From Oscillospiraceae bacterium (GTDB lineage: Bacteria; Bacillota; Clostridia; Oscillospirales; Acutalibacteraceae), in contig SVQH01000009.1 of the NCBI GenBank assembly GCA_015065425.1, forward strand, positions 28,641 through 92,640: 64,000 nucleotides of DNA. The letters run 5' to 3'. A program made the position numbers and the translations under genes. The notes under the pieces were generated by a model, which saw only the letters and a list, made by a program, of their open reading frames with translations, was not told the origin of the DNA and made no database searches. Shown here piece after piece: positions 1 through 64,000 of the stretch. How positions within the stretch are numbered: position 1 is the stretch's first letter; every line of letters begins with the position of its first letter.

Positions 1-2
1 TA

Positions 3-1244
3 GTTGAAGTTACGGGTGAAGCAGTTTATACTGCAACTTATAAGACAACAACTAAGTCTTATGAAATCAAGTTCGTAAACCACGACGGTGCAGAGCTTTA
101 TAAGGTTACTGTTGAATACGGCGAGATTCCCGAATATAAGGGAACAGAACCCAAGAAGGAAGCAGACCTTAAGTATGTTTATTCTTTCATCGGTTGGGAC
201 CCCGAAATTGCTCCCGTAACAGGTGAAACAACATACACGGCTCAGTTCCAGGGAGATGCAAAGAAGGTTATCGTAACATTCTTCAACTACGACGGAAATG
301 TTCTTGAATCAAAGTTCGTTGAATACGATACAGTTCCCACTTATACAGGCAAGGAACCCACAAGAAAGGCAACAGCAGAATTTACTTATATCTTCACAGG
401 CTGGGATAAGGAATTTGAGGCTGTTACTGAAATAACAGAATATTATGCACAGTATGATGCAGTAAAGAATACTTACACGGTTGAGTTCGTAAACTGGGAC
501 GGTGAAGTTCTTCAGAGCGAAGTTCTTGAATACGGTTCTGATGTAGAATTTAAGGCTGAAGTTCCCACAAAGCCCACCGATAACTATGTATACAAATTCA
601 AGGGTTGGGATATCGCGATATCCAAGGTAACAGGCGATGCTACATATACAGCAGTATATGAAAAGCTCGATACTGCCTATACAGTTAAGTTCCTTGATGC
701 CGACGGTACAGTTCTTCAGGAAAAGATTTATTCACCCGGTGATACCCCCGTTTATGAAGGTACCACTCCCGAAAAGTCTTATGACAACGGCTATCACTAT
801 GAATTCAGCGGCTGGAACAAGGAAATTGTTGCAGTAGTTGAAAACACAACGTATGTAGCTGTTTATGCTGCAGCTGCTCATGAATTCGGTGAAGGTACAG
901 TTATATCTGCTCCCACATGCACAGAAGACGGAAATAATGAATATGCTTGTGAGTGTGGTTATACTTATGAAATAACCGATCCTGCATTCGGTCACTCCTA
1001 TGAATATGTAATCGAAGGCGATAATGCTTACAAAGTATGCCCCGTCTGCGAAGACAAAATAGAAGTTCCCATGGAAGAAGCTGAAGAGGTTCTCGGTAAG
1101 GCTGAAGAAGAAGCAAACAAGTACTGTAAGTACTGCGGAAAGTATCACTATAAGTATATTTTCCCCGATCTTGGATTTATCTCCTGTCTCATTTCAAGAA
1201 TATTCACATTCTTTGCTGAGCTTTTTGCAGGTAATTTACTTTAA
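3..1244 (+). CDS. C-terminal part of a large repeat-containing surface protein (5' end outside window)
   Basis: The frame is open from base 3 to the TAA at 1242-1244, about 413 residues, with no start inside the window. It holds about four repeats of roughly 70-75 residues. Each begins with a strand like YTVEFVNWDGEVL, continues through a [FIY]xGWD or GWN core, and ends in a TYTAxY or TYVAVY strand. This is the pattern of bacterial InlB-B-type or MucBP-like surface repeats. A Cys-rich segment follows (CTEDGNNEYACECGYTY, then VCPVCED). The last 40 residues carry CKYCGKYHYKY followed by a hydrophobic, Phe-rich tail (residues about 388-413). The tail could anchor the protein in the membrane. The repeat class and surface location follow family knowledge. 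The tail's function is inferred. No catalytic domain is visible in this part. Confidence 0.85.
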   Translation, partial: VEVTGEAVYTATYKTTTKSYEIKFVNHDGAELYKVTVEYGEIPEYKGTEPKKEADLKYVYSFIGWDPEIAPVTGETTYTAQFQGDAKKVIVTFFNYDGNVLESKFVEYDTVPTYTGKEPTRKATAEFTYIFTGWDKEFEAVTEITEYYAQYDAVKNTYTVEFVNWDGEVLQSEVLEYGSDVEFKAEVPTKPTDNYVYKFKGWDIAISKVTGDATYTAVYEKLDTAYTVKFLDADGTVLQEKIYSPGDTPVYEGTTPEKSYDNGYHYEFSGWNKEIVAVVENTTYVAVYAAAAHEFGEGTVISAPTCTEDGNNEYACECGYTYEITDPAFGHSYEYVIEGDNAYKVCPVCEDKIEVPMEEAEEVLGKAEEEANKYCKYCGKYHYKYIFPDLGFISCLISRIFTFFAELFAGNLL

Positions 1245-1255
1245 TATTTAATTTC

Positions 1256-1287
1256 AAAGGGCAGACACTGCGGTGTCTGCCTTTTAT
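1256..1287 (+). terminator. Rho-independent terminator after the repeat protein
   Basis: The 9-bp perfect stem GGCAGACAC (1260-1268) / GTGTCTGCC (1273-1281) has a four-base loop and is followed by TTTTATT. It begins 12 bases after the stop codon. Confidence 0.9.
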
Positions 1288-1290
1288 TGG

Positions 1291-1319
1291 TTGACAATGT
1301 TTTTTACAGGTAATATAAT
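1291..1319 (+). promoter_or_regulatory. Consensus sigma-A promoter of the LURP/phosphoesterase operon
   Basis: TTGACA at 1291-1296 and TATAAT at 1314-1319 are separated by exactly 17 bases. Both hexamers match the consensus perfectly. The promoter lies between the upstream terminator and the start at 1371, so it should drive genes 1371-4477. Confidence 0.85.
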
Positions 1320-1370
1320 ATATGCAAAAGAGTGCTGAGCCCGATATTCTCAGAAAAAGGAGGGTAATCA

Positions 1371-1844
1371 ATGAAACTGTGTATAAGACAAAAGGTGTTT
1401 TCCTTCGGTGATAAATTCAATGTCTACGATGAATACGGAGAAGTAAAATTTACTGTATGGGGTGAAATTTTTTCCTTCGGAAAAAAACTTCATGTTGAAG
1501 ACCGATACGGCAGAGAAGTTATATTCATTTCACAGCGTATTTTTACCTTTAAGCCGAAGTTTGAACTTTCAATAATCGGAAATGATACAGTTGAAATTGT
1601 AAAGGAAATAACCTTTTTCCGCCATGAATACTCAATTCCTGCATGGAATGTAAAAATACACGGAAATTTCTTGGCACATGACTACAGTGTTTCACTTGAT
1701 TGCAGTGAAATTGCTTTTGTATCAAAGGAATGGCTGACATGGGGAGATACTTATGTTATTGATATCCCCGACCCTTCGCACGAGCTTCTTTCTTTAGCTT
1801 GCGTACTTGTAGTAGATTGTTGTATGGAGAGTAATAATGATTGA
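1371..1844 (+). CDS. LURP-one-related (YxjI/DUF567) family protein
   Basis: This 157-residue soluble protein is built from repeating short beta strands such as FSFGDKFNVYDEYGEVKFTV and FSFGKKLHVEDRYGREVIFI. That pattern is typical of the tubby-like beta barrel of LURP-one/YxjI proteins (about 160-200 residues). The bacterial members have no established reaction; plant and tubby relatives bind membrane lipids, so any role here is inference. The start at 1371 is set by AGGAGGG a few bases upstream. It is the first gene of an operon and overlaps the next gene by 8 bp, suggesting translational coupling. It has no signal peptide and no transmembrane segment. Confidence 0.75.
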   Translation: MKLCIRQKVFSFGDKFNVYDEYGEVKFTVWGEIFSFGKKLHVEDRYGREVIFISQRIFTFKPKFELSIIGNDTVEIVKEITFFRHEYSIPAWNVKIHGNFLAHDYSVSLDCSEIAFVSKEWLTWGDTYVIDIPDPSHELLSLACVLVVDCCMESNND

Positions 1845-3000
1845 TAAAAAACTGAAATTCAACAGTGACGGAAAATTTATTATTATGCAGGTTTCTGATG
1901 CTCAGGACCTTCAATTTGTCCGTCACACAATGATAAGAATGCTTAATAAGGCTTATGATACCGTGTGTCCTGACCTTGTCGTTTTTACGGGAGACAATAT
2001 TCTCGGAAATCATTTAAGGGATGCAAGGTTTGGTTCAAAACATGTCATACACACAAAAGAGGAAGAATATGAGAGAATGAAAACAGCCATCTCACATATC
2101 TGTCGCCCCCTTGAAAAGCGGAGAATTCCGTTTACCATGATTTACGGAAATCATGACGATGTAAATGAAATAACAAAAGAAGAACAGGCTGATATTTACC
2201 GTTCATATTCCATGTGCATAGGACTTGATAATCCCGATAAAAGTGTTGATGTTGATACTTTTGATTTACCTGTATATTCTTCAGACGGTGTGAATAAGGT
2301 TTTCAACCTCTGGATGATAGATTCCGCATGGTATGATAAAAAAGAGAATAAATGCCATGAAGCAGTAAAGAAGGAGACTGTTGACTGGTATATAAAGAGG
2401 AGCAATGAACTCAAAGAGGAAAACGGCGGTGAAATTTTACCCTCACTTATGTTTCAGCATATTCCCATGCCCGAAAGCACAGCACTTCTTATAGATTGTG
2501 AAAAAGATGATCCTCTTGCAGTTCCTTTCTTCCGTAAGGGTGAAAAGGAGAGATATGTAAAACTCGACCCCGAAAAAGCAGAAGGCTTCCTTAATGAACC
2601 CATTACCCCTTGTGAAGAAAATTACGGACAGCTTGAGGCTCTGAAAAAACAGGGGGATGTAAAAGCTGTTGTATACGGACATGATCACACCAATAATTTT
2701 ATAGGTGAACATGACGGTATCACAATAATTCAGTCATCTGCCGCTTCCTTCAGATGCTACGGCAACCGCCTGAGAGGGGTAAGAGTTTTTGAACTGAATG
2801 AAGATACCCCCGAAGAAATCAGTACATATTTTCTTACTTATGATGATTTGGGTGGTTCCTCGCTTCCCGGTCGTCTGGCTTACATCTGGGATGCTGACGG
2901 CTGCGGAAAGCAAAAAGCAGCTCTTATTGCGGGAACCGCGGCAGGTACTGCTTTAGCAAGTGCGGCAGCTTATTATATCAGGAGGAAGAAAAATGGATAA
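1837..3000 (+). CDS. Calcineurin-like metallophosphoesterase with C-terminal membrane anchor
   Basis: This 387-residue protein carries the metallophosphoesterase motifs in order: IIMQVSDAQD near residue 15, LVVFTGDN, TMIYGNHDD, LMFQHIPMP and VVYGHDHTNNF. In these enzymes such residues bind two metal ions that activate water to cleave phosphate mono- or diesters. Motif I reads D-x-Q rather than the usual D-x-H, so one metal ligand may be changed. Residues about 358-382 are Ala/Gly-rich and hydrophobic, then end in RRKKNG. This looks like a C-terminal tail anchor with the enzyme domain probably in the cytoplasm. The substrate is unknown. The opening KLKFNSDGKF is shared with the gene at 53303, marking them as paralogs. 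It overlaps the LURP-one gene by 8 bp and the NUDIX gene by 8 bp. Confidence 0.85.
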   Translation: MIDKKLKFNSDGKFIIMQVSDAQDLQFVRHTMIRMLNKAYDTVCPDLVVFTGDNILGNHLRDARFGSKHVIHTKEEEYERMKTAISHICRPLEKRRIPFTMIYGNHDDVNEITKEEQADIYRSYSMCIGLDNPDKSVDVDTFDLPVYSSDGVNKVFNLWMIDSAWYDKKENKCHEAVKKETVDWYIKRSNELKEENGGEILPSLMFQHIPMPESTALLIDCEKDDPLAVPFFRKGEKERYVKLDPEKAEGFLNEPITPCEENYGQLEALKKQGDVKAVVYGHDHTNNFIGEHDGITIIQSSAASFRCYGNRLRGVRVFELNEDTPEEISTYFLTYDDLGGSSLPGRLAYIWDADGCGKQKAALIAGTAAGTALASAAAYYIRRKKNG

Positions 3001-3538
3001 TCTTACAGAAAAACAGGTTTCATCTGTCGGTATTTATAAAGGTAAAATACTCGACGTATTCTGTGATGAGGTGCTTTTGCCGAACGGTCATACATCCACA
3101 AGAGAATATATAAAGCATGTAGGTGCTGCTTGTGTTGTTCCCGTTGATGATGACGGGAATGTAATTGTTGAAAAACAGTTCAGATATCCGTTCAATAAAG
3201 TTCTTACGGAGATTCCCGCAGGAAAACTTGATTCAAAGGAAGAGCCTCATCTTGATGCCGCTTTAAGAGAACTCAGAGAGGAAACGGGCTATACAGCTGA
3301 AAACATGATATACCTCGGTGAATATTATCCTACCTGTGCGTATTCCGATGAAGTTATACACATGTACCTTGCTACAGGTCTTGTAAAAGGAGAGCAGAAG
3401 CTTGATGAGGATGAGTTTGTAGGTGTAGAAAAAATACATCTTGAAAAACTTGTCGAAGAAATAATGCAAGGAAATATTCCTGACGGCAAAACACAGACCG
3501 CAATACTCAAAGCGTATTATTATCTGAAAAATAATTAA
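2993..3538 (+). CDS. nudF: NUDIX hydrolase, ADP-ribose pyrophosphatase-like
   Basis: This 181-residue protein contains a full Nudix box (G-x5-E-x7-REL-x-EE-x-G-Y) starting at GKLDSKEEP near residue 76. The Nudix box binds Mg and cleaves nucleoside diphosphates linked to another group. The length, the EIPAGKLD lead-in and the YYPTCAYSDE segment after the box resemble ADP-ribose pyrophosphatases (NudF/YqkG), which make AMP and ribose 5-phosphate. The ATG at 2993 was chosen because AGGAGGA lies just upstream, within the end of the previous gene. An in-frame ATG at 2960 has no ribosome site. The gene sits between two phosphoesterases in the same operon, hinting at joint nucleotide or phosphate-ester turnover. 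Family confidence is high, substrate moderate. Confidence 0.85.
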   Translation: MDNLTEKQVSSVGIYKGKILDVFCDEVLLPNGHTSTREYIKHVGAACVVPVDDDGNVIVEKQFRYPFNKVLTEIPAGKLDSKEEPHLDAALRELREETGYTAENMIYLGEYYPTCAYSDEVIHMYLATGLVKGEQKLDEDEFVGVEKIHLEKLVEEIMQGNIPDGKTQTAILKAYYYLKNN

Positions 3539-3556
3539 AAGAAAAGAGGAGTAATT

Positions 3557-4477
3557 ATGTCAATTATTTATACTATGTTGAAGGTTATTTCTGTTGTTAT
3601 AACTGCCGCTGCAATGATGTTTTTCTATCCAAACGATGCTGAAACTCACTCTGTAAAAGATAAAGAAAATATAAGTCTTAATTTCAGTGTTTTATCCGAT
3701 GCGCATATTGAGGGTAACAATCCCGAAACATATAAGAACTTTACAAAAATTCTTTACGATGTTAAAAATACCGATACAAAAAATGATGCCCTTGTTATGC
3801 TCGGTGACAATACCATGAACGGTCAGCATATCGAAAGCATCTTCTTTTACGGACTTGAAAAGGTCATAGCTCCCGCTGATAAAATAATAAATGTCATGGG
3901 TAATCATGACACAGGCAACGGAAATGATGTCTATGATGAATGTCTCTCCAAATTTATTGGTTATAACAATGCGTTTTTTGATGCCGATATTGATGAACCT
4001 TATTTTTACGATATTGTAAACGGCTATTATTTCATAACCCTCGGAAGTGAAGAGGACGGTGTTGACTATTGTCACATGTCTCTTACTCAGTATGAATGGC
4101 TTGAAGACCTTCTCAATGAAGCCGCTGGTCAGGGTAAGCCGGTGTTCGTTTTTAATCATCATCCCTATTACCTTATTGACTGCGAAAAATCAGTCAGTAC
4201 TCTTCTCAATTCTTATGATGATATTTTCTATTTTTACGGTCACACCCACTGGCCCATAAATAATTATGATACATTTACCGACCACGGAAATTATGTGTCG
4301 GTCAATCTGCCAAGATGTACAGATATACTTACTGAAGATGGCGATGAAACAGACGATTATTCAGGTGTCGGATTGCAGGTAGAAGTATATGAAGATGAAG
4401 TTGTTCTCAGAATGAGAAATTTCTATGACGGCGGTTGGCTCGAAGAATATGAAAGAACATATTCACTTGCTGAGTGA
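3557..4477 (+). CDS. Exported or membrane-tethered metallophosphoesterase
   Basis: This 306-residue protein has a hydrophobic N-terminus (residues about 4-24, IYTMLKVISVVITAAAMMFF) consistent with a signal peptide or anchor. The full catalytic set follows: FSVLSDAHIEG (D-x-H), LVMLGDN, INVMGNHDTG, FVFNHHPYY and FYGHTHWPIN. Unlike the gene at 1837, motif I has the canonical His, and the domain should lie outside the cell. It likely hydrolyses extracellular phosphate esters, but no substrate can be read from sequence. AGAGGAG upstream supports the ATG. It is the last gene of the operon and is followed by a strong terminator. Confidence 0.85.
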   Translation: MSIIYTMLKVISVVITAAAMMFFYPNDAETHSVKDKENISLNFSVLSDAHIEGNNPETYKNFTKILYDVKNTDTKNDALVMLGDNTMNGQHIESIFFYGLEKVIAPADKIINVMGNHDTGNGNDVYDECLSKFIGYNNAFFDADIDEPYFYDIVNGYYFITLGSEEDGVDYCHMSLTQYEWLEDLLNEAAGQGKPVFVFNHHPYYLIDCEKSVSTLLNSYDDIFYFYGHTHWPINNYDTFTDHGNYVSVNLPRCTDILTEDGDETDDYSGVGLQVEVYEDEVVLRMRNFYDGGWLEEYERTYSLAE

Positions 4478-4508
4478 AACACTGTAATTAATTAACAACA
4501 AAAACAAG

Positions 4509-4550
4509 GCTCAGGTTACCCGAAAAGTAACCTGAGCTCGTTTTATTTTA
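4509..4550. terminator. Bidirectional terminator between convergent genes
   Basis: The 11-bp perfect stem GCTCAGGTTAC (4509-4519) / GTAACCTGAGC (4527-4537) is followed by TCGTTTTATTTTA on the plus strand. On the minus strand it is followed by CTTGTTTTTGTTG. It serves both the phosphoesterase operon and the carbonic anhydrase-like gene. Confidence 0.9.
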
Positions 4551-4552
4551 AT

Positions 4553-5065
4553 TTATGCTTCTTCTTTTTTGTACTTATTTGCAAGAGTAACATATCCCAT
4601 TGCGTTCATTTTGTTTCCCATTATCTGCTGAGGGGATAACTCTTTTATTATCGTTGCGGGAATACCTGCAACAAGAGAATTGGGAGGAACTTGGGTTTTT
4701 GCCGTAACTACCGCACCTGCGGCAACGATGGAATTTTCACCGATTACTGCACCGTCAAGAACCACACTTCCCATGCCAACAAGAACATTGTCTCCTATTG
4801 TTGCACCGTGCACAAGAGCATTGTGACCTACCGTGACACCGTTTCCGATAACTGCAGGGTCTTTCATTCCCACATGAACGGTTGCGTTGTCCTGAATGTT
4901 GGAATTTTCGCCTATTGTGATTTTACACATATCTCCTCTTAATACAGCCGAATACCATACTGAACTGCCTTTTCCTACAGTAACATCGCCTATTACGGAT
5001 GCATTTTCTGCAATGAACGCACTTTCGTCAATTACGGGTGTTTTTCCTGAAAATGTTTTTAGCAT
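4553..5065 (-). CDS. Gamma-class carbonic anhydrase-like hexapeptide protein
   Basis: This 170-residue protein is a left-handed beta-helix built of hexapeptide repeats ([IV]-G-x-x-x-x, for example VIGDVTVGKGSSVWYSAVLR). It contains the Cam/YrdA/PaaY signature: RGD near residue 44, a His in NATVHVG and two His in VGHNALVHG. These are the three zinc or iron ligands of gamma carbonic anhydrases. Such trimeric proteins may hydrate CO2 or act as thioesterase or acyl-CoA accessory proteins, so the reaction is uncertain. The length is normal for the family. The gene is monocistronic and shares the terminator at 4509-4550. Confidence 0.85.
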   Translation of the reverse strand: MLKTFSGKTPVIDESAFIAENASVIGDVTVGKGSSVWYSAVLRGDMCKITIGENSNIQDNATVHVGMKDPAVIGNGVTVGHNALVHGATIGDNVLVGMGSVVLDGAVIGENSIVAAGAVVTAKTQVPPNSLVAGIPATIIKELSPQQIMGNKMNAMGYVTLANKYKKEEA

Positions 5066-5163
5066 AATTATTCCCCTTTATTGTTTTTCTTAATTTTACC
5101 ATATTTGCCCTATAGAATCAATAATACAAATTCTGTTGTAATGTGGGAAATAACTCAAAAATA

Positions 5164-5192
5164 TTGACTTATGCTTGTTTTTATTCTATTAT
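5164..5192 (+). promoter_or_regulatory. Promoter of the ketopantoate reductase-like gene
   Basis: TTGACT (5164-5169) and TATTAT (5187-5192) are separated by 17 bases, about 40 bases before the ATG at 5233. The same pair of hexamers with the same spacing drives the IMP dehydrogenase gene. Confidence 0.75.
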
Positions 5193-5232
5193 TATATTAA
5201 TATTTTTATTAATATTTATGGAGGAAGTTATA

Positions 5233-6240
5233 ATGAAAATTATTCTTGTTGGTGCAGGCTCTATAGGAGGCACAACTGCTACCATGCTTAAAGAAAAAGG
5301 TCATGATATTGAAATTATTGAAGCAAATCATGAAAGAGCAGAAAAGATAAGAACTGAAGGTATTACCCTTACAGGTGCACTCGGAGACCATAATCAGAAA
5401 TTCACTGTTTATGAAAGTCCCTCTGAACTTACAGAACTTTATGATGTGTGTATTATTGCCACAAAATATTTTGCTTTGGCTTCCGTTGCCGATGCAATGC
5501 TTCCCCATGTAAAAGCAAACGGTATTTTTATGTCCATGCAGAACGGTATCTGTACTAAGATACTCTCCGATGTTGTCGGTGTTGAAAAGACTGCAGGCTG
5601 TATGATAGGATTCGGTGCTACAATGCTTCCCAACGGCGATGTAAATGTAACATCCGGCGGCGAACTTAAAATAGGCAGAGTAAACGGTGTCATTGATGAC
5701 AAGATAAAAGAGCTCGGGGAAGTTTACAAGGCACTTCTTCCCACAAAGGTCGTAAATAATATTGATGCTCAGCTTTATTCAAAGCTTATCATCAATTCCT
5801 GCATAAACTCCATAGCAGCACTTACAGGCGAATGTGTCGGTGTGATGCTCACAGCGGATGCCGCAAAATCCATTTTCCTTCAGATTGCAAGAGAAGCAAC
5901 TTATGTTTCAAAGAAAATGGGACTTAAGGTTCCTCCCTATGCTACAGTTCTTAATTATAATCTTCTTCTCATTTCAAATGCAAATTGGTTCAATGCCATT
6001 GCAAAGCTTCTTGTAACCATAGTCGGTAAAAAATTCGGTGATGTCCGCCCCTCAACACTTCAGTCTCTTGACAGAGGAGAAAAGACTGAAATTGACATTT
6101 TTAACGGCTACATAGTAAAACAGGGTAAAGCCTACGGCGTTCCCACTCCCGTTAATGAGCAGATATACGATTTTATCAAAAAGATAGAAAACGGCGAAGC
6201 AAAATCATCAATGGATAATCTTAAAAAGATTAAATTCTAA
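5233..6240 (+). CDS. Ketopantoate reductase family protein (2-dehydropantoate 2-reductase-like)
   Basis: This 335-residue enzyme has an N-terminal Rossmann motif, KIILVGAGSIGG (residues 2-13), that binds NADPH. The ApbA/PanE C-terminal helical domain follows, with KLIINSCINSIAALTGE containing the conserved Lys and Asn residues. Members reduce 2-dehydropantoate to pantoate for coenzyme A synthesis, but many paralogs act on other 2-oxo acids. No panB or panC is nearby, so panE itself is not assured. The ATG at 5233 follows GGAGGAAG closely. A longer reading frame starting at 5143 would begin upstream of the promoter at 5164-5192 and is rejected. Confidence 0.8.
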   Translation: MKIILVGAGSIGGTTATMLKEKGHDIEIIEANHERAEKIRTEGITLTGALGDHNQKFTVYESPSELTELYDVCIIATKYFALASVADAMLPHVKANGIFMSMQNGICTKILSDVVGVEKTAGCMIGFGATMLPNGDVNVTSGGELKIGRVNGVIDDKIKELGEVYKALLPTKVVNNIDAQLYSKLIINSCINSIAALTGECVGVMLTADAAKSIFLQIAREATYVSKKMGLKVPPYATVLNYNLLLISNANWFNAIAKLLVTIVGKKFGDVRPSTLQSLDRGEKTEIDIFNGYIVKQGKAYGVPTPVNEQIYDFIKKIENGEAKSSMDNLKKIKF

Positions 6241-6249
6241 AAAAGTGAC

Positions 6250-6275
6250 CGCATTAAACGAGATGTTTAGTGCGG
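6250..6275 (+). terminator. Possible hairpin terminator after the ketopantoate reductase gene
   Basis: The inverted repeat CCGCATTAAAC / GTTTAGTGCGG has one G-T type mismatch and a short loop. It starts about 9 bases after the stop codon. There is no long T-run, so termination efficiency is uncertain. Confidence 0.5.
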
Positions 6276-6279
6276 TTAT

Positions 6280-6741
6280 ATGTTCAGTCCGATTAAAGTA
6301 AATTTCGGAACACTCAATGAAACACCCTGCTGAGGTTATGAAAATTTCGGGCAATTTGAAACTATGGTCGAAAAGGGAGATGTTTTGGCAGTTTTTTCGG
6401 GACACGACCATACAAATGCATTTGGTGTAAAGCATAAAGGAATCGATATTGTAAATTCCCTCAGTACAAGAAGTCAGAACGACCGTTTTTCTTCACAGTA
6501 CGGGTACAGAATAATTGAAATTGACGAAAGGGATACTTCAAAATATGCCACTCGTGTTATGCATTGGTATAGTTTGTTTACTGTAAAGGATATACTTGAA
6601 CTTAAAAAAAACGGTGACATTTTCGGCAGTAAAACAGCCGCAGGCGTAACCTTCAGGGGACTTATTCAAAGATTTTACACTAAAACCGGCAGAATCTTCT
6701 GCCGAATAGTTACAGGCAAAAAAAATACATATAAAGACTAA
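6280..6741 (+). pseudogene. Remnant of a metallophosphoesterase gene
   Basis: The frame from an ATG at 6280 reads MFSPIKVNFGTLNETPC, hits TGA at 6331-6333, then continues in the same frame as GYENFGQFETMVEKGDVLAV and SGHDHTNAF. This lines up with the intact paralog at 1837 (TPCEENYGQLEALKKQGDVK, then YGHDHTNNF). The TGA therefore replaces a normal codon, and everything upstream (motifs D-x-H, GD and GNHD) is missing. What remains is the GHDH motif plus a C-terminal tail of about 100 residues. A shorter protein starting at 6364 is open but has no ribosome binding site and lacks most metal ligands. I regard it as a truncated, dead duplicate. Confidence 0.8.
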
Positions 6742-6790
6742 AAAAAATTATCGGAACAACGCACATAGGGTTGTTTCGATAATTTTTTTA
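6741..6790. terminator. Long bidirectional terminator
   Basis: A near-perfect 20-bp inverted repeat (6741-6760 and 6769-6789, arms ATTATCGGAACAAC / GTTGTTTCGATAAT) is flanked by A7 and T7. It can therefore stop transcription from either side. It marks the left border of the XRE/ImmA-like island. Confidence 0.9.
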
Positions 6791-6821
6791 GTCAGTGCCG
6801 TTTTAATTCCGAGATTATAAT

Positions 6822-7097
6822 TCATTTACGTATATCGGAAATAATCATTTGTATATGAGCTGCTGCCGTATTTGAAAGACCGCTGACATCAAGCTTGTAT
6901 TCATTGCTTCTTCCTAAGAGATAATCGGTTGAAACCCCAAAGTAATCGGCAATTTTCACTAGCATATCTATAGACGGTTGGATATTGTTGTTTTCCCAGT
7001 TTGAAACTGTCTGCTTAGATACAGATAAGCGTTTTGCAAATTCTACCTGAGTTAATCCGTGAGCTGTTCTCAGTTCATTGATTCTGATATTAAGCAT
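6822..7097 (-). CDS. XRE-family repressor (ImmR-like)
   Basis: This 91-residue protein has an N-terminal Cro/CI-type helix-turn-helix: LRTAHGLTQVEFAKRLSVSK (about residues 9-28), then QTVSNWENNNIQPSIDML. The usual tail IADYFGVSTDYLLGR follows. The last 25 residues are short and may help dimerise. It probably represses itself and the divergent genes. The intergenic region has two related palindromic sites, one between the two starts and one over the -10 box of the divergent promoter. AAGGAGAAT precedes the ATG. Family assignment is firm; the regulon is inferred from location. Confidence 0.9.
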   Translation of the reverse strand: MLNIRINELRTAHGLTQVEFAKRLSVSKQTVSNWENNNIQPSIDMLVKIADYFGVSTDYLLGRSNEYKLDVSGLSNTAAAHIQMIISDIRK

Positions 7098-7124
7098 AGA
7101 ATATTCTCCTTGTATTGTCTATTA

Positions 7125-7176
7125 TTACAATACTATTGTAAAAATATTTGTTGACAAAATAAAAATACTATAGTAT
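7125..7176. promoter_or_regulatory. Paired palindromic operators between the XRE gene and the Cys-rich gene
   Basis: Site 1 is TTACAAT-ACT-ATTGTAA (7125-7141), a perfect 7-bp inverted repeat. Site 2 is the 12-bp palindrome ATACTATAGTAT (7165-7176), which covers the -10 box of the rightward promoter. The two share AATACTATxGTA (7129-7140 and 7164-7175, 11 of 12 identical). That is expected of tandem operators for one repressor, most simply the adjacent XRE protein. Confidence 0.65.
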
Positions 7177-7179
7177 ATT
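7151..7179 (+). promoter_or_regulatory. Promoter of the Cys-rich/ImmA-like genes
   Basis: TTGACA (7151-7156) and TATATT (7174-7179) are spaced by 17 bases. Operator site 2 overlaps the -10 hexamer, so a bound repressor would block RNA polymerase. Confidence 0.75.
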
Positions 7180-7244
7180 AATAATGGACAATCAAAATCA
7201 ACTTGTTTTATTTCTAAATTAAGAATTTTCAGGAGGAAATGATA

Positions 7245-7412
7245 ATGAAAAATAACGAAACAGCAAATAACAAGAATGTAAATATAGCTTATGCAAGTGG
7301 CAATTGTGTAACTTGCAGATATTTTGATTCTAAATATCATAACGGCTATTGTGACAGACATAAATGTGACACTTCTCCCGGTTCATCCTGCAGCGATTAC
7401 TGGGCAAAATAA
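7245..7412 (+). CDS. Small Cys-rich protein, 55 residues
   Basis: The ATG at 7245 follows a perfect AGGAGGA site. The product has five cysteines: C21-x-x-C24, C36, C41 and C49, with the context CVTCRYFD, NGYCDRHK and SSCSDYW. The spacing suggests a small metal-binding knuckle, most likely zinc. I recall similar CxxC-x-[YF]-[YF] small proteins in gut Firmicutes, often beside mobile-element genes, but no function is known to me. It is controlled by the divergent promoter with the XRE operators and lies 12 bases before the HExxH peptidase gene, so the two are probably co-expressed. It is short but has a strong ribosome site and promoter. Confidence 0.75.
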   Translation: MKNNETANNKNVNIAYASGNCVTCRYFDSKYHNGYCDRHKCDTSPGSSCSDYWAK

Positions 7413-7424
7413 CATAATAAGACT

Positions 7425-8168
7425 TTGAAACAAGTTGGATTGTTTATGCGTAAAGCATTGTGTAAGCAATGCTTTACAATTCTGTTGATTTTGAAAAAAG
7501 AGTTTAGTCTTTCTTTTTTACAGATTTATAATGTGATAAAAATATTCTGTAAATCAGTAATTTATAATATTGATGAAATGCAGCCGGAAAAAGAATATGA
7601 ACTTATTATATGTGACAGGTCACATAAGTATTATGACTTAATTTCAGTTAAAAATTATCCTCAGGTAATTGATATTGCTCCGATATATAAAAACAAAAAG
7701 GTATTTGAGTTTGCTCCGGTATTATTGTTGAATTTTGACGAACAGTCTATAAATTCCTGGTGTACTTTTCATGAGCTTTGTCATTTGTTTTCAATCGGGA
7801 CTTATATAAAAACAGGAAATCGTATTATTCACCGTTTTGGTATTAATGAATATGTTTATGCCGTTAATGACAACGAATTAATATTGATTTTTAGTGATGA
7901 GCATAACGGAATGAATGAATTGATCAATGATTTTGTTGTATGGCGGATTATGCAGTTTGTTTATAAGGGGAATATTGAAGTAAAGTACAATTTAATTAGA
8001 AAACTGTTTTTTTATATAAAAAAATTCTGTAATGAAAATGTTTCGGTTGAAACATTTGTAAAGTGGTACTTTGAGGGTAAAACAGCTCAGACAAAGGATT
8101 TTTTATTAAATCAACGATTTGACAGCTATGAAGAACTGTATGTTTTTTTGAATAATAGTAATTTTTAA
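7425..8168 (+). CDS. HExxH zinc metallopeptidase, ImmA/IrrE-like
   Basis: Up to 247 residues are open from a TTG at 7425. The clear motif is TFHELCHLF (H116-E117-x-x-H120), the zinc-binding HExxH of metallopeptidases. A possible third ligand lies in MNELINDFVVW about 60 residues later, as in ImmA/IrrE proteins. ImmA enzymes cleave their partner ImmR repressor, and an XRE repressor is encoded divergently here. The start is uncertain. There is no good ribosome site, and a 9-bp hairpin (AAAGCATTG / CAATGCTTT, about 7451-7474) lies inside the first codons. The true start may be ATG 7446 or further downstream. The last 60 residues are not recognised. Base composition is AT-richer than neighbours, which fits horizontal origin. 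Confidence 0.65.
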   Translation: MKQVGLFMRKALCKQCFTILLILKKEFSLSFLQIYNVIKIFCKSVIYNIDEMQPEKEYELIICDRSHKYYDLISVKNYPQVIDIAPIYKNKKVFEFAPVLLLNFDEQSINSWCTFHELCHLFSIGTYIKTGNRIIHRFGINEYVYAVNDNELILIFSDEHNGMNELINDFVVWRIMQFVYKGNIEVKYNLIRKLFFYIKKFCNENVSVETFVKWYFEGKTAQTKDFLLNQRFDSYEELYVFLNNSNF

Positions 8169-8173
8169 AAAAG

Positions 8174-8227
8174 AAAAGCTGTATTGAATCATCATTTTTA
8201 CAGGTGTTCAATACAGCTTTTTTTTGT
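8174..8227. terminator. Bidirectional terminator, right border of the XRE/ImmA-like island
   Basis: The 15-bp perfect stem AAAAGCTGTATTGAA (8174-8188) / TTCAATACAGCTTTT (8207-8221) is followed by more T residues. It also serves the convergent S51 peptidase gene. Confidence 0.9.
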
Positions 8228-8230
8228 TTT

Positions 8231-8926
8231 TTACAAAGTTTTGAGTATTTCCGGATTTTTGTTTATGTTTATCTTTTTGAAATTATTGTTTACATCATAA
8301 AAATAGCAATCGCCGTCTTCGTTTCCGGCTACTGTGTAATACTCTCCGTCGTTTATACAGAAGCCGGCTCCGTTGTCACAGGCGATGCCTGAAATATTCT
8401 TTCCGATAATTGCCTGTTCAAAGGTCTGCCAGTATTCGCTCTGATAGTGCGGGCAGTTTATATATGGGATGATATCAAGACCTTTTACGAATACAAACTG
8501 ACCGTCTATACAGTCGTCATATCCTTCCCTGAACCAGCACATTGCCCCTGAGGAGGCTCCCGAAAGAACAGTTCCTTTTTCATAGGCTTCAAGTAAATAT
8601 TTATCTGTGCCCGTAGTTTTCCATGTGTCCATTAAGAATTTAAGATTTCCGCCCTGAACGAAAATACCGTCAGCTTTTTGAATTTTTTCTTTAATAACAT
8701 CTTCAGTCACATTCTCGTGTGTAAGAAAGAGAATATCCGTAGAACAGCCGAATTTTTCAAAGCAGAGCTTAACATCGTCATTTTCATCCATATTGTCAAA
8801 GCTTGCGGTAGGAATAATGAGAATAAGAGGAGCCTTTTTCCCTGTAAGAGAAATGATATGCTCCGTTACATTATCCATTTCACCGTTGTCAAATCTTCCG
8901 CCGCCGAGTGCTACTATTTTACCCAT
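8231..8926 (-). CDS. Peptidase S51 family protein (dipeptidase E-like)
   Basis: This 231-residue protein has the S51 features: N-terminal MGKIVALGGG, FVQGGNLKFLMDTW (the usual GGN-x-x-x-L motif) and the nucleophile elbow LSGASSGAMCWF. The Ser of S-[SA]-G-A is expected to be catalytic, with a class I glutamine-amidotransferase-like fold. The family includes alpha-aspartyl dipeptidase PepE and cyanophycinase; this length fits a dipeptidase. The ATG at 8926 is preferred because GAGG lies eight bases upstream, although a GTG three codons earlier is also open. It follows the DUF554 gene by 10 bases and is likely in the same transcript. Confidence 0.8.
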   Translation of the reverse strand: MGKIVALGGGRFDNGEMDNVTEHIISLTGKKAPLILIIPTASFDNMDENDDVKLCFEKFGCSTDILFLTHENVTEDVIKEKIQKADGIFVQGGNLKFLMDTWKTTGTDKYLLEAYEKGTVLSGASSGAMCWFREGYDDCIDGQFVFVKGLDIIPYINCPHYQSEYWQTFEQAIIGKNISGIACDNGAGFCINDGEYYTVAGNEDGDCYFYDVNNNFKKININKNPEILKTL

Positions 8927-8936
8927 TGTTTTCACC

Positions 8937-9674
8937 TCATAAATAATATTGAATTACAGAATAAATTATTGCAACAATAAGAGAAGGAAGCATATTTCCG
9001 ACTCTGAATTTTTTCCCGAAGCAGATGTTTATTCCTACTGCAAAAATAAGTACATTTCCCACAAGGGACATATCGGAAATTACAGTTCCCATTGAAAGAA
9101 CAGGTTCTGCAAAACGGGACAGTGCAGTTATACTGCCCTGAAGAATGGCTATGGGGATAAATGCAAATATACAGCCCTTGCCCAGTGTTGAAGCCATGAT
9201 TATTACTATAAGAAAATCTAAAAGAGCCTTTGCAAACAATGTTGCGGGATTTCCTCCTATACCGTCTTCAATGGCACCTACCACAGCCATTGCACCGACA
9301 CATATTATAAGGGAAGTGTTGACAAAAGCTCCCACAAAACCGCCGTCCTCCGTTGCATGGCATTTTATTTTTAGCCATTCTCCGAAACGGTCAAGCTTGT
9401 TTTCAATTTTTATCAGTTCACCTGCAAGGGTTCCGACAATGAGGGAAATTATCATCATAAGCGTTCCGTAAGTTTCCAGTGTGCCGCCGTTTCCTGTGCT
9501 GACTTTCAGAAGTCCCGAAAAAGCTCCTGCACCGCCTATAAAAATGACGGCTATACCTGCCGTTTTCATCAGAGAGTCTCTTATTTCAAGTTTTATTTTT
9601 TTTCCGAATAATATACCTATGATACTGCCTGCGATAACAGCGATAACATTTACAACAGTTCCGATTCCCGGCAT
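8937..9674 (-). CDS. DUF554 family membrane protein (YdfK-like)
   Basis: This 245-residue protein has about seven hydrophobic segments and the family's Gly-rich opening MPGIGTVVNVIAVIAGSIIG. GAGAFSGLL and LIVGTLAGELIKIE follow, as typical of DUF554. These are conserved inner-membrane proteins suspected to be transporters but without an established substrate. AAAGAGGAAAG upstream supports the start. It is the first gene of a two-gene unit with the S51 peptidase, but no functional link between them is known. Confidence 0.8.
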   Translation of the reverse strand: MPGIGTVVNVIAVIAGSIIGILFGKKIKLEIRDSLMKTAGIAVIFIGGAGAFSGLLKVSTGNGGTLETYGTLMMIISLIVGTLAGELIKIENKLDRFGEWLKIKCHATEDGGFVGAFVNTSLIICVGAMAVVGAIEDGIGGNPATLFAKALLDFLIVIIMASTLGKGCIFAFIPIAILQGSITALSRFAEPVLSMGTVISDMSLVGNVLIFAVGINICFGKKFRVGNMLPSLIVAIIYSVIQYYL

Positions 9675-9767
9675 TTTATCTTTCCTCTTTCCCGCTTTTA
9701 ATGGATATTAATGAATATATCACAAAAAAATTTACTATTCAACATAAATAAATAAAAGATTACACAA

Positions 9768-9796
9768 TTGACTATATTTTTTTATTGTGCTATTAT
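9768..9796 (+). promoter_or_regulatory. Promoter of the IMP dehydrogenase gene
   Basis: TTGACT (9768-9773) and TATTAT (9791-9796) are spaced by 17 bases, about 36 bases before the ATG at 9833. Because the -10 box covers 9791-9796, the longer frame that begins at 9785 cannot be the translated start. Confidence 0.8.
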
Positions 9797-9832
9797 TATA
9801 TGAAAAGCAAGGATAAAAAGGAGAGATTTTTT

Positions 9833-11338
9833 ATGGCATTTTATTACAGCGAACCTTCACATACCTTCAGTGAATATCTTCTTGTTCCGGGATATACAGG
9901 CGAAAACTGCGTTCCCTCCAATGTTTCACTGAAAACTCCTCTTGTAAAGTTCAAAAAGGGCGAAGAACCCGCAATTTCACTTAACATCCCCATGATATCT
10001 GCTATCATGCAGTCCGTATCAAATGATACACTGGCAATAGCACTGGCAAAAGAGGGCGGAATGTCCTTCATTTACGGTTCTCAGTCCATTGAAGATGAAG
10101 CTGCTATGGTAGCAAGAGTCAAGAATTATAAGGCAGGCTTTGTTGTAAGTGCATCAAACCTTACTCCCGACCATACTCTCCAGGATGTTATAGAGCTTAA
10201 AGAACTCAACGGTTTTTCAACTGTTGCAATTACTGATGACGGTTCAGCCAACGGTAAGCTGCTCGGTATTGTTACCAGCCGCGACTACAGAGTAAGCCGT
10301 ATGAGCCCCGAGCTTAAGGTGTCTGAGTTTATGACTCCCGTTGAAAATCTCATTGTGGCTCCTGCTGAGACTACTCTTAAGGAAGCCAATGATATAATCT
10401 GGGATAACAAGCTCAATTCGCTTCCCATTGTTGACAAAAAGGGCAATCTTATGTATTTCGTATTCCGCAAGGACTATGCACAGCATAAGAGTAATCCCAA
10501 TGAACTTCTTGATAATGATAAGAGATATATGGTGGGTGCAGGTATCAATACCCGTGACTTTGCTGAGCGTGTTCCCGCTCTTGTGGAAGCAGGTGCTGAT
10601 GTACTTTGTATTGACTCATCCGAAGGATATTCCTGTTGGCAGGCAAATACAATTAAGTTCATCCGTGAAAAATACGGCGATACCGTAAAAGTAGGTGCAG
10701 GTAACGTTGTTGACAGAGAAGGCTTCCTTTTCCTTGCCGAAGCAGGAGCAGACTTCATTAAAGTCGGCATCGGCGGCGGTTCAATCTGTATCACCCGTGA
10801 AACAAAGGGTATAGGCAGAGGACAGGCCACTGCTCTCATTGATGTTGTCAATGCAAGAAATGAATATTTTGAAAAGACAGGTGTTTACATTCCTGTCTGC
10901 TCCGACGGCGGTATAGTTCACGATTATCACATTACGCTCGCTCTTGCCATGGGTGCAGACTTCGTAATGCTCGGCAGATACTTCGCAAGATTCGACGAAA
11001 GCCCCACAAACAAGCTTATGGTAAACGGTGCTTATGTTAAGGAATACTGGGGAGAAGGCTCCAACAGAGCAAGAAACTGGCAGAGATATGATCTCGGCGG
11101 CAGTACAAAGCTTTCATTTGAAGAAGGCGTTGACTCTTATGTTACTTATGCAGGTCCTCTTCATGATAATGTTGAAAAGAGCCTTTACAAAGTAAAGTCA
11201 ACCATGTGCAACTGCGGTGCACTCTCAATCCCTGAACTTCAGGATAAAGCAAAACTCACACTTGTTTCATCTGTAAGTATAGTAGAAGGCGGTTATCACG
11301 ATGTAACCCTTCGCACAACTTCAAATTCAAGAACCTGA
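9833..11338 (+). CDS. guaB: IMP dehydrogenase, Tritrichomonas-like type
   Basis: This 501-residue enzyme oxidises IMP to XMP with NAD, the committed step to GMP. It is a TIM barrel with a CBS-domain insert (about residues 100-225, including [11 protein letters not shown] and [13 protein letters not shown]). The catalytic loop is [17 protein letters not shown] with the nucleophile Cys at residue 319. The mobile flap carries NWQRYDLGG with Arg418-Tyr419, the general-base pair. From memory, Tritrichomonas foetus IMPDH uses Cys319 and Arg418-Tyr419, so the two proteins appear collinear to that point without net gaps, and many segments look identical. Typical bacterial GuaB has GSICTTR and a different flap. 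AAGGAGAGA precedes the ATG. The gene is monocistronic, with its own promoter and terminator. Confidence 0.93.
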
Positions 11339-11351
11339 TACAAGTATAACT

Positions 11352-11387
11352 AAAGACGATGTGGCATTATCTCACATCGTCTTTTTA
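11352..11387 (+). terminator. Terminator of the IMP dehydrogenase gene
   Basis: The 10-bp stem AGACGATGTG (11354-11363) / CACATCGTCT (11373-11382) is followed by TTTTTA. Confidence 0.9.
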
Positions 11388-11449
11388 TCGTTATAAAATT
11401 AATAATATCAATTTAATTTGTAAAGTCTTGCCGCGAAAATCAACAATGC

Positions 11450-11656
11450 TTATTTTTCATACGGCAGAATATTGCTTGTAAGACCGAGAATATAATCGGT
11501 TGATGTATTGTAAAGTTTCGCAAGGCGAATCAGAATATCAGTCGGTATATCACGCAAACCCCGTTCATATCGACTGTATTGAGGTTGCTTCATTTGCAGA
11601 TATTCGGCAACATAACGTTGTGAAAAATCCTGTGCAAGTGACAAAGTCCGAAGCTG
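11450..11656 (-). pseudogene. 5'-truncated XRE-family regulator fragment
   Basis: The minus-strand frame encodes RYVAEYLQMKQPQYSRYERG, then IPTDILIRLAKLYNTSTDYI. This is a canonical XRE helix-turn-helix and tail. The first helix is missing or degenerate: going upstream the frame reads QLRTLSLAQDFSQ and then meets a TGA (about 11657-11659) before any ATG. The only in-frame start candidate is a TTG at 11644 without a ribosome site. It looks like a decayed remnant rather than a working 64-residue regulator. The neighbouring plus-strand frame carries a second possible remnant. Confidence 0.6.
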
Positions 11657-11723
11657 TCAGACAAGGCTTTAGTCCTTGCAGAAGGTGCTATTAAATTAAA
11701 ATTATTTTATAATTACATAAAAA

Positions 11724-11768
11724 AGTTGTATCTGCCATCAACCTGATGTCCGATACAACTCTTGTTTT
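11724..11768. terminator. Terminator of the proBAC operon
   Basis: The stem AGTTGTATC (11724-11732) / GATACAACT (11752-11760) is followed by a T-run on the minus strand (ACTTTTTTATG). It is also followed by CTTGTTTTTTT on the plus strand, so it may work in both directions. Confidence 0.75.
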
Positions 11769-11783
11769 TTTGAGAAAATATAT

Positions 11784-12584
11784 TTATTTTAACTCAAGTG
11801 TTCTCTTATAAGCCGCTGTTACTGCGTTCATAACCGCACTTCTGAATGCACCGTCTTCAAGGGCGTGAACACCTGCTATTGTCGTACCTCCGGGGGAGCA
11901 GACGGCATCTTTAAGTGCTCCCGGGTGTTTTCCCGATTGAAGCACCATATCGGCAGAGCCGGAAAGCATTTTTGCAGCATACATCATTGCCTTGTCTCTC
12001 GGAATTCCGCATTCAACGGCACCGTCGGCAAGAGCCTCTATGAACATATAGCAAAATGCGGGACCGCAGCCTGAAACAGCACTTGCCGCATCAATTTTGT
12101 TTTCATCAATCTTGTCAAGAAGCCCTGCTCCCGACATCGTCTTTACAAAGAAATCTACCTGATTATCCGTAACGAGTTCATTGCTGCAATAAAGAATTAC
12201 ACCTTCCCCGATAGAAGCAGGGGTGTTAGGCATGATTCTTATAACAGGCATTTCTTTGCCCGAAAGAGTACAGAGCTTTTCAATGGATGTGCCTGCCGCC
12301 ATAGAAACGAGAATGGGAGAAGCAGTACCGAAAAGGGGAGCTATGTCAGTGAAAAGTTCACCGAGCATCTGCGGTTTTACACCGATAAAAACATATTCAC
12401 TTTCAGTCACTGTTGCTTCAAGGCTGACACTTTCTACATTCTGATATTTTAATGAGTATTCAGTAGCTTTATCTTTCATAACATCAAAGACAGCTATTTT
12501 CATTGAAGGATTATTTTTTGCAGCGGCAGTGAGCAATGCACCGCCCATATTACCCGCACCTATGAAACCGAATTTATATGTCAT
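11784..12584 (-). CDS. proC: Pyrroline-5-carboxylate reductase
   Basis: This 266-residue enzyme reduces pyrroline-5-carboxylate to proline with NAD(P)H, the last step of proline synthesis. The N-terminal Rossmann motif is FGFIGAGNMGGALL (residues 5-18). VFIGVKPQML and the C-terminal ProC signature around CSPGGTTIAGVHALEDGAFR bind the substrate and form the dimer. Length matches the family. It lies 11 bases after proA and is the last gene of proB-proA-proC. Confidence 0.95.
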   Translation of the reverse strand: MTYKFGFIGAGNMGGALLTAAAKNNPSMKIAVFDVMKDKATEYSLKYQNVESVSLEATVTESEYVFIGVKPQMLGELFTDIAPLFGTASPILVSMAAGTSIEKLCTLSGKEMPVIRIMPNTPASIGEGVILYCSNELVTDNQVDFFVKTMSGAGLLDKIDENKIDAASAVSGCGPAFCYMFIEALADGAVECGIPRDKAMMYAAKMLSGSADMVLQSGKHPGALKDAVCSPGGTTIAGVHALEDGAFRSAVMNAVTAAYKRTLELK

Positions 12585-12595
12585 GTTTTCTCTCC

Positions 12596-13852
12596 TTATC
12601 TTATCTGACCGTCACCGGAGATAATATATTTATAAGTCGTAAGCTCCTTAAGTCCCATGGGGCCTCTTGCGTGTAATTTCTGTGTTGAAATACCGATTTC
12701 ACAACCGAGCCCGAATTCACCGCCGTCGGTAAATCTTGTGGATGCATTGTGATAAACAGAGGATGAATCAATCAATGCTGTGAAAAGAGCCGCATTTTCC
12801 TTGTTTTCGGTGATTATGCAATCCGAGTGCTTTGTGGAATGAGCACCTATGTGGTCAATGGCTTCAGAAACATCATTTACAACCTTTACTGCAAGAATGT
12901 AATCAAGGAATTCAGTGTCAAAATCATTTTCACTCGCTGTTTTTCCTTCGATAATTTCACTGCAGTACGAGTCAAGGCGAAGTTCAACAGGTGTAAGTCC
13001 TGCTTCTTTTCTCTCAGTTACAAGTTTTTCTTTCAGAAGCGGAAGAAATTCCTTTGCAAGCTCCTTGTTGACTAAAACTACTTCACAGGCGTTGCATACG
13101 GAGGGACGGCTGGTTTTTGCGTTGTTTATTATATTAACAGCTTTTGTAAGGTCCGCAGATTCATCAACATATATGTGGCATATTCCCGTACCTGTCTGAA
13201 TGCAGGGGACCTTCGCGTTTGCAACACAGGCAGAAATAAGTCCTGCTCCGCCTCTCGGAATGAGAAGGTCAACATATTCCACAGCAGTCATCAGTTCATT
13301 TGCACTTTCCCTTGACGTGTCCTGAATAAGATTTATAAGGTTTTCGGGAAGTCCTACCTTTTCAAGTCCTTTTCTCATAGCAGTTGTAATTGCATTGGAG
13401 GAACGGAAAGCCTCTTTTCCCGAACGGAGTACCGATACATTACCGCTTTTAAGAGAAAGAGCTGCCGCATCGGATGTAACATTCGGACGGGATTCATATA
13501 TCATTGCAACAACACCCATGGGAACGGCAGTTTTTCTTATAATGATACCGTTGGGACGGGTTACCGTATCGAGTATTTCACCAACGGGGTCAGGCAGCTT
13601 TACAACATCTCTTATTCCGTCTGCCATGCCCTTTATTCTCTCGGGAGTAAGTCTTAATCTGTCAATCATGACAGAACTTATCTTGTTCTTTGCCGCTTCA
13701 ATATCAAGGGCATTTTCGGTAAGAATAAATTCTGCATTTGCTTCAAGGGCATCAGCCATTGAAAGAAGTGCTTCATTTTTTTGTTCCGTTGTCAGCGTAA
13801 GTATTGTTTTTACCGCTGCTTTTGCAGATTTTAATATATCCTGAGTGGTCAT
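12596..13852 (-). CDS. proA: Glutamate-5-semialdehyde dehydrogenase (gamma-glutamyl phosphate reductase)
   Basis: This 418-residue, full-length enzyme converts gamma-glutamyl phosphate to glutamate semialdehyde using NADPH. It is an aldehyde-dehydrogenase fold with the catalytic Cys in [26 protein letters not shown]-type sequence (here [18 protein letters not shown]) and the terminal signature [18 protein letters not shown] with HARGPMG are also present. It starts one base after the proB stop and is probably translated with it. ProB and ProA work as a channelled pair because the acyl phosphate is unstable. Confidence 0.96.
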
Positions 13853-13853
13853 A

Positions 13854-14624
13854 TCATTTCACCTTCGCAATAAATCTTGTTCCGACTCTTTTTCCGTCGG
13901 CAATATCATAAAGTATGTAAGGATTCTGTCCGTTTGTGATTATCATATCTGTTCCGCTTCCGGTACAGATTTCTGCTGCGTGAAGCTTTGTTCTCATACC
14001 ACCTGTGCCGAGAGAAGAGCCGGCATCACCGCCGAGTGCCATAATTTCGGGGGTAAGCTCCTTTATTTCGGAAATAAGGAAAGCCGTGGGGTCCTTATGA
14101 GGGTCAGCAGTATAAAGCCCGTCAATGTCGGACATGAGAACAAGCAGGTCTGCATTGATGCTCTCTGCAACGAATGCAGAAAGAGTATCGTTGTCACCAA
14201 CACTTATTTCTTCTGTGGCAACCGTGTCATTTTCATTGATGATGGGAAGCACATCAAGCTCCAGAAGACGCATCATTGTATTTGTAAAATTGGAATGTCT
14301 CTCATCATTTTTGAAATCACTGCCCGTAAGAAGTATCTGTGCTACGGTATGATTATATTCAGAAAACAGTTTGTCATAAGTATACATCAGCTCACACTGA
14401 CCCACAGCCGCTGCCGCCTGCTTTGTGGGAATATCCGACGGCTTACCTTTAAGGGAAAGTTTTCCTGCTCCCATGCCTATTGCACCCGAGGAAACAAGAA
14501 TAACCTCATGACCGCTGTTTTTAAGGTCACTCATGACCTTGACGAGTTCTTCCACTCTTCGTATATTAAGTCTGCCTGTAGAATGGGCAAGTGTTGATGT
14601 TCCTACTTTTATAACGATTCTCAT
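13854..14624 (-). CDS. proB: Glutamate 5-kinase, short form without PUA domain
   Basis: This 256-residue amino-acid kinase phosphorylates glutamate to gamma-glutamyl phosphate. Motifs include [11 protein letters not shown] (ATP and phosphate binding), [24 protein letters not shown] and [11 protein letters not shown]. Many ProB proteins are about 367 residues and carry a C-terminal PUA domain. This one ends after the kinase domain, a form also known in other bacteria. The PUA domain influences regulation, so feedback by proline may differ, but the kinase domain holds the proline site. First gene of the operon. Confidence 0.95.
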
Positions 14625-14698
14625 AATATGACTGTGCGGACATCCGCAGTTCCTTTCCGATATTAATGCTTTAACACATTAAATTGATATAATATTAT

Positions 14699-14727
14699 AT
14701 TATAATCACAAAGCCCCTTACGGTCAA
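14699..14727 (-). promoter_or_regulatory. Promoter of proBAC
   Basis: Reading the minus strand, TTGACC (14727-14722) and TATAAT (14704-14699) are spaced by 17 bases, about 75 bases upstream of the proB start. It lies directly after the aldo/keto reductase gene, which has no clear terminator, so some read-through is possible. Confidence 0.75.
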
Positions 14728-14745
14728 TAATTAATAAATAATTAT

Positions 14746-15855
14746 TTAAAAAGATTTTTTTACTGTATCAAGCAGCTCTCTTATATTCAGATGCTGAGGA
14801 CAGGCGGCTTCACATTTGCCGCATTTTATACATTCGTCAGGCTTAGGATTTGCAGAAGTTACCCGGGAATAATACATAGACGGATTCCAGCCTCTGAACT
14901 GTTTTTTCGCATTGAGACAGGAAAAATAGTCAGGAATGGGAATATTTTTCGGACATACATCCATGCAGTATTTACATGATGTGCATTGAATCAGATTAAG
15001 ACCTCTGAAGGCGGCTTTTGATTTTTCTACGGCTTCACATTCTTTTTCTGTAAGGGGAGTGAAGTCTTTCATATAGCTGATATTATCTTCCATCATCTTC
15101 ATGCTTCCCATGCCTGAAAGTACCGTAAGAACTCCCTCAAAGCCTGCGGCATATCTTATTGCATAAGATGCATAGGATGCACTTCCTATAGCATCAAAAG
15201 CCTTCTTGCCCTCTTCGGGAGGTTCGGCAAGACTTCCTCCCTTGACGGGTTCCATTATAACGATGTCCTTACCGAATTTTCTTGCAACCTCATAGCATTT
15301 TCCGCCCTCAACAGACGGGTCGTCATAGTCGAGATAATTAAGCTGTATCTGTACTATCTCAATTTCGGGATAATCTGAAAGAATCTTTTCAAGAACCTCA
15401 GCCTTATCGTGGAAGGATATTCCGAAATGCTTTATTTTTCCTTCTTTTTTTAGCTCGAGACAGGTTTCAAATGCCTTGCATTTTTTGAATTTTTCATAGT
15501 TGTCACGGTTTAATGAGTGTGCAAGATATACATCAAAATAGTCTACTCCGCAGGCTTTTAACTGCGAATTGAAGAAAGGACGAACCTGTTTTTCGTTTAA
15601 GAAGAAATTTGAAGTAAGCTTATTGACAAGATAAAAAGAGTCTCTCGGATATCTTTTTACAAGAGCTTTTCTTATCGCTCCTTCACTTCTGAGAGCCATA
15701 TAAGGATGTGCCGTATCAAAATAATTAAACCCGGCTTTTATGAAGGCATCCACCATTTTTTCCAGTTCTTTCAAGTCTATGAGACCTGCTTTTGTGGGAA
15801 GTCTCATAAGACCGAAGCCGAGCTTTTTTGTTTTGATTCCCGTAAGTGTGTTCAT
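14746..15855 (-). CDS. Aldo/keto reductase with two C-terminal [4Fe-4S] ferredoxin motifs
   Basis: This 369-residue protein begins with an aldo/keto reductase barrel containing the tetrad region (FDTAHPYM with the Tyr, YLVNKLTS with the Lys, VYLAHSLNR with the His). It ends with two ferredoxin-type motifs, CTSCKYCMDVCP (about residues 289-300) and CIKCGKCEAACP (about 342-353), for two [4Fe-4S] clusters. Such fusions are common in anaerobes and are thought to move electrons between ferredoxin and a carbonyl substrate, but specific substrates are mostly unknown. AAGGGGAAA precedes the ATG. It lies 49 bases downstream of the GH78-like gene on the same strand and may act on the released sugar, an inference from position. 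Confidence 0.85.
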   Translation of the reverse strand: MNTLTGIKTKKLGFGLMRLPTKAGLIDLKELEKMVDAFIKAGFNYFDTAHPYMALRSEGAIRKALVKRYPRDSFYLVNKLTSNFFLNEKQVRPFFNSQLKACGVDYFDVYLAHSLNRDNYEKFKKCKAFETCLELKKEGKIKHFGISFHDKAEVLEKILSDYPEIEIVQIQLNYLDYDDPSVEGGKCYEVARKFGKDIVIMEPVKGGSLAEPPEEGKKAFDAIGSASYASYAIRYAAGFEGVLTVLSGMGSMKMMEDNISYMKDFTPLTEKECEAVEKSKAAFRGLNLIQCTSCKYCMDVCPKNIPIPDYFSCLNAKKQFRGWNPSMYYSRVTSANPKPDECIKCGKCEAACPQHLNIRELLDTVKKSF

Positions 15856-15904
15856 TTTCGTTTCCCCTTTTTTAGTCTTTATTAAAAAATTTCAGTTATA
15901 CAAA

Positions 15905-17431
15905 TTATTCTCCGAGCAGCTTCGGGAGCCAGTAAGCGGGAGTACAGCTCCAGGCGTGACATGCCGAGTTTATCTCGGGTGCATTATAAGGCGATTCAAA
16001 TTCATTTTCGGGGTTGAATATCTCGGGACAGCAGTCAAATCCCGCATCTGCTATTTTTCCCCAATAATTCTTAATGAATTCCAGTGCTTCGTTTTTAAGT
16101 CCCGAAGTATATAACGCCTCAATGTAATAGTGCATCATGTAGGGTGTTCTCATGGTAAACGGAGTTTTTATATCTTTTATTTTTGCACAAAGTGTTGCGG
16201 CTTGTTCATCCCGAAGTACTCCCGAAAGAACAGCCCATACCTGAGAGTGCTCAGATATCTGCCCCGAGGGAGTCGTAAATAATCCCGTTTTTTCGTCATA
16301 AAAACTGAGCAGAAGCTTTGATGCCGTATTAATTTCGGCTTCTGTTTTTTTGTTATCCTTGCCGAGTAATTCTCCGAGCTCCTTTAATTGCTTTAATGTA
16401 TAAATATATACTCCGAGTATAGCAGTTTTCTTGTCAAGGTCAGGGCACCAGTCAATGAAAGGGTGGAGATTTATTATGCCTGTATTTTTATCGATTTTTT
16501 CCGATACGGCTTCCATCTGCCGGTATGCGGTATCAAAAAGTTCTTCAATCAAGGAAATATCTCCCGTATTTTTGTAAAAGTCATAAAGACAAGAGATGAA
16601 AAACAGGGAATAATCACAGAAGGTCCACTCGTCAACGAATGGCGGTGAGTCAGGAAAAATACAGGGAGCTATCATTTTATGCTTACCTGTAGCCCCTGCA
16701 AAAAGATATATACATCTTTTTATCAGTGTGAGATTTCCGAATATACCGTAATCGGACATTGCCTGTAATTTCAGGTCACCTATCCACAGCCTTCTGTCTC
16801 TTTTCGGCCCGTCTTCAAATACATCCTGTTCACATTCTTTAAGTGTTTTTATGGACATATCATATATTTTTTTTAAGATTTCATCATCAGTTTTAAGTAC
16901 GGGTGCATCTTTTATATCGACTGCCGAAACTGTACAGACTTTCAAAGAAGACAGTTTTATGGGAAAAGCGGCATTGTCGGTTCTTTTTATTCTAAGATAT
17001 CTGAATGAATACCGTCTTTCAAGTGAGCCTTCACAAGGGGTAAACACATAAGAGCGTTCCTCATTCTGAAGCCAGCCTTTTCCGAGGCCTCCCTTATATT
17101 CTTCGGGTGATGCCGTTATTTCAAGAGGAAACTCCCCGAAAGAGAACTGAAGCTTTACAGGAGAGTCGGTTATTTTTACAAGCCCGTCATTATCGAGAGA
17201 GAAGCTTACATATCCCACAATGTGGTCATTGAAGTCAAATATTATTTCGTCACCCGCTGAAAGAGTAACGGGAAAGGATATCTTTTTATCTGCGATTGCA
17301 CGAAGCTCCTGAAAAGCATTTTTGTCATTTATAATTTTTACTGTTTTCTCAGGATATACAATGTGTTTTTTTAACGGTCTTTTAAGTTCTTCCGCCTTTT
17401 TCAGTAAGGCTTCATTGATAATAACTGCCAT
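15905..17431 (-). CDS. GH78-like alpha-L-rhamnosidase family protein
   Basis: This 508-residue protein has an N-terminal beta-sandwich region and a C-terminal six-hairpin (alpha/alpha)6 barrel. The central signature is FEDGPKRDRRLWIGDLKLQA, followed by FVDEWTFCDYS. This matches the GH78 pattern E-D-[GC]-P-x-R-[DE]-x-x-x-W-x-G-D with acidic residues that invert the glycosidic bond. No signal peptide is seen, so it probably acts on imported oligosaccharides. At about 500 residues it is short for GH78 (often 700-1100), so it may be a related family of the same fold. It has its own promoter, divergent from the sulfatase gene, with a shared inverted repeat. Confidence 0.75.
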   Translation of the reverse strand: MAVIINEALLKKAEELKRPLKKHIVYPEKTVKIINDKNAFQELRAIADKKISFPVTLSAGDEIIFDFNDHIVGYVSFSLDNDGLVKITDSPVKLQFSFGEFPLEITASPEEYKGGLGKGWLQNEERSYVFTPCEGSLERRYSFRYLRIKRTDNAAFPIKLSSLKVCTVSAVDIKDAPVLKTDDEILKKIYDMSIKTLKECEQDVFEDGPKRDRRLWIGDLKLQAMSDYGIFGNLTLIKRCIYLFAGATGKHKMIAPCIFPDSPPFVDEWTFCDYSLFFISCLYDFYKNTGDISLIEELFDTAYRQMEAVSEKIDKNTGIINLHPFIDWCPDLDKKTAILGVYIYTLKQLKELGELLGKDNKKTEAEINTASKLLLSFYDEKTGLFTTPSGQISEHSQVWAVLSGVLRDEQAATLCAKIKDIKTPFTMRTPYMMHYYIEALYTSGLKNEALEFIKNYWGKIADAGFDCCPEIFNPENEFESPYNAPEINSACHAWSCTPAYWLPKLLGE

Positions 17432-17454
17432 AAGGTAACCTCCTTTTATTTTTA

Positions 17455-17483
17455 ATTATAACAGTGCTTTATTTTTCCGTCAA
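17455..17483 (-). promoter_or_regulatory. Promoter of the GH78-like gene
   Basis: On the minus strand, TTGACG (17483-17478) and TATAAT (17460-17455) are spaced by 17 bases. AGGAGG then lies just ahead of the ATG at 17431. Confidence 0.8.
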
Positions 17484-17505
17484 TATAAAAGCCAGATAAA
17501 GCACT
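17463..17505. promoter_or_regulatory. Inverted repeat between divergent GH78 and sulfatase promoters (candidate operator)
   Basis: AGTGCTTTAT (17463-17472) and ATAAAGCACT (17496-17505) form a perfect 10-bp inverted repeat with a 23-base gap. The left arm lies in the spacer of the minus-strand promoter. The right arm ends three bases before the -35 box of the plus-strand promoter. This is well placed for one regulator to control both transcripts. No regulator gene is adjacent. Confidence 0.55.
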
Positions 17506-17507
17506 CC

Positions 17508-17535
17508 TTGACAATTTTCATATTTATAATATAAT
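17508..17535 (+). promoter_or_regulatory. Promoter of the sulfatase gene
   Basis: TTGACA (17508-17513) and TATAAT (17530-17535) have a 16-base spacer, about 25 bases before the ATG at 17560. Confidence 0.75.
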
Positions 17536-17559
17536 AAAAATAATACAGGAGGGGTCGTT

Positions 17560-19575
17560 ATGAAAAACAAAATTCAGCTTGATACGGGAAAGAAAATATT
17601 TCCGCTTATCCTTATGATAATCGGCATAGGTCTTATGCTGTCCTTGTGGATACTCAGACTCAACATCGTTGCTGTGGTATGTGTGGCTTTTATGTGCATA
17701 ATGTCAGCAGCCATAGTTCTGAGTATAATAATCAAGAACAAAGTATATGCCCCCATGATATTCGCTTATGCTGCCGCATCAATCGGTATTGTGGTATATT
17801 ATGTCATTTTCGGTGCAGATGCAGGCTTTGGTGCTTTTACATCGGGTTTTGCAGGTTTTTCTTCTGCCGAACACGCACTTTTTACGGGTGAGGGTAATTT
17901 CTTTACAAGACTTCTCGGAAATATCCTTCTGGTGCTTCCGACTGCTCTTTCATTATGGGGACTGTTTTTCGTAGCTAAGAAAACATTCAGTAAAGAAGCT
18001 GTAAAGAAAGCTGTTTCAGCCGTTTTATGTGTCCTTCTTCTCGGTACAAGTGTTTTTTATGTGCTTACAATGAATCTCCGTTCAAAACCCAATACAAAAA
18101 GACTCTGGGAAGGTCATGATGATTATCTTTCGGGTGTAAAAAAGAATGCCGACTCTTCTTCCCCCAACGTTCTTTTTATTATGATGGATGATCTTGGTTA
18201 CGGTGATATTTCTCTCAACGGGGCAATATATGAAACTCCCAATATTGACTCCATAGGTGAAAACGGACTCAATCTTACAAATTTCTATTCTGCCTATTCC
18301 GTGTGTTCTCCTGCCCGCTTCGCGGCTCTTACCGGAAGATACCCTTACAGAGGCTATGCAGATAATGTTATCTATCCCACAGTTGATACGCTGTCTCCCT
18401 TCGCACAGACACGTATATTCAATTCCATTGAAATGGGCAATAATGCCGACGGTATGCTCGGGGATGAAATCACTTTTGCGGAAACCTTCAAAGCTGCAGG
18501 TTATGCTACGGGTTGTTTCGGTAAATGGCATCTTGGCGATTACGGCGAATATCTTCCCACAAATCAGGGATTTGACTATTTCTACGGAAGTCATCATGTA
18601 AATGATATGACTCCCTTCTATCATGTAAAAGAAGAAAACGGCGAATGGGAAATAGTTCACGGTACGGATGAGCTTAAAGACCAGAGTCAGGCTACAAAAT
18701 GGATACATGATGAAATAACCGACTGGATAACCCAAAAAGCTGAAGCTGACGAGTCCTTTCTTGCTTACTATGCTTCTCCCTGGCCTCATGCTCCCGTTTA
18801 TGCAGGTGATGATTTTGACGGTACATCGGGGATGGGTACTTATGTTGACTGTGTTACCGAGTTTGACTATTATCTCGGTCAGCTTTTCGATACAATGGAA
18901 AAACTCGGCGTTCTTGAAGATACTGTAATAGTATTTACAAGTGACAACGGTCCTGCACTTGAAGGTTCCGTTAATGACCTCAGAGGCGGCAAGTACCTCG
19001 CTTACGAAGGCGGACAGAAGGTTCCCTTCATGATTCGCTGGGACAATGCTGACGGTGCTCTCGGGGAGACAGGAACGGAGAGGACGTCATCTGCAGTACT
19101 CGTTGACCTTTATCCCACACTTGTTGAACTCTGCGGTATTGAAGGAACAGACGGACAGAAAAATTATCTGCCCTCAGACAGAGTTATTGATGGTATATCA
19201 ATGGCAGCTCTTCTTAAAGAAGACAGTGTTATACATACTGAAGAACATCCCATTCTTCACATGAAACGTGAGGTTGTAAAAGCAGTACAGTATGCAATGC
19301 CCGTATCTGAAGTGGAAAAGCTTTATCCCGATTACGATTTCGATGTTCTTGCCGAAAACGATTATATTACTTTTAAGTATTTTGAAAAAATTCAGAATGA
19401 CAATTCGGCATTCTGGGATAAAAACCGTAAAAACTGGCTGCACATTCTCAATGATGACTATGCCGAGAATTACAACCGTACATCAGTTTATCCTGAAATT
19501 GCGGATATTTATAATGCAAAAATGCATGAAATTACCGATAATTTCAAGGATAACCGCAGAGGAATAATAGATTAA
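17560..19575 (+). CDS. Membrane-anchored type I sulfatase (Cys-type)
   Basis: This 671-residue protein has about five hydrophobic segments in residues 10-170, then an extracellular sulfatase domain. FIMMDDLGYGD (Asp210 and Asp211) binds the metal. The signature SVCSPARFAALTGRYP has Cys249, which must be converted to formylglycine. GCFGKWHLGD is the second sulfatase signature, and FTSDNGP supplies further ligands. It removes sulfate esters from glycans. The membrane layout resembles lipoteichoic acid synthases, but those use Thr in place of Cys. The next gene encodes the maturase needed for Cys-type enzymes. AGGAGGGG supports the start. The exact sulfated glycan is unknown. Confidence 0.9.
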   Translation: MKNKIQLDTGKKIFPLILMIIGIGLMLSLWILRLNIVAVVCVAFMCIMSAAIVLSIIIKNKVYAPMIFAYAAASIGIVVYYVIFGADAGFGAFTSGFAGFSSAEHALFTGEGNFFTRLLGNILLVLPTALSLWGLFFVAKKTFSKEAVKKAVSAVLCVLLLGTSVFYVLTMNLRSKPNTKRLWEGHDDYLSGVKKNADSSSPNVLFIMMDDLGYGDISLNGAIYETPNIDSIGENGLNLTNFYSAYSVCSPARFAALTGRYPYRGYADNVIYPTVDTLSPFAQTRIFNSIEMGNNADGMLGDEITFAETFKAAGYATGCFGKWHLGDYGEYLPTNQGFDYFYGSHHVNDMTPFYHVKEENGEWEIVHGTDELKDQSQATKWIHDEITDWITQKAEADESFLAYYASPWPHAPVYAGDDFDGTSGMGTYVDCVTEFDYYLGQLFDTMEKLGVLEDTVIVFTSDNGPALEGSVNDLRGGKYLAYEGGQKVPFMIRWDNADGALGETGTERTSSAVLVDLYPTLVELCGIEGTDGQKNYLPSDRVIDGISMAALLKEDSVIHTEEHPILHMKREVVKAVQYAMPVSEVEKLYPDYDFDVLAENDYITFKYFEKIQNDNSAFWDKNRKNWLHILNDDYAENYNRTSVYPEIADIYNAKMHEITDNFKDNRRGIID

Positions 19576-19582
19576 TAACAGG

Positions 19583-19613
19583 AAAAAGGCAGTAGTTTTT
19601 TACTGCCTTTTTT
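19583..19613 (+). terminator. Hairpin between sulfatase and maturase genes
   Basis: The arms AAAAAGGCAGTA and TACTGCCTTTTTT form a strong stem ending in a T-run. AGGAGG of the maturase gene follows at once. It probably lowers maturase expression relative to sulfatase rather than separating the two genes fully. Confidence 0.75.
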
Positions 19614-19627
19614 CAGGAGGATAAATT

Positions 19628-20719
19628 ATGCCGCCTGTTTCACTTATGATAAAACCCGCATCTTCTTTGTGCAATCTCTCATGTGAATACTGCTTTTACC
19701 GTGATGTTTCAGAACACCGTGAGCATCTCGGTTTTGGCATAATGGAAAAGGAAACTGCAGAGATACTTATAAAAAAAGCCCTCGCTTATGCAGACGGCGA
19801 AAGTGTTGCTTTTGCCTTTCAGGGCGGTGAGCCAACTCTTGCAGGACTTGATTTTTTTAAGTATTTTGTTGAAACGGTAAAAAAGTTCAATGAAAAGCAC
19901 AGTCCTGTTTTTTACGGAATGCAGACCAACGGAACCGTAATTGACAGAGAATGGGCGGCATTTCTTCATGAAAATTCTTTTCTTGTGGGGTTGAGCCTTG
20001 ACGGGGACTATGAAGGAAACAAATTCAGAAAAAAGCCTTCGGGGCAGAACTCTTTTTATAAAATAGTTTCCTGTGCCGAGCTTCTTAAAAAGCATAAGGT
20101 GGATTTTAATATTCTTACTGTTCTCACGGGCTTTTGTGCCGAAAACGGTGAGAGGATATATAAGTATTTCCGTGGCAAAGGCTTTCGTTATCTTCAGTTT
20201 ATTCCCTGTCTTCGTCCCTTCGGTTCGGACGAAAAAAGTGAGCTTTATATGACAGCGGAGCAATACGGAGATTTTCTGATAAAGGTTTTTAATCTCTATG
20301 TCAAAGACTATGTACGTCATGAGTATGTAAGTATCAGGCAATTTGATAACTGGGTGCGTTCATATCTGAGGCAGCCTACCGAACAGTGCGGAATTATGGG
20401 GCATTGCACACATCAGTATGTATCGGAAGCCAACGGAAATATATATCCCTGTGATTTTTACTGTACAGATGAGTATTTTCTCGGAAACATAAAAGACACC
20501 GATTTTAACGCAATGGAAAAATCGGAAACTGCAAAAAATTTCATTAAAGAAAGTCTTAAAGTACCCGAAAGATGCAAAAACTGTAATGTCTACGGACTTT
20601 GCAGGGGCGGCGGCTGTAAAAGGACACAGCTCAGCGAAGACTATTGCAGAGCATACAAAAGATTCTTTAATTCATGCCTTCCGCTTTTCAGAGTGTTTAT
20701 AAATGAAAGACCAAACTAA
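19628..20719 (+). CDS. Anaerobic sulfatase-maturating enzyme (radical SAM/SPASM)
   Basis: This 363-residue radical-SAM protein oxidises the active-site Cys of sulfatases to formylglycine without oxygen. The radical cluster motif is C15-x3-C19-x2-C22 (SSLCNLSCEYCFYRDV). FAFQGGEPTLAGLDFF (the GGEP motif) and SLDGDYEGN also fit. The C-terminal SPASM region has CGIMGHCTHQYVSEANG, IYPCDFYCTDEY, then CKNCNVYGLCRGGGCKR, the Cys set for two extra [4Fe-4S] clusters. Length and motif order match anSME enzymes. It is directly downstream of a Cys-type sulfatase, its expected substrate. Confidence 0.93.
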   Translation: MPPVSLMIKPASSLCNLSCEYCFYRDVSEHREHLGFGIMEKETAEILIKKALAYADGESVAFAFQGGEPTLAGLDFFKYFVETVKKFNEKHSPVFYGMQTNGTVIDREWAAFLHENSFLVGLSLDGDYEGNKFRKKPSGQNSFYKIVSCAELLKKHKVDFNILTVLTGFCAENGERIYKYFRGKGFRYLQFIPCLRPFGSDEKSELYMTAEQYGDFLIKVFNLYVKDYVRHEYVSIRQFDNWVRSYLRQPTEQCGIMGHCTHQYVSEANGNIYPCDFYCTDEYFLGNIKDTDFNAMEKSETAKNFIKESLKVPERCKNCNVYGLCRGGGCKRTQLSEDYCRAYKRFFNSCLPLFRVFINERPN

Positions 20720-20725
20720 AAAACT

Positions 20726-21114
20726 CAGCACATTTTAGTGTGATACTCCAAGCAAAGTATCACGCAACTCTGTTCACCTACGGCGAGTTGTATTGCTACG
20801 CAGTGTTATTCGGCTTTCAGCCGAGTGTTATTTGCTTCGCAAGTTACGGGCGAATAGAATATCACTAAGTCCCAAGGACTTAATATCACTTTCGCGAACG
20901 CGAAAATATCACGCTGACTTTAGTCAGCATATCACTTAACATACAAAATGAAAGAGAAGGCTCGTTACTAAACGAATCTTCTCTTTTCTGTTGGTAGTGG
21001 GTTTGGGCTACTGCCCAACTGCATTTGTACATACAAATGCGATGCTGGTTCTTCTTAACAAGAATTGAAAGAATTTTCAAATCCTCCGCTAAGGACATCA
21101 CACTTTTGGTGCTG
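20726..21114. repeat. Hairpin-array element A with terminal inverted repeats (MITE-like)
   Basis: No credible gene lies here. The ends are imperfect inverted repeats: CAGCACATTTTAGTGTGAT (20726-20744) and ATCACACTTTTGGTGCTG (21097-21114), with outward A6/T6 tracts. Between them are at least a dozen short perfect hairpins, for example CGGCT/AGCCG (20811-20823), AAGTCC/GGACTT (20867-20881), TTTCGCG/CGCGAAA (20890-20905), GCTGACT/AGTCAGC (20913-20928), GCATTTGTA/TACAAATGC (21021-21040) and TTGAAA/TTTCAA (21065-21080). In the left half they are separated by a recurring TATCAC or similar linker. A 9-bp plus 5-bp stem lies at 20951-20986. It resembles a miniature inverted-repeat element or a highly structured RNA. 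A similar element lies at 25276-25547. Confidence 0.7.
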
Positions 21115-21122
21115 TGCTTTTT

Positions 21123-23573
21123 TCATACTATTGTATACGCGGTAAGAGAAATGTCATCACATTTTTTATCTGTTGCAGGTCTGAAGAAAATCTTTCTTGT
21201 TTCCCCCGGAAGAAGGGAAAAGTAATTATCGCTGAAAATAAATTCTCCTTCCAGTTCAACTGCGTGTGTATATTTATCTGAATACACGGTTATGCTGTTT
21301 TCGGTTTTTTCAGTAACCGTAAGACTGTTACAGGGAACAAGGGGGAGTGTACCGTCTTTATAAAATGAGCGGTCATGTCCGTTTTTATAATATGCATCAC
21401 ATATAACAATGGCATCTTCGGGAATTACTTGAAGGGGAAGCGAGAGAACCTTTTGTGATTCTTGCCTTTGTGAAATTACATCGAATTCTCTTATATCTGT
21501 AAGCTTTTCAGCTTTAAGATATGATATCTTAAGGGTGATTTCTTCATTTTCAAGAGAATCGTTGCAGACATATATATTATATCCGTCTTTTTTATCAATG
21601 GAGGTAATAATGTTACCTGCACAGCGTTTGAAACTGTAAAAAGAAGCCTTCGGCAGACAGTAATAATCTACAAAAGCCCATCCGCTTGAAGCCGGCCAGC
21701 AGTCGTTCCACATCCAGTAAACGATACCGTTTATAAAGCCTCTGTTTCTGCGGATATTTTCCATCGATATCCTTATCCACTCATACTGGATATACTTCAT
21801 CTTGAAATAGCGGTCATGTCCGTCTGTAAAATCTCCCGTAACCTTCTTTGTAAAGTTGAGAAGAACATCAAACAGTGAAAATGAAAGTGCAGGATTACTT
21901 TTTGTGTGATAATTCCACATATCATCACTTTCATATATGTCCTCATCTGTCATGAATTTTCTGAGAGAGGGGAGAGATACCGCTCCGGTTGTGGGTTCTT
22001 CCGCAATAAAACGGGCGAGATATTGTGAAAAATGTTCCTTATAATCTTTCATGTCGCTGTCCATTATGTAGGGGAATATGGAACAGCCGAGATACTGTGT
22101 GTTATGTGTCGTACCTGCTGTTTTTGATGCATAGGGAGTGCCGCCGCAGGGACTTGAAAGCAGAAAACGGCGTTTCGGGTCAAGGCGGTTGAGAACAGGG
22201 AAAATACCCTTGTGTATGGCTGTTCTGCCGTGATAATCCTCGGCTTCGTCAAAGCCGTTTACAGCATTTTCATTGTCTCCCGACCACCACATAAGACAGG
22301 GATGATTTCTTAAGGCAAGGGCTGCAAATTCTGTCTCTTTCTTTATCTGCTCTATAAAAGAATCTTCATATTCGGGATAATCTCCGCATGCCATAAGAAA
22401 ATCCTGAGTAACAAGAATACCGAGCCTGTCACATTCATTGTAAAAATGCTGCTTTTCAAAAATTCCGCCGCCCCAGACACGAAGCATATTGAGATTTGCT
22501 TCTTTTGCAAGTTCAAGGAGAGTTGTAATCTTTTCGTCTGTTTCTTCCGACAAAAGGGGTTCTGAAGGTACCCAGTTTGCCCCCTTGCACATGACGGGAA
22601 TGTTATTGACAATCAACTGAAAACCTGAAAATTCCTCGTTTCTGTCATATTCTCTGCCGCTTATAGAGTCTTTGATTTCAATGCATTTATTATAATATGG
22701 GCTGCCTTCTTTGTCGGGAAGCTCCGATATATGCACTGTCCTTATACCGAAGATGAATTCTCTGCCGCAGAGAATAAGCTTATATAGGGGCTGCTTACCC
22801 AGTCCTGCAGGATACCACAGCTTTGCATCGGGTATATTGATGTAAGTTTTAAGATAGTTTTCTTTTCTGAAAAAACGGTGTTTATAGATGCTTTTGCCGT
22901 CGGGAGAGATAATTTCCATGTCTGCAAAAGCACCGTTTTCATATCCTGAAAATTCAGCTTCTACAACAATTTCTGCCCATTTGTCACTGATGCATTCGGT
23001 ATATATGTATGCATTTTCAACTTTGAAGCCGTCGGAGGTGTCTATATATACATCTCTCCATATACCGCAGGTTACATATCTTGCCACCCAGTCCCAGCCG
23101 TAGGTACACTGAATCCTCCTTGTATGCATTCTCTCGCAGGTAAATGCTCCCGGACAGTGGGGAAGTCCTTCAACAGTTTTTACGGGAGAGTGAAAACAAA
23201 CACTGAGGAGATTTTCTCCTTCACTGAGATATTCTGCAATGTCAAAAGAGTGAGAAATGAACATATTGTCGGTCTTTCCGAGAAGATTGCCGTTCAGATA
23301 TATATCACAGTATGTATCAAGTCCTTCAAAAACCAGCTTTGCTGTTTTCGGTTTTTGTTCCATCCGGAATACCTTTGAATATTCCCAGTCCTTTTCTTCT
23401 ATCCATTGGCATTTGTCTGTATTGTCACGGTAATATATATCTTCCGGTATCCTTATCCCCTTAAGATCCGAATGCACACAGCCGGGAACCGTTGCATTGA
23501 AAGAGAATTCTGTTGATTTGTCTGAATCAATACATTTACCGAGCCAGATGCCGTTAAGATTTATTTTTTTCAT
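21123..23573 (-). CDS. GH2 beta-mannosidase
   Basis: This 816-residue enzyme begins with the GH2 sugar-binding domain (NLNGIWLGKCIDSD; LVFEGLDTYCDIYLNGNLLG). It continues through RIQCTYGWDWVARYVTCGIW, a strong beta-mannosidase marker, to the TIM barrel with MLRVWGGGIFEKQHFYNECD. The acid/base Glu is in LMWWSGDNENAV and the likely nucleophile Glu is in FIAEEPTTGA. It releases mannose from beta-mannosides such as those from N-glycans or mannans. No signal peptide is present, so it should be cytoplasmic. It has its own promoter and no adjacent sugar transporter. Length is normal for the family. Confidence 0.9.
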   Translation of the reverse strand: MKKINLNGIWLGKCIDSDKSTEFSFNATVPGCVHSDLKGIRIPEDIYYRDNTDKCQWIEEKDWEYSKVFRMEQKPKTAKLVFEGLDTYCDIYLNGNLLGKTDNMFISHSFDIAEYLSEGENLLSVCFHSPVKTVEGLPHCPGAFTCERMHTRRIQCTYGWDWVARYVTCGIWRDVYIDTSDGFKVENAYIYTECISDKWAEIVVEAEFSGYENGAFADMEIISPDGKSIYKHRFFRKENYLKTYINIPDAKLWYPAGLGKQPLYKLILCGREFIFGIRTVHISELPDKEGSPYYNKCIEIKDSISGREYDRNEEFSGFQLIVNNIPVMCKGANWVPSEPLLSEETDEKITTLLELAKEANLNMLRVWGGGIFEKQHFYNECDRLGILVTQDFLMACGDYPEYEDSFIEQIKKETEFAALALRNHPCLMWWSGDNENAVNGFDEAEDYHGRTAIHKGIFPVLNRLDPKRRFLLSSPCGGTPYASKTAGTTHNTQYLGCSIFPYIMDSDMKDYKEHFSQYLARFIAEEPTTGAVSLPSLRKFMTDEDIYESDDMWNYHTKSNPALSFSLFDVLLNFTKKVTGDFTDGHDRYFKMKYIQYEWIRISMENIRRNRGFINGIVYWMWNDCWPASSGWAFVDYYCLPKASFYSFKRCAGNIITSIDKKDGYNIYVCNDSLENEEITLKISYLKAEKLTDIREFDVISQRQESQKVLSLPLQVIPEDAIVICDAYYKNGHDRSFYKDGTLPLVPCNSLTVTEKTENSITVYSDKYTHAVELEGEFIFSDNYFSLLPGETRKIFFRPATDKKCDDISLTAYTIV

Positions 23574-23601
23574 TGTTTTTTCCTTTTACGGTTTTTATTT
23601 T

Positions 23602-23630
23602 ACTATATCACATAAAAACTGATTTTTCAA
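23602..23630 (-). promoter_or_regulatory. Promoter of the beta-mannosidase gene
   Basis: On the minus strand, TTGAAA (23630-23625) and TATAGT (23607-23602) are spaced by 17 bases. AAAAGGAAA precedes the ATG at 23573. Confidence 0.65.
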
Positions 23631-23706
23631 TTTGTCATTGCAAGTAAATTATGCAGAAAATCCACATTTAAGAATATCTTAAGTTTCGGCTTGTAAAGTG
23701 AAATTG

Positions 23707-23724
23707 ATAATAGCGTACTATTAT
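23707..23724. promoter_or_regulatory. Palindrome upstream of the small membrane operon
   Basis: ATAATAG and CTATTAT form a perfect 7-bp inverted repeat around CGTA, 27 bases before the ATG at 23751. It could be an operator. No regulator is adjacent. Confidence 0.35.
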
Positions 23725-23750
23725 TAAATAAACGAAAAAAAGGTGATGTT

Positions 23751-24017
23751 ATGTTTGATGTTACATATTTTATTGTAGGCTTGCTTCAGAAACTCATTTT
23801 TATTATTCCCATAGCATCTGTTTTGGTTTTTATTATTGCTCTTGTTATTTATAATGTAAAAAAGAAAACGCTTTCCTCTTCATCTGAACAAAAGGACATT
23901 GATAAACTGAAGAGGCTAAAACTTTTTGTGAAAATTTCAGGTGTTATTGCCGCTGTATTTGTCTTTATTCTTGTTGTACTTGTCGGTCTGTTTTTTATGT
24001 TTATGAATAATATGTGA
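23751..24017 (+). CDS. Small two-helix membrane protein
   Basis: This 88-residue protein has one hydrophobic segment at about residues 14-35 (IFIIPIASVLVFIIALVIYN) and a second at about 61-85 (ISGVIAAVFVFILVVLVGLF). They are separated by a basic, Lys-rich loop. No family is recognised. AAAAAGGTGATG upstream supports the start. It is the first of three genes (with the 46-residue protein and the PstS-like protein), so a role in assembling or sensing with that binding protein is possible but unproven. Confidence 0.7.
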   Translation: MFDVTYFIVGLLQKLIFIIPIASVLVFIIALVIYNVKKKTLSSSSEQKDIDKLKRLKLFVKISGVIAAVFVFILVVLVGLFFMFMNNM

Positions 24018-24027
24018 GGTAAATGAG

Positions 24028-24168
24028 ATGAGCGGAAAATTATTCAGAAGAATACTTATAATTATTCTGTCTTTATGTATACTTCTCAGCACCGCACATG
24101 TAGCTTATGTCGTTTTTGCATATCAGAACAGCTCAATAATTTATTTTATTTCAAAGGAGCTGTGGTGA
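24028..24168 (+). CDS. Short membrane protein, 46 residues
   Basis: The ATG at 24028 lies 10 bases after the previous stop, with GAGGTAA upstream. The stop overlaps the spacing of the next gene's ribosome site, with one base to the ATG at 24170. The protein has one hydrophobic segment (RRILIIILSLCILLSTAHVA, residues 7-26) with a positive start, so a single-pass protein or signal sequence is likely. The tight packing between two genes supports translation. No family is recognised. Confidence 0.55.
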   Translation: MSGKLFRRILIIILSLCILLSTAHVAYVVFAYQNSSIIYFISKELW

Positions 24169-24169
24169 T

Positions 24170-25156
24170 ATGAAATTTATTAAACAGTTATCCGTTATTT
24201 TTGCCGTGATACTTGTTTTCTTGCTTTTCAATGTAAGTATTTACTCTGTTGTTACTGTCAGGCTTTCAAATAATTTCAGTGATGTTTCACAGGCTAAAAT
24301 GATAGATGTGAAGAATTTTTTGCCATTTGAGGAAAATTCTTATCTTGCCGTAATTGATACGGATTTCACCCTTTCGGGTGAACTTCCCGTGCTTGACGGT
24401 GCAGCCGCTCTTGTTCCCGTATATGCAGCTGTGATAAATGCGGTTTATCCTGAAGGTTCCGTAACTTATGACGGCGGCAGTTTTTCAGATGATAATTATT
24501 ACGGAGAAAATTTTGCAGCAGACAGCAAAATGCAGTATAAGAATACTGTCAGAGGCTATACTGCAATAGTTGACGGTGAAACAGACATTCTGTTTTGTGC
24601 TGCCCCTTCGGAGGAACAGAAAAAGTATGCCGAAGAAAAGGGCGTTGAGCTTATTTATGTGCCTGTGGGACTGGAAGCTTTTGTGTTTTTTGTAAACAGT
24701 AAAAATCCCGTAGACGGTCTTACCGTATCACAGGTCAGAGATATTTACTCCGGAAAAATTAAAAACTGGAAGGATGCAGGCGGTGTTAACCGTGTAATAA
24801 ATCCCGTTACAAGAATTGCCGGAAGCGGAAGTCAGTCTGCTATGGATTCTTTTATGGGAGATACAGAAATCGGCGTAAAATCCCCCTTTGCAATAACAGG
24901 TGCCTCCATTGGTTTTTCCTTCCGTTATTATATGGACGGAATTGTAGAAAACAGCAACGTAAAAATGCTTTCCATGAACGGCATATATCCATCTTCCGAA
25001 AACATAAGAAACGGCACTTATCCCGTAATAGCAGAGTTTTATGCAATTTACAGAAAAGACAATAAAAATGAAAATATCCCCGTCCTGATAGACTGGCTTC
25101 TTTCAGACGAAGGTCAGAGTCTTATCGAAAAGACGGGATATGTGAGAATAAACTGA
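24170..25156 (+). CDS. PstS-like phosphate-binding family protein
   Basis: This 328-residue protein has an N-terminal membrane or signal segment (about residues 8-30, VIFAVILVFLLFNVSIYSVV) and a type II periplasmic-binding fold. The PstS family signature is clear: FFVNSKNPVDGLTVSQVRDI, then YSGKIKNWKDAGG and RIAGSGSQSAMDSFM. These residues surround the bound phosphate in PstS, though some relatives bind other ligands. There is no lipobox and no pstC, pstA or pstB genes follow, so it may sense rather than feed a transporter. AAAGGAG lies within the preceding small gene. Confidence 0.8.
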   Translation: MKFIKQLSVIFAVILVFLLFNVSIYSVVTVRLSNNFSDVSQAKMIDVKNFLPFEENSYLAVIDTDFTLSGELPVLDGAAALVPVYAAVINAVYPEGSVTYDGGSFSDDNYYGENFAADSKMQYKNTVRGYTAIVDGETDILFCAAPSEEQKKYAEEKGVELIYVPVGLEAFVFFVNSKNPVDGLTVSQVRDIYSGKIKNWKDAGGVNRVINPVTRIAGSGSQSAMDSFMGDTEIGVKSPFAITGASIGFSFRYYMDGIVENSNVKMLSMNGIYPSSENIRNGTYPVIAEFYAIYRKDNKNENIPVLIDWLLSDEGQSLIEKTGYVRIN

Positions 25157-25164
25157 ATAAAACG

Positions 25165-25198
25165 AGGCTGTCTCACTTTTTTATGAGACAGCCTTTTA
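25165..25198 (+). terminator. Terminator after the PstS-like gene
   Basis: The 11-bp perfect stem AGGCTGTCTCA (25165-25175) / TGAGACAGCCT (25184-25194) is followed by TTTT. Confidence 0.9.
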
Positions 25199-25275
25199 AT
25201 GTAAAGGTAATTTATTCCGTTATAAGACGGAGTGACATCCCTAAAGGAGTTTATGGGTTAAAATAAAGATATTTT

Positions 25276-25547
25276 GGCATTTGCGAATGCCTTTGAAATC
25301 TAACAAAAAATGATATATTGCTAAGCAATATGATATACTTGCTACACAAAATGTGATATTGAAACCTGCGGTTTCAGTAATACTCAATAAGGTGCATAGC
25401 ACCGTCATTCTTCGTAGCAAGATGTATCTTGCGGAGAAATATTTGCCCCTAACTGCCCGAAGGGCAATAACACTTGCGAAGCAATATAACTCGCCACAAG
25501 GCGAATATAACTGAAAACGACAAGTTTCTGTGAAACTTGTCGTTTTC
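25276..25547. repeat. Hairpin-array element B downstream of the serine tRNAs
   Basis: This noncoding stretch holds a series of perfect hairpins: GGCATT/AATGCC (25276-25291), ATATTGC/GCAATAT (25315-25331), TGAAACC/GGTTTCA (25360-25376), GGTGC/GCACC (25391-25403), GCAAGAT/ATCTTGC (25417-25432), TGCCC/GGGCA (25454-25466), TTGC/GCAA (25474-25484) and TCGCC/GGCGA (25491-25504). It ends in a 15-bp stem, GAAAACGACAAGTTT / AAACTTGTCGTTTTC (25513-25547). Linkers are AT-rich and similar (TGATAT, AATAACAC, AATATAAC). The final stem lies two bases from the tRNA end and may stop tRNA transcription. It is the same class as the element at 20726-21114, but I see no clear terminal inverted repeat. The bases from 25199 to 25275 show nothing else. 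Confidence 0.7.
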
Positions 25548-25548
25548 A

Positions 25549-25642
25549 TGGCGGAGCAGGAGAGACTCGAACTCTCGCACCGGGGATTAGCCAGCCTACG
25601 CCCTTAGCAGGGGCGCCTCGTCACCAACTTGAGTACTGCTCC
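25549..25642 (-). tRNA. tRNA-Ser(GCT)
   Basis: On the minus strand the acceptor stem is GGAGCAG (from 25642) paired with CTGCTCC, then G and an encoded CCA. The anticodon loop CTGCTAAG has anticodon GCT, reading AGC and AGT. A long variable arm gives 94 bases, as expected for a class II serine tRNA. GAGTTCGAGTC forms the T loop. Confidence 0.95.
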
Positions 25643-25678
25643 AGATTGATAACGGCATTAAACCATATTCAATTAAAA

Positions 25679-25769
25679 TGGCGGAGAGAGTGGGATTCGA
25701 ACCCACGGTACCCGTAAGAGTACGACGGTTTTCAAGACCGTTCCGTTATGACCACTTCGGTATCTCTCC
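25679..25769 (-). tRNA. tRNA-Ser(TGA)
   Basis: The acceptor stem is GGAGAGA (from 25769) with TCTCTCC, then G and encoded CCA. The anticodon loop TCTTGAAAA has anticodon TGA. The long variable arm around TACTCTTACGGGTA gives 91 bases. It lies 36 bases upstream of tRNA-Ser(GCT), sharing its promoter. Confidence 0.95.
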
Positions 25770-25783
25770 GTTTAGCATTTGAT

Positions 25784-25812
25784 ATAATATCATAAGAAAG
25801 TATTGTTGTCAA
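25784..25812 (-). promoter_or_regulatory. Promoter of the serine tRNA pair
   Basis: On the minus strand, TTGACA (25812-25807) and TATTAT (25789-25784) are spaced by 17 bases. The -10 box is 14 bases upstream of the tRNA-Ser(TGA) 5' end. Confidence 0.85.
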
Positions 25813-25907
25813 GTATTTTATTAAGATATTCTCAAATGTTTTTGTAAATTTCTTTTATATATATCAGAATATGACTTAAATTTTTTTACTGTAAATAAGG
25901 ATGAATC

Positions 25908-25936
25908 TTGCATAAATTCCGTAAGTGTGATATATT
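25908..25936 (+). promoter_or_regulatory. Promoter of the GH16 gene
   Basis: TTGCAT (25908-25913) and TATATT (25931-25936) are spaced by 17 bases, ending 34 bases before the ATG at 25971. Confidence 0.6.
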
Positions 25937-25970
25937 AGCCCTGTTAATTTTTTATGAAAGGAAAAATATT

Positions 25971-26846
25971 ATGGATTTTTTACAAAGCATCATTTCTTTT
26001 ATAATGGCAATAATCGCATTTTTTGCTTCACTTTTAGGTATTGATATTAATATCGGAGAAACTGAGAAAATCGATATGTCAAAGTTTGAACTTGTCTGGG
26101 CTGATGAATTTGAGGGTGACAGCCTTGATCTTACAAAGTGGAATCCTCAAGGAAACTCAGAGGTTCGCCGCGGCGGTTACTGGAATAAAAATATGCAGGA
26201 AGTAAAAGACGGCAATCTCGTTATTTTCTCCGAATATTTTGAAAACGGCTATGAAGAAGGCGACCCCGCAGGTTGGTACACAACTGCAGTCACCACTCAG
26301 AATAAATTTGATCAGACTTTCGGTTATTTTGAAACAAGATGTATTCTTCCCGCTGGCGTGGGACAGTGGTCTGCTTTCTGGATGAACTCTTCTGTTTATC
26401 CTCCCGACGGTGCTGACGGTTCTTATGGCGGTGAACTTGATATTTTTGAAGGTCCCTATTATAACTATGATGACCCCGACAGAGTTTTCGGTGCCATTCA
26501 TTGGGGTGGTTACGGCGAAGGTCATCAGTCCATCAGTGTAACGTACAAAATAGACCCTGTTGACCCTTATCATTCATATAACACTTACGGTTTTGAATGG
26601 AATGAAAATGAGTATATCTATTATGTAAACGGCGAAGTTACCGCCCGCGTGGAAAAAGACAGAGTGGTTCATTCTCTTGTTCCTCATTACATCATTCTTT
26701 CAACAGAGTTTTCAGGCTCCGAGGGCGATGCCTATACTACTCACGGCATAGGTGATATGGACGACAACGGCAAGGACTACAGAGGAGAATTTATAGTTGA
26801 CTATGTAAGAGTATATCAATATAAGCCCACAGCCGAAACAGCGTAA
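25971..26846 (+). CDS. GH16 beta-glucanase-like enzyme, exported
   Basis: This 291-residue protein has an N-terminal hydrophobic segment (SIISFIMAIIAFFASLLGID, about residues 6-25), a signal or anchor. The GH16 jelly roll opens with FELVWADEFEGDSLDLTKWN. The catalytic motif is GGELDIFEG, with Glu155 as nucleophile, Asp157 and Glu160 as acid/base. GQWSAFWMN and FGFEW-type sequence (here YGFEWNENEYIYYVNG) are typical of laminarinase and lichenase members. It cleaves beta-1,3 or mixed beta-glucans outside the cell; related GH16 enzymes act on other polysaccharides, so substrate is not certain. The ATG at 25971 follows AAAGGAAA. A longer frame from a TTG at 25908 overlaps the promoter and is rejected. 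Confidence 0.88.
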   Translation: MDFLQSIISFIMAIIAFFASLLGIDINIGETEKIDMSKFELVWADEFEGDSLDLTKWNPQGNSEVRRGGYWNKNMQEVKDGNLVIFSEYFENGYEEGDPAGWYTTAVTTQNKFDQTFGYFETRCILPAGVGQWSAFWMNSSVYPPDGADGSYGGELDIFEGPYYNYDDPDRVFGAIHWGGYGEGHQSISVTYKIDPVDPYHSYNTYGFEWNENEYIYYVNGEVTARVEKDRVVHSLVPHYIILSTEFSGSEGDAYTTHGIGDMDDNGKDYRGEFIVDYVRVYQYKPTAETA

Positions 26847-26880
26847 GTGTTCGTTTGATATATAGTATATATGTATTTTG

Positions 26881-26911
26881 CTGCAATCTTCCTAAAGATT
26901 GCAGTTTTTTC
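26881..26911 (+). terminator. Terminator of the GH16 gene
   Basis: The 9-bp stem CTGCAATCT (26881-26889) / AGATTGCAG (26896-26904) is followed by TTTTTT. Confidence 0.85.
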
Positions 26912-26915
26912 AGTT

Positions 26916-27707
26916 TTATTGCCCTGTTTTAAGTTCATTCACCCTTTCCCTGAAAGCTGTAAATTTTCTGTTTTCTGAAAAAATATAAAGGGCTTTCAAA
27001 GGAGGAATTGTTCTCATTAAGGGTTTTGAAATGCTGAACAGTATACTTGTATTGATTATTTCCTTGCCTTTTTCAATTCCTCTGAGGGCTCTTTGTGCAA
27101 CGGTTTCAGGGGATTGTACAGGGAACGGTTTTTTATAGGGGATTTTGTTTGCTCTTCTGAAAAACTGTGTGTCTGTAGCCACGGGATAAATGCAGGAAAA
27201 CTGAATATTGTCAGGCACCTCCGCTTTAATTGCTCTTTGGAAGCCGCTCAGTGCAAATTTAGTCGAGGAATAAAGTGCAAACCCCGGGATTGCAACAAGT
27301 CCGATGACAGAACATGTCAGGACAAAAATTCCCTCTTTACCTCCAAGATGTTCTTTATATTTCTGATATGAGTATATGGGGGAGAAAACATTGGTTTCAA
27401 ATATTCTTGATATTCTGTCCCAGCTTACATAGTCCATTTCTTCATAATATCCGAAGCCTGCGTTAGCAAAGAAAACATCTATTTTTCCGAATACTTTATG
27501 AGCTTCCGAAAACATTTCATCAACTGCAGTTTTTGATGAAATATCTTTCTTAAAAACAGTTATCCTGTCATTTTTAAGGATATCAAGCATATCCGTATCT
27601 GTATCGACACAGAACACTCTGTTGTTACCCTTGATAAGCAGCTTCAGTATTTCAAGTCCAATTCCGCTGTTTGCACCTGTCAGTACGACATTTTTTTCTG
27701 TTATCAT
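26916..27707 (-). CDS. Short-chain dehydrogenase/reductase
   Basis: This 263-residue protein has the classical SDR features: VVLTGANSGIGLEIL (T-G-x3-G-I-G, residues 8-22) for NAD(P) binding, FFANAGFGYY (N-A-G), and the catalytic YSSTKFALSGF (Y-x3-K). ILTCSVIGL-type sequence supplies the catalytic Ser. The acidic VDTDTDML after strand 2 favours NAD over NADP. The substrate cannot be read from sequence. It is single and divergent from the enoate reductase-like gene. A TTTGACA-N6-TGTCAAA inverted repeat between them might regulate either. Confidence 0.85.
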   Translation of the reverse strand: MITEKNVVLTGANSGIGLEILKLLIKGNNRVFCVDTDTDMLDILKNDRITVFKKDISSKTAVDEMFSEAHKVFGKIDVFFANAGFGYYEEMDYVSWDRISRIFETNVFSPIYSYQKYKEHLGGKEGIFVLTCSVIGLVAIPGFALYSSTKFALSGFQRAIKAEVPDNIQFSCIYPVATDTQFFRRANKIPYKKPFPVQSPETVAQRALRGIEKGKEIINTSILFSISKPLMRTIPPLKALYIFSENRKFTAFRERVNELKTGQ

Positions 27708-27775
27708 TTCATGCTCCTCTCTGTTTATACGGGAATATTTTTTCCATATCAGCTGAAATTATGAATTACAGAAAA

Positions 27776-27795
27776 TTTGACACAATTTTGTCAAA
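27776..27795. promoter_or_regulatory. Inverted repeat between the SDR and enoate reductase genes
   Basis: TTTGACA (27776-27782) and TGTCAAA (27789-27795) form a perfect 7-bp inverted repeat with a 6-base gap, 16 bases upstream of the -35 box at 27811. The form suits a TetR- or MarR-type dimer. No regulator gene is adjacent. Confidence 0.45.
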
Positions 27796-27810
27796 GTAGC
27801 AGCAAACTGC

Positions 27811-27839
27811 TTGACATAAGTTCTCCTTTTTTATATACT
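27811..27839 (+). promoter_or_regulatory. Promoter of the enoate reductase-like gene
   Basis: TTGACA (27811-27816) and TATACT (27834-27839) are spaced by 17 bases, 50 bases before the ATG at 27889. Confidence 0.8.
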
Positions 27840-27888
27840 TATTTATGTATGGAAAAATTGTTTTTCTAAATGAAAGGAAGGCTTGTTT

Positions 27889-29946
27889 ATGGATAAAAAA
27901 TACGAGGCACTGTTTACCCCTTGGAAAATCGGTAACTGTGAGATAAAGAACAGAATTGTTCTTTGTCCTATGGGCGGTACTTCTCTTTTCGGTTGGATGG
28001 AACCCAATCATTTTGATAAGGAAGCTGCTGCATTTTTCCTTGAAAAGGCAAAGAATAATGTAGGACTTATCATTCCCGGTATTGCTCCCATCAAGGATAC
28101 ATATTTCGGTAAATGGTTATGGCAGAATGAAAAGAAATTTGACGAACTCAAAGAATTTATGGATGAAATTCATAAATACGGTGCAAAACTCTTTGTTCAG
28201 ATAACTGCAGGTATGGGCAGAAGCTGGGCTATTCCCACTCCTCTTGTAATGCTTCATAACAATCCTGTTTTAGGTGCTATTGCAAAGCCCATAATTGACG
28301 TAAAGTATGAAAGTGCAAGTCCCAGTGAGCTTCCTTCCCGTTGGGCTGAAAATATGACAACGAGAGCACTTACCGTTGATGAAATTGAAGAGATAGTTGA
28401 TGCTTTTGCAAAAACTGCATATCTCTGCAAAAAAGCAGGTGTTGACGGTATTGAGGTTCATGCTGTTCATGAAGGTTATCTTCTTGACCAGTTTACTCTT
28501 AAATATACAAACAAGCGTACAGATAAATACGGCGGAAGCTTTGAAAACAGATACCGTTTTGCTACTGATATCGTAAAGGCTATCAAGACAAAGTGCGGTC
28601 AGGATTTCCCCGTATCCCTTCGTTATTCCGTTGAGTCCAAGGTCAAAGATTTTTGCGTAGGTGCCGTTCCCGGTGAAGAATATACCGAAATCGGCAGAGA
28701 TATGGCAGAAAGTGAAAAGGCTGCAAAGTACCTTCAGGATGCAGGTTATGATATGCTCAACTGTGACAACGGTACTTATGACTCTTGGTACTGGGCTCAT
28801 CCCCCCATGTATATGCCTCAGAACTGTAACCTCAGTGATGTTGCACATATCAAGAAATTTGTTGATATTCCCGTAGTCTGTGCAGGCAGAATGGAACCCG
28901 ATGTAGGTGCAAAGGCAGTTGAAGACGGACTTATTGACGGTGTCGGTGTTGCTCGTCAGTTCCTTGCAGACAGCCAGTGGGTAACAAAGCTTATTGAGGA
29001 CAGACTTGAGGATATAAGACCCTGTATCTGCTGTCACAATGCATGCTTCAATATGGCTAAGTACAATGGTACTGCAAATCAGCAGTCCATCCACGATGTA
29101 AGCCACATTGCCCGTTGTGCTCTTGACCCCAGAGTTATGCAGTCCAAGAAGTATAAGATTGAAAAGGCAAAGAAGGTCAAGAATATTGCAGTTATCGGCG
29201 GCGGTATCGGCGGTATGGAAGCAGCACTCGTTCTTGCCAAGAGAGGACACAAGGTTACTCTTTATGAAAAGAGCGACAAGCTCGGCGGTGTATTTATTGC
29301 TGCTGCAGCTCCCTCCTTCAAGGAAAAAGACCGTGACCTTATAGCATGGTACAGAAGAGAAATTACAAAATATCCCATTACCGTAAAACTTAATACCGAG
29401 GTAAATAATGTAAAGGCACTTGAAGCTGATGAAGTTATCGTTGCAACAGGTGCGAAGGCAAATATGCTTCGTGTAAGCGGTGCTGAAAACGGAATTCAGG
29501 CAGTTGATTATCTTCTCGGCAACAAGACAGTCGGTGAAAATGTCGTTGTTATCGGTGGCGGTCTTACAGGCTGTGAAATTGCTTATGACCTTTATCTCCA
29601 GGGTAAAAAGCCCGTAATCGTTGAAATGCAGAACGACCTTATCGTTTCTGATAAGATATGCCTTGCAAATACAAGCTTCCTTCGTGACTTCTTCAAGGCA
29701 AACAATGTTCCCGTATATCTTGAAACATGCACTTCCGAAATCCGTGCAGACGGCGTAACCGTCAAGAACATGAAGACAGGTAAGGAAGAGAAAATTGCCT
29801 GTGACAATGTTATCTTCTCTGTCGGTTACAAGCCCGATCCCATTGCAGAAAAGTCAAAGCATGTACACATTATCGGTGATGCTAAATCTGTCGGAAATCT
29901 TCGTACAGTAATCTGGCAGGCTTGGGATGTTGCAATGAAATTATAA
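27889..29946 (+). CDS. Old-yellow-enzyme/FAD fusion oxidoreductase (enoate or 2,4-dienoyl-CoA reductase type)
   Basis: This 685-residue protein has three parts. The N-terminal TIM barrel of the NADH:flavin oxidoreductase family binds FMN (LFTPWKIGNCEIKNRIVLCP; KKAGVDGIEVHAVHEGYLLD). A Cys cluster, CICCHNACFNMA with a later Cys in IARCALDP, binds [4Fe-4S]. The C-terminal half binds FAD (IAVIGGGIGGMEAALVLAKR) and NAD(P)H (VVVIGGGLTGCEIAYDLYLQ). The layout is that of FadH, enoate reductase and the bile-acid enzymes BaiCD and BaiH: electrons pass from NAD(P)H through FAD and the cluster to FMN and then to a C=C bond. The spacing from CHNAC to the last Cys is longer than usual. The ATG at 27889 follows AAAGGAAGG. 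Confidence 0.88.
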   Translation: MDKKYEALFTPWKIGNCEIKNRIVLCPMGGTSLFGWMEPNHFDKEAAAFFLEKAKNNVGLIIPGIAPIKDTYFGKWLWQNEKKFDELKEFMDEIHKYGAKLFVQITAGMGRSWAIPTPLVMLHNNPVLGAIAKPIIDVKYESASPSELPSRWAENMTTRALTVDEIEEIVDAFAKTAYLCKKAGVDGIEVHAVHEGYLLDQFTLKYTNKRTDKYGGSFENRYRFATDIVKAIKTKCGQDFPVSLRYSVESKVKDFCVGAVPGEEYTEIGRDMAESEKAAKYLQDAGYDMLNCDNGTYDSWYWAHPPMYMPQNCNLSDVAHIKKFVDIPVVCAGRMEPDVGAKAVEDGLIDGVGVARQFLADSQWVTKLIEDRLEDIRPCICCHNACFNMAKYNGTANQQSIHDVSHIARCALDPRVMQSKKYKIEKAKKVKNIAVIGGGIGGMEAALVLAKRGHKVTLYEKSDKLGGVFIAAAAPSFKEKDRDLIAWYRREITKYPITVKLNTEVNNVKALEADEVIVATGAKANMLRVSGAENGIQAVDYLLGNKTVGENVVVIGGGLTGCEIAYDLYLQGKKPVIVEMQNDLIVSDKICLANTSFLRDFFKANNVPVYLETCTSEIRADGVTVKNMKTGKEEKIACDNVIFSVGYKPDPIAEKSKHVHIIGDAKSVGNLRTVIWQAWDVAMKL

Positions 29947-29963
29947 TATAACACATTACAGGT

Positions 29964-29996
29964 CCCGTATCATCAGACTGATACGGGGCTGTTTCT
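29964..29996 (+). terminator. Terminator of the enoate reductase-like gene
   Basis: The 9-bp stem CCCGTATCA (29964-29972) / TGATACGGG (29979-29987) is followed by GCTGTTTCTTTT. A second, weaker hairpin with TCAGTAA/TTACTGA arms and T-tail lies near 30023-30047. Confidence 0.75.
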
Positions 29997-30143
29997 TTTC
30001 GAAAAACAAAAAATAAAAAAAGGTCAGTAATTTTTTTACTGATTTTATTCGGAGTAATTAAAAAACTCAATAATACAAGGATCAATGTACCTCTGCCTTA
30101 AGTGGGCGAGGATGTTATTATTTATTTGATGGGAAGAGAAAAA

Positions 30144-32354
30144 ATGAAAAGAATAACGGCAGTTTTTATGTTCCTTGTGCTGATGCTCTGTGTTTTTCCC
30201 GTGTTCTCCTTTGCAGCCTCACCCGAAATAATTGTCGGAAGTGCTGAAGGTTATGCGGGTGAAACTGTAGTTGTTGATATAAAGATGCAGGGAAATCCGG
30301 GGATTGTTGCTATGTATCTTGATATAAGATATGACAGCAGATTGAATCTTGAATCTGTAAAAGATATGAAAATTCTCAACGGAAAACTTTTTTCAGAACA
30401 GATTTCTTCGGTTCCCATGGTGCTTTCATGGGATGATTCTCTTGCAAGAACAGACAACACCGGCAACGGCACATTGGCACAGCTGATTTTCAGAATACCT
30501 CAGGGTACACCTGCAGGTACTTATGATATCAATATTTCTTATGATAAAGAGGAAATATATAACAGAAATCTTGAAAATGTAGATTTTGCTGTAGTAAACG
30601 GAAAAATAAAAGTAAAGTCCAATAAGGTATTTGAAGACAGTGAAAAAGTTTTCCGTTCGGGAGATTATCTGTATTTTGCAGAAGATACAAAAGTTTCGGA
30701 CATTCTTGATTATTCCCGCACAGGAACTCTTGTGAAAAACGGAGAGAAGAGCATGAAGGAGTCACAGCTTCTTTGCAGCGGAAATACTGTGTATTTTACG
30801 GATAAAAGCGTTTATACCTGTATTCTTAAGGGAGATGTGGATTCTGACGGAGATATTTCATCTTCGGATGCAAGACTTACTTTACGAAACAGTGTGGGGC
30901 TTGAAATATTTAATGCTTGGCAGCTGAAAGCAGGCGATGTTGACACTGCATCCGGAATCAGCTCATCTGATGCACGTCTGATTTTAAGGGCTTCTGTAAA
31001 TCTTGAAAATTCTGACAGTTGGCTTCCTTTAATTGAAAAGGCAGCAATAGACTCTTCAGGTGATTTTGCAGTTATAAATAAGGATATAGTCACAGATGAA
31101 GAGGATTATTATGCTGCCGGAGATTATATTATTTCGCAGTTGAAAGAGTTTGAGACAACGGTGGATATTTCGGCTTATAATGTCAGCAAAGATGACGCGG
31201 TGATGCTTCTCAAAGAGTTTATCAATGTCGTTCCTGAGCTGTTTTATGTCGAAACTATGGTTGATGTTTATTCAAGAGACAATGTTATAGAATATCTTGA
31301 ATTCAGGCTTAAGAAGAATGCAAGGAAAAATGTAAAAGATTATAATGAAAGACTTGCGGAAATTGCCTCTCTCGCCGAAGAAGACTGGAGCGATGTAAGA
31401 AAAGTGTTGTTTTTCCATGATTATCTCTGTAGTCAGTATTCTTATGATGAATCTTTGTCCCTGTTTGATGCCTATTCAATGATGACGAAAAAAACAGGTG
31501 TCTGTCAGGCGTATGCACTTTTGTTCAAGGCCTTGCTTGAATATCACGGAATACCGTCAATATATGTATCCAGCGAAAAAATGAATCACGGATGGAACAT
31601 TGTAAAAATAGGTTCCTCATGGTATCATGTTGATGTCACATTTGATGACCCTCAGCATGACAGATATGGTATGGCACTTCATGAAAATCTGCTTTTAAGT
31701 GATAAGGCAATAGCCGAAAACGGTCATAAGGACTGGTTTTGTCTCGGTGAAAAAAAGCAGTGCACAAGCAGTTTTTATGATAATTATTTCTGGAAGGATA
31801 TAACAAGTCCTTTTGCAGTAATTGACGGAAGATGGTTTTATATCGATGAATATGAATCAGATTACGCTATATATGAATGGATAGAAAATGAACACCGTGT
31901 TCCCGTAAAAACACTGTTTGCCGTATCCTCATGGAAAGGATTTCTGGGGATTCCCATAAGCGGTTTTCATTCAGGTTTCGCAGTACTTGACAACGCTCTT
32001 ATATATAATACCCCCGATACGGTTTTGTCTTATGACCCGTTTTCAGGTAAACAGAAAATTCTGTATAAAGAGGATGTCTCGGAACAGATATTCGGAATAA
32101 CCGTAAGTGACGGTGTATATGTCAATATAAGCAGTTCTCCCGATTCAACAAAACGCAATATTATTGCGATAGATTTTATGAATACGGGCGACTGTGACGG
32201 AAGCGGTTATATAAACGCCAAGGACTATACACTCTTGTTGAGATATGTTAACGGATATAATGTAACTGTTGACGAAAGTGCCGCAGACATAAACAAAGAC
32301 GGCAAAAAGAACAAGGAAGATTCCTCTTTGCTGAGATTTTTAATTGTAAATTGA
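30144..32354 (+). CDS. Secreted cohesin-like, dockerin and transglutaminase-domain protein with two dockerins
   Basis: This 736-residue protein has a signal peptide (MKRITAVFMFLVLML, cut near FAASPE). Residues about 25-160 look like a cohesin domain (IIVGSAEGYAGETVVVDIKM, NPGIVAMYLDIRYD, LAQLIFRIP). Dockerin 1 spans about 229-290, with two Ca-loop repeats (GDVDSDGDISSSDARLTLR and GDVDTASGISSSDARLILR). A transglutaminase/protease-like domain follows with Cys454 (TGVCQAYALLFK), His482 (NHGWNIV) and Asp497 (WYHVDVTFDD). A C-terminal dockerin begins near residue 682 (GDCDGSGYINAKDYTLLLRY). Having both cohesin-like and dockerin domains suggests it can both carry and be carried in a surface complex. 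The catalytic role (peptidase or cross-linker) is inferred. The ATG at 30144 begins the signal peptide; upstream ATGs lack a better site. Confidence 0.82.
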   Translation: MKRITAVFMFLVLMLCVFPVFSFAASPEIIVGSAEGYAGETVVVDIKMQGNPGIVAMYLDIRYDSRLNLESVKDMKILNGKLFSEQISSVPMVLSWDDSLARTDNTGNGTLAQLIFRIPQGTPAGTYDINISYDKEEIYNRNLENVDFAVVNGKIKVKSNKVFEDSEKVFRSGDYLYFAEDTKVSDILDYSRTGTLVKNGEKSMKESQLLCSGNTVYFTDKSVYTCILKGDVDSDGDISSSDARLTLRNSVGLEIFNAWQLKAGDVDTASGISSSDARLILRASVNLENSDSWLPLIEKAAIDSSGDFAVINKDIVTDEEDYYAAGDYIISQLKEFETTVDISAYNVSKDDAVMLLKEFINVVPELFYVETMVDVYSRDNVIEYLEFRLKKNARKNVKDYNERLAEIASLAEEDWSDVRKVLFFHDYLCSQYSYDESLSLFDAYSMMTKKTGVCQAYALLFKALLEYHGIPSIYVSSEKMNHGWNIVKIGSSWYHVDVTFDDPQHDRYGMALHENLLLSDKAIAENGHKDWFCLGEKKQCTSSFYDNYFWKDITSPFAVIDGRWFYIDEYESDYAIYEWIENEHRVPVKTLFAVSSWKGFLGIPISGFHSGFAVLDNALIYNTPDTVLSYDPFSGKQKILYKEDVSEQIFGITVSDGVYVNISSSPDSTKRNIIAIDFMNTGDCDGSGYINAKDYTLLLRYVNGYNVTVDESAADINKDGKKNKEDSSLLRFLIVN

Positions 32355-32367
32355 GAATACAAAAAAG

Positions 32368-32408
32368 CCCGTAAGCTCTGAGTCTGTTTCAGGAGTTTAC
32401 GGGTTTTA
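32368..32408. terminator. Terminator between convergent dockerin protein and LuxR genes
   Basis: The arms CCCGTAAGCTC and GAGTTTACGGG (one wobble) are followed by TTTTATTTATT on the plus strand. On the minus strand GGGC is followed by TTTTTTGTATTC, so it can work both ways. Confidence 0.75.
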
Positions 32409-32409
32409 T

Positions 32410-34068
32410 TTATTGTTCTCTGTTCATTATTGCTGCATATCGCAGAAGCTCTTTTCGTGAAGAAACACCTAATTTACTGTAAATGTTTTTGTTATGATAT
32501 TTAAGTGTATTCTCTTTAATTCCCAGTATTTTCATAATTTCACTTGCGTGTTTTCCTTCAATATACAAGTCAAATACTGTTCTTTCCGTAGGCGTAAGTG
32601 TACTGAGATTATCAAGAAACTGCTGATATAAAAGAGGATCAACTTCCTGCTTTCGTGAATAGGCAAGGCGGGAAAGTTCAAGTTGCGTCTTTTCATATTC
32701 AGAACGGAGTTTAAGGCTGTCTTCCTCTTTTTGCTTTATGTGGTCTTCATATTTTTTGTCTTTTTCTGCAAGAAAATCAAACAAGTCACTGATTTCATGA
32801 TAGTTTGTTGAGTTTCGTTCCTCATGGGATTCATGTTTTATTGAATGAAATGCTTCTGAAATAGGCCGAAGATAACGTTTGCTGATAAAATATGAAATAA
32901 CGATACTGAATAAAATAAGTGTGACTGCCGTAATTATAAAGTAAAACAGATTTCCGTTGATTGCAGAGGTGAGCTCCTGTTTATCCAATAAAACTGCAAT
33001 TGACCAGCTTTCAGAGTCCTTATATGCGGAATTTGAAGGGTAAAGAATAATTTCCTCCGTCAATCCGCCGAAACTTCCGTTTTTATTTGAAAAATATACA
33101 ACTCCGTTATTCTTTTCTGTGAACTCCAGATTATGCTCCCAGCGTGTTCCCGTAAGATAGAGATTTCCGGCTATTAATCCCTCTGAGGTAATTAAATCTG
33201 AACCGTTTCTCGGAGCCATTGCAGTGAAAATATTATTGTATGTGCCGCCTTCGGGAGAATAATTTTCCTTAAACAGACGGTCGCTGATTTCAATTCCGCA
33301 TATTCCGAAAACCGTACCGTCACTGCCTCTCATTGGTACACACAAAAGAAAACCCGATTCACTGTTTCCTTTAAGTGTAATTCTTCCGCTCCAGTAATAC
33401 AGTCTTGAAATCGGAAGCTGCGGATTGTTTTTTGCCGTATCAATAGTTTTTTTGAAGAAATCCTGACCGGATATGTCAAATTCCATTATCCATTGACCGA
33501 GAAGCATAATATTATTCTCTCTTGCAATTTTTGCCGGTCCTCTTAAAAAGTGGAGGTCAACGCCGACGGAGTCCGTTGAGGTTGGCTGGGTCTTTTTTAT
33601 GAATATGCCGGATTTGCGATTTCCGTTTTCACTTTTATTTTCTGTTACACTTGCATCAAGAATAACAAAAACACCACCGCAGTATTCATTTTTGATTGTA
33701 TTTACGAGTGTCGGCATAAAACGGGACAGCAGTGGCTCTATCATTTCGGGATGGCTTGACAATTCAGAAGGTGAAATATTGCGGCTCTGAAAAAATTCTT
33801 CTCCCAATTTTACGGTTTCTTCCGCTATTTCAATCCCTCTGAGAGATGTAAGTCCGAAATTTTTGTTGATTTCTTCTGCTATTATGGATAATTCTGTTGA
33901 AATGTGATTTTTGACAGAATTTTCCTCCCCGCCGTTTATACCGAAAAGTGAAAGTGTAAGAGAGAATGAAACTATGAGAAAAATTGAAACTGAAAGAAAA
34001 AATAAAAGAAGCCTGCGATGAAGAGTGGTTTTTCTCGATTTTTTTTTAGTCTGTTTGTTTTTTTTCAT
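32410..34068 (-). CDS. Membrane-bound LuxR-type regulator with extracellular sensor domain
   Basis: This 552-residue protein has a basic N-terminus, transmembrane helix 1 at about residues 20-44 (LLLFFLSVSIFLIVSFSLTL), and an extracellular domain of about 310 residues that resembles Cache/PAS-like sensors. Transmembrane helix 2 lies at about 357-380 (FYFIITAVTLILFSIVISYF), then a HAMP-like linker and coiled coil (about 385-475). A C-terminal LuxR/GerE helix-turn-helix follows: LTPTERTVFDLYIEGKHASE and IKENTLKYHNKNIYSKLGVS. It is a one-component system: outside sensing, direct DNA binding at the membrane, with no kinase domain. The gene lies 63 bases downstream of the solute-binding lipoprotein gene on the same transcript, so that protein may present the ligand. 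Confidence 0.85.
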   Translation of the reverse strand: MKKNKQTKKKSRKTTLHRRLLLFFLSVSIFLIVSFSLTLSLFGINGGEENSVKNHISTELSIIAEEINKNFGLTSLRGIEIAEETVKLGEEFFQSRNISPSELSSHPEMIEPLLSRFMPTLVNTIKNEYCGGVFVILDASVTENKSENGNRKSGIFIKKTQPTSTDSVGVDLHFLRGPAKIARENNIMLLGQWIMEFDISGQDFFKKTIDTAKNNPQLPISRLYYWSGRITLKGNSESGFLLCVPMRGSDGTVFGICGIEISDRLFKENYSPEGGTYNNIFTAMAPRNGSDLITSEGLIAGNLYLTGTRWEHNLEFTEKNNGVVYFSNKNGSFGGLTEEIILYPSNSAYKDSESWSIAVLLDKQELTSAINGNLFYFIITAVTLILFSIVISYFISKRYLRPISEAFHSIKHESHEERNSTNYHEISDLFDFLAEKDKKYEDHIKQKEEDSLKLRSEYEKTQLELSRLAYSRKQEVDPLLYQQFLDNLSTLTPTERTVFDLYIEGKHASEIMKILGIKENTLKYHNKNIYSKLGVSSRKELLRYAAIMNREQ

Positions 34069-34131
34069 AGTTTATCCCCCTTTCCTTAAATATCGGTGTA
34101 TATAAAGTGAGAAAACAGTGGTCTGTATTCT

Positions 34132-35466
34132 TTATTGTGAAAATACGGAAATTAACTCAGAAAGAGCTTCGTTTGAATCAACCGTATCACCGCTTATAAA
34201 TTTATCTGAGCTTTTATTCATAATGTCAATAAATTTTTTCTCAAAAACTGATGAATCATTGTCAAAAGAAGAGTAATTAGGTGCCGTAAAGAAATTGTAT
34301 TCTGAATACATCGCAAGAACACTTGTCAGCATCTTTTTTATGCGTATGTCGCTTAACGATTCAAACTGTGAGGGTAAATCTGTTTCAAATGCCTGTTTTG
34401 TAACAGGTAAATAACCTGTTTTTGCAATAAATCTGATGTTCTGTTCGGGGGAAGTGAGCCATTTAATAAAGGTGCAAGCCGCTTTTTCTTTTTCTTCAGT
34501 TGATTTTGCAACCATCAATCCTCCGCCTCTTTGCAGGGCGGTTTTTTTCCCGCCTTCAAAAACAGGGTAGGGAAGAATATCATAAGTGACCTGCTCTACA
34601 GTGCCGTCAGAATAGGTTATTGTATCACCGTAAAACAGTATCCCTGCAGAGGAGCCTGTAGAGCAAACAATATCCCCTGTTTTTGAAAGGTCGGAGGAGT
34701 ATCCGTCATAAATGGCAAAACCGCCTTGTACACATGGGGTGAATATTTCGTTGAATATATAACTGAATTCATCATTGTTAAGTGAAAGTCCGTTGTTATC
34801 AAAGATACTCGAGCCGAGCTGTGCACTGCCTGCTTCTGTAAGATTAAACCACGAATCTGCAGAAAAGAATTGTTTTCCTTCGCTGTAAGAATAATAATCC
34901 GTTGCAAGCTCTGCAATTCCTTCAAAAGTTGCAAGATCACTTTCGTCAGCACCGGTTGCGGCTGCAAATTTATCAAATAACGTTCTGTTAAGATACAATA
35001 CTTCTGTAGATTTTGCTATTGGAAAAACATACAATCCGCCATCGTCAAGTTTACCTTCGGTAATAAATGCTTCTACATATAAATCAAGTTCGTCAGAGGA
35101 AAAATAATCGTTAAGGTTTACAAGCATATTGTTTTCCGTAAATTTTATTGCAGTTTTCGGATATCCGGTAAAAATATCGGGAATTTCAGGAGCACCGGGA
35201 TCACCGTTTGCTATCATGTCAAGACTCTGATTAAGCTCGGAGCTTGAGGAAATTGCAGTAACATTAATTATTATTCCGTTATCTTTTCCTTCAGTGCTGT
35301 TGAACTCATCAATAAGCAGATCCATTGTTTCTTGCATATCTCCACCGTAATTGTGCCACATATTCAGAGTAACAGTGTTCTTGTCCCGGGAGGAAAATAT
35401 GTTGCAGCTGCTTAATATTGCCGTACATAAACCGAGTATGATAACAGATGATAATAATTTTTTCAT
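34132..35466 (-). CDS. Extracellular solute-binding lipoprotein, family 1 (orphan)
   Basis: This 444-residue protein has a lipoprotein signal peptide with lipobox LSSC (Cys about residue 20). The ABC sugar-binding family 1 fold follows: TLNMWHNYGGDMQETMDLLI, IPDIFTGYPKTAIKF, YVFPIAKSTEVLYLNRTLFD and GGLMVAKSTEEKEKAACTFI. Family members usually bind oligosaccharides for ABC importers. No permease or ATPase genes are present on either side. The downstream gene is a membrane LuxR regulator, so a sensing role is likely. The gene is expressed from a promoter about 240 bases upstream with a hairpin-forming leader. Confidence 0.88.
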   Translation of the reverse strand: MKKLLSSVIILGLCTAILSSCNIFSSRDKNTVTLNMWHNYGGDMQETMDLLIDEFNSTEGKDNGIIINVTAISSSSELNQSLDMIANGDPGAPEIPDIFTGYPKTAIKFTENNMLVNLNDYFSSDELDLYVEAFITEGKLDDGGLYVFPIAKSTEVLYLNRTLFDKFAAATGADESDLATFEGIAELATDYYSYSEGKQFFSADSWFNLTEAGSAQLGSSIFDNNGLSLNNDEFSYIFNEIFTPCVQGGFAIYDGYSSDLSKTGDIVCSTGSSAGILFYGDTITYSDGTVEQVTYDILPYPVFEGGKKTALQRGGGLMVAKSTEEKEKAACTFIKWLTSPEQNIRFIAKTGYLPVTKQAFETDLPSQFESLSDIRIKKMLTSVLAMYSEYNFFTAPNYSSFDNDSSVFEKKFIDIMNKSSDKFISGDTVDSNEALSELISVFSQ

Positions 35467-35539
35467 GACGTTATCTCCTTAATAAATTCTTTTGATTTTG
35501 CTGATTTTTTTCATAAAAAACATAAAAAAACACGGATTT

Positions 35540-35566
35540 CCCACCCTTTTGAGGGTTTTGGGTGGG
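35540..35566 (-). promoter_or_regulatory. Hairpin in the leader of the solute-binding/LuxR operon
   Basis: CCCACCC (35540-35546) and GGGTGGG (35560-35566) pair perfectly. An inner CCCTTTTGAGGG can form an alternative stem. It lies between the promoter and the ATG at 35466 in a leader of about 240 bases. Apart from this and the promoter, I see nothing in 35467-35712. Confidence 0.45.
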
Positions 35567-35712
35567 GACAAAATGCTATGAAACAGATAAAATTGAAGCT
35601 GTAAACAGACACAAAATTGCGAATCATCAGTAGTCTGAAATGTAAAACGATAATCAAAAAAGCGGTTACACAATGATGTGAAAAAATAAAGAATAGCTGT
35701 TTGATTAGTTTT

Positions 35713-35742
35713 ATTATATCAAATATCAATACTGGTAGTCAA
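35713..35742 (-). promoter_or_regulatory. Promoter of the solute-binding/LuxR operon
   Basis: On the minus strand, TTGACT (35742-35737) and TATAAT (35718-35713) are spaced by 18 bases. Confidence 0.7.
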
Positions 35743-35788
35743 TATTTTGTTTAATGTCTACAATAATTCCCCGATAGGAGGTTTTGTT

Positions 35789-36637
35789 ATGGGTTTTTTA
35801 GAAAGAGCGATAAGAAAGGGTATCAGTGACGGAATCGGAAAAGCTGTGGGAAATGCTATAGCACAGGCAGTGGAACCTAAAGCAACTGAGTTCGTTAATC
35901 GGACAGCGGAGCATCTTGACAGTGCAGCAGATAGCTCTATTCAGAAGTCTTCCTCATTTTCCGGTATGGAAGGTGCATTTTCAAATCTTGAGAGAGCCGC
36001 TCAGGATTTTGCCGCGAAACAGGCAGAAAATCTTAAAATCTGTCTCTCATGCGGAAATGTCGTTTCAGCTGAACAGAAATTTTGTCCTGAGTGCGGAGAA
36101 GTTTTACCGGAGAAAACAGTGGCTCAGTCGGCAGTATGTACCTCTTGCGGTAAACAAAATAATATAGGTATGAAATTCTGTGCAGACTGCGGCACAAAAT
36201 TGCCTGCTGCTGTAATGGAAGAGGAGGGAAATGCCCGTAAGAGAGCTGCCGTTTTGGTCGAATGGCAGGAAAAGCTTTCCCAATATCCCGTATGGGAGTT
36301 TGAAGGTGAAAATCTTTATATTGATGAATATGACGGATATTTTACATTTGGTGCAGAGTTCAAAGGTAACTCTGCCGCAGCAAGAAATGCTGTAGAGAAA
36401 TACAGAACACTTCTTCTTCGGAACGGCTTCAGAAAAGCAGGGCAGTATCCGTCAGATTCGCATTTATATAAAATGATAAACGGAATCTGTTATCATGTCG
36501 ATCTTGAACATTGTTTTGAATGCGGAAGCGATAGTATAAATTTGGCATTTATGACAGGGGAACCGACCGGAGGATTTGATTATATTAAGCCTGAACCGAA
36601 GAAGCCTGCTAACTTAAAAGGTCTTTTTAAATTTTAA
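35789..36637 (+). CDS. Double zinc-ribbon protein of unknown function
   Basis: This 282-residue protein has an Ala-rich N-terminal region with amphipathic helices (about residues 1-85). Two zinc ribbons follow: CLSCGNVVSAEQKFCPECGE and CTSCGKQNNIGMKFCADCG (about residues 87-145). The C-terminal 130 residues contain YPVWEFEGENLYIDEYDGYF and HCFECGSDSINLAF, which I do not recognise. No signal peptide or membrane helix is present. ATAGGAGG precedes the ATG at 35789; a longer frame from a TTG at 35747 has no site. It opens a run of five plus-strand genes in which three have N-terminal or internal zinc ribbons. Confidence 0.7.
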   Translation: MGFLERAIRKGISDGIGKAVGNAIAQAVEPKATEFVNRTAEHLDSAADSSIQKSSSFSGMEGAFSNLERAAQDFAAKQAENLKICLSCGNVVSAEQKFCPECGEVLPEKTVAQSAVCTSCGKQNNIGMKFCADCGTKLPAAVMEEEGNARKRAAVLVEWQEKLSQYPVWEFEGENLYIDEYDGYFTFGAEFKGNSAAARNAVEKYRTLLLRNGFRKAGQYPSDSHLYKMINGICYHVDLEHCFECGSDSINLAFMTGEPTGGFDYIKPEPKKPANLKGLFKF

Positions 36638-36656
36638 TACATAGGAGGAGATTTGT

Positions 36657-37364
36657 ATGAAAAAAAGTTTTTTTGCTGCTTTAATTCTTGCGTTGACTTT
36701 ATTGCTTTTTGCTTGCTCCGACGGAGAAGCAGAGCAGAACGAAACTCAGTTCAATGCACAGGACTATATCGACGAAGTATTTAACGAAGCTGATGAAGTC
36801 CAGTCTTTCAGCGAAGCAGCAGTGGAACGATATCTTAAAAGTATAGACGGCTTGGAAATTGATGCAATAAAACCCGATTGGGAATATACAGTAGGAAACT
36901 ACGGTGCATACGCTGATGATCCCTCTTCGGGATACGGACATGCAGTTATTGCTTTTACAAAGGCATCAGGAGAACTTGCCGAAGACGAATATGATACCTG
37001 GCTTACTAAAGTTTTTAATGCAACTGCCTCGGCTTCTCAGGACGGATATAACATAATCGGTTATGAATTTGCAGGTGACGGTGAAGATGCATTGGCTGAA
37101 ACAACACTTGAAGATGCTGTGAGCGGTTTTATTTCAGGCTGGGCTTTCAGAAAAAATGACAAAATATATGTAGTTTATGTTTCAAAAGAGTATGACAGTG
37201 AAAAAGAAAGTGAACTTGGCTCACTTTTCTATTATAACAAGGTAAAGATAGATGTGGGTGCAGGTTTACAAAAGAGCTTCAACGATACGCTTGGTGAGGC
37301 TGAAAGCTATTTTGAAGAGTATTCAGATGAAATAAAAGACGCGATAGATGATTATCTAGGCTGA
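36657..37364 (+). CDS. Putative lipoprotein of unknown function
   Basis: This 235-residue protein has a lipoprotein signal peptide (MKKSFFAALILALTLLLFAC) with lipobox LFAC, Cys at residue 20. The mature part is acidic (many Asp and Glu) and contains KIYVVYVSKEYDSEKESE near the end. No domain is recognised. AGGAGGAG lies a few bases before the ATG, 19 bases after the previous stop, so it is probably co-transcribed with the zinc-ribbon gene. Confidence 0.75.
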   Translation: MKKSFFAALILALTLLLFACSDGEAEQNETQFNAQDYIDEVFNEADEVQSFSEAAVERYLKSIDGLEIDAIKPDWEYTVGNYGAYADDPSSGYGHAVIAFTKASGELAEDEYDTWLTKVFNATASASQDGYNIIGYEFAGDGEDALAETTLEDAVSGFISGWAFRKNDKIYVVYVSKEYDSEKESELGSLFYYNKVKIDVGAGLQKSFNDTLGEAESYFEEYSDEIKDAIDDYLG

Positions 37365-37388
37365 TAAAAAATAAAGGAGGAAAAAATT

Positions 37389-37910
37389 ATGACAAATTGC
37401 TCAAAATGTTCAACTGTAATTCCCGAAGGAGTAAAAGTATGTCCCGGTTGCGGTGAAGTTTGCGAAATTCACTCTGCTGCTTCTCCGGAAAATACTGTTA
37501 ATCATACAGATACTTCTTCAAAATTAAAAATCAATGCAATACTTGAAACTGAGGACAGTACCGCAGAATTTGAAAAATCTGACATAGATAACAGCAAAAT
37601 GATGGCACTGTTTTCCTATCTTGGTCCGCTTGTGCTGATTCCCATTTTTGCCGCTAAGAATTCACCTTATGCAAAATTTCATGCTAATCAGGGATTGCTG
37701 CTTCTTATTGCAGAAATTGCATACAGCATCGGACTGTTTGTATTAACAATTCTGATAATATTTACATTCCCGAAGCTCTCATTTATTACAAGCATTTTCG
37801 GACTTGTAAATCTTGCATTTTTTGTTCTTGCCGTAATAGGTATATTGAATACACTTAACGGAAAAGCCAAAGAACTGCCTATTATAGGCAGAATAAGAAT
37901 CCTTAAATAA
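37389..37910 (+). CDS. Zinc-ribbon plus DUF4870-like membrane protein
   Basis: This 173-residue protein begins with a zinc ribbon (CSKCSTVIPEGVKVCPGCGE, residues 4-23), then a linker of about 45 residues. About three to four membrane segments follow, with the DUF4870 hallmark DNSKMMALFSYLGPLVLIPI and YAKFHANQGLLLLI. The membrane domain has no known reaction. AAAGGAGG supports the start. It lies 24 bases after the lipoprotein gene in the same run. Confidence 0.8.
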   Translation: MTNCSKCSTVIPEGVKVCPGCGEVCEIHSAASPENTVNHTDTSSKLKINAILETEDSTAEFEKSDIDNSKMMALFSYLGPLVLIPIFAAKNSPYAKFHANQGLLLLIAEIAYSIGLFVLTILIIFTFPKLSFITSIFGLVNLAFFVLAVIGILNTLNGKAKELPIIGRIRILK

Positions 37911-37940
37911 CATTACCTGCAGAAAAAAAGGAGGAAAATT

Positions 37941-40619
37941 ATGAAAAAAGTACTTGCTGTTATTGTTGCTCTTGTAATGCTTCTGCCTGTATTTTCGATG
38001 GGGTCTTTTGCTTCATATACCGTTGATACAGCAACAAATTTGCCGAAGCTTACAGAAAGTCCCGAAATTTATTATATTGCAAATGATGCAACATCTTACG
38101 GTGACTATATAAGAGCATATTATATAAATTCCGAAGAAATCATTGAAATGCAAAGAGAAATAGCCACACTCGGTGAAGAAGAATATCTTAAAAAATACGG
38201 CTTCGGTATAAGTACGGAAGAAAACTCTTATGATTATGCTTCAATAGAATTTTATGTGCAGTTCTCTTATTCCTTCGATAATGTTAATTGGATAAATGAC
38301 AGTGATTATGAAAACGAGAATGATACTTACTGGCTTCCGGACAGCATAAAAAACACTGAGAATACATCACAGTATGATTACATACAGCTTCCGAACGGCT
38401 CATCTACTTATGACCGGTTTGAATATATAAGAATATTTGATCTTACATATCTTACCGAATGGTATTACAGCGGTTATCACGAAAGACTTGCAAGTAATAT
38501 GACTCAGGGTAATGCTTTCAGAATCAATGCCAACGATGAGGATACGGGTTATAGCGTTAACTTCAATAACAAAACATTATATGTAAAGGCAAGATACCGT
38601 GTATGGTATAATACTTATGTTGACAGACAAAGGGCTTATAATGTTTTCTATTCTCCATGGTCGGACACTGTTTCTTATAACAATTCTTCCAAGGGGCTGA
38701 CATTTACAATGCCGGAAGAAGGAAATCTTACGGCAGCCCCCGTAATCAGGCATTTCAGAACAACAAAATCGGGAGATACTTCTTATTATTATGTAAGCGT
38801 GGATTATCCTGATATTATTAAAAAAGCCACAGCCGCCGCTTATGCTGCATATTACAATCTTGATGATACCTATGATATTTTTCTTGATGATGATTATTAC
38901 TGGTATCAGAATATTCAGTTCGAATTTCGTATAAATGACGGTGAGTGGTATGAGTATTCTACTCAGGGTCCCGCATATTCTGAGGTGGATTTTTCAAATG
39001 TATGGTTAACGGAATTTTTTGAGGACGAGGGAATCGAATACACTCAGGGGGACACGGTATATCTTCGTGCAAGGGTTATTATTGGTGATTATGATTACGG
39101 TGAATACGGAAAAGTCCCTAATGATGAAACCTATTGGATATCTGAATATTCAGAGCCCATAGTTATTCCCCTCGACGGATATTACAGAATCAACTATTAT
39201 ATGAACAGCGGAGATTTCAGTTACGGTGCAGATATTTTAAGGCAGTTCACGGAAGAGTCCACCGTTGTTATTGACCTTACAAGTGAAGACTATATTCCAA
39301 CCCGTTACGGATATAAGTTTGAAGGATGGTATACAACTTCCGATTTTCAGGACGGAACAAAGATAACGAGCATTGATACATCAGCAGAAAAGAATCACAC
39401 GATTTATGCGAAGTGGTCTGCAACGGAATACGATATTACGTATGTTACGAATACAAAGAGATATGTGTATAATTACAACCGTACTCTTGTTACCACTTAT
39501 ATGGACGACGAGACCTTAAGAGCTCCCTCCTGCACGGGACTTACCTTCCTCGGTTGGTATACAACTCCGGATTTTAAGGAAGGCACTGAAATTACAACAA
39601 TTAAATGCTCCGAACTCACATCAGATATCACTCTTTATATGAAATGGAATATTCCCACATATACCATCACTTATGAACTGGACGGCGGTACAAATGCCGC
39701 GGATAACCCGACAAGCTTTACTGTTGATATTGATGATGAGGATAATTATATCAATATTAAAGCACCCGCAAAAACAGGTATGCTTTTTGACGGTTGGTAT
39801 TATTATGATGATTTTTCAGGTGCTCTCACAAAGACCGATGAAGGATATAATATGCATCGCTACGGCAAAAATATTACACTTTACGCAAAGTGGATAAAAG
39901 GAAGATATGATATAAACTATATTCAGCCGGAAGCACTTGTCAATGTATATAATCCAAATCCTTCTCAGTATACTTACGGTGATACTGTTACGCTTCGTGA
40001 ACTTTCTCATACAGGCTATGTTTTTAACGGATGGTTTATGGACTTTGCTCTGACTCAGGCTGCAGCGGGAATTACGGCTTTAGATGAGGGTGAGAAAACA
40101 TTCTATGCAAAATGGAAAGAAAATGAATATAATATCACATATATTCATGATACGATAGAAGAACTTGCCCCTCCTTCGGAAAAAATCAATAATTCCAATC
40201 CTGCAACAAGACTTTATTCTCAAAAAGTTATCTTAAGTGATCCTTACACGGGAGACGGGATATTCGAGTTTATGGGTTGGTATAACAATGTTAATTTCCA
40301 AGGCGAAAAAATAACAGAAATTTCTGCAAATAGAGCTGAACACACTACTCTTTATGCGAAGTGGTTTGTTTATCAGTGGGGCGATATTGACCTTGACGGA
40401 AGTGTATCATCTGCCGATGCAAGACTTGCCCTGCGAAACTCGGTAGGACTTGAAGATATTAAGGGAAGGGCTTTCCATTGGGGTGATATCGATGCCGACG
40501 GAATTATGTCATCTGCAGACGCGAGAAATATTCTCAGAATGTCGGTTGCCCTTGAAGATGCGGTTTCTCTTTCATTACCCTTACTGCCCCCTGCTATAGA
40601 GGCTGAACTTAATAAGTAA
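37941..40619 (+). CDS. Secreted InlB-repeat protein with C-terminal dockerin
   Basis: This 892-residue protein has a signal peptide (KVLAVIVALVMLLPVFSMGS). An N-terminal half rich in Tyr and Asp (about residues 25-415) is not recognised. Five InlB-B/Flg_new repeats follow (about 415-810), each with a GWY or GWF core and a final [LIF]Y[AM]KW, for example YKFEGWYTTSDFQDGTKI. The C-terminus is a type I dockerin with two Ca loops: WGDIDLDGSVSSADARLALR and WGDIDADGIMSSADARNILR. The dockerin should bind a cohesin on the cell surface, and the repeats likely act as a stalk or adhesin. AAAGGAGG precedes the ATG. It is followed by a terminator. Confidence 0.88.
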   Translation: MKKVLAVIVALVMLLPVFSMGSFASYTVDTATNLPKLTESPEIYYIANDATSYGDYIRAYYINSEEIIEMQREIATLGEEEYLKKYGFGISTEENSYDYASIEFYVQFSYSFDNVNWINDSDYENENDTYWLPDSIKNTENTSQYDYIQLPNGSSTYDRFEYIRIFDLTYLTEWYYSGYHERLASNMTQGNAFRINANDEDTGYSVNFNNKTLYVKARYRVWYNTYVDRQRAYNVFYSPWSDTVSYNNSSKGLTFTMPEEGNLTAAPVIRHFRTTKSGDTSYYYVSVDYPDIIKKATAAAYAAYYNLDDTYDIFLDDDYYWYQNIQFEFRINDGEWYEYSTQGPAYSEVDFSNVWLTEFFEDEGIEYTQGDTVYLRARVIIGDYDYGEYGKVPNDETYWISEYSEPIVIPLDGYYRINYYMNSGDFSYGADILRQFTEESTVVIDLTSEDYIPTRYGYKFEGWYTTSDFQDGTKITSIDTSAEKNHTIYAKWSATEYDITYVTNTKRYVYNYNRTLVTTYMDDETLRAPSCTGLTFLGWYTTPDFKEGTEITTIKCSELTSDITLYMKWNIPTYTITYELDGGTNAADNPTSFTVDIDDEDNYINIKAPAKTGMLFDGWYYYDDFSGALTKTDEGYNMHRYGKNITLYAKWIKGRYDINYIQPEALVNVYNPNPSQYTYGDTVTLRELSHTGYVFNGWFMDFALTQAAAGITALDEGEKTFYAKWKENEYNITYIHDTIEELAPPSEKINNSNPATRLYSQKVILSDPYTGDGIFEFMGWYNNVNFQGEKITEISANRAEHTTLYAKWFVYQWGDIDLDGSVSSADARLALRNSVGLEDIKGRAFHWGDIDADGIMSSADARNILRMSVALEDAVSLSLPLLPPAIEAELNK

Positions 40620-40628
40620 AACTTAACT

Positions 40629-40668
40629 AAAAAAACGCTGTTCGTTCTGTTTCGGACAGCGTTTTTTA
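40629..40668 (+). terminator. Terminator after the InlB-repeat/dockerin gene
   Basis: The arms AAAAAACGCTGT and ACAGCGTTTTTT form a strong stem followed by ATTCATTTTG. Confidence 0.85.
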
Positions 40669-40676
40669 TTCATTTT

Positions 40677-40810
40677 GTACCCCAAAAAAGCTTTTCCGTA
40701 AATAAATTTGTATTTATTATTGTAAAATGCTGTCACAGATGATATTATTTATACGACACCGAGTCAGTACCCCAAAAAGGTGTTTTTTTGATTGCAGTAA
40801 ATTTGTATTG
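40677..40810 (+). repeat. Imperfect direct repeat upstream of the zinc-ribbon membrane gene
   Basis: GTACCCCAAAAAAG ... TAAATTTGTATT (40677-40715) recurs as GTACCCCAAAAAGG ... GTAAATTTGTATT (40767-40809). The second copy ends at the ribosome site AGGAG of the gene at 40824, so the copies may be duplicated regulatory sequence. No clear promoter hexamers were seen. Confidence 0.4.
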
Positions 40811-40823
40811 AGGAGATATATTA

Positions 40824-42104
40824 ATGTTTTGTGCAAACTGTGGCAATAAAATGGAAGACAGCATGAGTGTATGCCCGGCATGTAACTTCCGTGTGATTAA
40901 AAATGATTTTCCGCCTTCCGTAAACAATTATCAGCAAACTGCAAATAATTATCAGCGGCCTGCAAATAACTATCATCCCCCTGTAAATCACTATCAGCAG
41001 ACTGCTAATAATTATCAGCCCCCTGTAAATCATTATCAGCAACCCGTAAATAATTACAGACCTCCGGTAAATAATTATAACCCGCCTGTAACCATGTCTG
41101 CTTCAGAAAAGAAGGCAAAGAAAAAAGGTAAGAAAATTGCAGTTGCGGTAATTTCTCTGGTGTTGGTGCTGTTACTTATCCTGAGCGGTGTCGGAATAGT
41201 TATCGGTGTCAGTATTTATAAAAATTCCGATTCTTATAAAATTTCTCAGGCAGAGAGTCTTATGGAAGAAGAAAGATTTGAGGAAGCACAGGATTTACTT
41301 GCAGGTGTTACTGTCCCTTCGGGTATCGGTTTAAGAGAATTTATCAATGTTGAAAAAAGTGCAGTTGCTTTTGTTGAAAAAATGGAGGAGTCTTTCCCCG
41401 AATTTTCGGAAGTGTGCGATGTTTATATTGAATTCGGAGATGCTATTGATGCGTTTGCAGAGTCCTACGGAAATATCATACTTCCCGAAAAGGCTAATGA
41501 GAAATATATGTGCTATTCGGCAGCATTCACTTTTACTGCTGATATTTCCGTATCTTCTTCTTACGGTGAAACACTTTTTGATGCCATTTATGATATTCAG
41601 CAGGTTCTGCTGAATCCTGTTGAAAGAAATAAGACTTCAGAATACGGAGACAGCTTTACACTCAGAAAAATGCAGGAAAGAGTTGACATAAGTAAAGAAG
41701 CAAAAGAAGTTCTTAACGGCTATTCTTTCCCTGAAATTGAAGTGAATGACGATTCTGTAAAGATGTACTGTAAGACACAGAAGGGTAGTGACGGAATTAC
41801 GGACTGTGTATATGCAAGTGAGTTCTTCAAGACTAATTTTGATATATTGATATCTTCCTGCAGTATAGAAATTTATAATGAACAGGATACCATTGATGAG
41901 ACTCTTGAGGAATATACTTATGATGAGGAGCTTTATCTTGTATCTCCGGAAGACGACTATACTTTTTTTATTTCAACGTTTTATCTGTCAGTAGGAAGTG
42001 AAGACGATATTGAAACCAATCAGAGCATGATTCTTACTGTACTCATTACCGATGTTATGTACAGTCTTCTTACGGGTAACACTTCCGATAACGCATATTA
42101 TTAA
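40824..42104 (+). CDS. Zinc-ribbon membrane protein with Asn-Tyr-Gln-Pro heptad repeats
   Basis: This 426-residue protein starts with a zinc ribbon (CANCGNKMEDSMSVCPACN, residues 3-21). Eight tandem 7-residue repeats of the form N-[NH]-Y-x-x-[TP]-[AV] follow (residues 34-89, bases 40923-41090). After a Lys-rich patch (KKAKKKGKK) there is one transmembrane helix (about 104-130, IAVAVISLVLVLLLILSGVG). The remaining 295 residues, probably outside, are acidic and unrecognised. Positive-inside logic puts the ribbon and repeats in the cytoplasm. The repeat region is low-complexity and could vary in number. AGGAG precedes the ATG. Confidence 0.8.
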   Translation: MFCANCGNKMEDSMSVCPACNFRVIKNDFPPSVNNYQQTANNYQRPANNYHPPVNHYQQTANNYQPPVNHYQQPVNNYRPPVNNYNPPVTMSASEKKAKKKGKKIAVAVISLVLVLLLILSGVGIVIGVSIYKNSDSYKISQAESLMEEERFEEAQDLLAGVTVPSGIGLREFINVEKSAVAFVEKMEESFPEFSEVCDVYIEFGDAIDAFAESYGNIILPEKANEKYMCYSAAFTFTADISVSSSYGETLFDAIYDIQQVLLNPVERNKTSEYGDSFTLRKMQERVDISKEAKEVLNGYSFPEIEVNDDSVKMYCKTQKGSDGITDCVYASEFFKTNFDILISSCSIEIYNEQDTIDETLEEYTYDEELYLVSPEDDYTFFISTFYLSVGSEDDIETNQSMILTVLITDVMYSLLTGNTSDNAYY

Positions 42105-42112
42105 AAAAATGA

Positions 42113-42153
42113 CGCAGACTGAAATGTGAAAAATGCAGTCTGCGGATTTTTTG
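42113..42153 (+). terminator. Terminator after the zinc-ribbon membrane gene
   Basis: The 9-bp stem CGCAGACTG (42113-42121) / CAGTCTGCG (42136-42144) is followed by GATTTTTTG. Confidence 0.8.
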
Positions 42154-42160
42154 TGAATTT

Positions 42161-42838
42161 TTATAAAGAATTTATCTGTACCACCGTCAGGATGCTTTCA
42201 GATACTCTGAATTTTATTCTGTATCTTGAAAACTCAAATGAATATATTCTTTCGGGGTCATTCTGATAGTGAGGTCTCGGGTCCTGTGAGAGTATTTCTT
42301 TTATAACAGGAATGTCCGAAGGTTTTGCTTCATTTATTATATCTCCGGGAATTATCACTTCAAGGCAATTTGAAAAAACATCACCCGAAAAGCCGCTCTC
42401 CGCATCGGGATGTGCATCAGTATAGGGAAGATATGGTTTTATGTCGAATATGGGTGTGCCGTCGAGAATGTCTGCCCCTTTTACATATATGACGGGAGCT
42501 TCAGTGCAGTCATAATCTGTTCTTTCGATTTCAACACAGGAAAGCCCTAAATTGTTGGGTCTGAAAGGGGAGCGTGTGGCAAACACTCCCATCCTTGCGT
42601 TTCCTCCCAGTCTCGGAGGTCTTACGGTGAGTGAGGCTGATTTTTCCTTATTTTCGGAGAATTCCCATATAAGCCATAAATGAGAATAGCCCTCAATTCC
42701 CCTTATTGCATCAGGAGAACGGAAAGGGGAAGTGAATACTATTTTTGAAATAGTGTCAACAAGTCCGCTTTGTCTCGGTATTCCGAATTTTGTCGGGAAA
42801 AGAGTATATATATGTGCAACGGGTGTTATTTCCGGCAT
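42161..42838 (-). CDS. trmO: tRNA t6A37 methyltransferase TrmO family protein
   Basis: This 225-residue protein is of the TsaA/YaeB family, a small beta barrel that methylates N6-threonylcarbamoyl adenosine at position 37 of tRNA-Thr using S-adenosylmethionine. Family motifs include IRGIEGYSHLWLIWEFSEN, MGVFATRSPFRPNNLGLS (with R-S-P-x-R-P-N) and YVKGADILDGTPIFDIKPYL. PRPHYQNDPERIYSFEF is in the C-terminal part. The ATG at 42838 follows CAGGTGAT. Upstream in-frame extension to 43033 runs into the divergent sirtuin gene and is rejected. Confidence 0.85.
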   Translation of the reverse strand: MPEITPVAHIYTLFPTKFGIPRQSGLVDTISKIVFTSPFRSPDAIRGIEGYSHLWLIWEFSENKEKSASLTVRPPRLGGNARMGVFATRSPFRPNNLGLSCVEIERTDYDCTEAPVIYVKGADILDGTPIFDIKPYLPYTDAHPDAESGFSGDVFSNCLEVIIPGDIINEAKPSDIPVIKEILSQDPRPHYQNDPERIYSFEFSRYRIKFRVSESILTVVQINSL

Positions 42839-42970
42839 GATATCACCTGATTTTTTCTTTTTTCCCATTTTACTATAATATTTTATGTCTTGCAACTGTT
42901 TGTTACGGAAGGATTCCGAATTGATTTTTTTGTACCTGTCTGTTATCATTTTATTATGGGAGATGATGAT

Positions 42971-43696
42971 ATGAAAAAGCATTCTGATAGTTTTATAAAA
43001 GAAGTTAGGGAATTGATGTACAGTTCTCGGCATGCTGTGTTTTTCGGTGGTGCCGGAGTTTCCACTGACAGCGGTATACCTGATTTCAGAAGCTCAAAAG
43101 GAATTTACAGCGATACGTCAAATGAATATTATCTGAGCCGTTCATGTCTTTATAACGAACCTGAAAAGTTTTTTGATTTTTACAGAAAAAACATGATTTT
43201 CCCCAATGCAAAGCCCAATAAAACTCATATCGTTCTGGCTGAGCTTGAAAAAAGGGGAATTATAAAAGCAGTCGTTACCCAGAATATAGACGGGCTTCAT
43301 CAGGCTGCGGGAAGTAAAAATGTCATTGAGCTTCACGGTACGGTGAAAAGATGCTACTGTATGAACTGTAAAAGAGAATATGACGGCAGCATTATAAATA
43401 ACGGTAACCATATCCCCGTATGCCCCGTCTGCGGCGGTATGATAAGACCCGATGTTACTCTTTATGAAGAAAATCTTGATACGCTGTCTTTATACGGTGC
43501 CAAAAATCATATTGAAAAGACGGATTTACTTATAGTCGGCGGAACATCACTCAATGTTTACCCTGCCGCAGGTTTTGTTGCAGATTATCTCGGTGCACAT
43601 CTTGTGATAATAAATCTTTCTCCCACACCGTATGACGATAAGGCTGAGTATGTAATAAGAGAACCGCTGTCACAGGTGTTTGAAAAATTTTTGTGA
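42971..43696 (+). CDS. cobB: Sir2-family NAD-dependent protein deacylase
   Basis: This 241-residue sirtuin removes acetyl or longer acyl groups from lysine using NAD. The motifs are FFGGAGVSTDSGIPDFRSSKG (NAD binding), VVTQNIDGLHQAAGSKNVIE (with the N-I-D) and LHGTV with the catalytic His. Four zinc Cys lie in CYCMNCKRE and CPVCGGMIRPDV. LLIVGGTSLNVYPAAGF completes the fold. The ATG at 42971 follows GGGAG at suitable distance; an earlier start at 42890 has no site. It is convergent with the MFS gene, two bases apart. Confidence 0.92.
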   Translation: MKKHSDSFIKEVRELMYSSRHAVFFGGAGVSTDSGIPDFRSSKGIYSDTSNEYYLSRSCLYNEPEKFFDFYRKNMIFPNAKPNKTHIVLAELEKRGIIKAVVTQNIDGLHQAAGSKNVIELHGTVKRCYCMNCKREYDGSIINNGNHIPVCPVCGGMIRPDVTLYEENLDTLSLYGAKNHIEKTDLLIVGGTSLNVYPAAGFVADYLGAHLVIINLSPTPYDDKAEYVIREPLSQVFEKFL

Positions 43697-43698
43697 TG

Positions 43699-44871
43699 TC
43701 AGGAGAATTTTTTTCTCAACTTTCTGAGTGCTGTTTCGTTTGAAGTGAAAACTCCGATGCACAAGGCTATAAGCATGAAGGGCGTTATCGCAAATGTTGT
43801 GGCTGTTGCAGTGAAGCCGTAAATGAGCTGTATAAAAAAGCCTATACCGTAAGCTCCGCCCATGTGATAGCCCGTAAGGTCTGCAGAATATGTTTTGCCG
43901 AATCTTTCAGGTACAGAGTGGAGAATTGAGGGGAATATGGGGCCGAAGCCGATGCCAATGAGAAGAAAACCTAAAAGTGAAAGTTTTCCTAAAGGCAGAG
44001 CGAAAATCAAAATTCCTGCAAAAGCAGTTATAATACCGCCCCTTATAAGCGTTTTGTCCGAAAATTTTATTGAGGCAAAGCCTGCGATTATTCTGCCTGC
44101 CATAATTCCGCCGTAGTAGAGGGAAACCCATTTTGCGGCTTCATCGGGGGCAATGAGAAATGTGTTTACCGCATAAGTGGCTCCCCATGTTCCGAGAGTA
44201 AATTCCATTCCGCAGTAAAGCCCCATTGAGAGAATACTGGGAATGACCCCTTTTATTTTCAGAAGGTCGAAAAGTTTTCCTCCGCCTGCATTTTCTTCGG
44301 GAGTCTCTTCTTTTGCGTTCTTTTCAACCTTTTCCCATTTTTTCAGTGAAAATAGTATAACCGCAGTTATTGTCAGCTGTAAGAGAGCAACCACTCTGTA
44401 GCCGCCTCTCCATGAGCCTGCTTCCTCCGATAAAAAGCCCGACATTATAAGAGGGCTTACGGTAACTCCCAATCCCCAGCAGCAGTGAAGCCAGTTCATG
44501 TGACGTGCTTCAAAATGCAGGGAAACGAAATTGTTGAGGCCCGTGTCAATAGCCCCTGCTCCGTAGCCGAGAATTACGGAGCATATCATCATAACAATGA
44601 TATTCGGTGACAGACTTATGCCCAAAAGTGCTATTGCCGTGAGAAGCGTTGAAAAAAGTGTTACTTTAGCCGTGCCGAATTTCCTCAGAAGCTTTCCTGC
44701 AACAAAGCTGACACCACCCGTACATATACCCGTTATAATGCTGTAAACGGATGCAAAGCTTTCGGGCATTCCGAAATCCGTATGTACCACAGGCCAGGAA
44801 ACTCCGAACAGCGAATCGGGAAGACCCAAGGACACGAAAACTATATAAATCACAATAAGTAAAGCTGCCAT
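43699..44871 (-). CDS. MFS transporter
   Basis: This 390-residue protein has about 12 hydrophobic helices and opens with VSLGLPDSLFGVSWPVVHTD, which is typical of FucP/FKBP-like MFS members. IIAGFASIKFSDKTLIRGG and GIGFGPIFPSILHSVPERFG are further MFS-type segments. The substrate is unknown; relatives carry sugars or are orphan. It has its own promoter and is not in an operon with catabolic genes. Confidence 0.85.
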   Translation of the reverse strand: MAALLIVIYIVFVSLGLPDSLFGVSWPVVHTDFGMPESFASVYSIITGICTGGVSFVAGKLLRKFGTAKVTLFSTLLTAIALLGISLSPNIIVMMICSVILGYGAGAIDTGLNNFVSLHFEARHMNWLHCCWGLGVTVSPLIMSGFLSEEAGSWRGGYRVVALLQLTITAVILFSLKKWEKVEKNAKEETPEENAGGGKLFDLLKIKGVIPSILSMGLYCGMEFTLGTWGATYAVNTFLIAPDEAAKWVSLYYGGIMAGRIIAGFASIKFSDKTLIRGGIITAFAGILIFALPLGKLSLLGFLLIGIGFGPIFPSILHSVPERFGKTYSADLTGYHMGGAYGIGFFIQLIYGFTATATTFAITPFMLIALCIGVFTSNETALRKLRKKFS

Positions 44872-44900
44872 TTTATTCTTTCCCTTGTTTTTTTTGTTTT

Positions 44901-44929
44901 ATTATATGAAAGATGAAAGTTTTTTGCAA
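44901..44929 (-). promoter_or_regulatory. Promoter of the MFS transporter gene
   Basis: On the minus strand, TTGCAA (44929-44924) and TATAAT (44906-44901) are spaced by 17 bases, 30 bases before the ATG at 44871. Confidence 0.7.
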
Positions 44930-45007
44930 TAATTTTTGCGAAGCAATAGAGAATAAGTTGACATTCATCATAATTCTGTAATAAAAATTATGATAAAAGT
45001 ATAGTAA

Positions 45008-45044
45008 AAAAGGAAGAGAAACTGTTTGTGTCTCTCTTCCTTTA
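45008..45044 (-). terminator. Terminator after the LRR/transporter pair
   Basis: AAAGGAAGAGA and TCTCTTCCTTT pair in a long stem just past the stop at 45048. On the minus strand a T-run follows (CCTTTTTTACTAT). Confidence 0.75.
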
Positions 45045-45047
45045 TTA

Positions 45048-46850
45048 TTACTCGGTTGAAACTGAAGATGTTACCGGGCTTTCGGTTGCTTCGGGGGAGG
45101 TTATGTCGTCCTCTCCTGCTAAGGCATCTGCACGTTTTTGGAGCTCTTCCATTATTTGTGCATGTTTTTCGTCGGTGTAGTCCCAGAAGAAAAGATAGGG
45201 AAGGCTCATGAGAAGATATCCTGCCATGTCGAAGGCGAGACCGATTATCATGCACTTTACACGTATATCGGAAATAAACAGCACATCCCAGTCGGAGGTA
45301 AAGCCTACACGGTAGAACATAAGAGGAATGATAAGGCTTATAAGTGCGGATATGGGGCCTGTAAACCAGCCTACAACACCCTGATATGCCTCGAAGCGTT
45401 CACCTGAAATGTACATCTGATAGTCGCTTATTCTTATATCCATGTCAAGGGATGCTTCTTCAATGGCAGATTTAAGACAGTCACGAAGACATATTCCTAT
45501 GAAAAGCACAATACCGCAGAGCATGGGTGAGTCACCGAGGAAAAGGAAGGCAAGAATGAAAATTCCGCTGGAAAAGAACATTATGAGCTGCTTGAAAACG
45601 AAAAGGGTCTTGAACTGGAATCTTTTTCTTATCCAGGGAGCAAGGAATGCACCGGGATTTCCTACAAATGCAATGGCGTTTTCAGCCACTGCAAAGAAGA
45701 AGCCTGTTTCTCTCCATGTGTAAATGAGAAGAATCTGACCAATGCCTATCATACCGTTGCCGAGAGAGTCAAGAAGGGCAGATGCCTGCTTTATCCACAG
45801 GTATTTATTTTTCATGATACCGTCAATGCAGTCCCAGAAGGAATAGTATTTTTTCTTTTCGAGGGGCGGTGCGGGGATTCTTTCCCTTATTTTGCCGAGT
45901 CCCGAATACATCATAACCACACTAAGTCCCAAGGCTATCGGGATAATATACTGGAAAGCACCGCGGTCTCTTATGCCGTTTACAAAGAACATTCCCGAAA
46001 TTGTGGGAATTACCATTGTCATAATGGAACGAAGAAGATGGCTGAGCTTTACGGGCCAGCAACGGATCAGCATTCTTTCATGTCCGTTGGGGCTTATGTT
46101 GTCTGCAATCTGCTGGGGTGCACCCGTGAAACCGAACATTCCGAATAGCTGGAAGAGAACATAAAGCTTCCAAACTCTGTCAATGAGGGGTTCTTCATAA
46201 AGGGGGAGCTCACAAATGAGCACTACCATAATGAGGCATTGCACGATATTTGCATAAGCGAATACCTTGTATCTTCCGAGTTTCGGGATAAGCTTTTTCT
46301 TAATAATAATACATCTGAAGCCGCCCCAGCCCGAAACGAACATGTGAATACCGAAAATTTTAAGGATACTGTATAAGTTCAATCCCGGCCATTTTGTGTT
46401 CATATAATCTCTGAAAGCATCGGGGAAGGGTATAATTTTTGATATATCAAAAATTAAAAGTATAAGTCCCAGTGCCGCAACTGTGAGGTACAAAGAGAAA
46501 TATTTTTTCTCTGTCTTTTTTGGCAGTATTCCGAGGTTTGCATCAATACCCATGTTGAGCATACTCCATAAATATCCCGACACAAGGAAAAATGCATTTA
46601 TTGCAGAGAATGTGAGAATGGGAATTTCATAATAATAGGCTACAAGATAACAGCCCGTACCGAAGGACAGGAAACCTAAAAGATGCTGTGCTGAGTAGTT
46701 ACCGCCAACTGCAAGGAAAATGGATATGTATTCTTTATAGGGGACATATTTTCCCTTTGCGGGGGTGTTCCAATGGTTTTTGAATTCGGAAACAAGTCCC
46801 GAGGCTTTCTGCTTCAGAGGTATTTTTTCTGCTGATGTCTTTTTACTCAT
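45048..46850 (-). CDS. Twelve-helix MFS-like transporter of unknown substrate
   Basis: This 600-residue protein has about 12 hydrophobic segments between cytoplasmic ends. The opening region includes YVPYKEYISIFLAVGGNYSA and YLWSMLNMGIDANLG. The overall pattern and length are near the glycoside/pentoside/hexuronide and other MFS-like carriers, but I cannot place it in a named family. The last 50 residues are acidic and Ser/Thr/Pro-rich (PEATESPVTSSVSTE). Its start overlaps the stop of the upstream leucine-rich-repeat gene in an ATGA, so the two are translationally coupled and probably work as a unit. Confidence 0.7.
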   Translation of the reverse strand: MSKKTSAEKIPLKQKASGLVSEFKNHWNTPAKGKYVPYKEYISIFLAVGGNYSAQHLLGFLSFGTGCYLVAYYYEIPILTFSAINAFFLVSGYLWSMLNMGIDANLGILPKKTEKKYFSLYLTVAALGLILLIFDISKIIPFPDAFRDYMNTKWPGLNLYSILKIFGIHMFVSGWGGFRCIIIKKKLIPKLGRYKVFAYANIVQCLIMVVLICELPLYEEPLIDRVWKLYVLFQLFGMFGFTGAPQQIADNISPNGHERMLIRCWPVKLSHLLRSIMTMVIPTISGMFFVNGIRDRGAFQYIIPIALGLSVVMMYSGLGKIRERIPAPPLEKKKYYSFWDCIDGIMKNKYLWIKQASALLDSLGNGMIGIGQILLIYTWRETGFFFAVAENAIAFVGNPGAFLAPWIRKRFQFKTLFVFKQLIMFFSSGIFILAFLFLGDSPMLCGIVLFIGICLRDCLKSAIEEASLDMDIRISDYQMYISGERFEAYQGVVGWFTGPISALISLIIPLMFYRVGFTSDWDVLFISDIRVKCMIIGLAFDMAGYLLMSLPYLFFWDYTDEKHAQIMEELQKRADALAGEDDITSPEATESPVTSSVSTE

Positions 46851-47815
46851 TGCTGTGCCTCCTCTGCCTGTTTTTCATTGTCTATACGTTCTTTTTCAGC
46901 TTGTGCTTCACTGAGAGTTTTTCCGTATTCGGGAGTAATTGCAACATTGAAAAGGAAACGCGATTCGTTTTTCGGAAGCCAGCTTTCGCCGAATGCTATT
47001 CCTTCTTCGGAAGTCGCTCCCATATACATTACGGATATGCCCGTACATGAGAAAAATGCGTAATCGTCAATATGTTTTATGGTTGAAGGTATGTACATAA
47101 CGGGGCTTATGCTGCCGCAGTAGCTGAAAGCATCTGCACCTATACTTGTAAGTCCTTCGGGAAGCCAGATACTCCACATATTGCCGCAACCGAAAAATGA
47201 CATATCACCTATTGTTTTAAGAGTGGAAGGGAAGGTAAGATGAACAAGGTCGGTATTTTTATAAAATGCAAAGGAGCCTATATTTTCAACACCTTCGGGA
47301 ATATCAAAGGTATCTTTTGTTTCGCTTATGCCCTGTTCTTCCTTCCATTGACCGTTCATAACGGGATAAAGGACAAGGGTCTTCATGTCTTTTGTGAAAA
47401 GAACACCGTCAACACTGCAGTAAGCCGGGTTTTCTTCATCCACAAAAACCGCCTTCAGCTTCTTGCAGTAATAAAATGCCGAATCTGCAATATATTCCAC
47501 ATCTTTTCCGATGTGAATAAATTCAACATATTCATCACTTACAATGGTAAAATCACTGACAGCCTTAACGGGTCTTGCCATGTCAGGGGAGTTACCGTTT
47601 TCATCACGCACATAATCTATATGTACTTCGGTAGTATTGTTGTTTCCGTTGAAGCCGTAAAACTCCCAGCCGTCAACACCGCCTGTCTCTTCCGTGTCCG
47701 TAATTTCTCTGAATTCAAATGTATCTCTTGCAATGGAGAAAAATGTGAAGGACAGAGAAAGACCGACAAACACGACCAGAACTATTACAAACAGGACTTT
47801 TTTCCATGTTGCCAT
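46847..47815 (-). CDS. Membrane-anchored leucine-rich-repeat (BspA-type) protein
   Basis: This 322-residue protein has one N-terminal transmembrane helix (about residues 7-29, LFVIVLVVFVGLSLSFTFFS) and an outside domain. The BspA/LRR_5 repeats include IGKDVEYIADSAFYYCKKLK, IPEGVENIGSFAFYKNTDLV, LPSTLKTIGD-like (here FPSTLKTIGDMSFFGCGNM), LPEGLTSIGADAFSYCGSI and IPSTIKHIDDYAFFSCTGI. The C-terminus is charged (AQAEKERIDNEKQAEEAQ). Such repeats bind proteins or glycans. Coupling by ATGA to a 12-helix transporter gene is unusual and suggests a substrate-capture or gating partner. Confidence 0.85.
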   Translation of the reverse strand: MATWKKVLFVIVLVVFVGLSLSFTFFSIARDTFEFREITDTEETGGVDGWEFYGFNGNNNTTEVHIDYVRDENGNSPDMARPVKAVSDFTIVSDEYVEFIHIGKDVEYIADSAFYYCKKLKAVFVDEENPAYCSVDGVLFTKDMKTLVLYPVMNGQWKEEQGISETKDTFDIPEGVENIGSFAFYKNTDLVHLTFPSTLKTIGDMSFFGCGNMWSIWLPEGLTSIGADAFSYCGSISPVMYIPSTIKHIDDYAFFSCTGISVMYMGATSEEGIAFGESWLPKNESRFLFNVAITPEYGKTLSEAQAEKERIDNEKQAEEAQQ

Positions 47816-47928
47816 ATAATTCCTCCTCAGTTGTTTTGTTAATGATTATATTCTAAAGCATTTCAGAACGGTATTTATGAACGAAGTGTAAATAATCTCT
47901 GTTTTTAATAATTTTTTTGCTCTTGTGC

Positions 47929-47951
47929 AACTTTTTTCGTATCTCATACGT
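47929..47951 (+). promoter_or_regulatory. Possible ECF-type autoregulated promoter
   Basis: GCAAC (AAC at 47929-47931) and CGTTA (CGT at 47949-47951) are separated by 17 bases. This matches the AAC / CGT pattern of many extracytoplasmic-function sigma promoters, just upstream of the ECF sigma gene. It is suggestive only. Confidence 0.45.
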
Positions 47952-47976
47952 TATTTAAGTGAAAGGAGTTGATAGC

Positions 47977-48441
47977 ATGAAGGATGAATTTGAAGGTCTT
48001 GTTGAAAAATATGCCGACACGGTAACGCGTATATGCTTTTCAAATCTCGGGAGCCGTGACGATGCCGAGGACGCTTGGCAAAATGTTTTCATAAAACTTT
48101 TCAAAGCTCATAAAATGTGGAATAAAAGCGATGACGAATTAAAAAAATGGCTCATACGGGTGAGCATCAATGAATGTCATGACATACAAAGGAAATTGTT
48201 CCGCAGAAAACATCTTGATATAGATGAGCTTCAGGCAGTCTATACGGAGGATTTCAATAAAGAGCTTATAACGGCGGTAAGAGAGCTTCCGTCAAAATAC
48301 CGTGATGTGATAGCTCTTTATTATTTTGAAGGGTACCGTACAGCCGAAATATCAGCCATCCTTTCCATGAATGAAAACACCGTGAGATCCCGCCTGAAAA
48401 GAGGACGGGAGTTTCTGAAAGGAGAATTGACAGATGAGTGA
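47977..48441 (+). CDS. ECF-family RNA polymerase sigma factor
   Basis: This 154-residue protein has region 2 (LVEKYADTVTRICFSNLGSR, DDAEDAWQNVFIKLFK) and region 4 (LPSKYRDVIALYYFEGYRTA, EISAILSMNENTVRSRLKRG). It directs RNA polymerase to specific promoters after an envelope signal. The ATG at 47977 follows AAAGGAG; an upstream GTG at 47959 is less likely. The downstream gene overlaps by 8 bp and encodes a DUF4179-type membrane protein, the usual partner. Confidence 0.93.
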   Translation: MKDEFEGLVEKYADTVTRICFSNLGSRDDAEDAWQNVFIKLFKAHKMWNKSDDELKKWLIRVSINECHDIQRKLFRRKHLDIDELQAVYTEDFNKELITAVRELPSKYRDVIALYYFEGYRTAEISAILSMNENTVRSRLKRGREFLKGELTDE

Positions 48442-49414
48442 TTTTTATGTAAAAACTCCCGACGAGTGGAAAGAAAATCTTTATACGAATCTTCAGAAAC
48501 CGAAAAAGACGGCATTTCGCCCTGCTGTGGTGCTCGCCTGTGCTATGGGGGCAATAATGCTTATTTCAGGCTCTGCATTCGCATCAAAAATAATTAATGC
48601 ACCGGAATATTTCGGTTCAAAATACCTCGGAGCAACGGAACAGGGAAATGCTGTGTATTCAGAAAAAAATGTGTTTTTTTCTTCTGACCGTGATGATATG
48701 TCTCTGACACTCAAGGGCATAGTCGGAGACAATTACAGCGTTTATATGTTTTTTGAGCTTAAATCTCTTGGCGAAGTATCATTTTCCCCTGACAAGAGTT
48801 ATTTGTTTGATATACACGACCAGCATATTCCCCTCAGTACGGAATACGCGAAAAGTATAAACAGTGAGGTCACAGACGAAAAAACGCTTGCTTTTGAAAT
48901 AACACTTCAAGAAAATTCCGGAAGTAATCTTGTGGGCAGAAAAATTACCATGAATTTTAAAGATATTGTAGCTACAGACGAAAAAGGTTTTTATGAGCTG
49001 CAGGAAAAATGTGCTTTTTCAGGTGAATTTACCGTGGATTATCAGAACACCGATACTTCACTTAAAAACAGCGGCAATATGGTAATTCTTAAAGGAGAAG
49101 AATACTCTTTTTCAGGCGGCAAGCTTTCAAATCTTCATCTGGAGCTTTCCCTGAAAGATACCGACGGAAAAATCGATGTATCCGAAAATGATGCTGTTTT
49201 CCTCTTGGACGGCAATCTTACTCTCGGCTACTCTGACGGCACCGAGGAAAATTTCAGAATCAAAATGCCCCCCGAAGAAGAAAATGATGTGTCCTTGTCC
49301 TCTGTGGGAGTAAAATCCGATAAACTGAACTTCGTGCTTGGTTTCCCCGTCCCCGTAAATGCCCGCTCCGTAACCTCAATAAAACTTAACGGAACTGAAA
49401 TTTTTGTAAAATAA
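48434..49414 (+). CDS. DUF4179-type membrane protein, putative anti-sigma factor
   Basis: This 326-residue protein has a cytoplasmic N-terminus of about 27 residues, one transmembrane helix (about 28-52, AFRPAVVLACAMGAIMLISG), and an extracellular beta-rich region of about 270 residues. DUF4179 and related proteins lie directly after ECF sigma genes and act as anti-sigma factors. The short cytoplasmic part (MSDFYVKTPDEWKENLY) is smaller than typical zinc-binding anti-sigma domains. The 8-bp overlap with the sigma gene supports coupled synthesis and equal amounts. Confidence 0.8.
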   Translation: MSDFYVKTPDEWKENLYTNLQKPKKTAFRPAVVLACAMGAIMLISGSAFASKIINAPEYFGSKYLGATEQGNAVYSEKNVFFSSDRDDMSLTLKGIVGDNYSVYMFFELKSLGEVSFSPDKSYLFDIHDQHIPLSTEYAKSINSEVTDEKTLAFEITLQENSGSNLVGRKITMNFKDIVATDEKGFYELQEKCAFSGEFTVDYQNTDTSLKNSGNMVILKGEEYSFSGGKLSNLHLELSLKDTDGKIDVSENDAVFLLDGNLTLGYSDGTEENFRIKMPPEEENDVSLSSVGVKSDKLNFVLGFPVPVNARSVTSIKLNGTEIFVK

Positions 49415-49426
49415 ACAAGATAAATC

Positions 49427-49464
49427 AAAATTGGGGTGTTCGCCACAGCGACCACCCCAATTTT
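49427..49464 (+). repeat. GGGGTGTTCGCCA hairpin, copy 1
   Basis: The 12-bp perfect stem AAAATTGGGGTG (49427-49438) / CACCCCAATTTT (49453-49464) surrounds the loop TTCGCCACAGCGAC. It lies after the DUF4179 gene and may be its terminator. A near-identical core recurs at 53184-53211. In the rest of 49465-49745 I see only a weak AATTGCT/AGCAATT hairpin near 49669-49692 and a G-rich stretch near 49711-49741. Confidence 0.65.
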
Positions 49465-49745
49465 GTAGGGGACGAGATCAAGGCATCCCGTATTGTGATG
49501 TAAAAATCATATACAATTTTTCCGTTGACAAACATTGTTCACTGTGGAAAATGGGTGCGATGTTTTATTGCTTTATTCTATAGTGTTTTTCTACGGTGTA
49601 TTTAAATGAACTGTAAACAATTGCGAGGATAGAGACATTGTTTTACTTGCTTTTTTAATATATAGGAAATTGCTTTCAAATTGAGCAATTTGCTTATGTC
49701 AAGAAACACCGAGTCCCCCAAGACCCGGGGCTGGGGGGGTGATAA

Positions 49746-50516
49746 ATCATAAGATTTTTTCTTAGTTGCTGGAGTCTTATTGATATAATAATTCCAAATG
49801 AAGTTACAATTATTGAAAGAGGCACTTTTTGTGAGTGTACCAGTCTCACCAATATTACAATACCTAACCCTGTTACAAGTATCGGTCCATCTGCATTCAG
49901 TGTGTGTGATAGTCTTACAGCAATTAAAATTCCTGTTTTTGTCACAAGTATCGATAATTATGCATTTAATGGTTCCCGTAGTCTTACCGATGTGTATTAT
50001 TCCGGCACCGAAGAACAGTGGAATGAAATCACCATAGGAGAATATAATGACGAACTTCTCGGTGCGACTATCCATTTTTCAGAGCCTGAACAGCCTGATG
50101 TTTCTTTTGAAGATTCAGAGTATGCTAAGGTTTCAGGAAGTGATGTGCTTGTGAATGCGGGACTTGGTACGGTGGAGCTTCTCTCTCAGGCAGGTGAGGG
50201 AGCTAAGATACTGGACAAGGACGGACATGAACTTCCTGTCGACAAACTTCCCTGTACGGGAATGACTCTTAAACTTTCTGACGGTACAAAATATATCATT
50301 GTTGTCTTAGGTGATGCTGACTGTGACGGTAATTTATCTTCTTCCGATGCAAGACTTGCCCTTCGTGCTTCTGTGGGACTTGAAAAATATGAAGAAACAT
50401 CCCCTGAGTTCAAGGCAGCCAATGTGGAGAGGGGAGACGGTCTTTCTTCCGCAGATGCCCGACTCATTCTCAGAGCTTCGGTAGGTCTTGAAGACACAAA
50501 AGCATGGCTCAGATAA
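49746..50516 (+). pseudogene. 5'-truncated leucine-rich-repeat protein gene with C-terminal dockerin
   Basis: The frame opens at 49746, just after a TAA, and gives SCWSLIDIIIPNEVTIIERG, then CTSLTNITIPNPVTSIG and DSLTAIKIPVFVTSIDNYAF. These are BspA-type repeats. A YYSGTEEQWNEI segment, a beta-rich region and a dockerin follow (GDADCDGNLSSSDARLALRA; GDGLSSADARLILRASVGL). No signal peptide, ATG or ribosome site precedes the repeats, and homology starts abruptly at about 49764. A GTG at 49902 would start in mid-repeat. A secreted LRR/dockerin protein should have a signal sequence, so the gene has lost its front. The dockerin loops themselves look intact. Confidence 0.75.
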
Positions 50517-50531
50517 AATAATTAATCAGTT

Positions 50532-50568
50532 TAAGGAAGAAGATAAAAACTGTTTCCTTGAATTTTTT
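50532..50568 (+). terminator. Weak terminator after the LRR/dockerin remnant
   Basis: AAGGAA and TTCCTT can pair across a 15-base loop and are followed by GAATTTTTTG. Confidence 0.4.
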
Positions 50569-50571
50569 GTA

Positions 50572-50599
50572 TTGACAAAAATAAAAACAGGGGTATAAT
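50572..50599 (+). promoter_or_regulatory. Promoter of the metal efflux operon
   Basis: TTGACA (50572-50577) and TATAAT (50594-50599) have a 16-base spacer. The ArsR-type operator begins five bases after the -10 box. Confidence 0.8.
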
Positions 50600-50604
50600 A
50601 AACT

Positions 50605-50642
50605 TAGACATTTGAATAAGTGTTCAAGTGTTCAAATGTCTA
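50605..50642. promoter_or_regulatory. ArsR/SmtB-type operator
   Basis: TAGACATTTGAA (50605-50616) and TTCAAATGTCTA (50631-50642) form a perfect 12-bp inverted repeat. An inner TTGAA-TAAGTG-TTCAA repeats the half-site core. This resembles the ATTTGAA-TTCAAAT operators of SmtB/CadC repressors and covers the transcription start region. Confidence 0.8.
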
Positions 50643-50663
50643 AATTTATTGCAGGAGGTAAGC

Positions 50664-51032
50664 ATGGAAAAGAATTTAAATTCCGATGTGCCCGTCTGTG
50701 AGAGTCATCACCTTCACTCTGAACAGGTGGAGGAAGCCGTAAAATGTATGCCCGATGAAGAAAAACTTCTCTCTCTCGGTGAGTTTTACAAGGTTTTCGG
50801 TGAGGTGTCAAGGCTTAAGATACTTTATCTTTTATTTGACAGGGAGCTGTGTGTGTGTGACATTGCAGAAAGTCTTTCATCCACCGTATCGGCGGTGTCT
50901 CACCAGCTTAAGATACTTAAAAATGCCCGTCTTGTAAAATTCAGAAAAGACGGAAAAAACTGTTATTATTCTCTGGCTGATACCCATATAAGCGGTATAC
51001 TGTATCAGGGAATGGAGCACATAAACGAATAG
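50664..51032 (+). CDS. ArsR/SmtB-family metal-sensing repressor (CadC-like)
   Basis: This 122-residue winged-helix protein has FYKVFGEVSRLKILYLLFDR, then ELCVCDIAESL with Cys63 and Cys65 in the ELCVC box used by CadC and ArsR to bind Cd, Pb or Zn. The recognition helix lies in SSTVSAVSHQLKILKNARLV. An N-terminal Cys12 with His15, His16 and His18 may complete the soft-metal site. His residues near the end (DTHISGILYQGMEHINE) match the alpha-5 zinc site of SmtB. Metal binding should release it from the operator at 50605-50642. AGGAGG precedes the ATG at 50664. Confidence 0.9.
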   Translation: MEKNLNSDVPVCESHHLHSEQVEEAVKCMPDEEKLLSLGEFYKVFGEVSRLKILYLLFDRELCVCDIAESLSSTVSAVSHQLKILKNARLVKFRKDGKNCYYSLADTHISGILYQGMEHINE

Positions 51033-51042
51033 GAGAAAAATT

Positions 51043-51261
51043 ATGAAAAAGACATTCAGAGTAGAAGATGTGGATTGCCCCAACTGTGCGGCAAAGCTTG
51101 AAAAAGCAATAGCAGATATTGACGGAGTAAAAAGAGCAAGTATAAGCTTTATTGCAGGTAAAATGATAATTGAAGCTGATGAAGCTGATATGAACGGAAT
51201 AATTGCAAAGATTCCCTCAGTTGCAAAGAAAGCCCTTCCCGAATGTACCGTAATTATATAA
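51043..51261 (+). CDS. Free-standing heavy-metal-associated (HMA) domain protein
   Basis: This 72-residue protein is a single ferredoxin-like HMA domain. The metal site is VDCPNCAAKLEKAI (residues 10-23), with Cys12 and Cys15. It binds soft metal ions in the cytoplasm and probably hands them to the following ATPase, which lacks its own N-terminal HMA domain. It lies 10 bases after the repressor gene and 4 bases before the ATPase gene. Confidence 0.92.
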   Translation: MKKTFRVEDVDCPNCAAKLEKAIADIDGVKRASISFIAGKMIIEADEADMNGIIAKIPSVAKKALPECTVII

Positions 51262-51265
51262 AGCT

Positions 51266-53113
51266 ATGAGTAAAAAACAGAAAAAGCTTTTATACAGGAT
51301 AATAATAAGCCTTGTTCTTTTTATAGGAGCGTTTATTCTCGGAAAATGTGCCGACATAAATGGATATATTATGATTGTAATATATCTCGTGCCTTATTTT
51401 ATTGCGGGATATGATGTGCTGACGGGATGTTTTAAGAATATCTTAAAGGGAAATTTCTTTGATGAGCAGTTTCTCATGAGTGTAGCCACTGTGGGTGCAC
51501 TTATAATCGGAGAATATCCCGAAAGTGTATTCGTTATGGTGTTTTATCAGACGGGAGAACTTTTTCAGAGTATTGCTGTGGGAAAAAGCCGTAAGTCCAT
51601 TTCAGCACTTATGGAACTCTGCCCCGATGAAGCGGTGGTTCTGAGAAACGGCGAGGAAGAAACGGTATTCTCTGAGGAAGTGGAAATCGGCGAAACGGTT
51701 ATTGTGCGACCCGGTGAAAAAATCCCCGTAGACGGAAGAATAACCGAGGGGGAGTCCTCACTTGACATGAAAGCACTTACAGGTGAGAGCGTACCCTTCG
51801 ATGTATATAAAGGACTTGAAGTAAAAGCAGGAAGTATAAATCTTACGGGAATAATAAAGGTTGAAGCTTCTAAGGAATTTTCCGATTCGACAGCGGCAAA
51901 AATACTGGAGCTTGTTGAAAATTCCACGCTCAACAAAGCAAAGACAGAAAAATTCCTTACCCGTTTTTCAAGATATTATACCCCTGCAGTGGTTATAGGG
52001 GCTGTGCTTCTTGCCGTCATTCCGTCAATAATTACGGGTGATTGGAAAACTTGGGTATACCGTGCACTTATTTTTCTGGTGGTATCCTGTCCGTGTGCCC
52101 TTGTAATATCCGTTCCCATGTCATTTTTCGGAGGAATCGGAGCTGCTTCAAAAAAAGGCATACTTGTAAAGGGAGCCAATTATCTTGAAGCCCTTGGAAA
52201 GGCAGGAGTATTTGTATTTGATAAAACAGGTACTCTTACCACAGGTGAATTTTCCGTAAGTGAGATATTGCCCGAAAAGGGAGTATCTTCTGACGAGCTT
52301 TTATACCTTGCCGCATCGGCAGAATATTATTCCGTTCATCCCATTGCAAAGGGGATATTAAAAGCGGCGGCTGAAATACGGATACCCGACAGTGTAACGG
52401 AGTTTTCAGGCTTCGGCGTAAAAGCAGAGATTGAAGGAAAAACCGTTCTTGCAGGTAACAGAAGATTTCTTGAAAAAAATAATGTAAGTGTTCCTGGCAA
52501 AATCCCTGACGGTACGGGAGTATATGTAAGTGCCGACGGGAAATATGCAGGTTTTATCAGACTTTCTGATACAGCAAAGGAAAATGCCGCAGAGGCTCTT
52601 CATGAACTTGCAGAACTCGGGGTTAAAAAGAGCATAATGCTTACGGGTGACAATGAATATCAGGCAAGGGATACCGCAGAAAAACTCGGCATTACACAGT
52701 ATGAAGCGGGACTTCTGCCTGACGAAAAGGCTGAATATGTAAAAAAGCTTTGTGCCGGAAAAAATAAAGGTGAGACCGTGGTTTTTGTCGGTGACGGAAT
52801 AAACGATGCTCCTGTTCTTTCACTATCAGATACAGGCATTGCTATGGGCGGTGTGGGAAGCGATGCGGCAATAGAAGCGGCAGATGTGGTAATTATGGAT
52901 GACAACATCGGAAAATGTGCTCTTGCCGTAAAAATAGCAAAGAAAACAAGACGGATAGTCCTTCAGAATGTGATATTTGCCCTCGGCATAAAATTTGCCG
53001 TTCTGATTTTTGCAGGCCTCGGAATGACAAATATGTGGATAGGCGTATTTGCCGACGTAGGCGTTGCCGTCCTTGCAATTCTCAATGCCATGAGAGCCAT
53101 GAGAATAAAATAG
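51266..53113 (+). CDS. P1B-type metal-exporting ATPase (Zn/Cd/Pb type)
   Basis: This 615-residue pump exports soft metal ions using ATP. The membrane metal site is SCPCALVIS (Cys275-Pro-Cys277), and phosphorylation occurs at Asp319 of DKTGTLTTGE. The ATP-binding marker YYSVHPIAKG supplies His-Pro, and VGDGINDAPVLSLSDTGIAM is the hinge. It starts directly with the first membrane helices, with no HMA domain, which is encoded by the preceding small gene. CPC plus the Cys-rich ArsR repressor points to Zn, Cd or Pb rather than Cu, though this is inference. Confidence 0.92.
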   Translation: MSKKQKKLLYRIIISLVLFIGAFILGKCADINGYIMIVIYLVPYFIAGYDVLTGCFKNILKGNFFDEQFLMSVATVGALIIGEYPESVFVMVFYQTGELFQSIAVGKSRKSISALMELCPDEAVVLRNGEEETVFSEEVEIGETVIVRPGEKIPVDGRITEGESSLDMKALTGESVPFDVYKGLEVKAGSINLTGIIKVEASKEFSDSTAAKILELVENSTLNKAKTEKFLTRFSRYYTPAVVIGAVLLAVIPSIITGDWKTWVYRALIFLVVSCPCALVISVPMSFFGGIGAASKKGILVKGANYLEALGKAGVFVFDKTGTLTTGEFSVSEILPEKGVSSDELLYLAASAEYYSVHPIAKGILKAAAEIRIPDSVTEFSGFGVKAEIEGKTVLAGNRRFLEKNNVSVPGKIPDGTGVYVSADGKYAGFIRLSDTAKENAAEALHELAELGVKKSIMLTGDNEYQARDTAEKLGITQYEAGLLPDEKAEYVKKLCAGKNKGETVVFVGDGINDAPVLSLSDTGIAMGGVGSDAAIEAADVVIMDDNIGKCALAVKIAKKTRRIVLQNVIFALGIKFAVLIFAGLGMTNMWIGVFADVGVAVLAILNAMRAMRIK

Positions 53114-53120
53114 CGGAAAA

Positions 53121-53211
53121 ATATAGATCATAATCTATATTACCATTTATAGTGGACGGCGTTGGCGTCGTCCACTATAAATTCGGGGTGTTCGCCACCG
53201 CGAACACCCCG
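53121..53211. repeat. Three consecutive hairpins, including GGGGTGTTCGCCA copy 2
   Basis: ATATAGAT/ATCTATAT (53121-53140), TTATAGTGGACG/CGTCCACTATAA (53147-53180) and CGGGGTGTTCG/CGAACACCCCG (53184-53211) follow each other. All are perfect. The third shares GGGGTGTTCGCCAC-x-GCGA with the hairpin at 49427-49464. They follow the ATPase gene and may end its transcript, though there is no long T-run. Confidence 0.65.
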
Positions 53212-53302
53212 ATAAATTAATATTTACCGTTATGTGCTTAAAAAATTGCATAAAAGCATTGCATTTTTTCAGATTTCTGTTATTCTAAAAAGAGGTGATG
53301 CT

Positions 53303-54367
53303 ATGTATGATGCTGTGAAAAAAAAGCTGAGCTTCAATTCTGACGGGAAATTCAGAATTTTGATGATATCGGATTTTCATGCAGGATCAAGAAGAAAAGG
53401 CTTTGAGGACGGAAATCCTTACAGTCCCAAGGTAAAAGAAGCCATTGAGGCACTTCTTGGAGAGACAAATCCCGATTTTGTAATGGTGGGCGGAGACCAG
53501 TGTATAGGGCATTCTCCCGAATATTTATACAGTTCTTTTACTGATATAATGTCTCCCGTACTTGAAAGAGGGATTCCGTGGGCTCATGTTTACGGAAATC
53601 ACGACCGTGAAATGGCTATGAGTACAAAAGATCAGCAGAAGGTATATGAAAGCATTCCCCACTGTTTTTCTCAATCGGGTCCCGAAGATGTTTTCGGGGT
53701 ATGTAACTATGTCATCCCCGTTTATTCATCCGACGGTGAAAAAATTGCTTATAATCTGTTCGCTCTTGATTCAAACAGGGAGATATCGGATTATACAGAG
53801 CAGTTCGGCATAAAAGAAGAGGACAACAATATTCGTCTGCCCTTCTCTTTCGGGTCCGGAAGTGTTCAGGCAATGCCGTTTTTTCAGCAGGTAATGTGGT
53901 ATTACAATACCTCCCGAGAAATGGAGAAGGAAAGCGGCAAAAAGATACCTGCTCTCATGTTTATGCATAATCCCATAATCGAATTCAATCTTATTTTCCG
54001 CAACCCCGAGGAATGTGATATGTACGGGGAAAAGAGAGAAGCGGTATGCTGTTCGGAACTCAATTCAGGGCTTTTTATGGCTTGTCTTGAAAGAGGAGAC
54101 GTAAAAGGCATATTCTGCGGACATGAACACATGAATGCTTATCACGGAAAATACTGCGGAATAATTTTAGGCTATGACTCCTGTGTCGGCTATGATATGT
54201 CTGCCCATGACGATATACGAGGCGGCAGAGTTATAGATATATATGAAGACGGAGGTCTTGAAACAAAGCATATCAAGCTTATGTCAATTATGGGCGATAA
54301 GGCTCTTCGCCGTCAGGGTGTCTTTGAAGGCGGTCTCAATTATTTTATAAGAAATACACATCTGTAA
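53303..54367 (+). CDS. Calcineurin-like metallophosphoesterase
   Basis: This 354-residue protein has the full set of motifs: FRILMISDFHAGS (D-x-H), FVMVGGDQ, AHVYGNHDRE, LMFMHNPI and GIFCGHEHMNAYHG. The opening KKKLSFNSDGKFRILMISD matches the paralog at 1837 (KKLKFNSDGKFIIMQVSD). No signal peptide or anchor is present. AGAGGTGATG precedes the ATG at 53303; an earlier start is open but lacks a site. It is the first gene of an operon with a secreted protein of unknown function and a GH31 enzyme, which suggests a role in using phosphorylated or sulfated glycans, but that is only context. Confidence 0.88.
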   Translation: MYDAVKKKLSFNSDGKFRILMISDFHAGSRRKGFEDGNPYSPKVKEAIEALLGETNPDFVMVGGDQCIGHSPEYLYSSFTDIMSPVLERGIPWAHVYGNHDREMAMSTKDQQKVYESIPHCFSQSGPEDVFGVCNYVIPVYSSDGEKIAYNLFALDSNREISDYTEQFGIKEEDNNIRLPFSFGSGSVQAMPFFQQVMWYYNTSREMEKESGKKIPALMFMHNPIIEFNLIFRNPEECDMYGEKREAVCCSELNSGLFMACLERGDVKGIFCGHEHMNAYHGKYCGIILGYDSCVGYDMSAHDDIRGGRVIDIYEDGGLETKHIKLMSIMGDKALRRQGVFEGGLNYFIRNTHL

Positions 54368-54379
54368 AGGAGAATCATT

Positions 54380-55774
54380 ATGCAGAAAATTTTTGCTTTC
54401 TTAATCGCACTGTTTACTTTTTTTCCTTCATTTATTTTCAGCTTCTTCCCGGGAAACATCGATACCGCATTTTCGGTTCCTGTTATTGACGAGGGGATAG
54501 CTCTCAACGGCGAAGCTGCAGATTACGAAATTACGGTTACTGACAGTGTCACACAATATTCCTTCGGCGGGGTAAAAACCGGTATATTCAATTATTTCGG
54601 AATAAAATATTCCTCGGACGCGTATATGAAGGGTATTATCACTTATTCGGGGAAAGGTGACGCCGTAAGTGAAGAATTTTTCCTTGAACCGGGTGAAAAT
54701 GCTGAATTCTACAGCCTTATTGACGGTTATCTTGAAAAGGTCAAAATGAATAAGCTGTATTCTCTTTCATTTATGCCCCTTGACAAGACAGAGTGCGAAT
54801 TTGCACTTTCGGGTGTCGCTCTTTTTAACCGTGAGATACTCAGAAATGAGATATATATTGAAAATGATGAGCACAAACTCGGTATTACACTTAACTGGGG
54901 CGGAGCTCTCAGCTATCTTGAAGACAAAAACTCCGATGTCGAGACTGTCATAGTTGACGGTGTGACCAAGGTAGACTCTCATGCTTCTTCAAGATACGGC
55001 GTGAAAGCAAGAAGTAAAAAGGTGAATCTTATCAATGCAAACGATACGGGCAGACTCATTCAGCAGTCTTATTACGGAACAGGTGACTGTGAACAGTATG
55101 AAGGCAGCTATTACGGTGAAACCAAGTGGAACTATAACCCCGTTCAGGGCGGAAATCAGTACAATGAAGCCGCAAAGATAGTGGATGTCAGAATAAATGA
55201 TGACAGTATTTATATAAAATGCCGTCCCCTTGACTGGGCAAAGGAAAAGGAATATATCACTCCTTCATATATGGAAGCCACATATTCACTTTCAAAGGGA
55301 CTTGTAAAAGCAGAATGCCGTTTTGTGGATTTCTCAGGTTATCCCGATACTGTAACGACTCAGGAATGTCCCGCATTTTACTGCGTTGAGCCTCTCAATC
55401 GCTTTGTTTACTATTCGGGCAATGCTCCCTGGACAGGGGACAATACCCTCTCTTACGAAAATGATCTCATATTCTGGCCTGATGCAGGTTATCCCAATTT
55501 CAGTGCAACGGAAAACTGGTCTGCCTTTATTGGTGATTTTGATGACAGCTTCGGTATAGGTCTTTATGTGCCCAATGAAGCCTCCTTCCTTGCAGGTGTA
55601 TTTTCAAGAGGTGACTGCAAAACAGCAGACCCTGCCACGGAAAGTCCCACATCATACATAGCCGCCGTAGAAATATATGAATTCAGAAGCTTCAATCCCA
55701 CTTCCTATGAATTTTACCTTTCAACCGGCACAACAGGCGAAATAAGAAATAGTTTCAGTACATTGGTAAAGTGA
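54380..55774 (+). CDS. Secreted beta-rich protein of unknown function in a GH31 operon
   Basis: This 464-residue protein has a signal peptide (FAFLIALFTFFPSFIFSFFP) and a mature part that looks all-beta. Conspicuous segments are LGITLNWGGALSYLEDKNSD, NANDTGRLIQQSYYGTGDCE, YNPVQGGNQYNEAAKI and EVRSFNP-like (here IYEFRSFNPTSYEFYLSTGT). I recall the GRxIQQSYY and YNPVQGG pattern in secreted proteins of polysaccharide-degrading bacteria but cannot name a family or an activity. The gene ends one base before the GH31 start. AAAGGAG precedes the ATG. Confidence 0.7.
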   Translation: MQKIFAFLIALFTFFPSFIFSFFPGNIDTAFSVPVIDEGIALNGEAADYEITVTDSVTQYSFGGVKTGIFNYFGIKYSSDAYMKGIITYSGKGDAVSEEFFLEPGENAEFYSLIDGYLEKVKMNKLYSLSFMPLDKTECEFALSGVALFNREILRNEIYIENDEHKLGITLNWGGALSYLEDKNSDVETVIVDGVTKVDSHASSRYGVKARSKKVNLINANDTGRLIQQSYYGTGDCEQYEGSYYGETKWNYNPVQGGNQYNEAAKIVDVRINDDSIYIKCRPLDWAKEKEYITPSYMEATYSLSKGLVKAECRFVDFSGYPDTVTTQECPAFYCVEPLNRFVYYSGNAPWTGDNTLSYENDLIFWPDAGYPNFSATENWSAFIGDFDDSFGIGLYVPNEASFLAGVFSRGDCKTADPATESPTSYIAAVEIYEFRSFNPTSYEFYLSTGTTGEIRNSFSTLVK

Positions 55775-55775
55775 T

Positions 55776-57677
55776 ATGAGTGTTTATAAAATAAGATACG
55801 GAATACCTGAGGATGTAACTCCTTTTACATTTTCTCCCGAGCCTCTTTGTAAGATAATTGATGTTACTGCGGGAGATATGCCCGATATTGAATTCAAAAA
55901 ATCACTGTCAGGCTGTGTGATTACGGTAAAAGTTCCCGAGGATACGAATTATTACGGCTTCGGGCTTCAGCAGAAAGGCTTTAATCAGAAGGGAAACCGC
56001 CTTCAGATAAAAACAAATGCAGATACAAGGACAAATAACGGAAATTCCCATGCCCCCGTTCCTTTTTGTATAACCGATAAGGGCTTCGGAATATACGTGG
56101 ACTCTGCAAGATATGTCACATTTTATTGCGGTAAGGAAAAAAAGAGCAAGAAATCCGATACACTTGAAAAGGGAGTTGCACTTTCAGAAAGTGAACTTTA
56201 TTCCGAGAAAAGAACTTCGGGTGAAAAACATCTTGTAATAGAAATTCCCGTTGCAAAGGGTGCCGATATATATTATATAACGGGCGACAGGATACTCGAC
56301 ATTGTGGCTTCATACAATCTTCTTGCAGGCGGCGGATGTATGCCTCCCTTATGGGGACTTGGCGGATTTTACCGTTGCTGCGGCAGATTCAATGAAGAAC
56401 AGGTGCTGTCTCTTGCAAAAAGAATGAGAGAATACGGAATTCCCTGTGATATACTGGGACTTGAACCCGGCTGGCAGACAAAGTCATATTCATGCTCATT
56501 TTTATGGGATGAAAAGGAAAGATTCCCGAATCATAAAAAAACAGTTGAAGCTCTTATAAAAGCTAACTTTCATGTTAATCTGTGGGAGCATTGCTATACG
56601 CACCCCACCTCCCCCATATTTGACGCGCTTTCACCATACAGCGGTGATTGGCTTTTGTGGGAGGGGCTTGTTCCTGATTTTACTATGCCCGAAGCGAGAA
56701 AAATATTCTCGTCACAGCAGAAAAAACTCATTGACGAGGGAATTACAGGGTTTAAGCTGGACGAATGTGACGGAAGCGACTACACAGGCGGATGGTTTTT
56801 CCCCGATTGTACAGAATTCCCCTCAGGCATAGACGGAGAACGCTATCACAACCTTCTCGGCATACTTTATTGTAAAACTATGCTTGAAGCACTTGACGGA
56901 AGGCCCACTTTTTCCGAGGTAAGAGCCCTCAGTGCTTTGTCTGCATCATATCCCTTTGTGCTGTATTCCGATCTTTACGACCAGAAAGATTATCTGAAAG
57001 CTACGGTCAACAGCGGTTTTTCGGGTATTTTATGGTCCCCTGAGGTTCGTCATGCAGAAAATAAAGAGGAGCTTATACGTCGAATGCAGGCGGTGGTATT
57101 CTCAGCTATGGCACTTACAAATGCATGGTACCTTGATGAAATGCCTTGGGAAACTCATGACTGCGTAAAAGAAATAAAAGAGCTGCTTGAACTCAGAATG
57201 AGCCTTATTCCTTATCTTTATTCCGCTTATTACAGATATCATAAGGAGGGTATACCCCCTGTAAGAGCACTGATATGTGATTTTACGGATGAATTCACAA
57301 AAAATTGTGATAACGAGTATATGTTTGGAGACTCACTTCTTGTTGCCCCCATTCTTTATCCTGAAAAAAGCAGAGAAGTAAGTCTTCCCGAAGGCAAGTG
57401 GTACGATTTTTATACAGGCGAAGAAAAAAGCGGAACTTTTATGTATGAAAGCGAAAATATCCCCGTGTTCGTAAAAGACGGCACTCTGTTACCCCTTGCA
57501 AAACCACTGCCGTATATAAAAGAGGACACGGTCTTTGAAATAACGCTGAAGGAATTCGGCAACACCGAAAACTCCTTTTGCATCCTTACAGACCGTACTC
57601 CTGACGGAAATCTTACCCCTTGCATCATAACGAAAAACACCCACGGCGAGGTGGGAGAAAATTATCATATACTGTAA
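55776..57677 (+). CDS. GH31-family alpha-glycosidase
   Basis: This 633-residue enzyme has an N-terminal beta domain (NYYGFGLQQKGFNQKGNRLQ) and a TIM barrel. The nucleophile region GFKLDECDG has Asp329, and the substrate-binding WEHCYTHPTS and YGIPCDILGLEPGWQ-type strands fit GH31. LLVAPILYPEKSREVSLPEG and WYDFYTGE are the usual C-terminal markers. GH31 retains alpha-glucosidase, alpha-xylosidase and sulfoquinovosidase activities, so the substrate is not fixed. No signal peptide, so cytoplasmic. It follows the secreted gene without gap. Confidence 0.87.
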   Translation: MSVYKIRYGIPEDVTPFTFSPEPLCKIIDVTAGDMPDIEFKKSLSGCVITVKVPEDTNYYGFGLQQKGFNQKGNRLQIKTNADTRTNNGNSHAPVPFCITDKGFGIYVDSARYVTFYCGKEKKSKKSDTLEKGVALSESELYSEKRTSGEKHLVIEIPVAKGADIYYITGDRILDIVASYNLLAGGGCMPPLWGLGGFYRCCGRFNEEQVLSLAKRMREYGIPCDILGLEPGWQTKSYSCSFLWDEKERFPNHKKTVEALIKANFHVNLWEHCYTHPTSPIFDALSPYSGDWLLWEGLVPDFTMPEARKIFSSQQKKLIDEGITGFKLDECDGSDYTGGWFFPDCTEFPSGIDGERYHNLLGILYCKTMLEALDGRPTFSEVRALSALSASYPFVLYSDLYDQKDYLKATVNSGFSGILWSPEVRHAENKEELIRRMQAVVFSAMALTNAWYLDEMPWETHDCVKEIKELLELRMSLIPYLYSAYYRYHKEGIPPVRALICDFTDEFTKNCDNEYMFGDSLLVAPILYPEKSREVSLPEGKWYDFYTGEEKSGTFMYESENIPVFVKDGTLLPLAKPLPYIKEDTVFEITLKEFGNTENSFCILTDRTPDGNLTPCIITKNTHGEVGENYHIL

Positions 57678-57715
57678 GCAAAAGCTGCATAGTTTATTTG
57701 TATAATTATAAGTAT

Positions 57716-57766
57716 TCAGGGAACAATCTGACTGCAAAAGTGTCAAATTGTACCCTGAAATTTTTA
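57716..57766. terminator. Terminator between convergent GH31 and GH3 operons
   Basis: TCAGGGAACAAT (57716-57727) and ATTGTACCCTGA (57747-57758) pair with one mismatch and are followed by AATTTTTA. Confidence 0.7.
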
Positions 57767-57773
57767 TTCGTTA

Positions 57774-60194
57774 TCAGTCTCTTAATTTCTGAAGTGATAC
57801 TATCATGTTGAGTATCTCGGCAGCATTTCTCTGCATTTCGCCTGTTGTTATACCGCCTTCTTTCCCGAGGCTTTCAAGAAGTGTTCCGTCGGGCTCTCTT
57901 TTGCCTGTTCTGTCTCCTCCGGGCATCAGAACATTCACTCCTGCTCTTACTCTGTATGCCTGATTTTTAATTGCGGGGAATTCGGGCGATTCTGAAGGCT
58001 GCATCCACCAGTCAGTCATGACACTGCCTTCAAAATTCCACTCATTTCTGAGGATATTTCTCACAAGGTCGTAATTATAATGTCCCCATACACCGTTTAT
58101 TTTGTTGTATGACGTCATAATATTAAGAGGACGGGCTTTGGTTACGCAAATTTCAAAGCCTTTGAGATATATTTCTCTCAATGCTCTTTCTGAAAGCACA
58201 GAATTATTTTTTGTTCTTCTTACTTCCTGATTGTTACAAGAAAAATGCTTGGGACAGGCACTGACCCCGGAGCTTTGTAAGCCTTTTACCACGGAAGCTG
58301 CCATATTTCCGCACAAAACGGGATCTTCTGAGAAATATTCAAAGTTTCTGCCGCACAGCGGGTTTCTGTGTATGTTCATACCGGGAGCCAGAAGTACATC
58401 AGAGCCTCTTTCTCTCATTTCTTTTCCGAGAAGTGCATACAGCTCAGCTGTCAGTTCTTCATTCCATGTGGATGCCAGTGCAGTTCCCGAGGGCAAAAGG
58501 GCAGAATATGCCGCAAGTCTTATTCCCGAGGGACCGTCAGTTGTAGTTATTGCAGGTATGCCTTTTTCCTGCAAGGACGGAAGCACACCGCCGAATACAC
58601 CCGCATTTCCTTTAGCACCAAGAGGGGAGTTCATGATATAGTCACCCCTTGATATGGCTTCGAGTTCAGTGTAACTGAGTGTTGAAACGAAATCATTCAT
58701 GCTGATGCTGCCGTTTTTTACATCATCAAGGGTCCATTTGTTTCCAACACTCATGGGAATTGCCTCAGGCAGGGAATTCAGTATATCTTCTTTAAGTGAA
58801 ACTGTTCTCAAGGGTGAAGGAGCGAAGGTTTCATGTATCCTACCGTCACAGAAAAGGGGACGCAGTCTCATGAATCGCTGTGAAACCTCTGTTGCAGAAA
58901 CTTCTTTAAGCTTCTTTGTTACTATAAGTCTTTCAATTTTTATTTCTCCGCACTTTACAGTATCTCTTACACTGAAGCCGCAGAGAAATTCGTATTTGCC
59001 TGCAGGAAGTACATAAGCACTTTTGTTGCCTGTAAGTCCTGCATCATCGTAAGAGGATAATTCATAATAAGATACCGAAAAGCTTATTTCCTGAGTTTCT
59101 CCGGGTTCAAGAAGTTTTGTTTTTGAAAATGCCTTAAGCTGTATTTCGGGAACGGCAGGCTTTACCGACGGATAACGGCAATAAAGCTGTACAGGTCTTT
59201 TGCCCGCAACGGAACCTGTATTTTTTACCGTAACTTTTATGTTTATCTTATCGTTATTTGTTTCAATACCGGAAGATATTATTTCATGTGCGGTATATGA
59301 AAGACCGTATCCGAAGGGATAGAGAACCTTATCTTTTGCAAAGGTTTCAAAATATCTGTAGCCCACATATATATCTTCAACATAAGTATTTTTGTCTTTC
59401 CCGCCGAAATTGCGTGAGGAGGGGATATCTTCATATTTTTCCGCAATGGTGTCGGAAAGGGCTCCTGAAGGTGAGGTCTTGCCTGTAAGGACGTCTGCCA
59501 GTGCATTACCGGCTTCCATACCGCCCTGCCATGCTATGAGAATTGCGGGAACATCGTATTTCTTGTCCCAAGAAAAGTCTATAATGTTTCCGACATTGAG
59601 AACTACTGCCCATTTTTCAAAATATGTGCTTACAAGGGAAAGCATATTCTCTTCTTCATCGGTAAGATAAAAACTTCCTTTTGTAAGTGTATTTTCTCTG
59701 TCTTCACCTGCGGCTCTTCCTATGAATACAAGAGCCGTATCACTTTTTTCGGCGGCGTTTTTAACAGTATCTTCATCAAGCGGCATTTCATCATAGCACA
59801 TAGGCCAGTTGCCCCAGAAACCGTCATCGGGCTTATTTTTTTTACGCCATTTGTTATATTTTTTCAGAAGCACTTCATTGAGCTTTACTTCGGCATTTTT
59901 TAAGCCTTCAGTAAAACTTACCTTATAGTGTGCGTTAACATCGCCGCCGGAGCCGTAGCCCACAAAAAATGTATCACTCTGCACTCTGCCGAAAAGAGAT
60001 ACGGTACTGTCCTCCTTCAGAGGAAGAACTTGTTCATTTTTCAGCATAACGATGCTCTCTGCAGCCGCATTTCTTGAAGCGGTATCAATGCCCTCAGCCA
60101 TTGTAAAATTTTCGGCTATATCCTTGTTTGAGGTCTGCGAAACAGAATTTACTATTTTTGAAACAACTTTATTTACGGGTTTCGGAAGCTTCAT
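57774..60194 (-). CDS. GH3 beta-glycosidase with swapped domain order
   Basis: This 806-residue enzyme has its parts in reverse order. The usual C-terminal GH3 domain comes first (about residues 40-300, including ALVFIGRAAGEDREN and GALSDTIAEKYEDIPSSRNF). A fibronectin-III-like domain follows (about 310-430). The catalytic TIM barrel comes last, with TTDGPSGIR, GMNIHRNPLCGRNFEYFSED, KHFSCNNQEVRR and the nucleophile Asp728 in GSVMTDWW. Reverse-order GH3 enzymes are known from rumen bacteria such as Butyrivibrio and Ruminococcus. Likely beta-glucosidase or beta-xylosidase, cytoplasmic. It lies 11 bases after the GH106-like gene. Confidence 0.9.
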   Translation of the reverse strand: MKLPKPVNKVVSKIVNSVSQTSNKDIAENFTMAEGIDTASRNAAAESIVMLKNEQVLPLKEDSTVSLFGRVQSDTFFVGYGSGGDVNAHYKVSFTEGLKNAEVKLNEVLLKKYNKWRKKNKPDDGFWGNWPMCYDEMPLDEDTVKNAAEKSDTALVFIGRAAGEDRENTLTKGSFYLTDEEENMLSLVSTYFEKWAVVLNVGNIIDFSWDKKYDVPAILIAWQGGMEAGNALADVLTGKTSPSGALSDTIAEKYEDIPSSRNFGGKDKNTYVEDIYVGYRYFETFAKDKVLYPFGYGLSYTAHEIISSGIETNNDKINIKVTVKNTGSVAGKRPVQLYCRYPSVKPAVPEIQLKAFSKTKLLEPGETQEISFSVSYYELSSYDDAGLTGNKSAYVLPAGKYEFLCGFSVRDTVKCGEIKIERLIVTKKLKEVSATEVSQRFMRLRPLFCDGRIHETFAPSPLRTVSLKEDILNSLPEAIPMSVGNKWTLDDVKNGSISMNDFVSTLSYTELEAISRGDYIMNSPLGAKGNAGVFGGVLPSLQEKGIPAITTTDGPSGIRLAAYSALLPSGTALASTWNEELTAELYALLGKEMRERGSDVLLAPGMNIHRNPLCGRNFEYFSEDPVLCGNMAASVVKGLQSSGVSACPKHFSCNNQEVRRTKNNSVLSERALREIYLKGFEICVTKARPLNIMTSYNKINGVWGHYNYDLVRNILRNEWNFEGSVMTDWWMQPSESPEFPAIKNQAYRVRAGVNVLMPGGDRTGKREPDGTLLESLGKEGGITTGEMQRNAAEILNMIVSLQKLRD

Positions 60195-60205
60195 ATTAAC
60201 TCTCC

Positions 60206-63200
60206 TTACTCTTTTTCATAAATTCTTATGTGCGGTGCACTTATAAGTCCCCATGCCGCATCTCTCGGGAAATTTGAATATCTTGACGGCACTGTTGAAT
60301 AATGGTTACACAATGTGTTTGAAACGGTTATTTTTATATGATTTATGCCGTTTTCTATGAAATCCGTTATATCTTCAGTGAAAGGTCTGAAAGTGAAAAC
60401 AGCGGCAGTTTTGCCGTTTATTTCTACTTTTGCAGTAGAAGCGGCATCGGGAAGGTCAAGTATAAATCTTTCATCGGGATAAAGCTTTTCGAGAACGATA
60501 TCTTTTTCATAAACGGTTTTTCCCGAGAAATTTCTGAGTGCTCCCGTAAGGCATAAATCTCCCGGTTTTTCCTTACCGCCGACACAATTAAGTTCAATGG
60601 GTTCCGGGATTAAAGATGCATATTCATCCTTATTTTCTGTTTTTATATAAAAAAGGACTTCGCTGACAGCCTGACTGACATTATTTGCACAGACATTGTA
60701 CATATTTCCGTTAAAATTTCCGTTACCTATATATGTAATATCCATGAGCTCACCGTCATTGAATGCACTTATGAGTTTTCCGAAGGTGTTGATTTTCATG
60801 GATGTCATTCCGTGAGCACTTCTGAACCTGAAACAGAAAATGTCACTGTCGTCAGAATTATCGGAAAACGGTAAAGTATTATCATCGGCAAAGAAGTCAC
60901 AGCACAAAGGATATTCGGAGTTTTTTACTGTGTCCTTAACAATATGAAGAGAGGTGCGTTTTATTTCGCTTCTGTTCTTGTAGTCGGGAGCAGCTTCCTT
61001 GTTGTACGAGAAGGCTGCAAGAATGAGATTTTTCCCTTTTTTAAGAGAAATTTTACCCTCGGATACATCCGTACTGTCTACAAGAACTCTTTCAGGCTTT
61101 ATACTTCCTATGATAAGCTCTGCACTCATGTCTTCGGGGGAATATACATAGGTCTGATAAATACATGGAGCGGAAAAATATATGTTATCATTGGTTATTC
61201 TGCCTTTAAGACCGTGATGTCCCTGTTCATAAAGGGAAGTGTCAAAATTATCTGAAATGTAAGAATATCTGAGATTATAAGGCCTTGTTTCCCAACTGTA
61301 CTCTCTGTCTTCATATATGAAAGTGGGAGTGCGGATTGCTTCAGGGGTAGAAGATAAGTAGGTCAGCAATTCATCACAGTTTTTATCGCAGACAAAACTT
61401 CTGAAAGAATTACTTGTACAATAAGGAACATGTTTATATTCAAAATATTCCGGAATTTCTTTGTCATTTTTTACTTTTGCAATGTCAAAAAATCTTGCCT
61501 GAATACCTATTGTACCGCCTTTCGGCAGATAATAGTCGCCGTAAGTATTGTCAAGGGTGGGAATAAATGATATGTCCCATTCATCGGAAAGCTCTATATC
61601 ATTTTTCAGTATTTCCCGAGAAAAACCTGATGTGTTTATTACTCTTTCATAGTCAGGCTCATTGTCAGTAAAGAGTATGAGAGTATCACTGTCACCGTCA
61701 AGGGGCATTTTTATAAAGGTAAAATCTCCTGCTGAGACAGTACCTTCAAGTTTTATGATTTCACCTTTGTATGTATCAAGAAGATAAGGTGTACCGCCTG
61801 TTTCAAAACGGCATACACTGTCTTTTTTTGCGTATCTTACGAAAAACAGTTTGTCGTTTCCGTGTTTTCTTCCGTGAACATACACTTTATCCGTTTTTTC
61901 TTCTTCATCGGGGAAAAAGCTTCTTGTGATTTTTGTATTGATAAATGTAAGTACATCCGTGTGTGAAGCGGCAAGAACAGCATTCGGGTGAGACAGTATA
62001 TCTGAGATATCTTGTTTCAATACAGAATCATTAAGTCCTTTTCGGTCCGAAGCATAAGGGGTGATTCCGCAGAAAACCACGGTACCGCCTGCCTTCAGCA
62101 GTTCCTTTGCTTTTTTTACGGCTGAATATCTGATACAGTCCACTCCGGCAAAAATCAGAACTTTATAGCTTTCCGTCTGTGTTATAAGTCGTCCGTTGCT
62201 GCATGTGGCATTTTCAACAGACTGGAAATCAATGAAATCAAAATCAAGTCCGTTTTTGAATAAAAACTCAGCAACAGAAAAAGTTTCATTTATACATGAT
62301 TCACTGTTTTCACCGTAATCACAGGAGGATACGGGGTAATAAATTGCCGCATCACAGAAATGCTGACCGAGACAGAGAAGTGCTGACATTCTTTTATATT
62401 TGTCAAGCCAGTATTTTTCATCGTCCCAGTATGGCATTCTGAAATGGAAATCGGGAGGTGCCCATTCAAAGAAACCGCCGTTCGTTGAATAATAAAGCCC
62501 GTGAAGATTAAGAAGATTTGCACCGAAAATGAAATTATCTCCGGTCGGTGCGGTAATGCTTTCAAGAGTTGTGCCCCAGCCTGAGCTGTGATATCCTTCA
62601 AGCCATACACGGGGTCTTTCGTACAAATGAGCTATAGAACTGTTTACTTTGACTTTTATAAGGTCTGCTGCTCTGCCGGGAGTATCGTTTCCCGGAGCGG
62701 TAAACCACCTTACGGTTCTGAAATAGTCCCCGAATTCCGAAGGGTCTTTACCCCTGCCCGATTGGTCACAGCCGTAAATAAGTCCTCTTGATGAATGATA
62801 TTCATATATGGGTCTGAAATAACATTTTTCTGCTATTTCCGTTTTTACATCAGCGGTATCAAGTCTTATCTTGGGTGTGATATTGCCCAAAGAATAAAAC
62901 AGGTGAGGGATAAACCCTGCAATGTCATAACCGTATTTTTCTTTGATTCCGTCTCTGAGAGAGTCGCTCCATAAGGTTTTTATATCTGTTCCGAACATAA
63001 GCTCATCCTGAAAAAAGTAGTTGAGAGTTCCGGGCTTTACATCGGGACAGCGTCTTTCAAATTCTTTGAAATATATTTCAACAAGGGTGTTTCCGCAACG
63101 CTCATCAAGAGGATTTATAGAATTGTCTTTTTCGAGTATACTTATTATATATCCTTCGCATATACCTTTGATTGGAGAGATTATCCCTTTGTCTTTTTCA

Positions 63201-63712
63201 TATATCATAACAGGCTTTTCACACTGCATATCCTCATAAGTAAGCACAAAAAGCACATCATCGGTAAAAGAGCTTTCATCTCCTGAAAAAAGCATCTTTT
63301 TTTCGCAGCTGAGGTTTTTTGCGTGCATGTCAGGAAGGGATGCCACCTTGTCTGTAAAATATCCGTTTCCTATCCACGCTATTGTGTAATCTCCCATGCC
63401 TATACTCATACCGTATTTTTCGCATTCTTTTGCGGCAAAAGAGAAAAATTCCCACCATTCTTCCGAAAACTGTTCGGGAGTGCCGGGAATGCTTTTTCCG
63501 TGTCCTCCGTGGGGAACATTATCCTCACCGCCGCCGTTTATATGGGCATAATTTACCTGAACGCCTGCAAGACCTTTCTCCGCAAGCATTCTTATTTGTT
63601 CACTGAGTCTGTCTTTTTCAAGGGGAGAGCCGTTCCACCAATAAAAAGGCACCTCGCCGTAACGGCGGTCGGGCGAGGTGAGGGCATTTATAAAATCAGC
63701 AGTGTGTGCCAT
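60206..63712 (-). CDS. Large GH106-like glycoside hydrolase (putative alpha-L-rhamnosidase)
   Basis: This 1168-residue protein opens with YGEVPFYWWNGSPLEKDRLS and IRMLAEKGLAGVQVNYAH, the pattern of GH106-type proteins ([FW]WW-N near the start, then a barrel strand). A class I glutaminase-like (beta-galactosidase trimerisation-type) segment appears in the middle (KVLIFAGVDCIRYSAVKKAK, GGTVVFCGITPYAS). The C-terminal third is beta-sandwich with galactose-binding-like sequence (FILDLPDAASTAKVEINGKT, HIKITVSNTLCNHYST). No signal peptide, so cytoplasmic. The family assignment is by recognition only; specific catalytic residues were not identified. It follows the Lys-rich protein by 6 bases and precedes GH3 by 11 bases. 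Confidence 0.65.
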   Translation of the reverse strand: MAHTADFINALTSPDRRYGEVPFYWWNGSPLEKDRLSEQIRMLAEKGLAGVQVNYAHINGGGEDNVPHGGHGKSIPGTPEQFSEEWWEFFSFAAKECEKYGMSIGMGDYTIAWIGNGYFTDKVASLPDMHAKNLSCEKKMLFSGDESSFTDDVLFVLTYEDMQCEKPVMIYEKDKGIISPIKGICEGYIISILEKDNSINPLDERCGNTLVEIYFKEFERRCPDVKPGTLNYFFQDELMFGTDIKTLWSDSLRDGIKEKYGYDIAGFIPHLFYSLGNITPKIRLDTADVKTEIAEKCYFRPIYEYHSSRGLIYGCDQSGRGKDPSEFGDYFRTVRWFTAPGNDTPGRAADLIKVKVNSSIAHLYERPRVWLEGYHSSGWGTTLESITAPTGDNFIFGANLLNLHGLYYSTNGGFFEWAPPDFHFRMPYWDDEKYWLDKYKRMSALLCLGQHFCDAAIYYPVSSCDYGENSESCINETFSVAEFLFKNGLDFDFIDFQSVENATCSNGRLITQTESYKVLIFAGVDCIRYSAVKKAKELLKAGGTVVFCGITPYASDRKGLNDSVLKQDISDILSHPNAVLAASHTDVLTFINTKITRSFFPDEEEKTDKVYVHGRKHGNDKLFFVRYAKKDSVCRFETGGTPYLLDTYKGEIIKLEGTVSAGDFTFIKMPLDGDSDTLILFTDNEPDYERVINTSGFSREILKNDIELSDEWDISFIPTLDNTYGDYYLPKGGTIGIQARFFDIAKVKNDKEIPEYFEYKHVPYCTSNSFRSFVCDKNCDELLTYLSSTPEAIRTPTFIYEDREYSWETRPYNLRYSYISDNFDTSLYEQGHHGLKGRITNDNIYFSAPCIYQTYVYSPEDMSAELIIGSIKPERVLVDSTDVSEGKISLKKGKNLILAAFSYNKEAAPDYKNRSEIKRTSLHIVKDTVKNSEYPLCCDFFADDNTLPFSDNSDDSDIFCFRFRSAHGMTSMKINTFGKLISAFNDGELMDITYIGNGNFNGNMYNVCANNVSQAVSEVLFYIKTENKDEYASLIPEPIELNCVGGKEKPGDLCLTGALRNFSGKTVYEKDIVLEKLYPDERFILDLPDAASTAKVEINGKTAAVFTFRPFTEDITDFIENGINHIKITVSNTLCNHYSTVPSRYSNFPRDAAWGLISAPHIRIYEKE

Positions 63713-63718
63713 TTTGAT

Positions 63719-64000
63719 TTATTTTTCCTTTGCAGTTTTCTTTGTCTTCTTTTTTTCAGGTTTTTCGTCTTTTGTTGTCTGTGCAGTTTTTTTGCTGCTT
63801 CTCTTTGCAGTTTTCTTTTCTTCTGCAGGAACGCTTATTTCTTCTGCTTTGACCTCAACTGCTTTTTCGGGTTCTGCAATTTCTTCTGTTTTTGCAGACT
63901 TTTTGCAGTTCCTTTTTGCAGACTTCTTTTCTTTGGTTTCTTCCTTTTTTGCAGGTGCTTTTTCCTTGCCTTTGAGACATTCTATAAGCTGAAGAGCATG
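63719..64000 (-). CDS. C-terminus of a protein with a Lys/Ala/Glu-rich tail (5' end outside window)
   Basis: The frame is open from 64000 to the stop at 63719-63721, giving 93 residues. After HALQLIECLKGKEK the rest is low-complexity: repeated AK, KK and EE with KKTAKRSSKKTAQ and EKKKTKKTAKEK. This resembles histone H1-like or ribosome-associated tails and would be highly basic. What the main domain is cannot be seen. It ends 6 bases before the GH106-like start, so it is probably co-transcribed. Confidence 0.75.
   Translation of the reverse strand, partial: HALQLIECLKGKEKAPAKKEETKEKKSAKRNCKKSAKTEEIAEPEKAVEVKAEEISVPAEEKKTAKRSSKKTAQTTKDEKPEKKKTKKTAKEK

Follow-up and report, generated by a model that had tools for sequence, protein, structure and literature searches.

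A hairpin array of about 370 bp between convergent genes of an Oscillospiraceae genome is very probably a non-autonomous mobile element in a terminator loop

The window, i.e., the whole stretch of 64,000 nucleotides analyzed here (G000:C50:28641-92640), belongs to the 2.79 Mb draft genome of an Oscillospiraceae bacterium (G000), which consists of 59 contigs. It contains a hairpin array located between an open reading frame ending at position 20719 on the plus strand and a convergent one ending at position 21123 on the minus strand. The locus is composed of the following features:

19628..20719, plus strand: upstream host gene from the ORF list, ending at the terminator; we take its product to be radical SAM / anaerobic sulfatase-maturase-like
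20718..20731, plus strand: left arm, AAAAAACTCAGCAC, of the apparent host terminator that the element interrupts; its pairing partner is 21109-21123 (score 21, rank 8 of 51)
20738..20765, plus strand: hairpin GTGTGATACTC..GTATCACGC at the left end of the element; several intact copies show an apex complementary to their right end
20770..20857, plus strand: left half of the array, in which the stem CTGTTCACC/GGGCGAATAG surrounds small hairpins with GTGTTATT-like linkers
20858..20937, minus strand: right half of the array, in which four TATCAC linkers alternate with three hairpins; matches the Gut-1 model on the minus strand
20944..20993, no strand assigned: conserved hairpin GAAAGAGAAG..CTTCTCTTTTC, an inverted repeat, terminator-like by eye
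20997..21052, plus strand: right-hand module GTGGGTTTGGGC..GATGCTGGTTCT; 21021-21052 are 97% identical to 32 nt of copy L315
21084..21103, plus strand: right end of the element, CTCCGCTAAGGACATCACAC; similar right ends are seen by eye in type A copies
21109..21123, plus strand: right arm of the apparent host terminator with T-tract, GTGCTGTGCTTTTTT; pairs with the left arm
21123..23573, minus strand: convergent downstream host gene from the ORF list; its product is presumably glycoside-hydrolase-like

The first-pass annotation had described a dozen perfect hairpins within some 390 bases, to which no protein could be fitted. Folding of the array (416 nt) yielded z-scores of −7.36 as DNA and −6.98 as RNA, with none of 100 shuffled sequences folding as well, and about a dozen local hairpins were counted by eye in 20738-21080; some of these are imperfect, so the number of hairpins stands but not the perfection of all of them. 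The lack of a protein was borne out, since no ORF of 80 or more amino acids lies wholly inside the element. The recurring TATCAC-like linker is present in its exact form only in the middle of the array (20860-20935, four copies), where the three linker-hairpin-linker matches of the window compare with 0.13 expected. In the left part, which is enclosed by a stem of 20770-20778 with 20848-20857 (by eye), the linker is reverse-oriented (GTGTTATT-like) and thus opposite in direction to the right half, and the right third of the window copy contains no linker of the TATCAC type. An inverted-repeat search with default settings reported only one pair (20944-20966/20971-20993) because most stems are shorter than the search minimum. 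The hairpin formed by this pair recurs by eye in copies L009-L011, L051, L052 and L066. It is not among the three terminator-like sites predicted in a computed scan (0.5 expected), all of which are array hairpins differing from those picked by eye.

The matching inverted ends with outward T-tracts, read initially as one pair, turned out to be two nested pairs, consisting of terminator-like host arms with their A-tract and T-tract and of the element's own ends. The latter pair imperfectly, with a mean score of 17.9 in 27 copies, compared to 15.1 with the ends of other copies and 12.8 with random sequences. The inverted pair CAGCAC..GTGCTG is most likely the host terminator rather than an end of the element.

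A search for further copies gave 14 BLAST matches to the window element in its own genome and 23 sites once these were merged by position with the matches to the Gut-1 RNA model (see below). A pattern of two TATCAC motifs spaced by 8 to 30 nt matched 61 times in this genome versus twice in its reversed form, although by eye not all of these matches are hairpins. In the collection search, whose genome counts are lower bounds, the element matched in at least 16 of 59 genomes including its own, namely, apart from its own, in at least 5 of the 25 genomes of other species within the genus, at least 2 of the 10 genomes from other genera of the family and at least 8 of the 23 genomes from other families; no match was found in the phage and plasmid collections. 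All genomes are drafts, and several copies sit at contig ends. This patchy spread is what a mobile element gives, which was one of the options raised by the first-pass annotation. Because the stems are nearly perfect, as copying by template switching would produce, and because the modules are mosaic (the right-hand one is inverted in L069, by eye), we also considered that terminator palindromes expand in place by replication slippage and template switching, without any insertion. We regard this as very improbable, because copies at unrelated loci share 82–84% identity over about 340–370 nt, even between families (83–84% over about 340–360 nt in G045, a member of another family), and also share genes inside the elements, which requires transfer; template switching may still shape the stems after insertion. 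Within G000, the arrays L148, L151, L167 and 25291-25513 carry a common piece (about CCGCAAGATACATCTTGCTACGAAGAATGACGGTGC) in place of the array middle, making them mosaic. In two further copies (L055 and L313, G056:C25), what follows the array is a module related to the right-hand one, together with a short ORF of another kind (MKNQYKITKDLMQTW...), which matches in at least 2 of 197 genomes.

Among copies with different neighbours, the outer arms differ in sequence yet can still pair with each other, and in many cases an A-tract precedes the left arm and a T-tract follows the right one. To quantify this pairing, we kept 78 of 103 anchors, leaving out duplicates and copies less than 100 nt from an end, and used the 51 copies from 13 genomes that contained the left hairpin and at least 480 nt of right flank. 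The mean pairing score of each left flank with its own right flank was 24.1 versus 18.2 for swapped flanks, and none of 20,000 permutations reached the observed mean of 24.1 (largest 20.06); scores of 26 or more were obtained for 22 of the 51 own pairs but only for 1.6% of the swaps, and in 16 copies the own right flank was the best of all 51. The pairing of the window copy is modest at its score of 21. By eye, clear arms are present in about 27 of the 51 copies, a selection which leaves out L071 (score 26) and L166 (23) and includes the window copy and L269 (21), and in which the best-scoring arm of L069 and L077 may belong to a second terminator. The other 24 or so copies have no clear arms, and by our reading some of them are decayed, truncated or placed otherwise. 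In L069 and L077, a second whole terminator lies past the element as a near-exact repeat of the split arm, which could be a target duplication. With ORFs of at least 90 codons called mechanically, 25 of the 27 clear copies have an ORF on the same strand that terminates no more than 200 nt upstream (no more than 54 nt in 23), and the downstream ORF is convergent in 22 and tandem in 5. When the flanks of the copies from G000 were joined without the element, most of them, including those of the window copy, rebuilt terminator-like hairpins by eye. We therefore read the outermost stem as a probable host terminator with the element lodged in its loop.

An empty site was sought by comparing eight joined flanks with 25 other genomes of the genus. 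One of them matched across the join, in two sister species, and the other seven gave no empty site. At this site, G000 contains copy L167 as AAGCAGAC, about 415 nt and GTCTGCATTTTTTGTTGCC, with the insert between GCAGAC and GTCTGC, whereas genome G013, in which homologues of both neighbouring genes flank the site, reads ATGCAGACAG-AAAA-CTGTCTGCATTTTTT (also given as ATGCAGACAG-AAAA-CTGTCTGCATTTTTTGTTGCC). Because G013 has a tetraloop where G000 holds about 415 nt, the insert seems to have replaced the small loop of a tetraloop terminator. The second genome, G019, has a different terminator without the insert. No target-site duplication or exact junction was obtained from this comparison, as the orthologous site is too diverged to place junctions. 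A third genome, G006, carries about 1 kb of other small genes at the corresponding site (L225, G006:C55:29800-31500), by eye for a regulator, a nucleotidyltransferase-like and a HEPN-like protein. Copy L149 was rejected for this comparison, because the gap in the relatives holds another ORF (by eye a phosphopantetheinyl transferase). The joined flanks of two gene-bearing copies (see below) matched nowhere across the join in 70 and 6 genomes, source genomes included, and in none of the other 69 and 5 genomes did the two flanks lie close together on a single contig. Of 70 loci with orthologues of the upstream gene in named genomes, 25 were inspected over the 230 nt that follow this gene, and none of them shows an array there by eye; since the downstream gene was not found in any of the 25, they do not count as clean empty sites. 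Array pieces occur elsewhere at two loci of the named genomes (L082 and L091).

The first-pass annotation had also considered a structured RNA, and the array indeed resembles the Gut-1 motif of Rfam (RF01706). The model matched the minus strand at 20854-20937 with 44.7 bits (E = 1.4e-7), which is below its gathering score of 50, and more weakly the plus strand at 20765-20836 (24.5 bits). At the gathering threshold, the only Rfam matches in the whole window were two tRNAs; four further permissive matches (E = 0.3–2.6) were taken as chance. At E <= 1, Gut-1 had 25 matches in G000, 3 of them above the cut-off, a list that omits the window copy and is therefore a lower bound, and 4 of 14 control genomes also gave matches at this level, none above the cut-off. 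At E <= 1e-6, at least 115 of 295 genomes of the order contained Gut-1 matches (at least 103 above the cut-off), as opposed to none of the 14 controls. A second array of the same kind with Gut-1 matches on both strands lies at 25291-25513 (minus strand), directly 3' of a tRNA gene (25552-25642, minus strand, tRNA-Ser by eye) and its terminator-like hairpin. Other Gut-1 copies seen by eye 3' of tRNA or tmRNA genes are L174, L177, L179, L180, L182, L183, L186-L188 and L191; they are high-scoring, have the linker GTGAAAT/ATTTCAC and lie just past the terminator T-tract rather than in the terminator.

We aligned 25 of 44 listed arrays, omitting those with insertions or deletions and near-duplicates, and analyzed the hairpins of the window copy for covariation. 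Changes on both sides were found in 25 of 39 pairs, adding up to 134 cells versus 39.2 in shuffles, and 89.8% of the cells were paired versus 73.5% (none of 500 shuffles reached either value), while further pair types amounted to 43 versus 37.0 (12 of 500 shuffles). Sliding the partners lowered every measure. Because the arrays are related by descent, the shuffles overstate the significance, and one helix of the alignment is misaligned (48% paired). The proposal that structure rather than sequence is selected is consistent with the stems; the linker columns depart from it in being invariant or nearly so across the 25 arrays. Our filter accepted 138 of the 156 distinct segments flanked by ATATCAC-type linkers as hairpins. 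Their positions comprise 705 Watson-Crick pairs, 13 G-T pairs and 25 mismatches, compared to 480, 24 and 7 in the acceptor stems of 73 distinct tRNAs from the same loci. G-T pairs are therefore rarer in the array hairpins (13 of 718 vs. 24 of 504; Fisher p = 0.0037 against Watson-Crick pairs), which is only suggestive because the filter itself demands Watson-Crick pairs. A possible explanation is that the hairpins are maintained at the DNA level or that one arm is copied from the other.

Strong covariation and Gut-1 matches would also be expected of a structured non-coding RNA gene with a host function whose RNA fold is under selection, and Weinberg et al. 2010 (PMC2864571) call Gut-1 certainly a biological RNA and place it among those most likely to be non-coding RNAs unaffiliated with mRNAs. 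We nevertheless consider a host RNA improbable for the window element. The matches score on both strands, and even inside the genus the distribution is patchy, with matches in at least 5 of the 25 other species. Subject to the filter mentioned above, G-T pairs are scarcer than mismatches in the hairpins, contrary to the tRNA stems, and the number of promoter-like sites does not exceed chance (1 vs. 1.4 expected). The array thus resembles the Gut-1 motif, but no host RNA function emerged from the analysis, and the case illustrates that covariation by itself is no proof of a host RNA. For the two remaining options of the first-pass annotation, a chromosome-organising site and a protein-binding array, nothing in these results speaks positively.

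Longer relatives of the element carry genes. Copy L058 from G006, a genome of the same genus, is composed of a left arm, the left hairpin, an array, an ORF of 118 amino acids, the right end and the right arm CGGGAGCTTG, with a promoter-like TATAAT and a Shine-Dalgarno sequence seen by eye between array and ORF. Its product (99 residues used) matches the families of the protein (IVP, or IVS protein) that belongs to the intervening sequences (IVSs) of 23S rRNA, PF05635 (23S_rRNA_IVP, 2.9e-26) and TIGR02436 (2.6e-28), the latter a small four-helix bundle, and only weakly the protein Avd of diversity-generating retroelements (NF033474, 0.034). The one solved chain that we found for the IVS protein, 2rld, is an uncharacterised protein, and we know of no enzymatic activity or catalytic site. 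Copy L315 from G214 contains, in order, the arm AAAATAAAAAATCGAAG, the left hairpin, an array, the IVP gene, the module, a methyltransferase-like ORF (by eye), a terminator-like hairpin, the right end and the arm CTTCGATTTTTTATTTT; L316 is laid out in the same way with a different second ORF. All three of these IVP-bearing copies have array and ORF inside terminator-like arms. In a flank test with 10 of 21 gene-bearing loci, L315 and L316 ranked first and L058 sixth, and the other seven were without convincing arms. The mean of these 10 was 27.9 versus 24.4 for swaps (sd 6.7), and because of this weak pairing, terminator arms are established for few gene-bearing copies. Genes for TIGR02436 proteins at E <= 1e-10 occur in at least 85 of 197 genomes of the order but not in G000, so any helper is either absent from that genome or unassembled.

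The right end of the non-coding sibling copy L014 aligns to the sequence that follows immediately on the ORF of L058 (72% over 89 nt, E = 4e-5), and judging from this alignment, L014 looks like an internal deletion of a gene-bearing element. The window copy is probably an internal-deletion derivative as well, because it shares ends, array and module with the gene-bearing elements.

Among the 30 best-scoring IVP loci of the order, inspected by eye, an array lies directly upstream of the gene in 17 and heptamer-like repeats are present in 13. The 17 array-linked loci use about six different linkers. Comparing linkers and proteins for 35 of 38 loci (one was not detected, one too short and one a duplicate), we found 78.1% protein identity within a linker class versus 55.7% between classes for the 15 array-linked loci with a countable linker (none of 5000 label permutations), and the nearest IVP relative had the same linker in 13 of the 15, the two exceptions being the sole members of their class. 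The strict linker-motif count scored several visible arrays, among others L285, L288, L300, L302 and L305, as having none. Common descent of gene and array suffices for this correlation, which leaves binding unproved. In the 13 heptamer loci, the upstream and downstream repeats are, as a group, complementary (47.2 vs. 21.9; none of 10,000 permutations; weak for L286). The genes lying between such inverted repeats are L283, L284, L286, L287, L289-L293, L295, L299, L301 and L309, and the repeats are reminiscent of cyanobacterial STRR repeats. In a sample of the phylum, the IVP gene was present in at least 25 of 149 genomes, and the flanks of the 22 placeable loci out of 30 also paired (37.1 vs. 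19.8; none of 10,000 permutations), 11 of the 22 exceeding the 99th percentile of the swaps.

The repeated copies, their patchy spread, the location of a large share of them in terminator loops, the single empty site, the covarying stems and the gene-bearing relatives lead us to conclude that 20738-21103 is very probably a non-autonomous mobile element of about 370 bp of the IVS-protein kind, situated in the loop of a terminator. Such an element would enter the loop of a bidirectional intrinsic terminator between convergent genes and leave both arms in place. Its longer relatives combine a similar left hairpin, array and right end with a promoter-like sequence (by eye), a gene for the Avd-like IVS protein (PF05635/TIGR02436) and sometimes a second ORF. 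The IVS protein may bind the folded element by its array with constant linkers and bring it to single-stranded or cruciform hairpin loops, either in an extruded DNA palindrome or in an RNA hairpin that is later copied; by analogy, IVSs replacing the tetraloops of 23S rRNA helices would be a parallel case. Terminators would be tolerated as targets since they lie outside coding sequence, so that an insertion harms no gene, and since the element has terminator-like hairpins of its own, which may restore termination.

The element could also be moved by an unlinked enzyme acting in trans, a transposase or reverse transcriptase, with the IVS protein as a passenger or chaperone. We regard this as quite possible, if not quite an even bet, because the IVP resembles Avd, although weakly here, and Avd is essential for retrohoming in diversity-generating retroelements (PMC10053308). 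A small helix bundle without a known catalytic site also fits a helper role, as does the fact that most copies seen are non-coding, with an IVP gene beside few of the fetched array copies. Conversely, the three two-armed gene-bearing elements have by eye no other gene in common, and the array linkers track the protein sequence, even if descent would account for that. Coming back to a mobility role of the IVS protein itself, it appears to us only slightly short of an even chance that S23p/IVP acts as mobility factor for a large class of so far unrecognised elements which insert into hairpin loops and whose target is a folded nucleic-acid loop, not a sequence; rRNA IVSs, Gut-1, terminator-loop arrays and heptamer-flanked IVP genes would be its forms.

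In the open-licence literature, most subscription papers lying outside this search, we found no paper joining Gut-1, the IVS protein and terminator-loop arrays. The Gut-1 model covers half of the array, whose two halves match it on opposite strands, and its 77 positions correspond here to one module of a repeat that spans about 370 bp, or about 1400 bp in the case of L315, with matches on both strands. While the original description reports Gut-1 from the human gut only (Weinberg et al. 2010, PMC2864571), the nearest named relatives of the present host by one gene are Clostridia MAGs, largely from the ruminant gut. The Rfam Gut-1 family can be re-read as part of a mobile element.

MITEs are short, non-coding repeated elements with terminal inverted repeats and longer gene-bearing relatives. 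The window element is likewise short, non-coding and present in several copies in G000, appears to have imperfect terminal inverted repeats and is related to longer gene-bearing elements, but differs in that no transposase gene or target duplication was found. Group IIC introns are also associated with transcription terminators, but they insert after the terminator stem, whereas insertions of the present type appear to lie in the loop. A group II intron was rejected for the window element, since none was detected at the gathering threshold in the window or at E values up to 5 in 20600-21200.

A further likeness in arrangement is that to the IVSs of 23S rRNA, which are excised by RNase III and many of which do not encode S23p/IVP. 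They also lie between complementary arms, occur sporadically and have relatives carrying the same protein family. IVSs replace a small hairpin loop, as the insert of L167 seems to have done; for the window copy, the bearing observation is its flank pairing (score 21, rank 8 of 51). The window element itself encodes no S23p/IVP, while the related L058, L315 and L316 do, and it sits between two protein-coding ORFs, outside the 23S rRNA helices 9, 25 and 45. Here, the host hairpin appears to be a transcription terminator instead of an rRNA helix, the linkers of the hairpin array are constant, a genome can contain many copies, non-coding derivatives exist, and a second ORF is present in L315 and L316. 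The function and origin of 23S rRNA IVSs were described as unclear in a 2016 paper, which also reports an older proposal that the IVS ORF served mobility (PMC4990558). With the same protein family occurring in repeated elements, some of which split terminator hairpins and have non-coding derivatives, the elements described here offer a natural system for that proposal.
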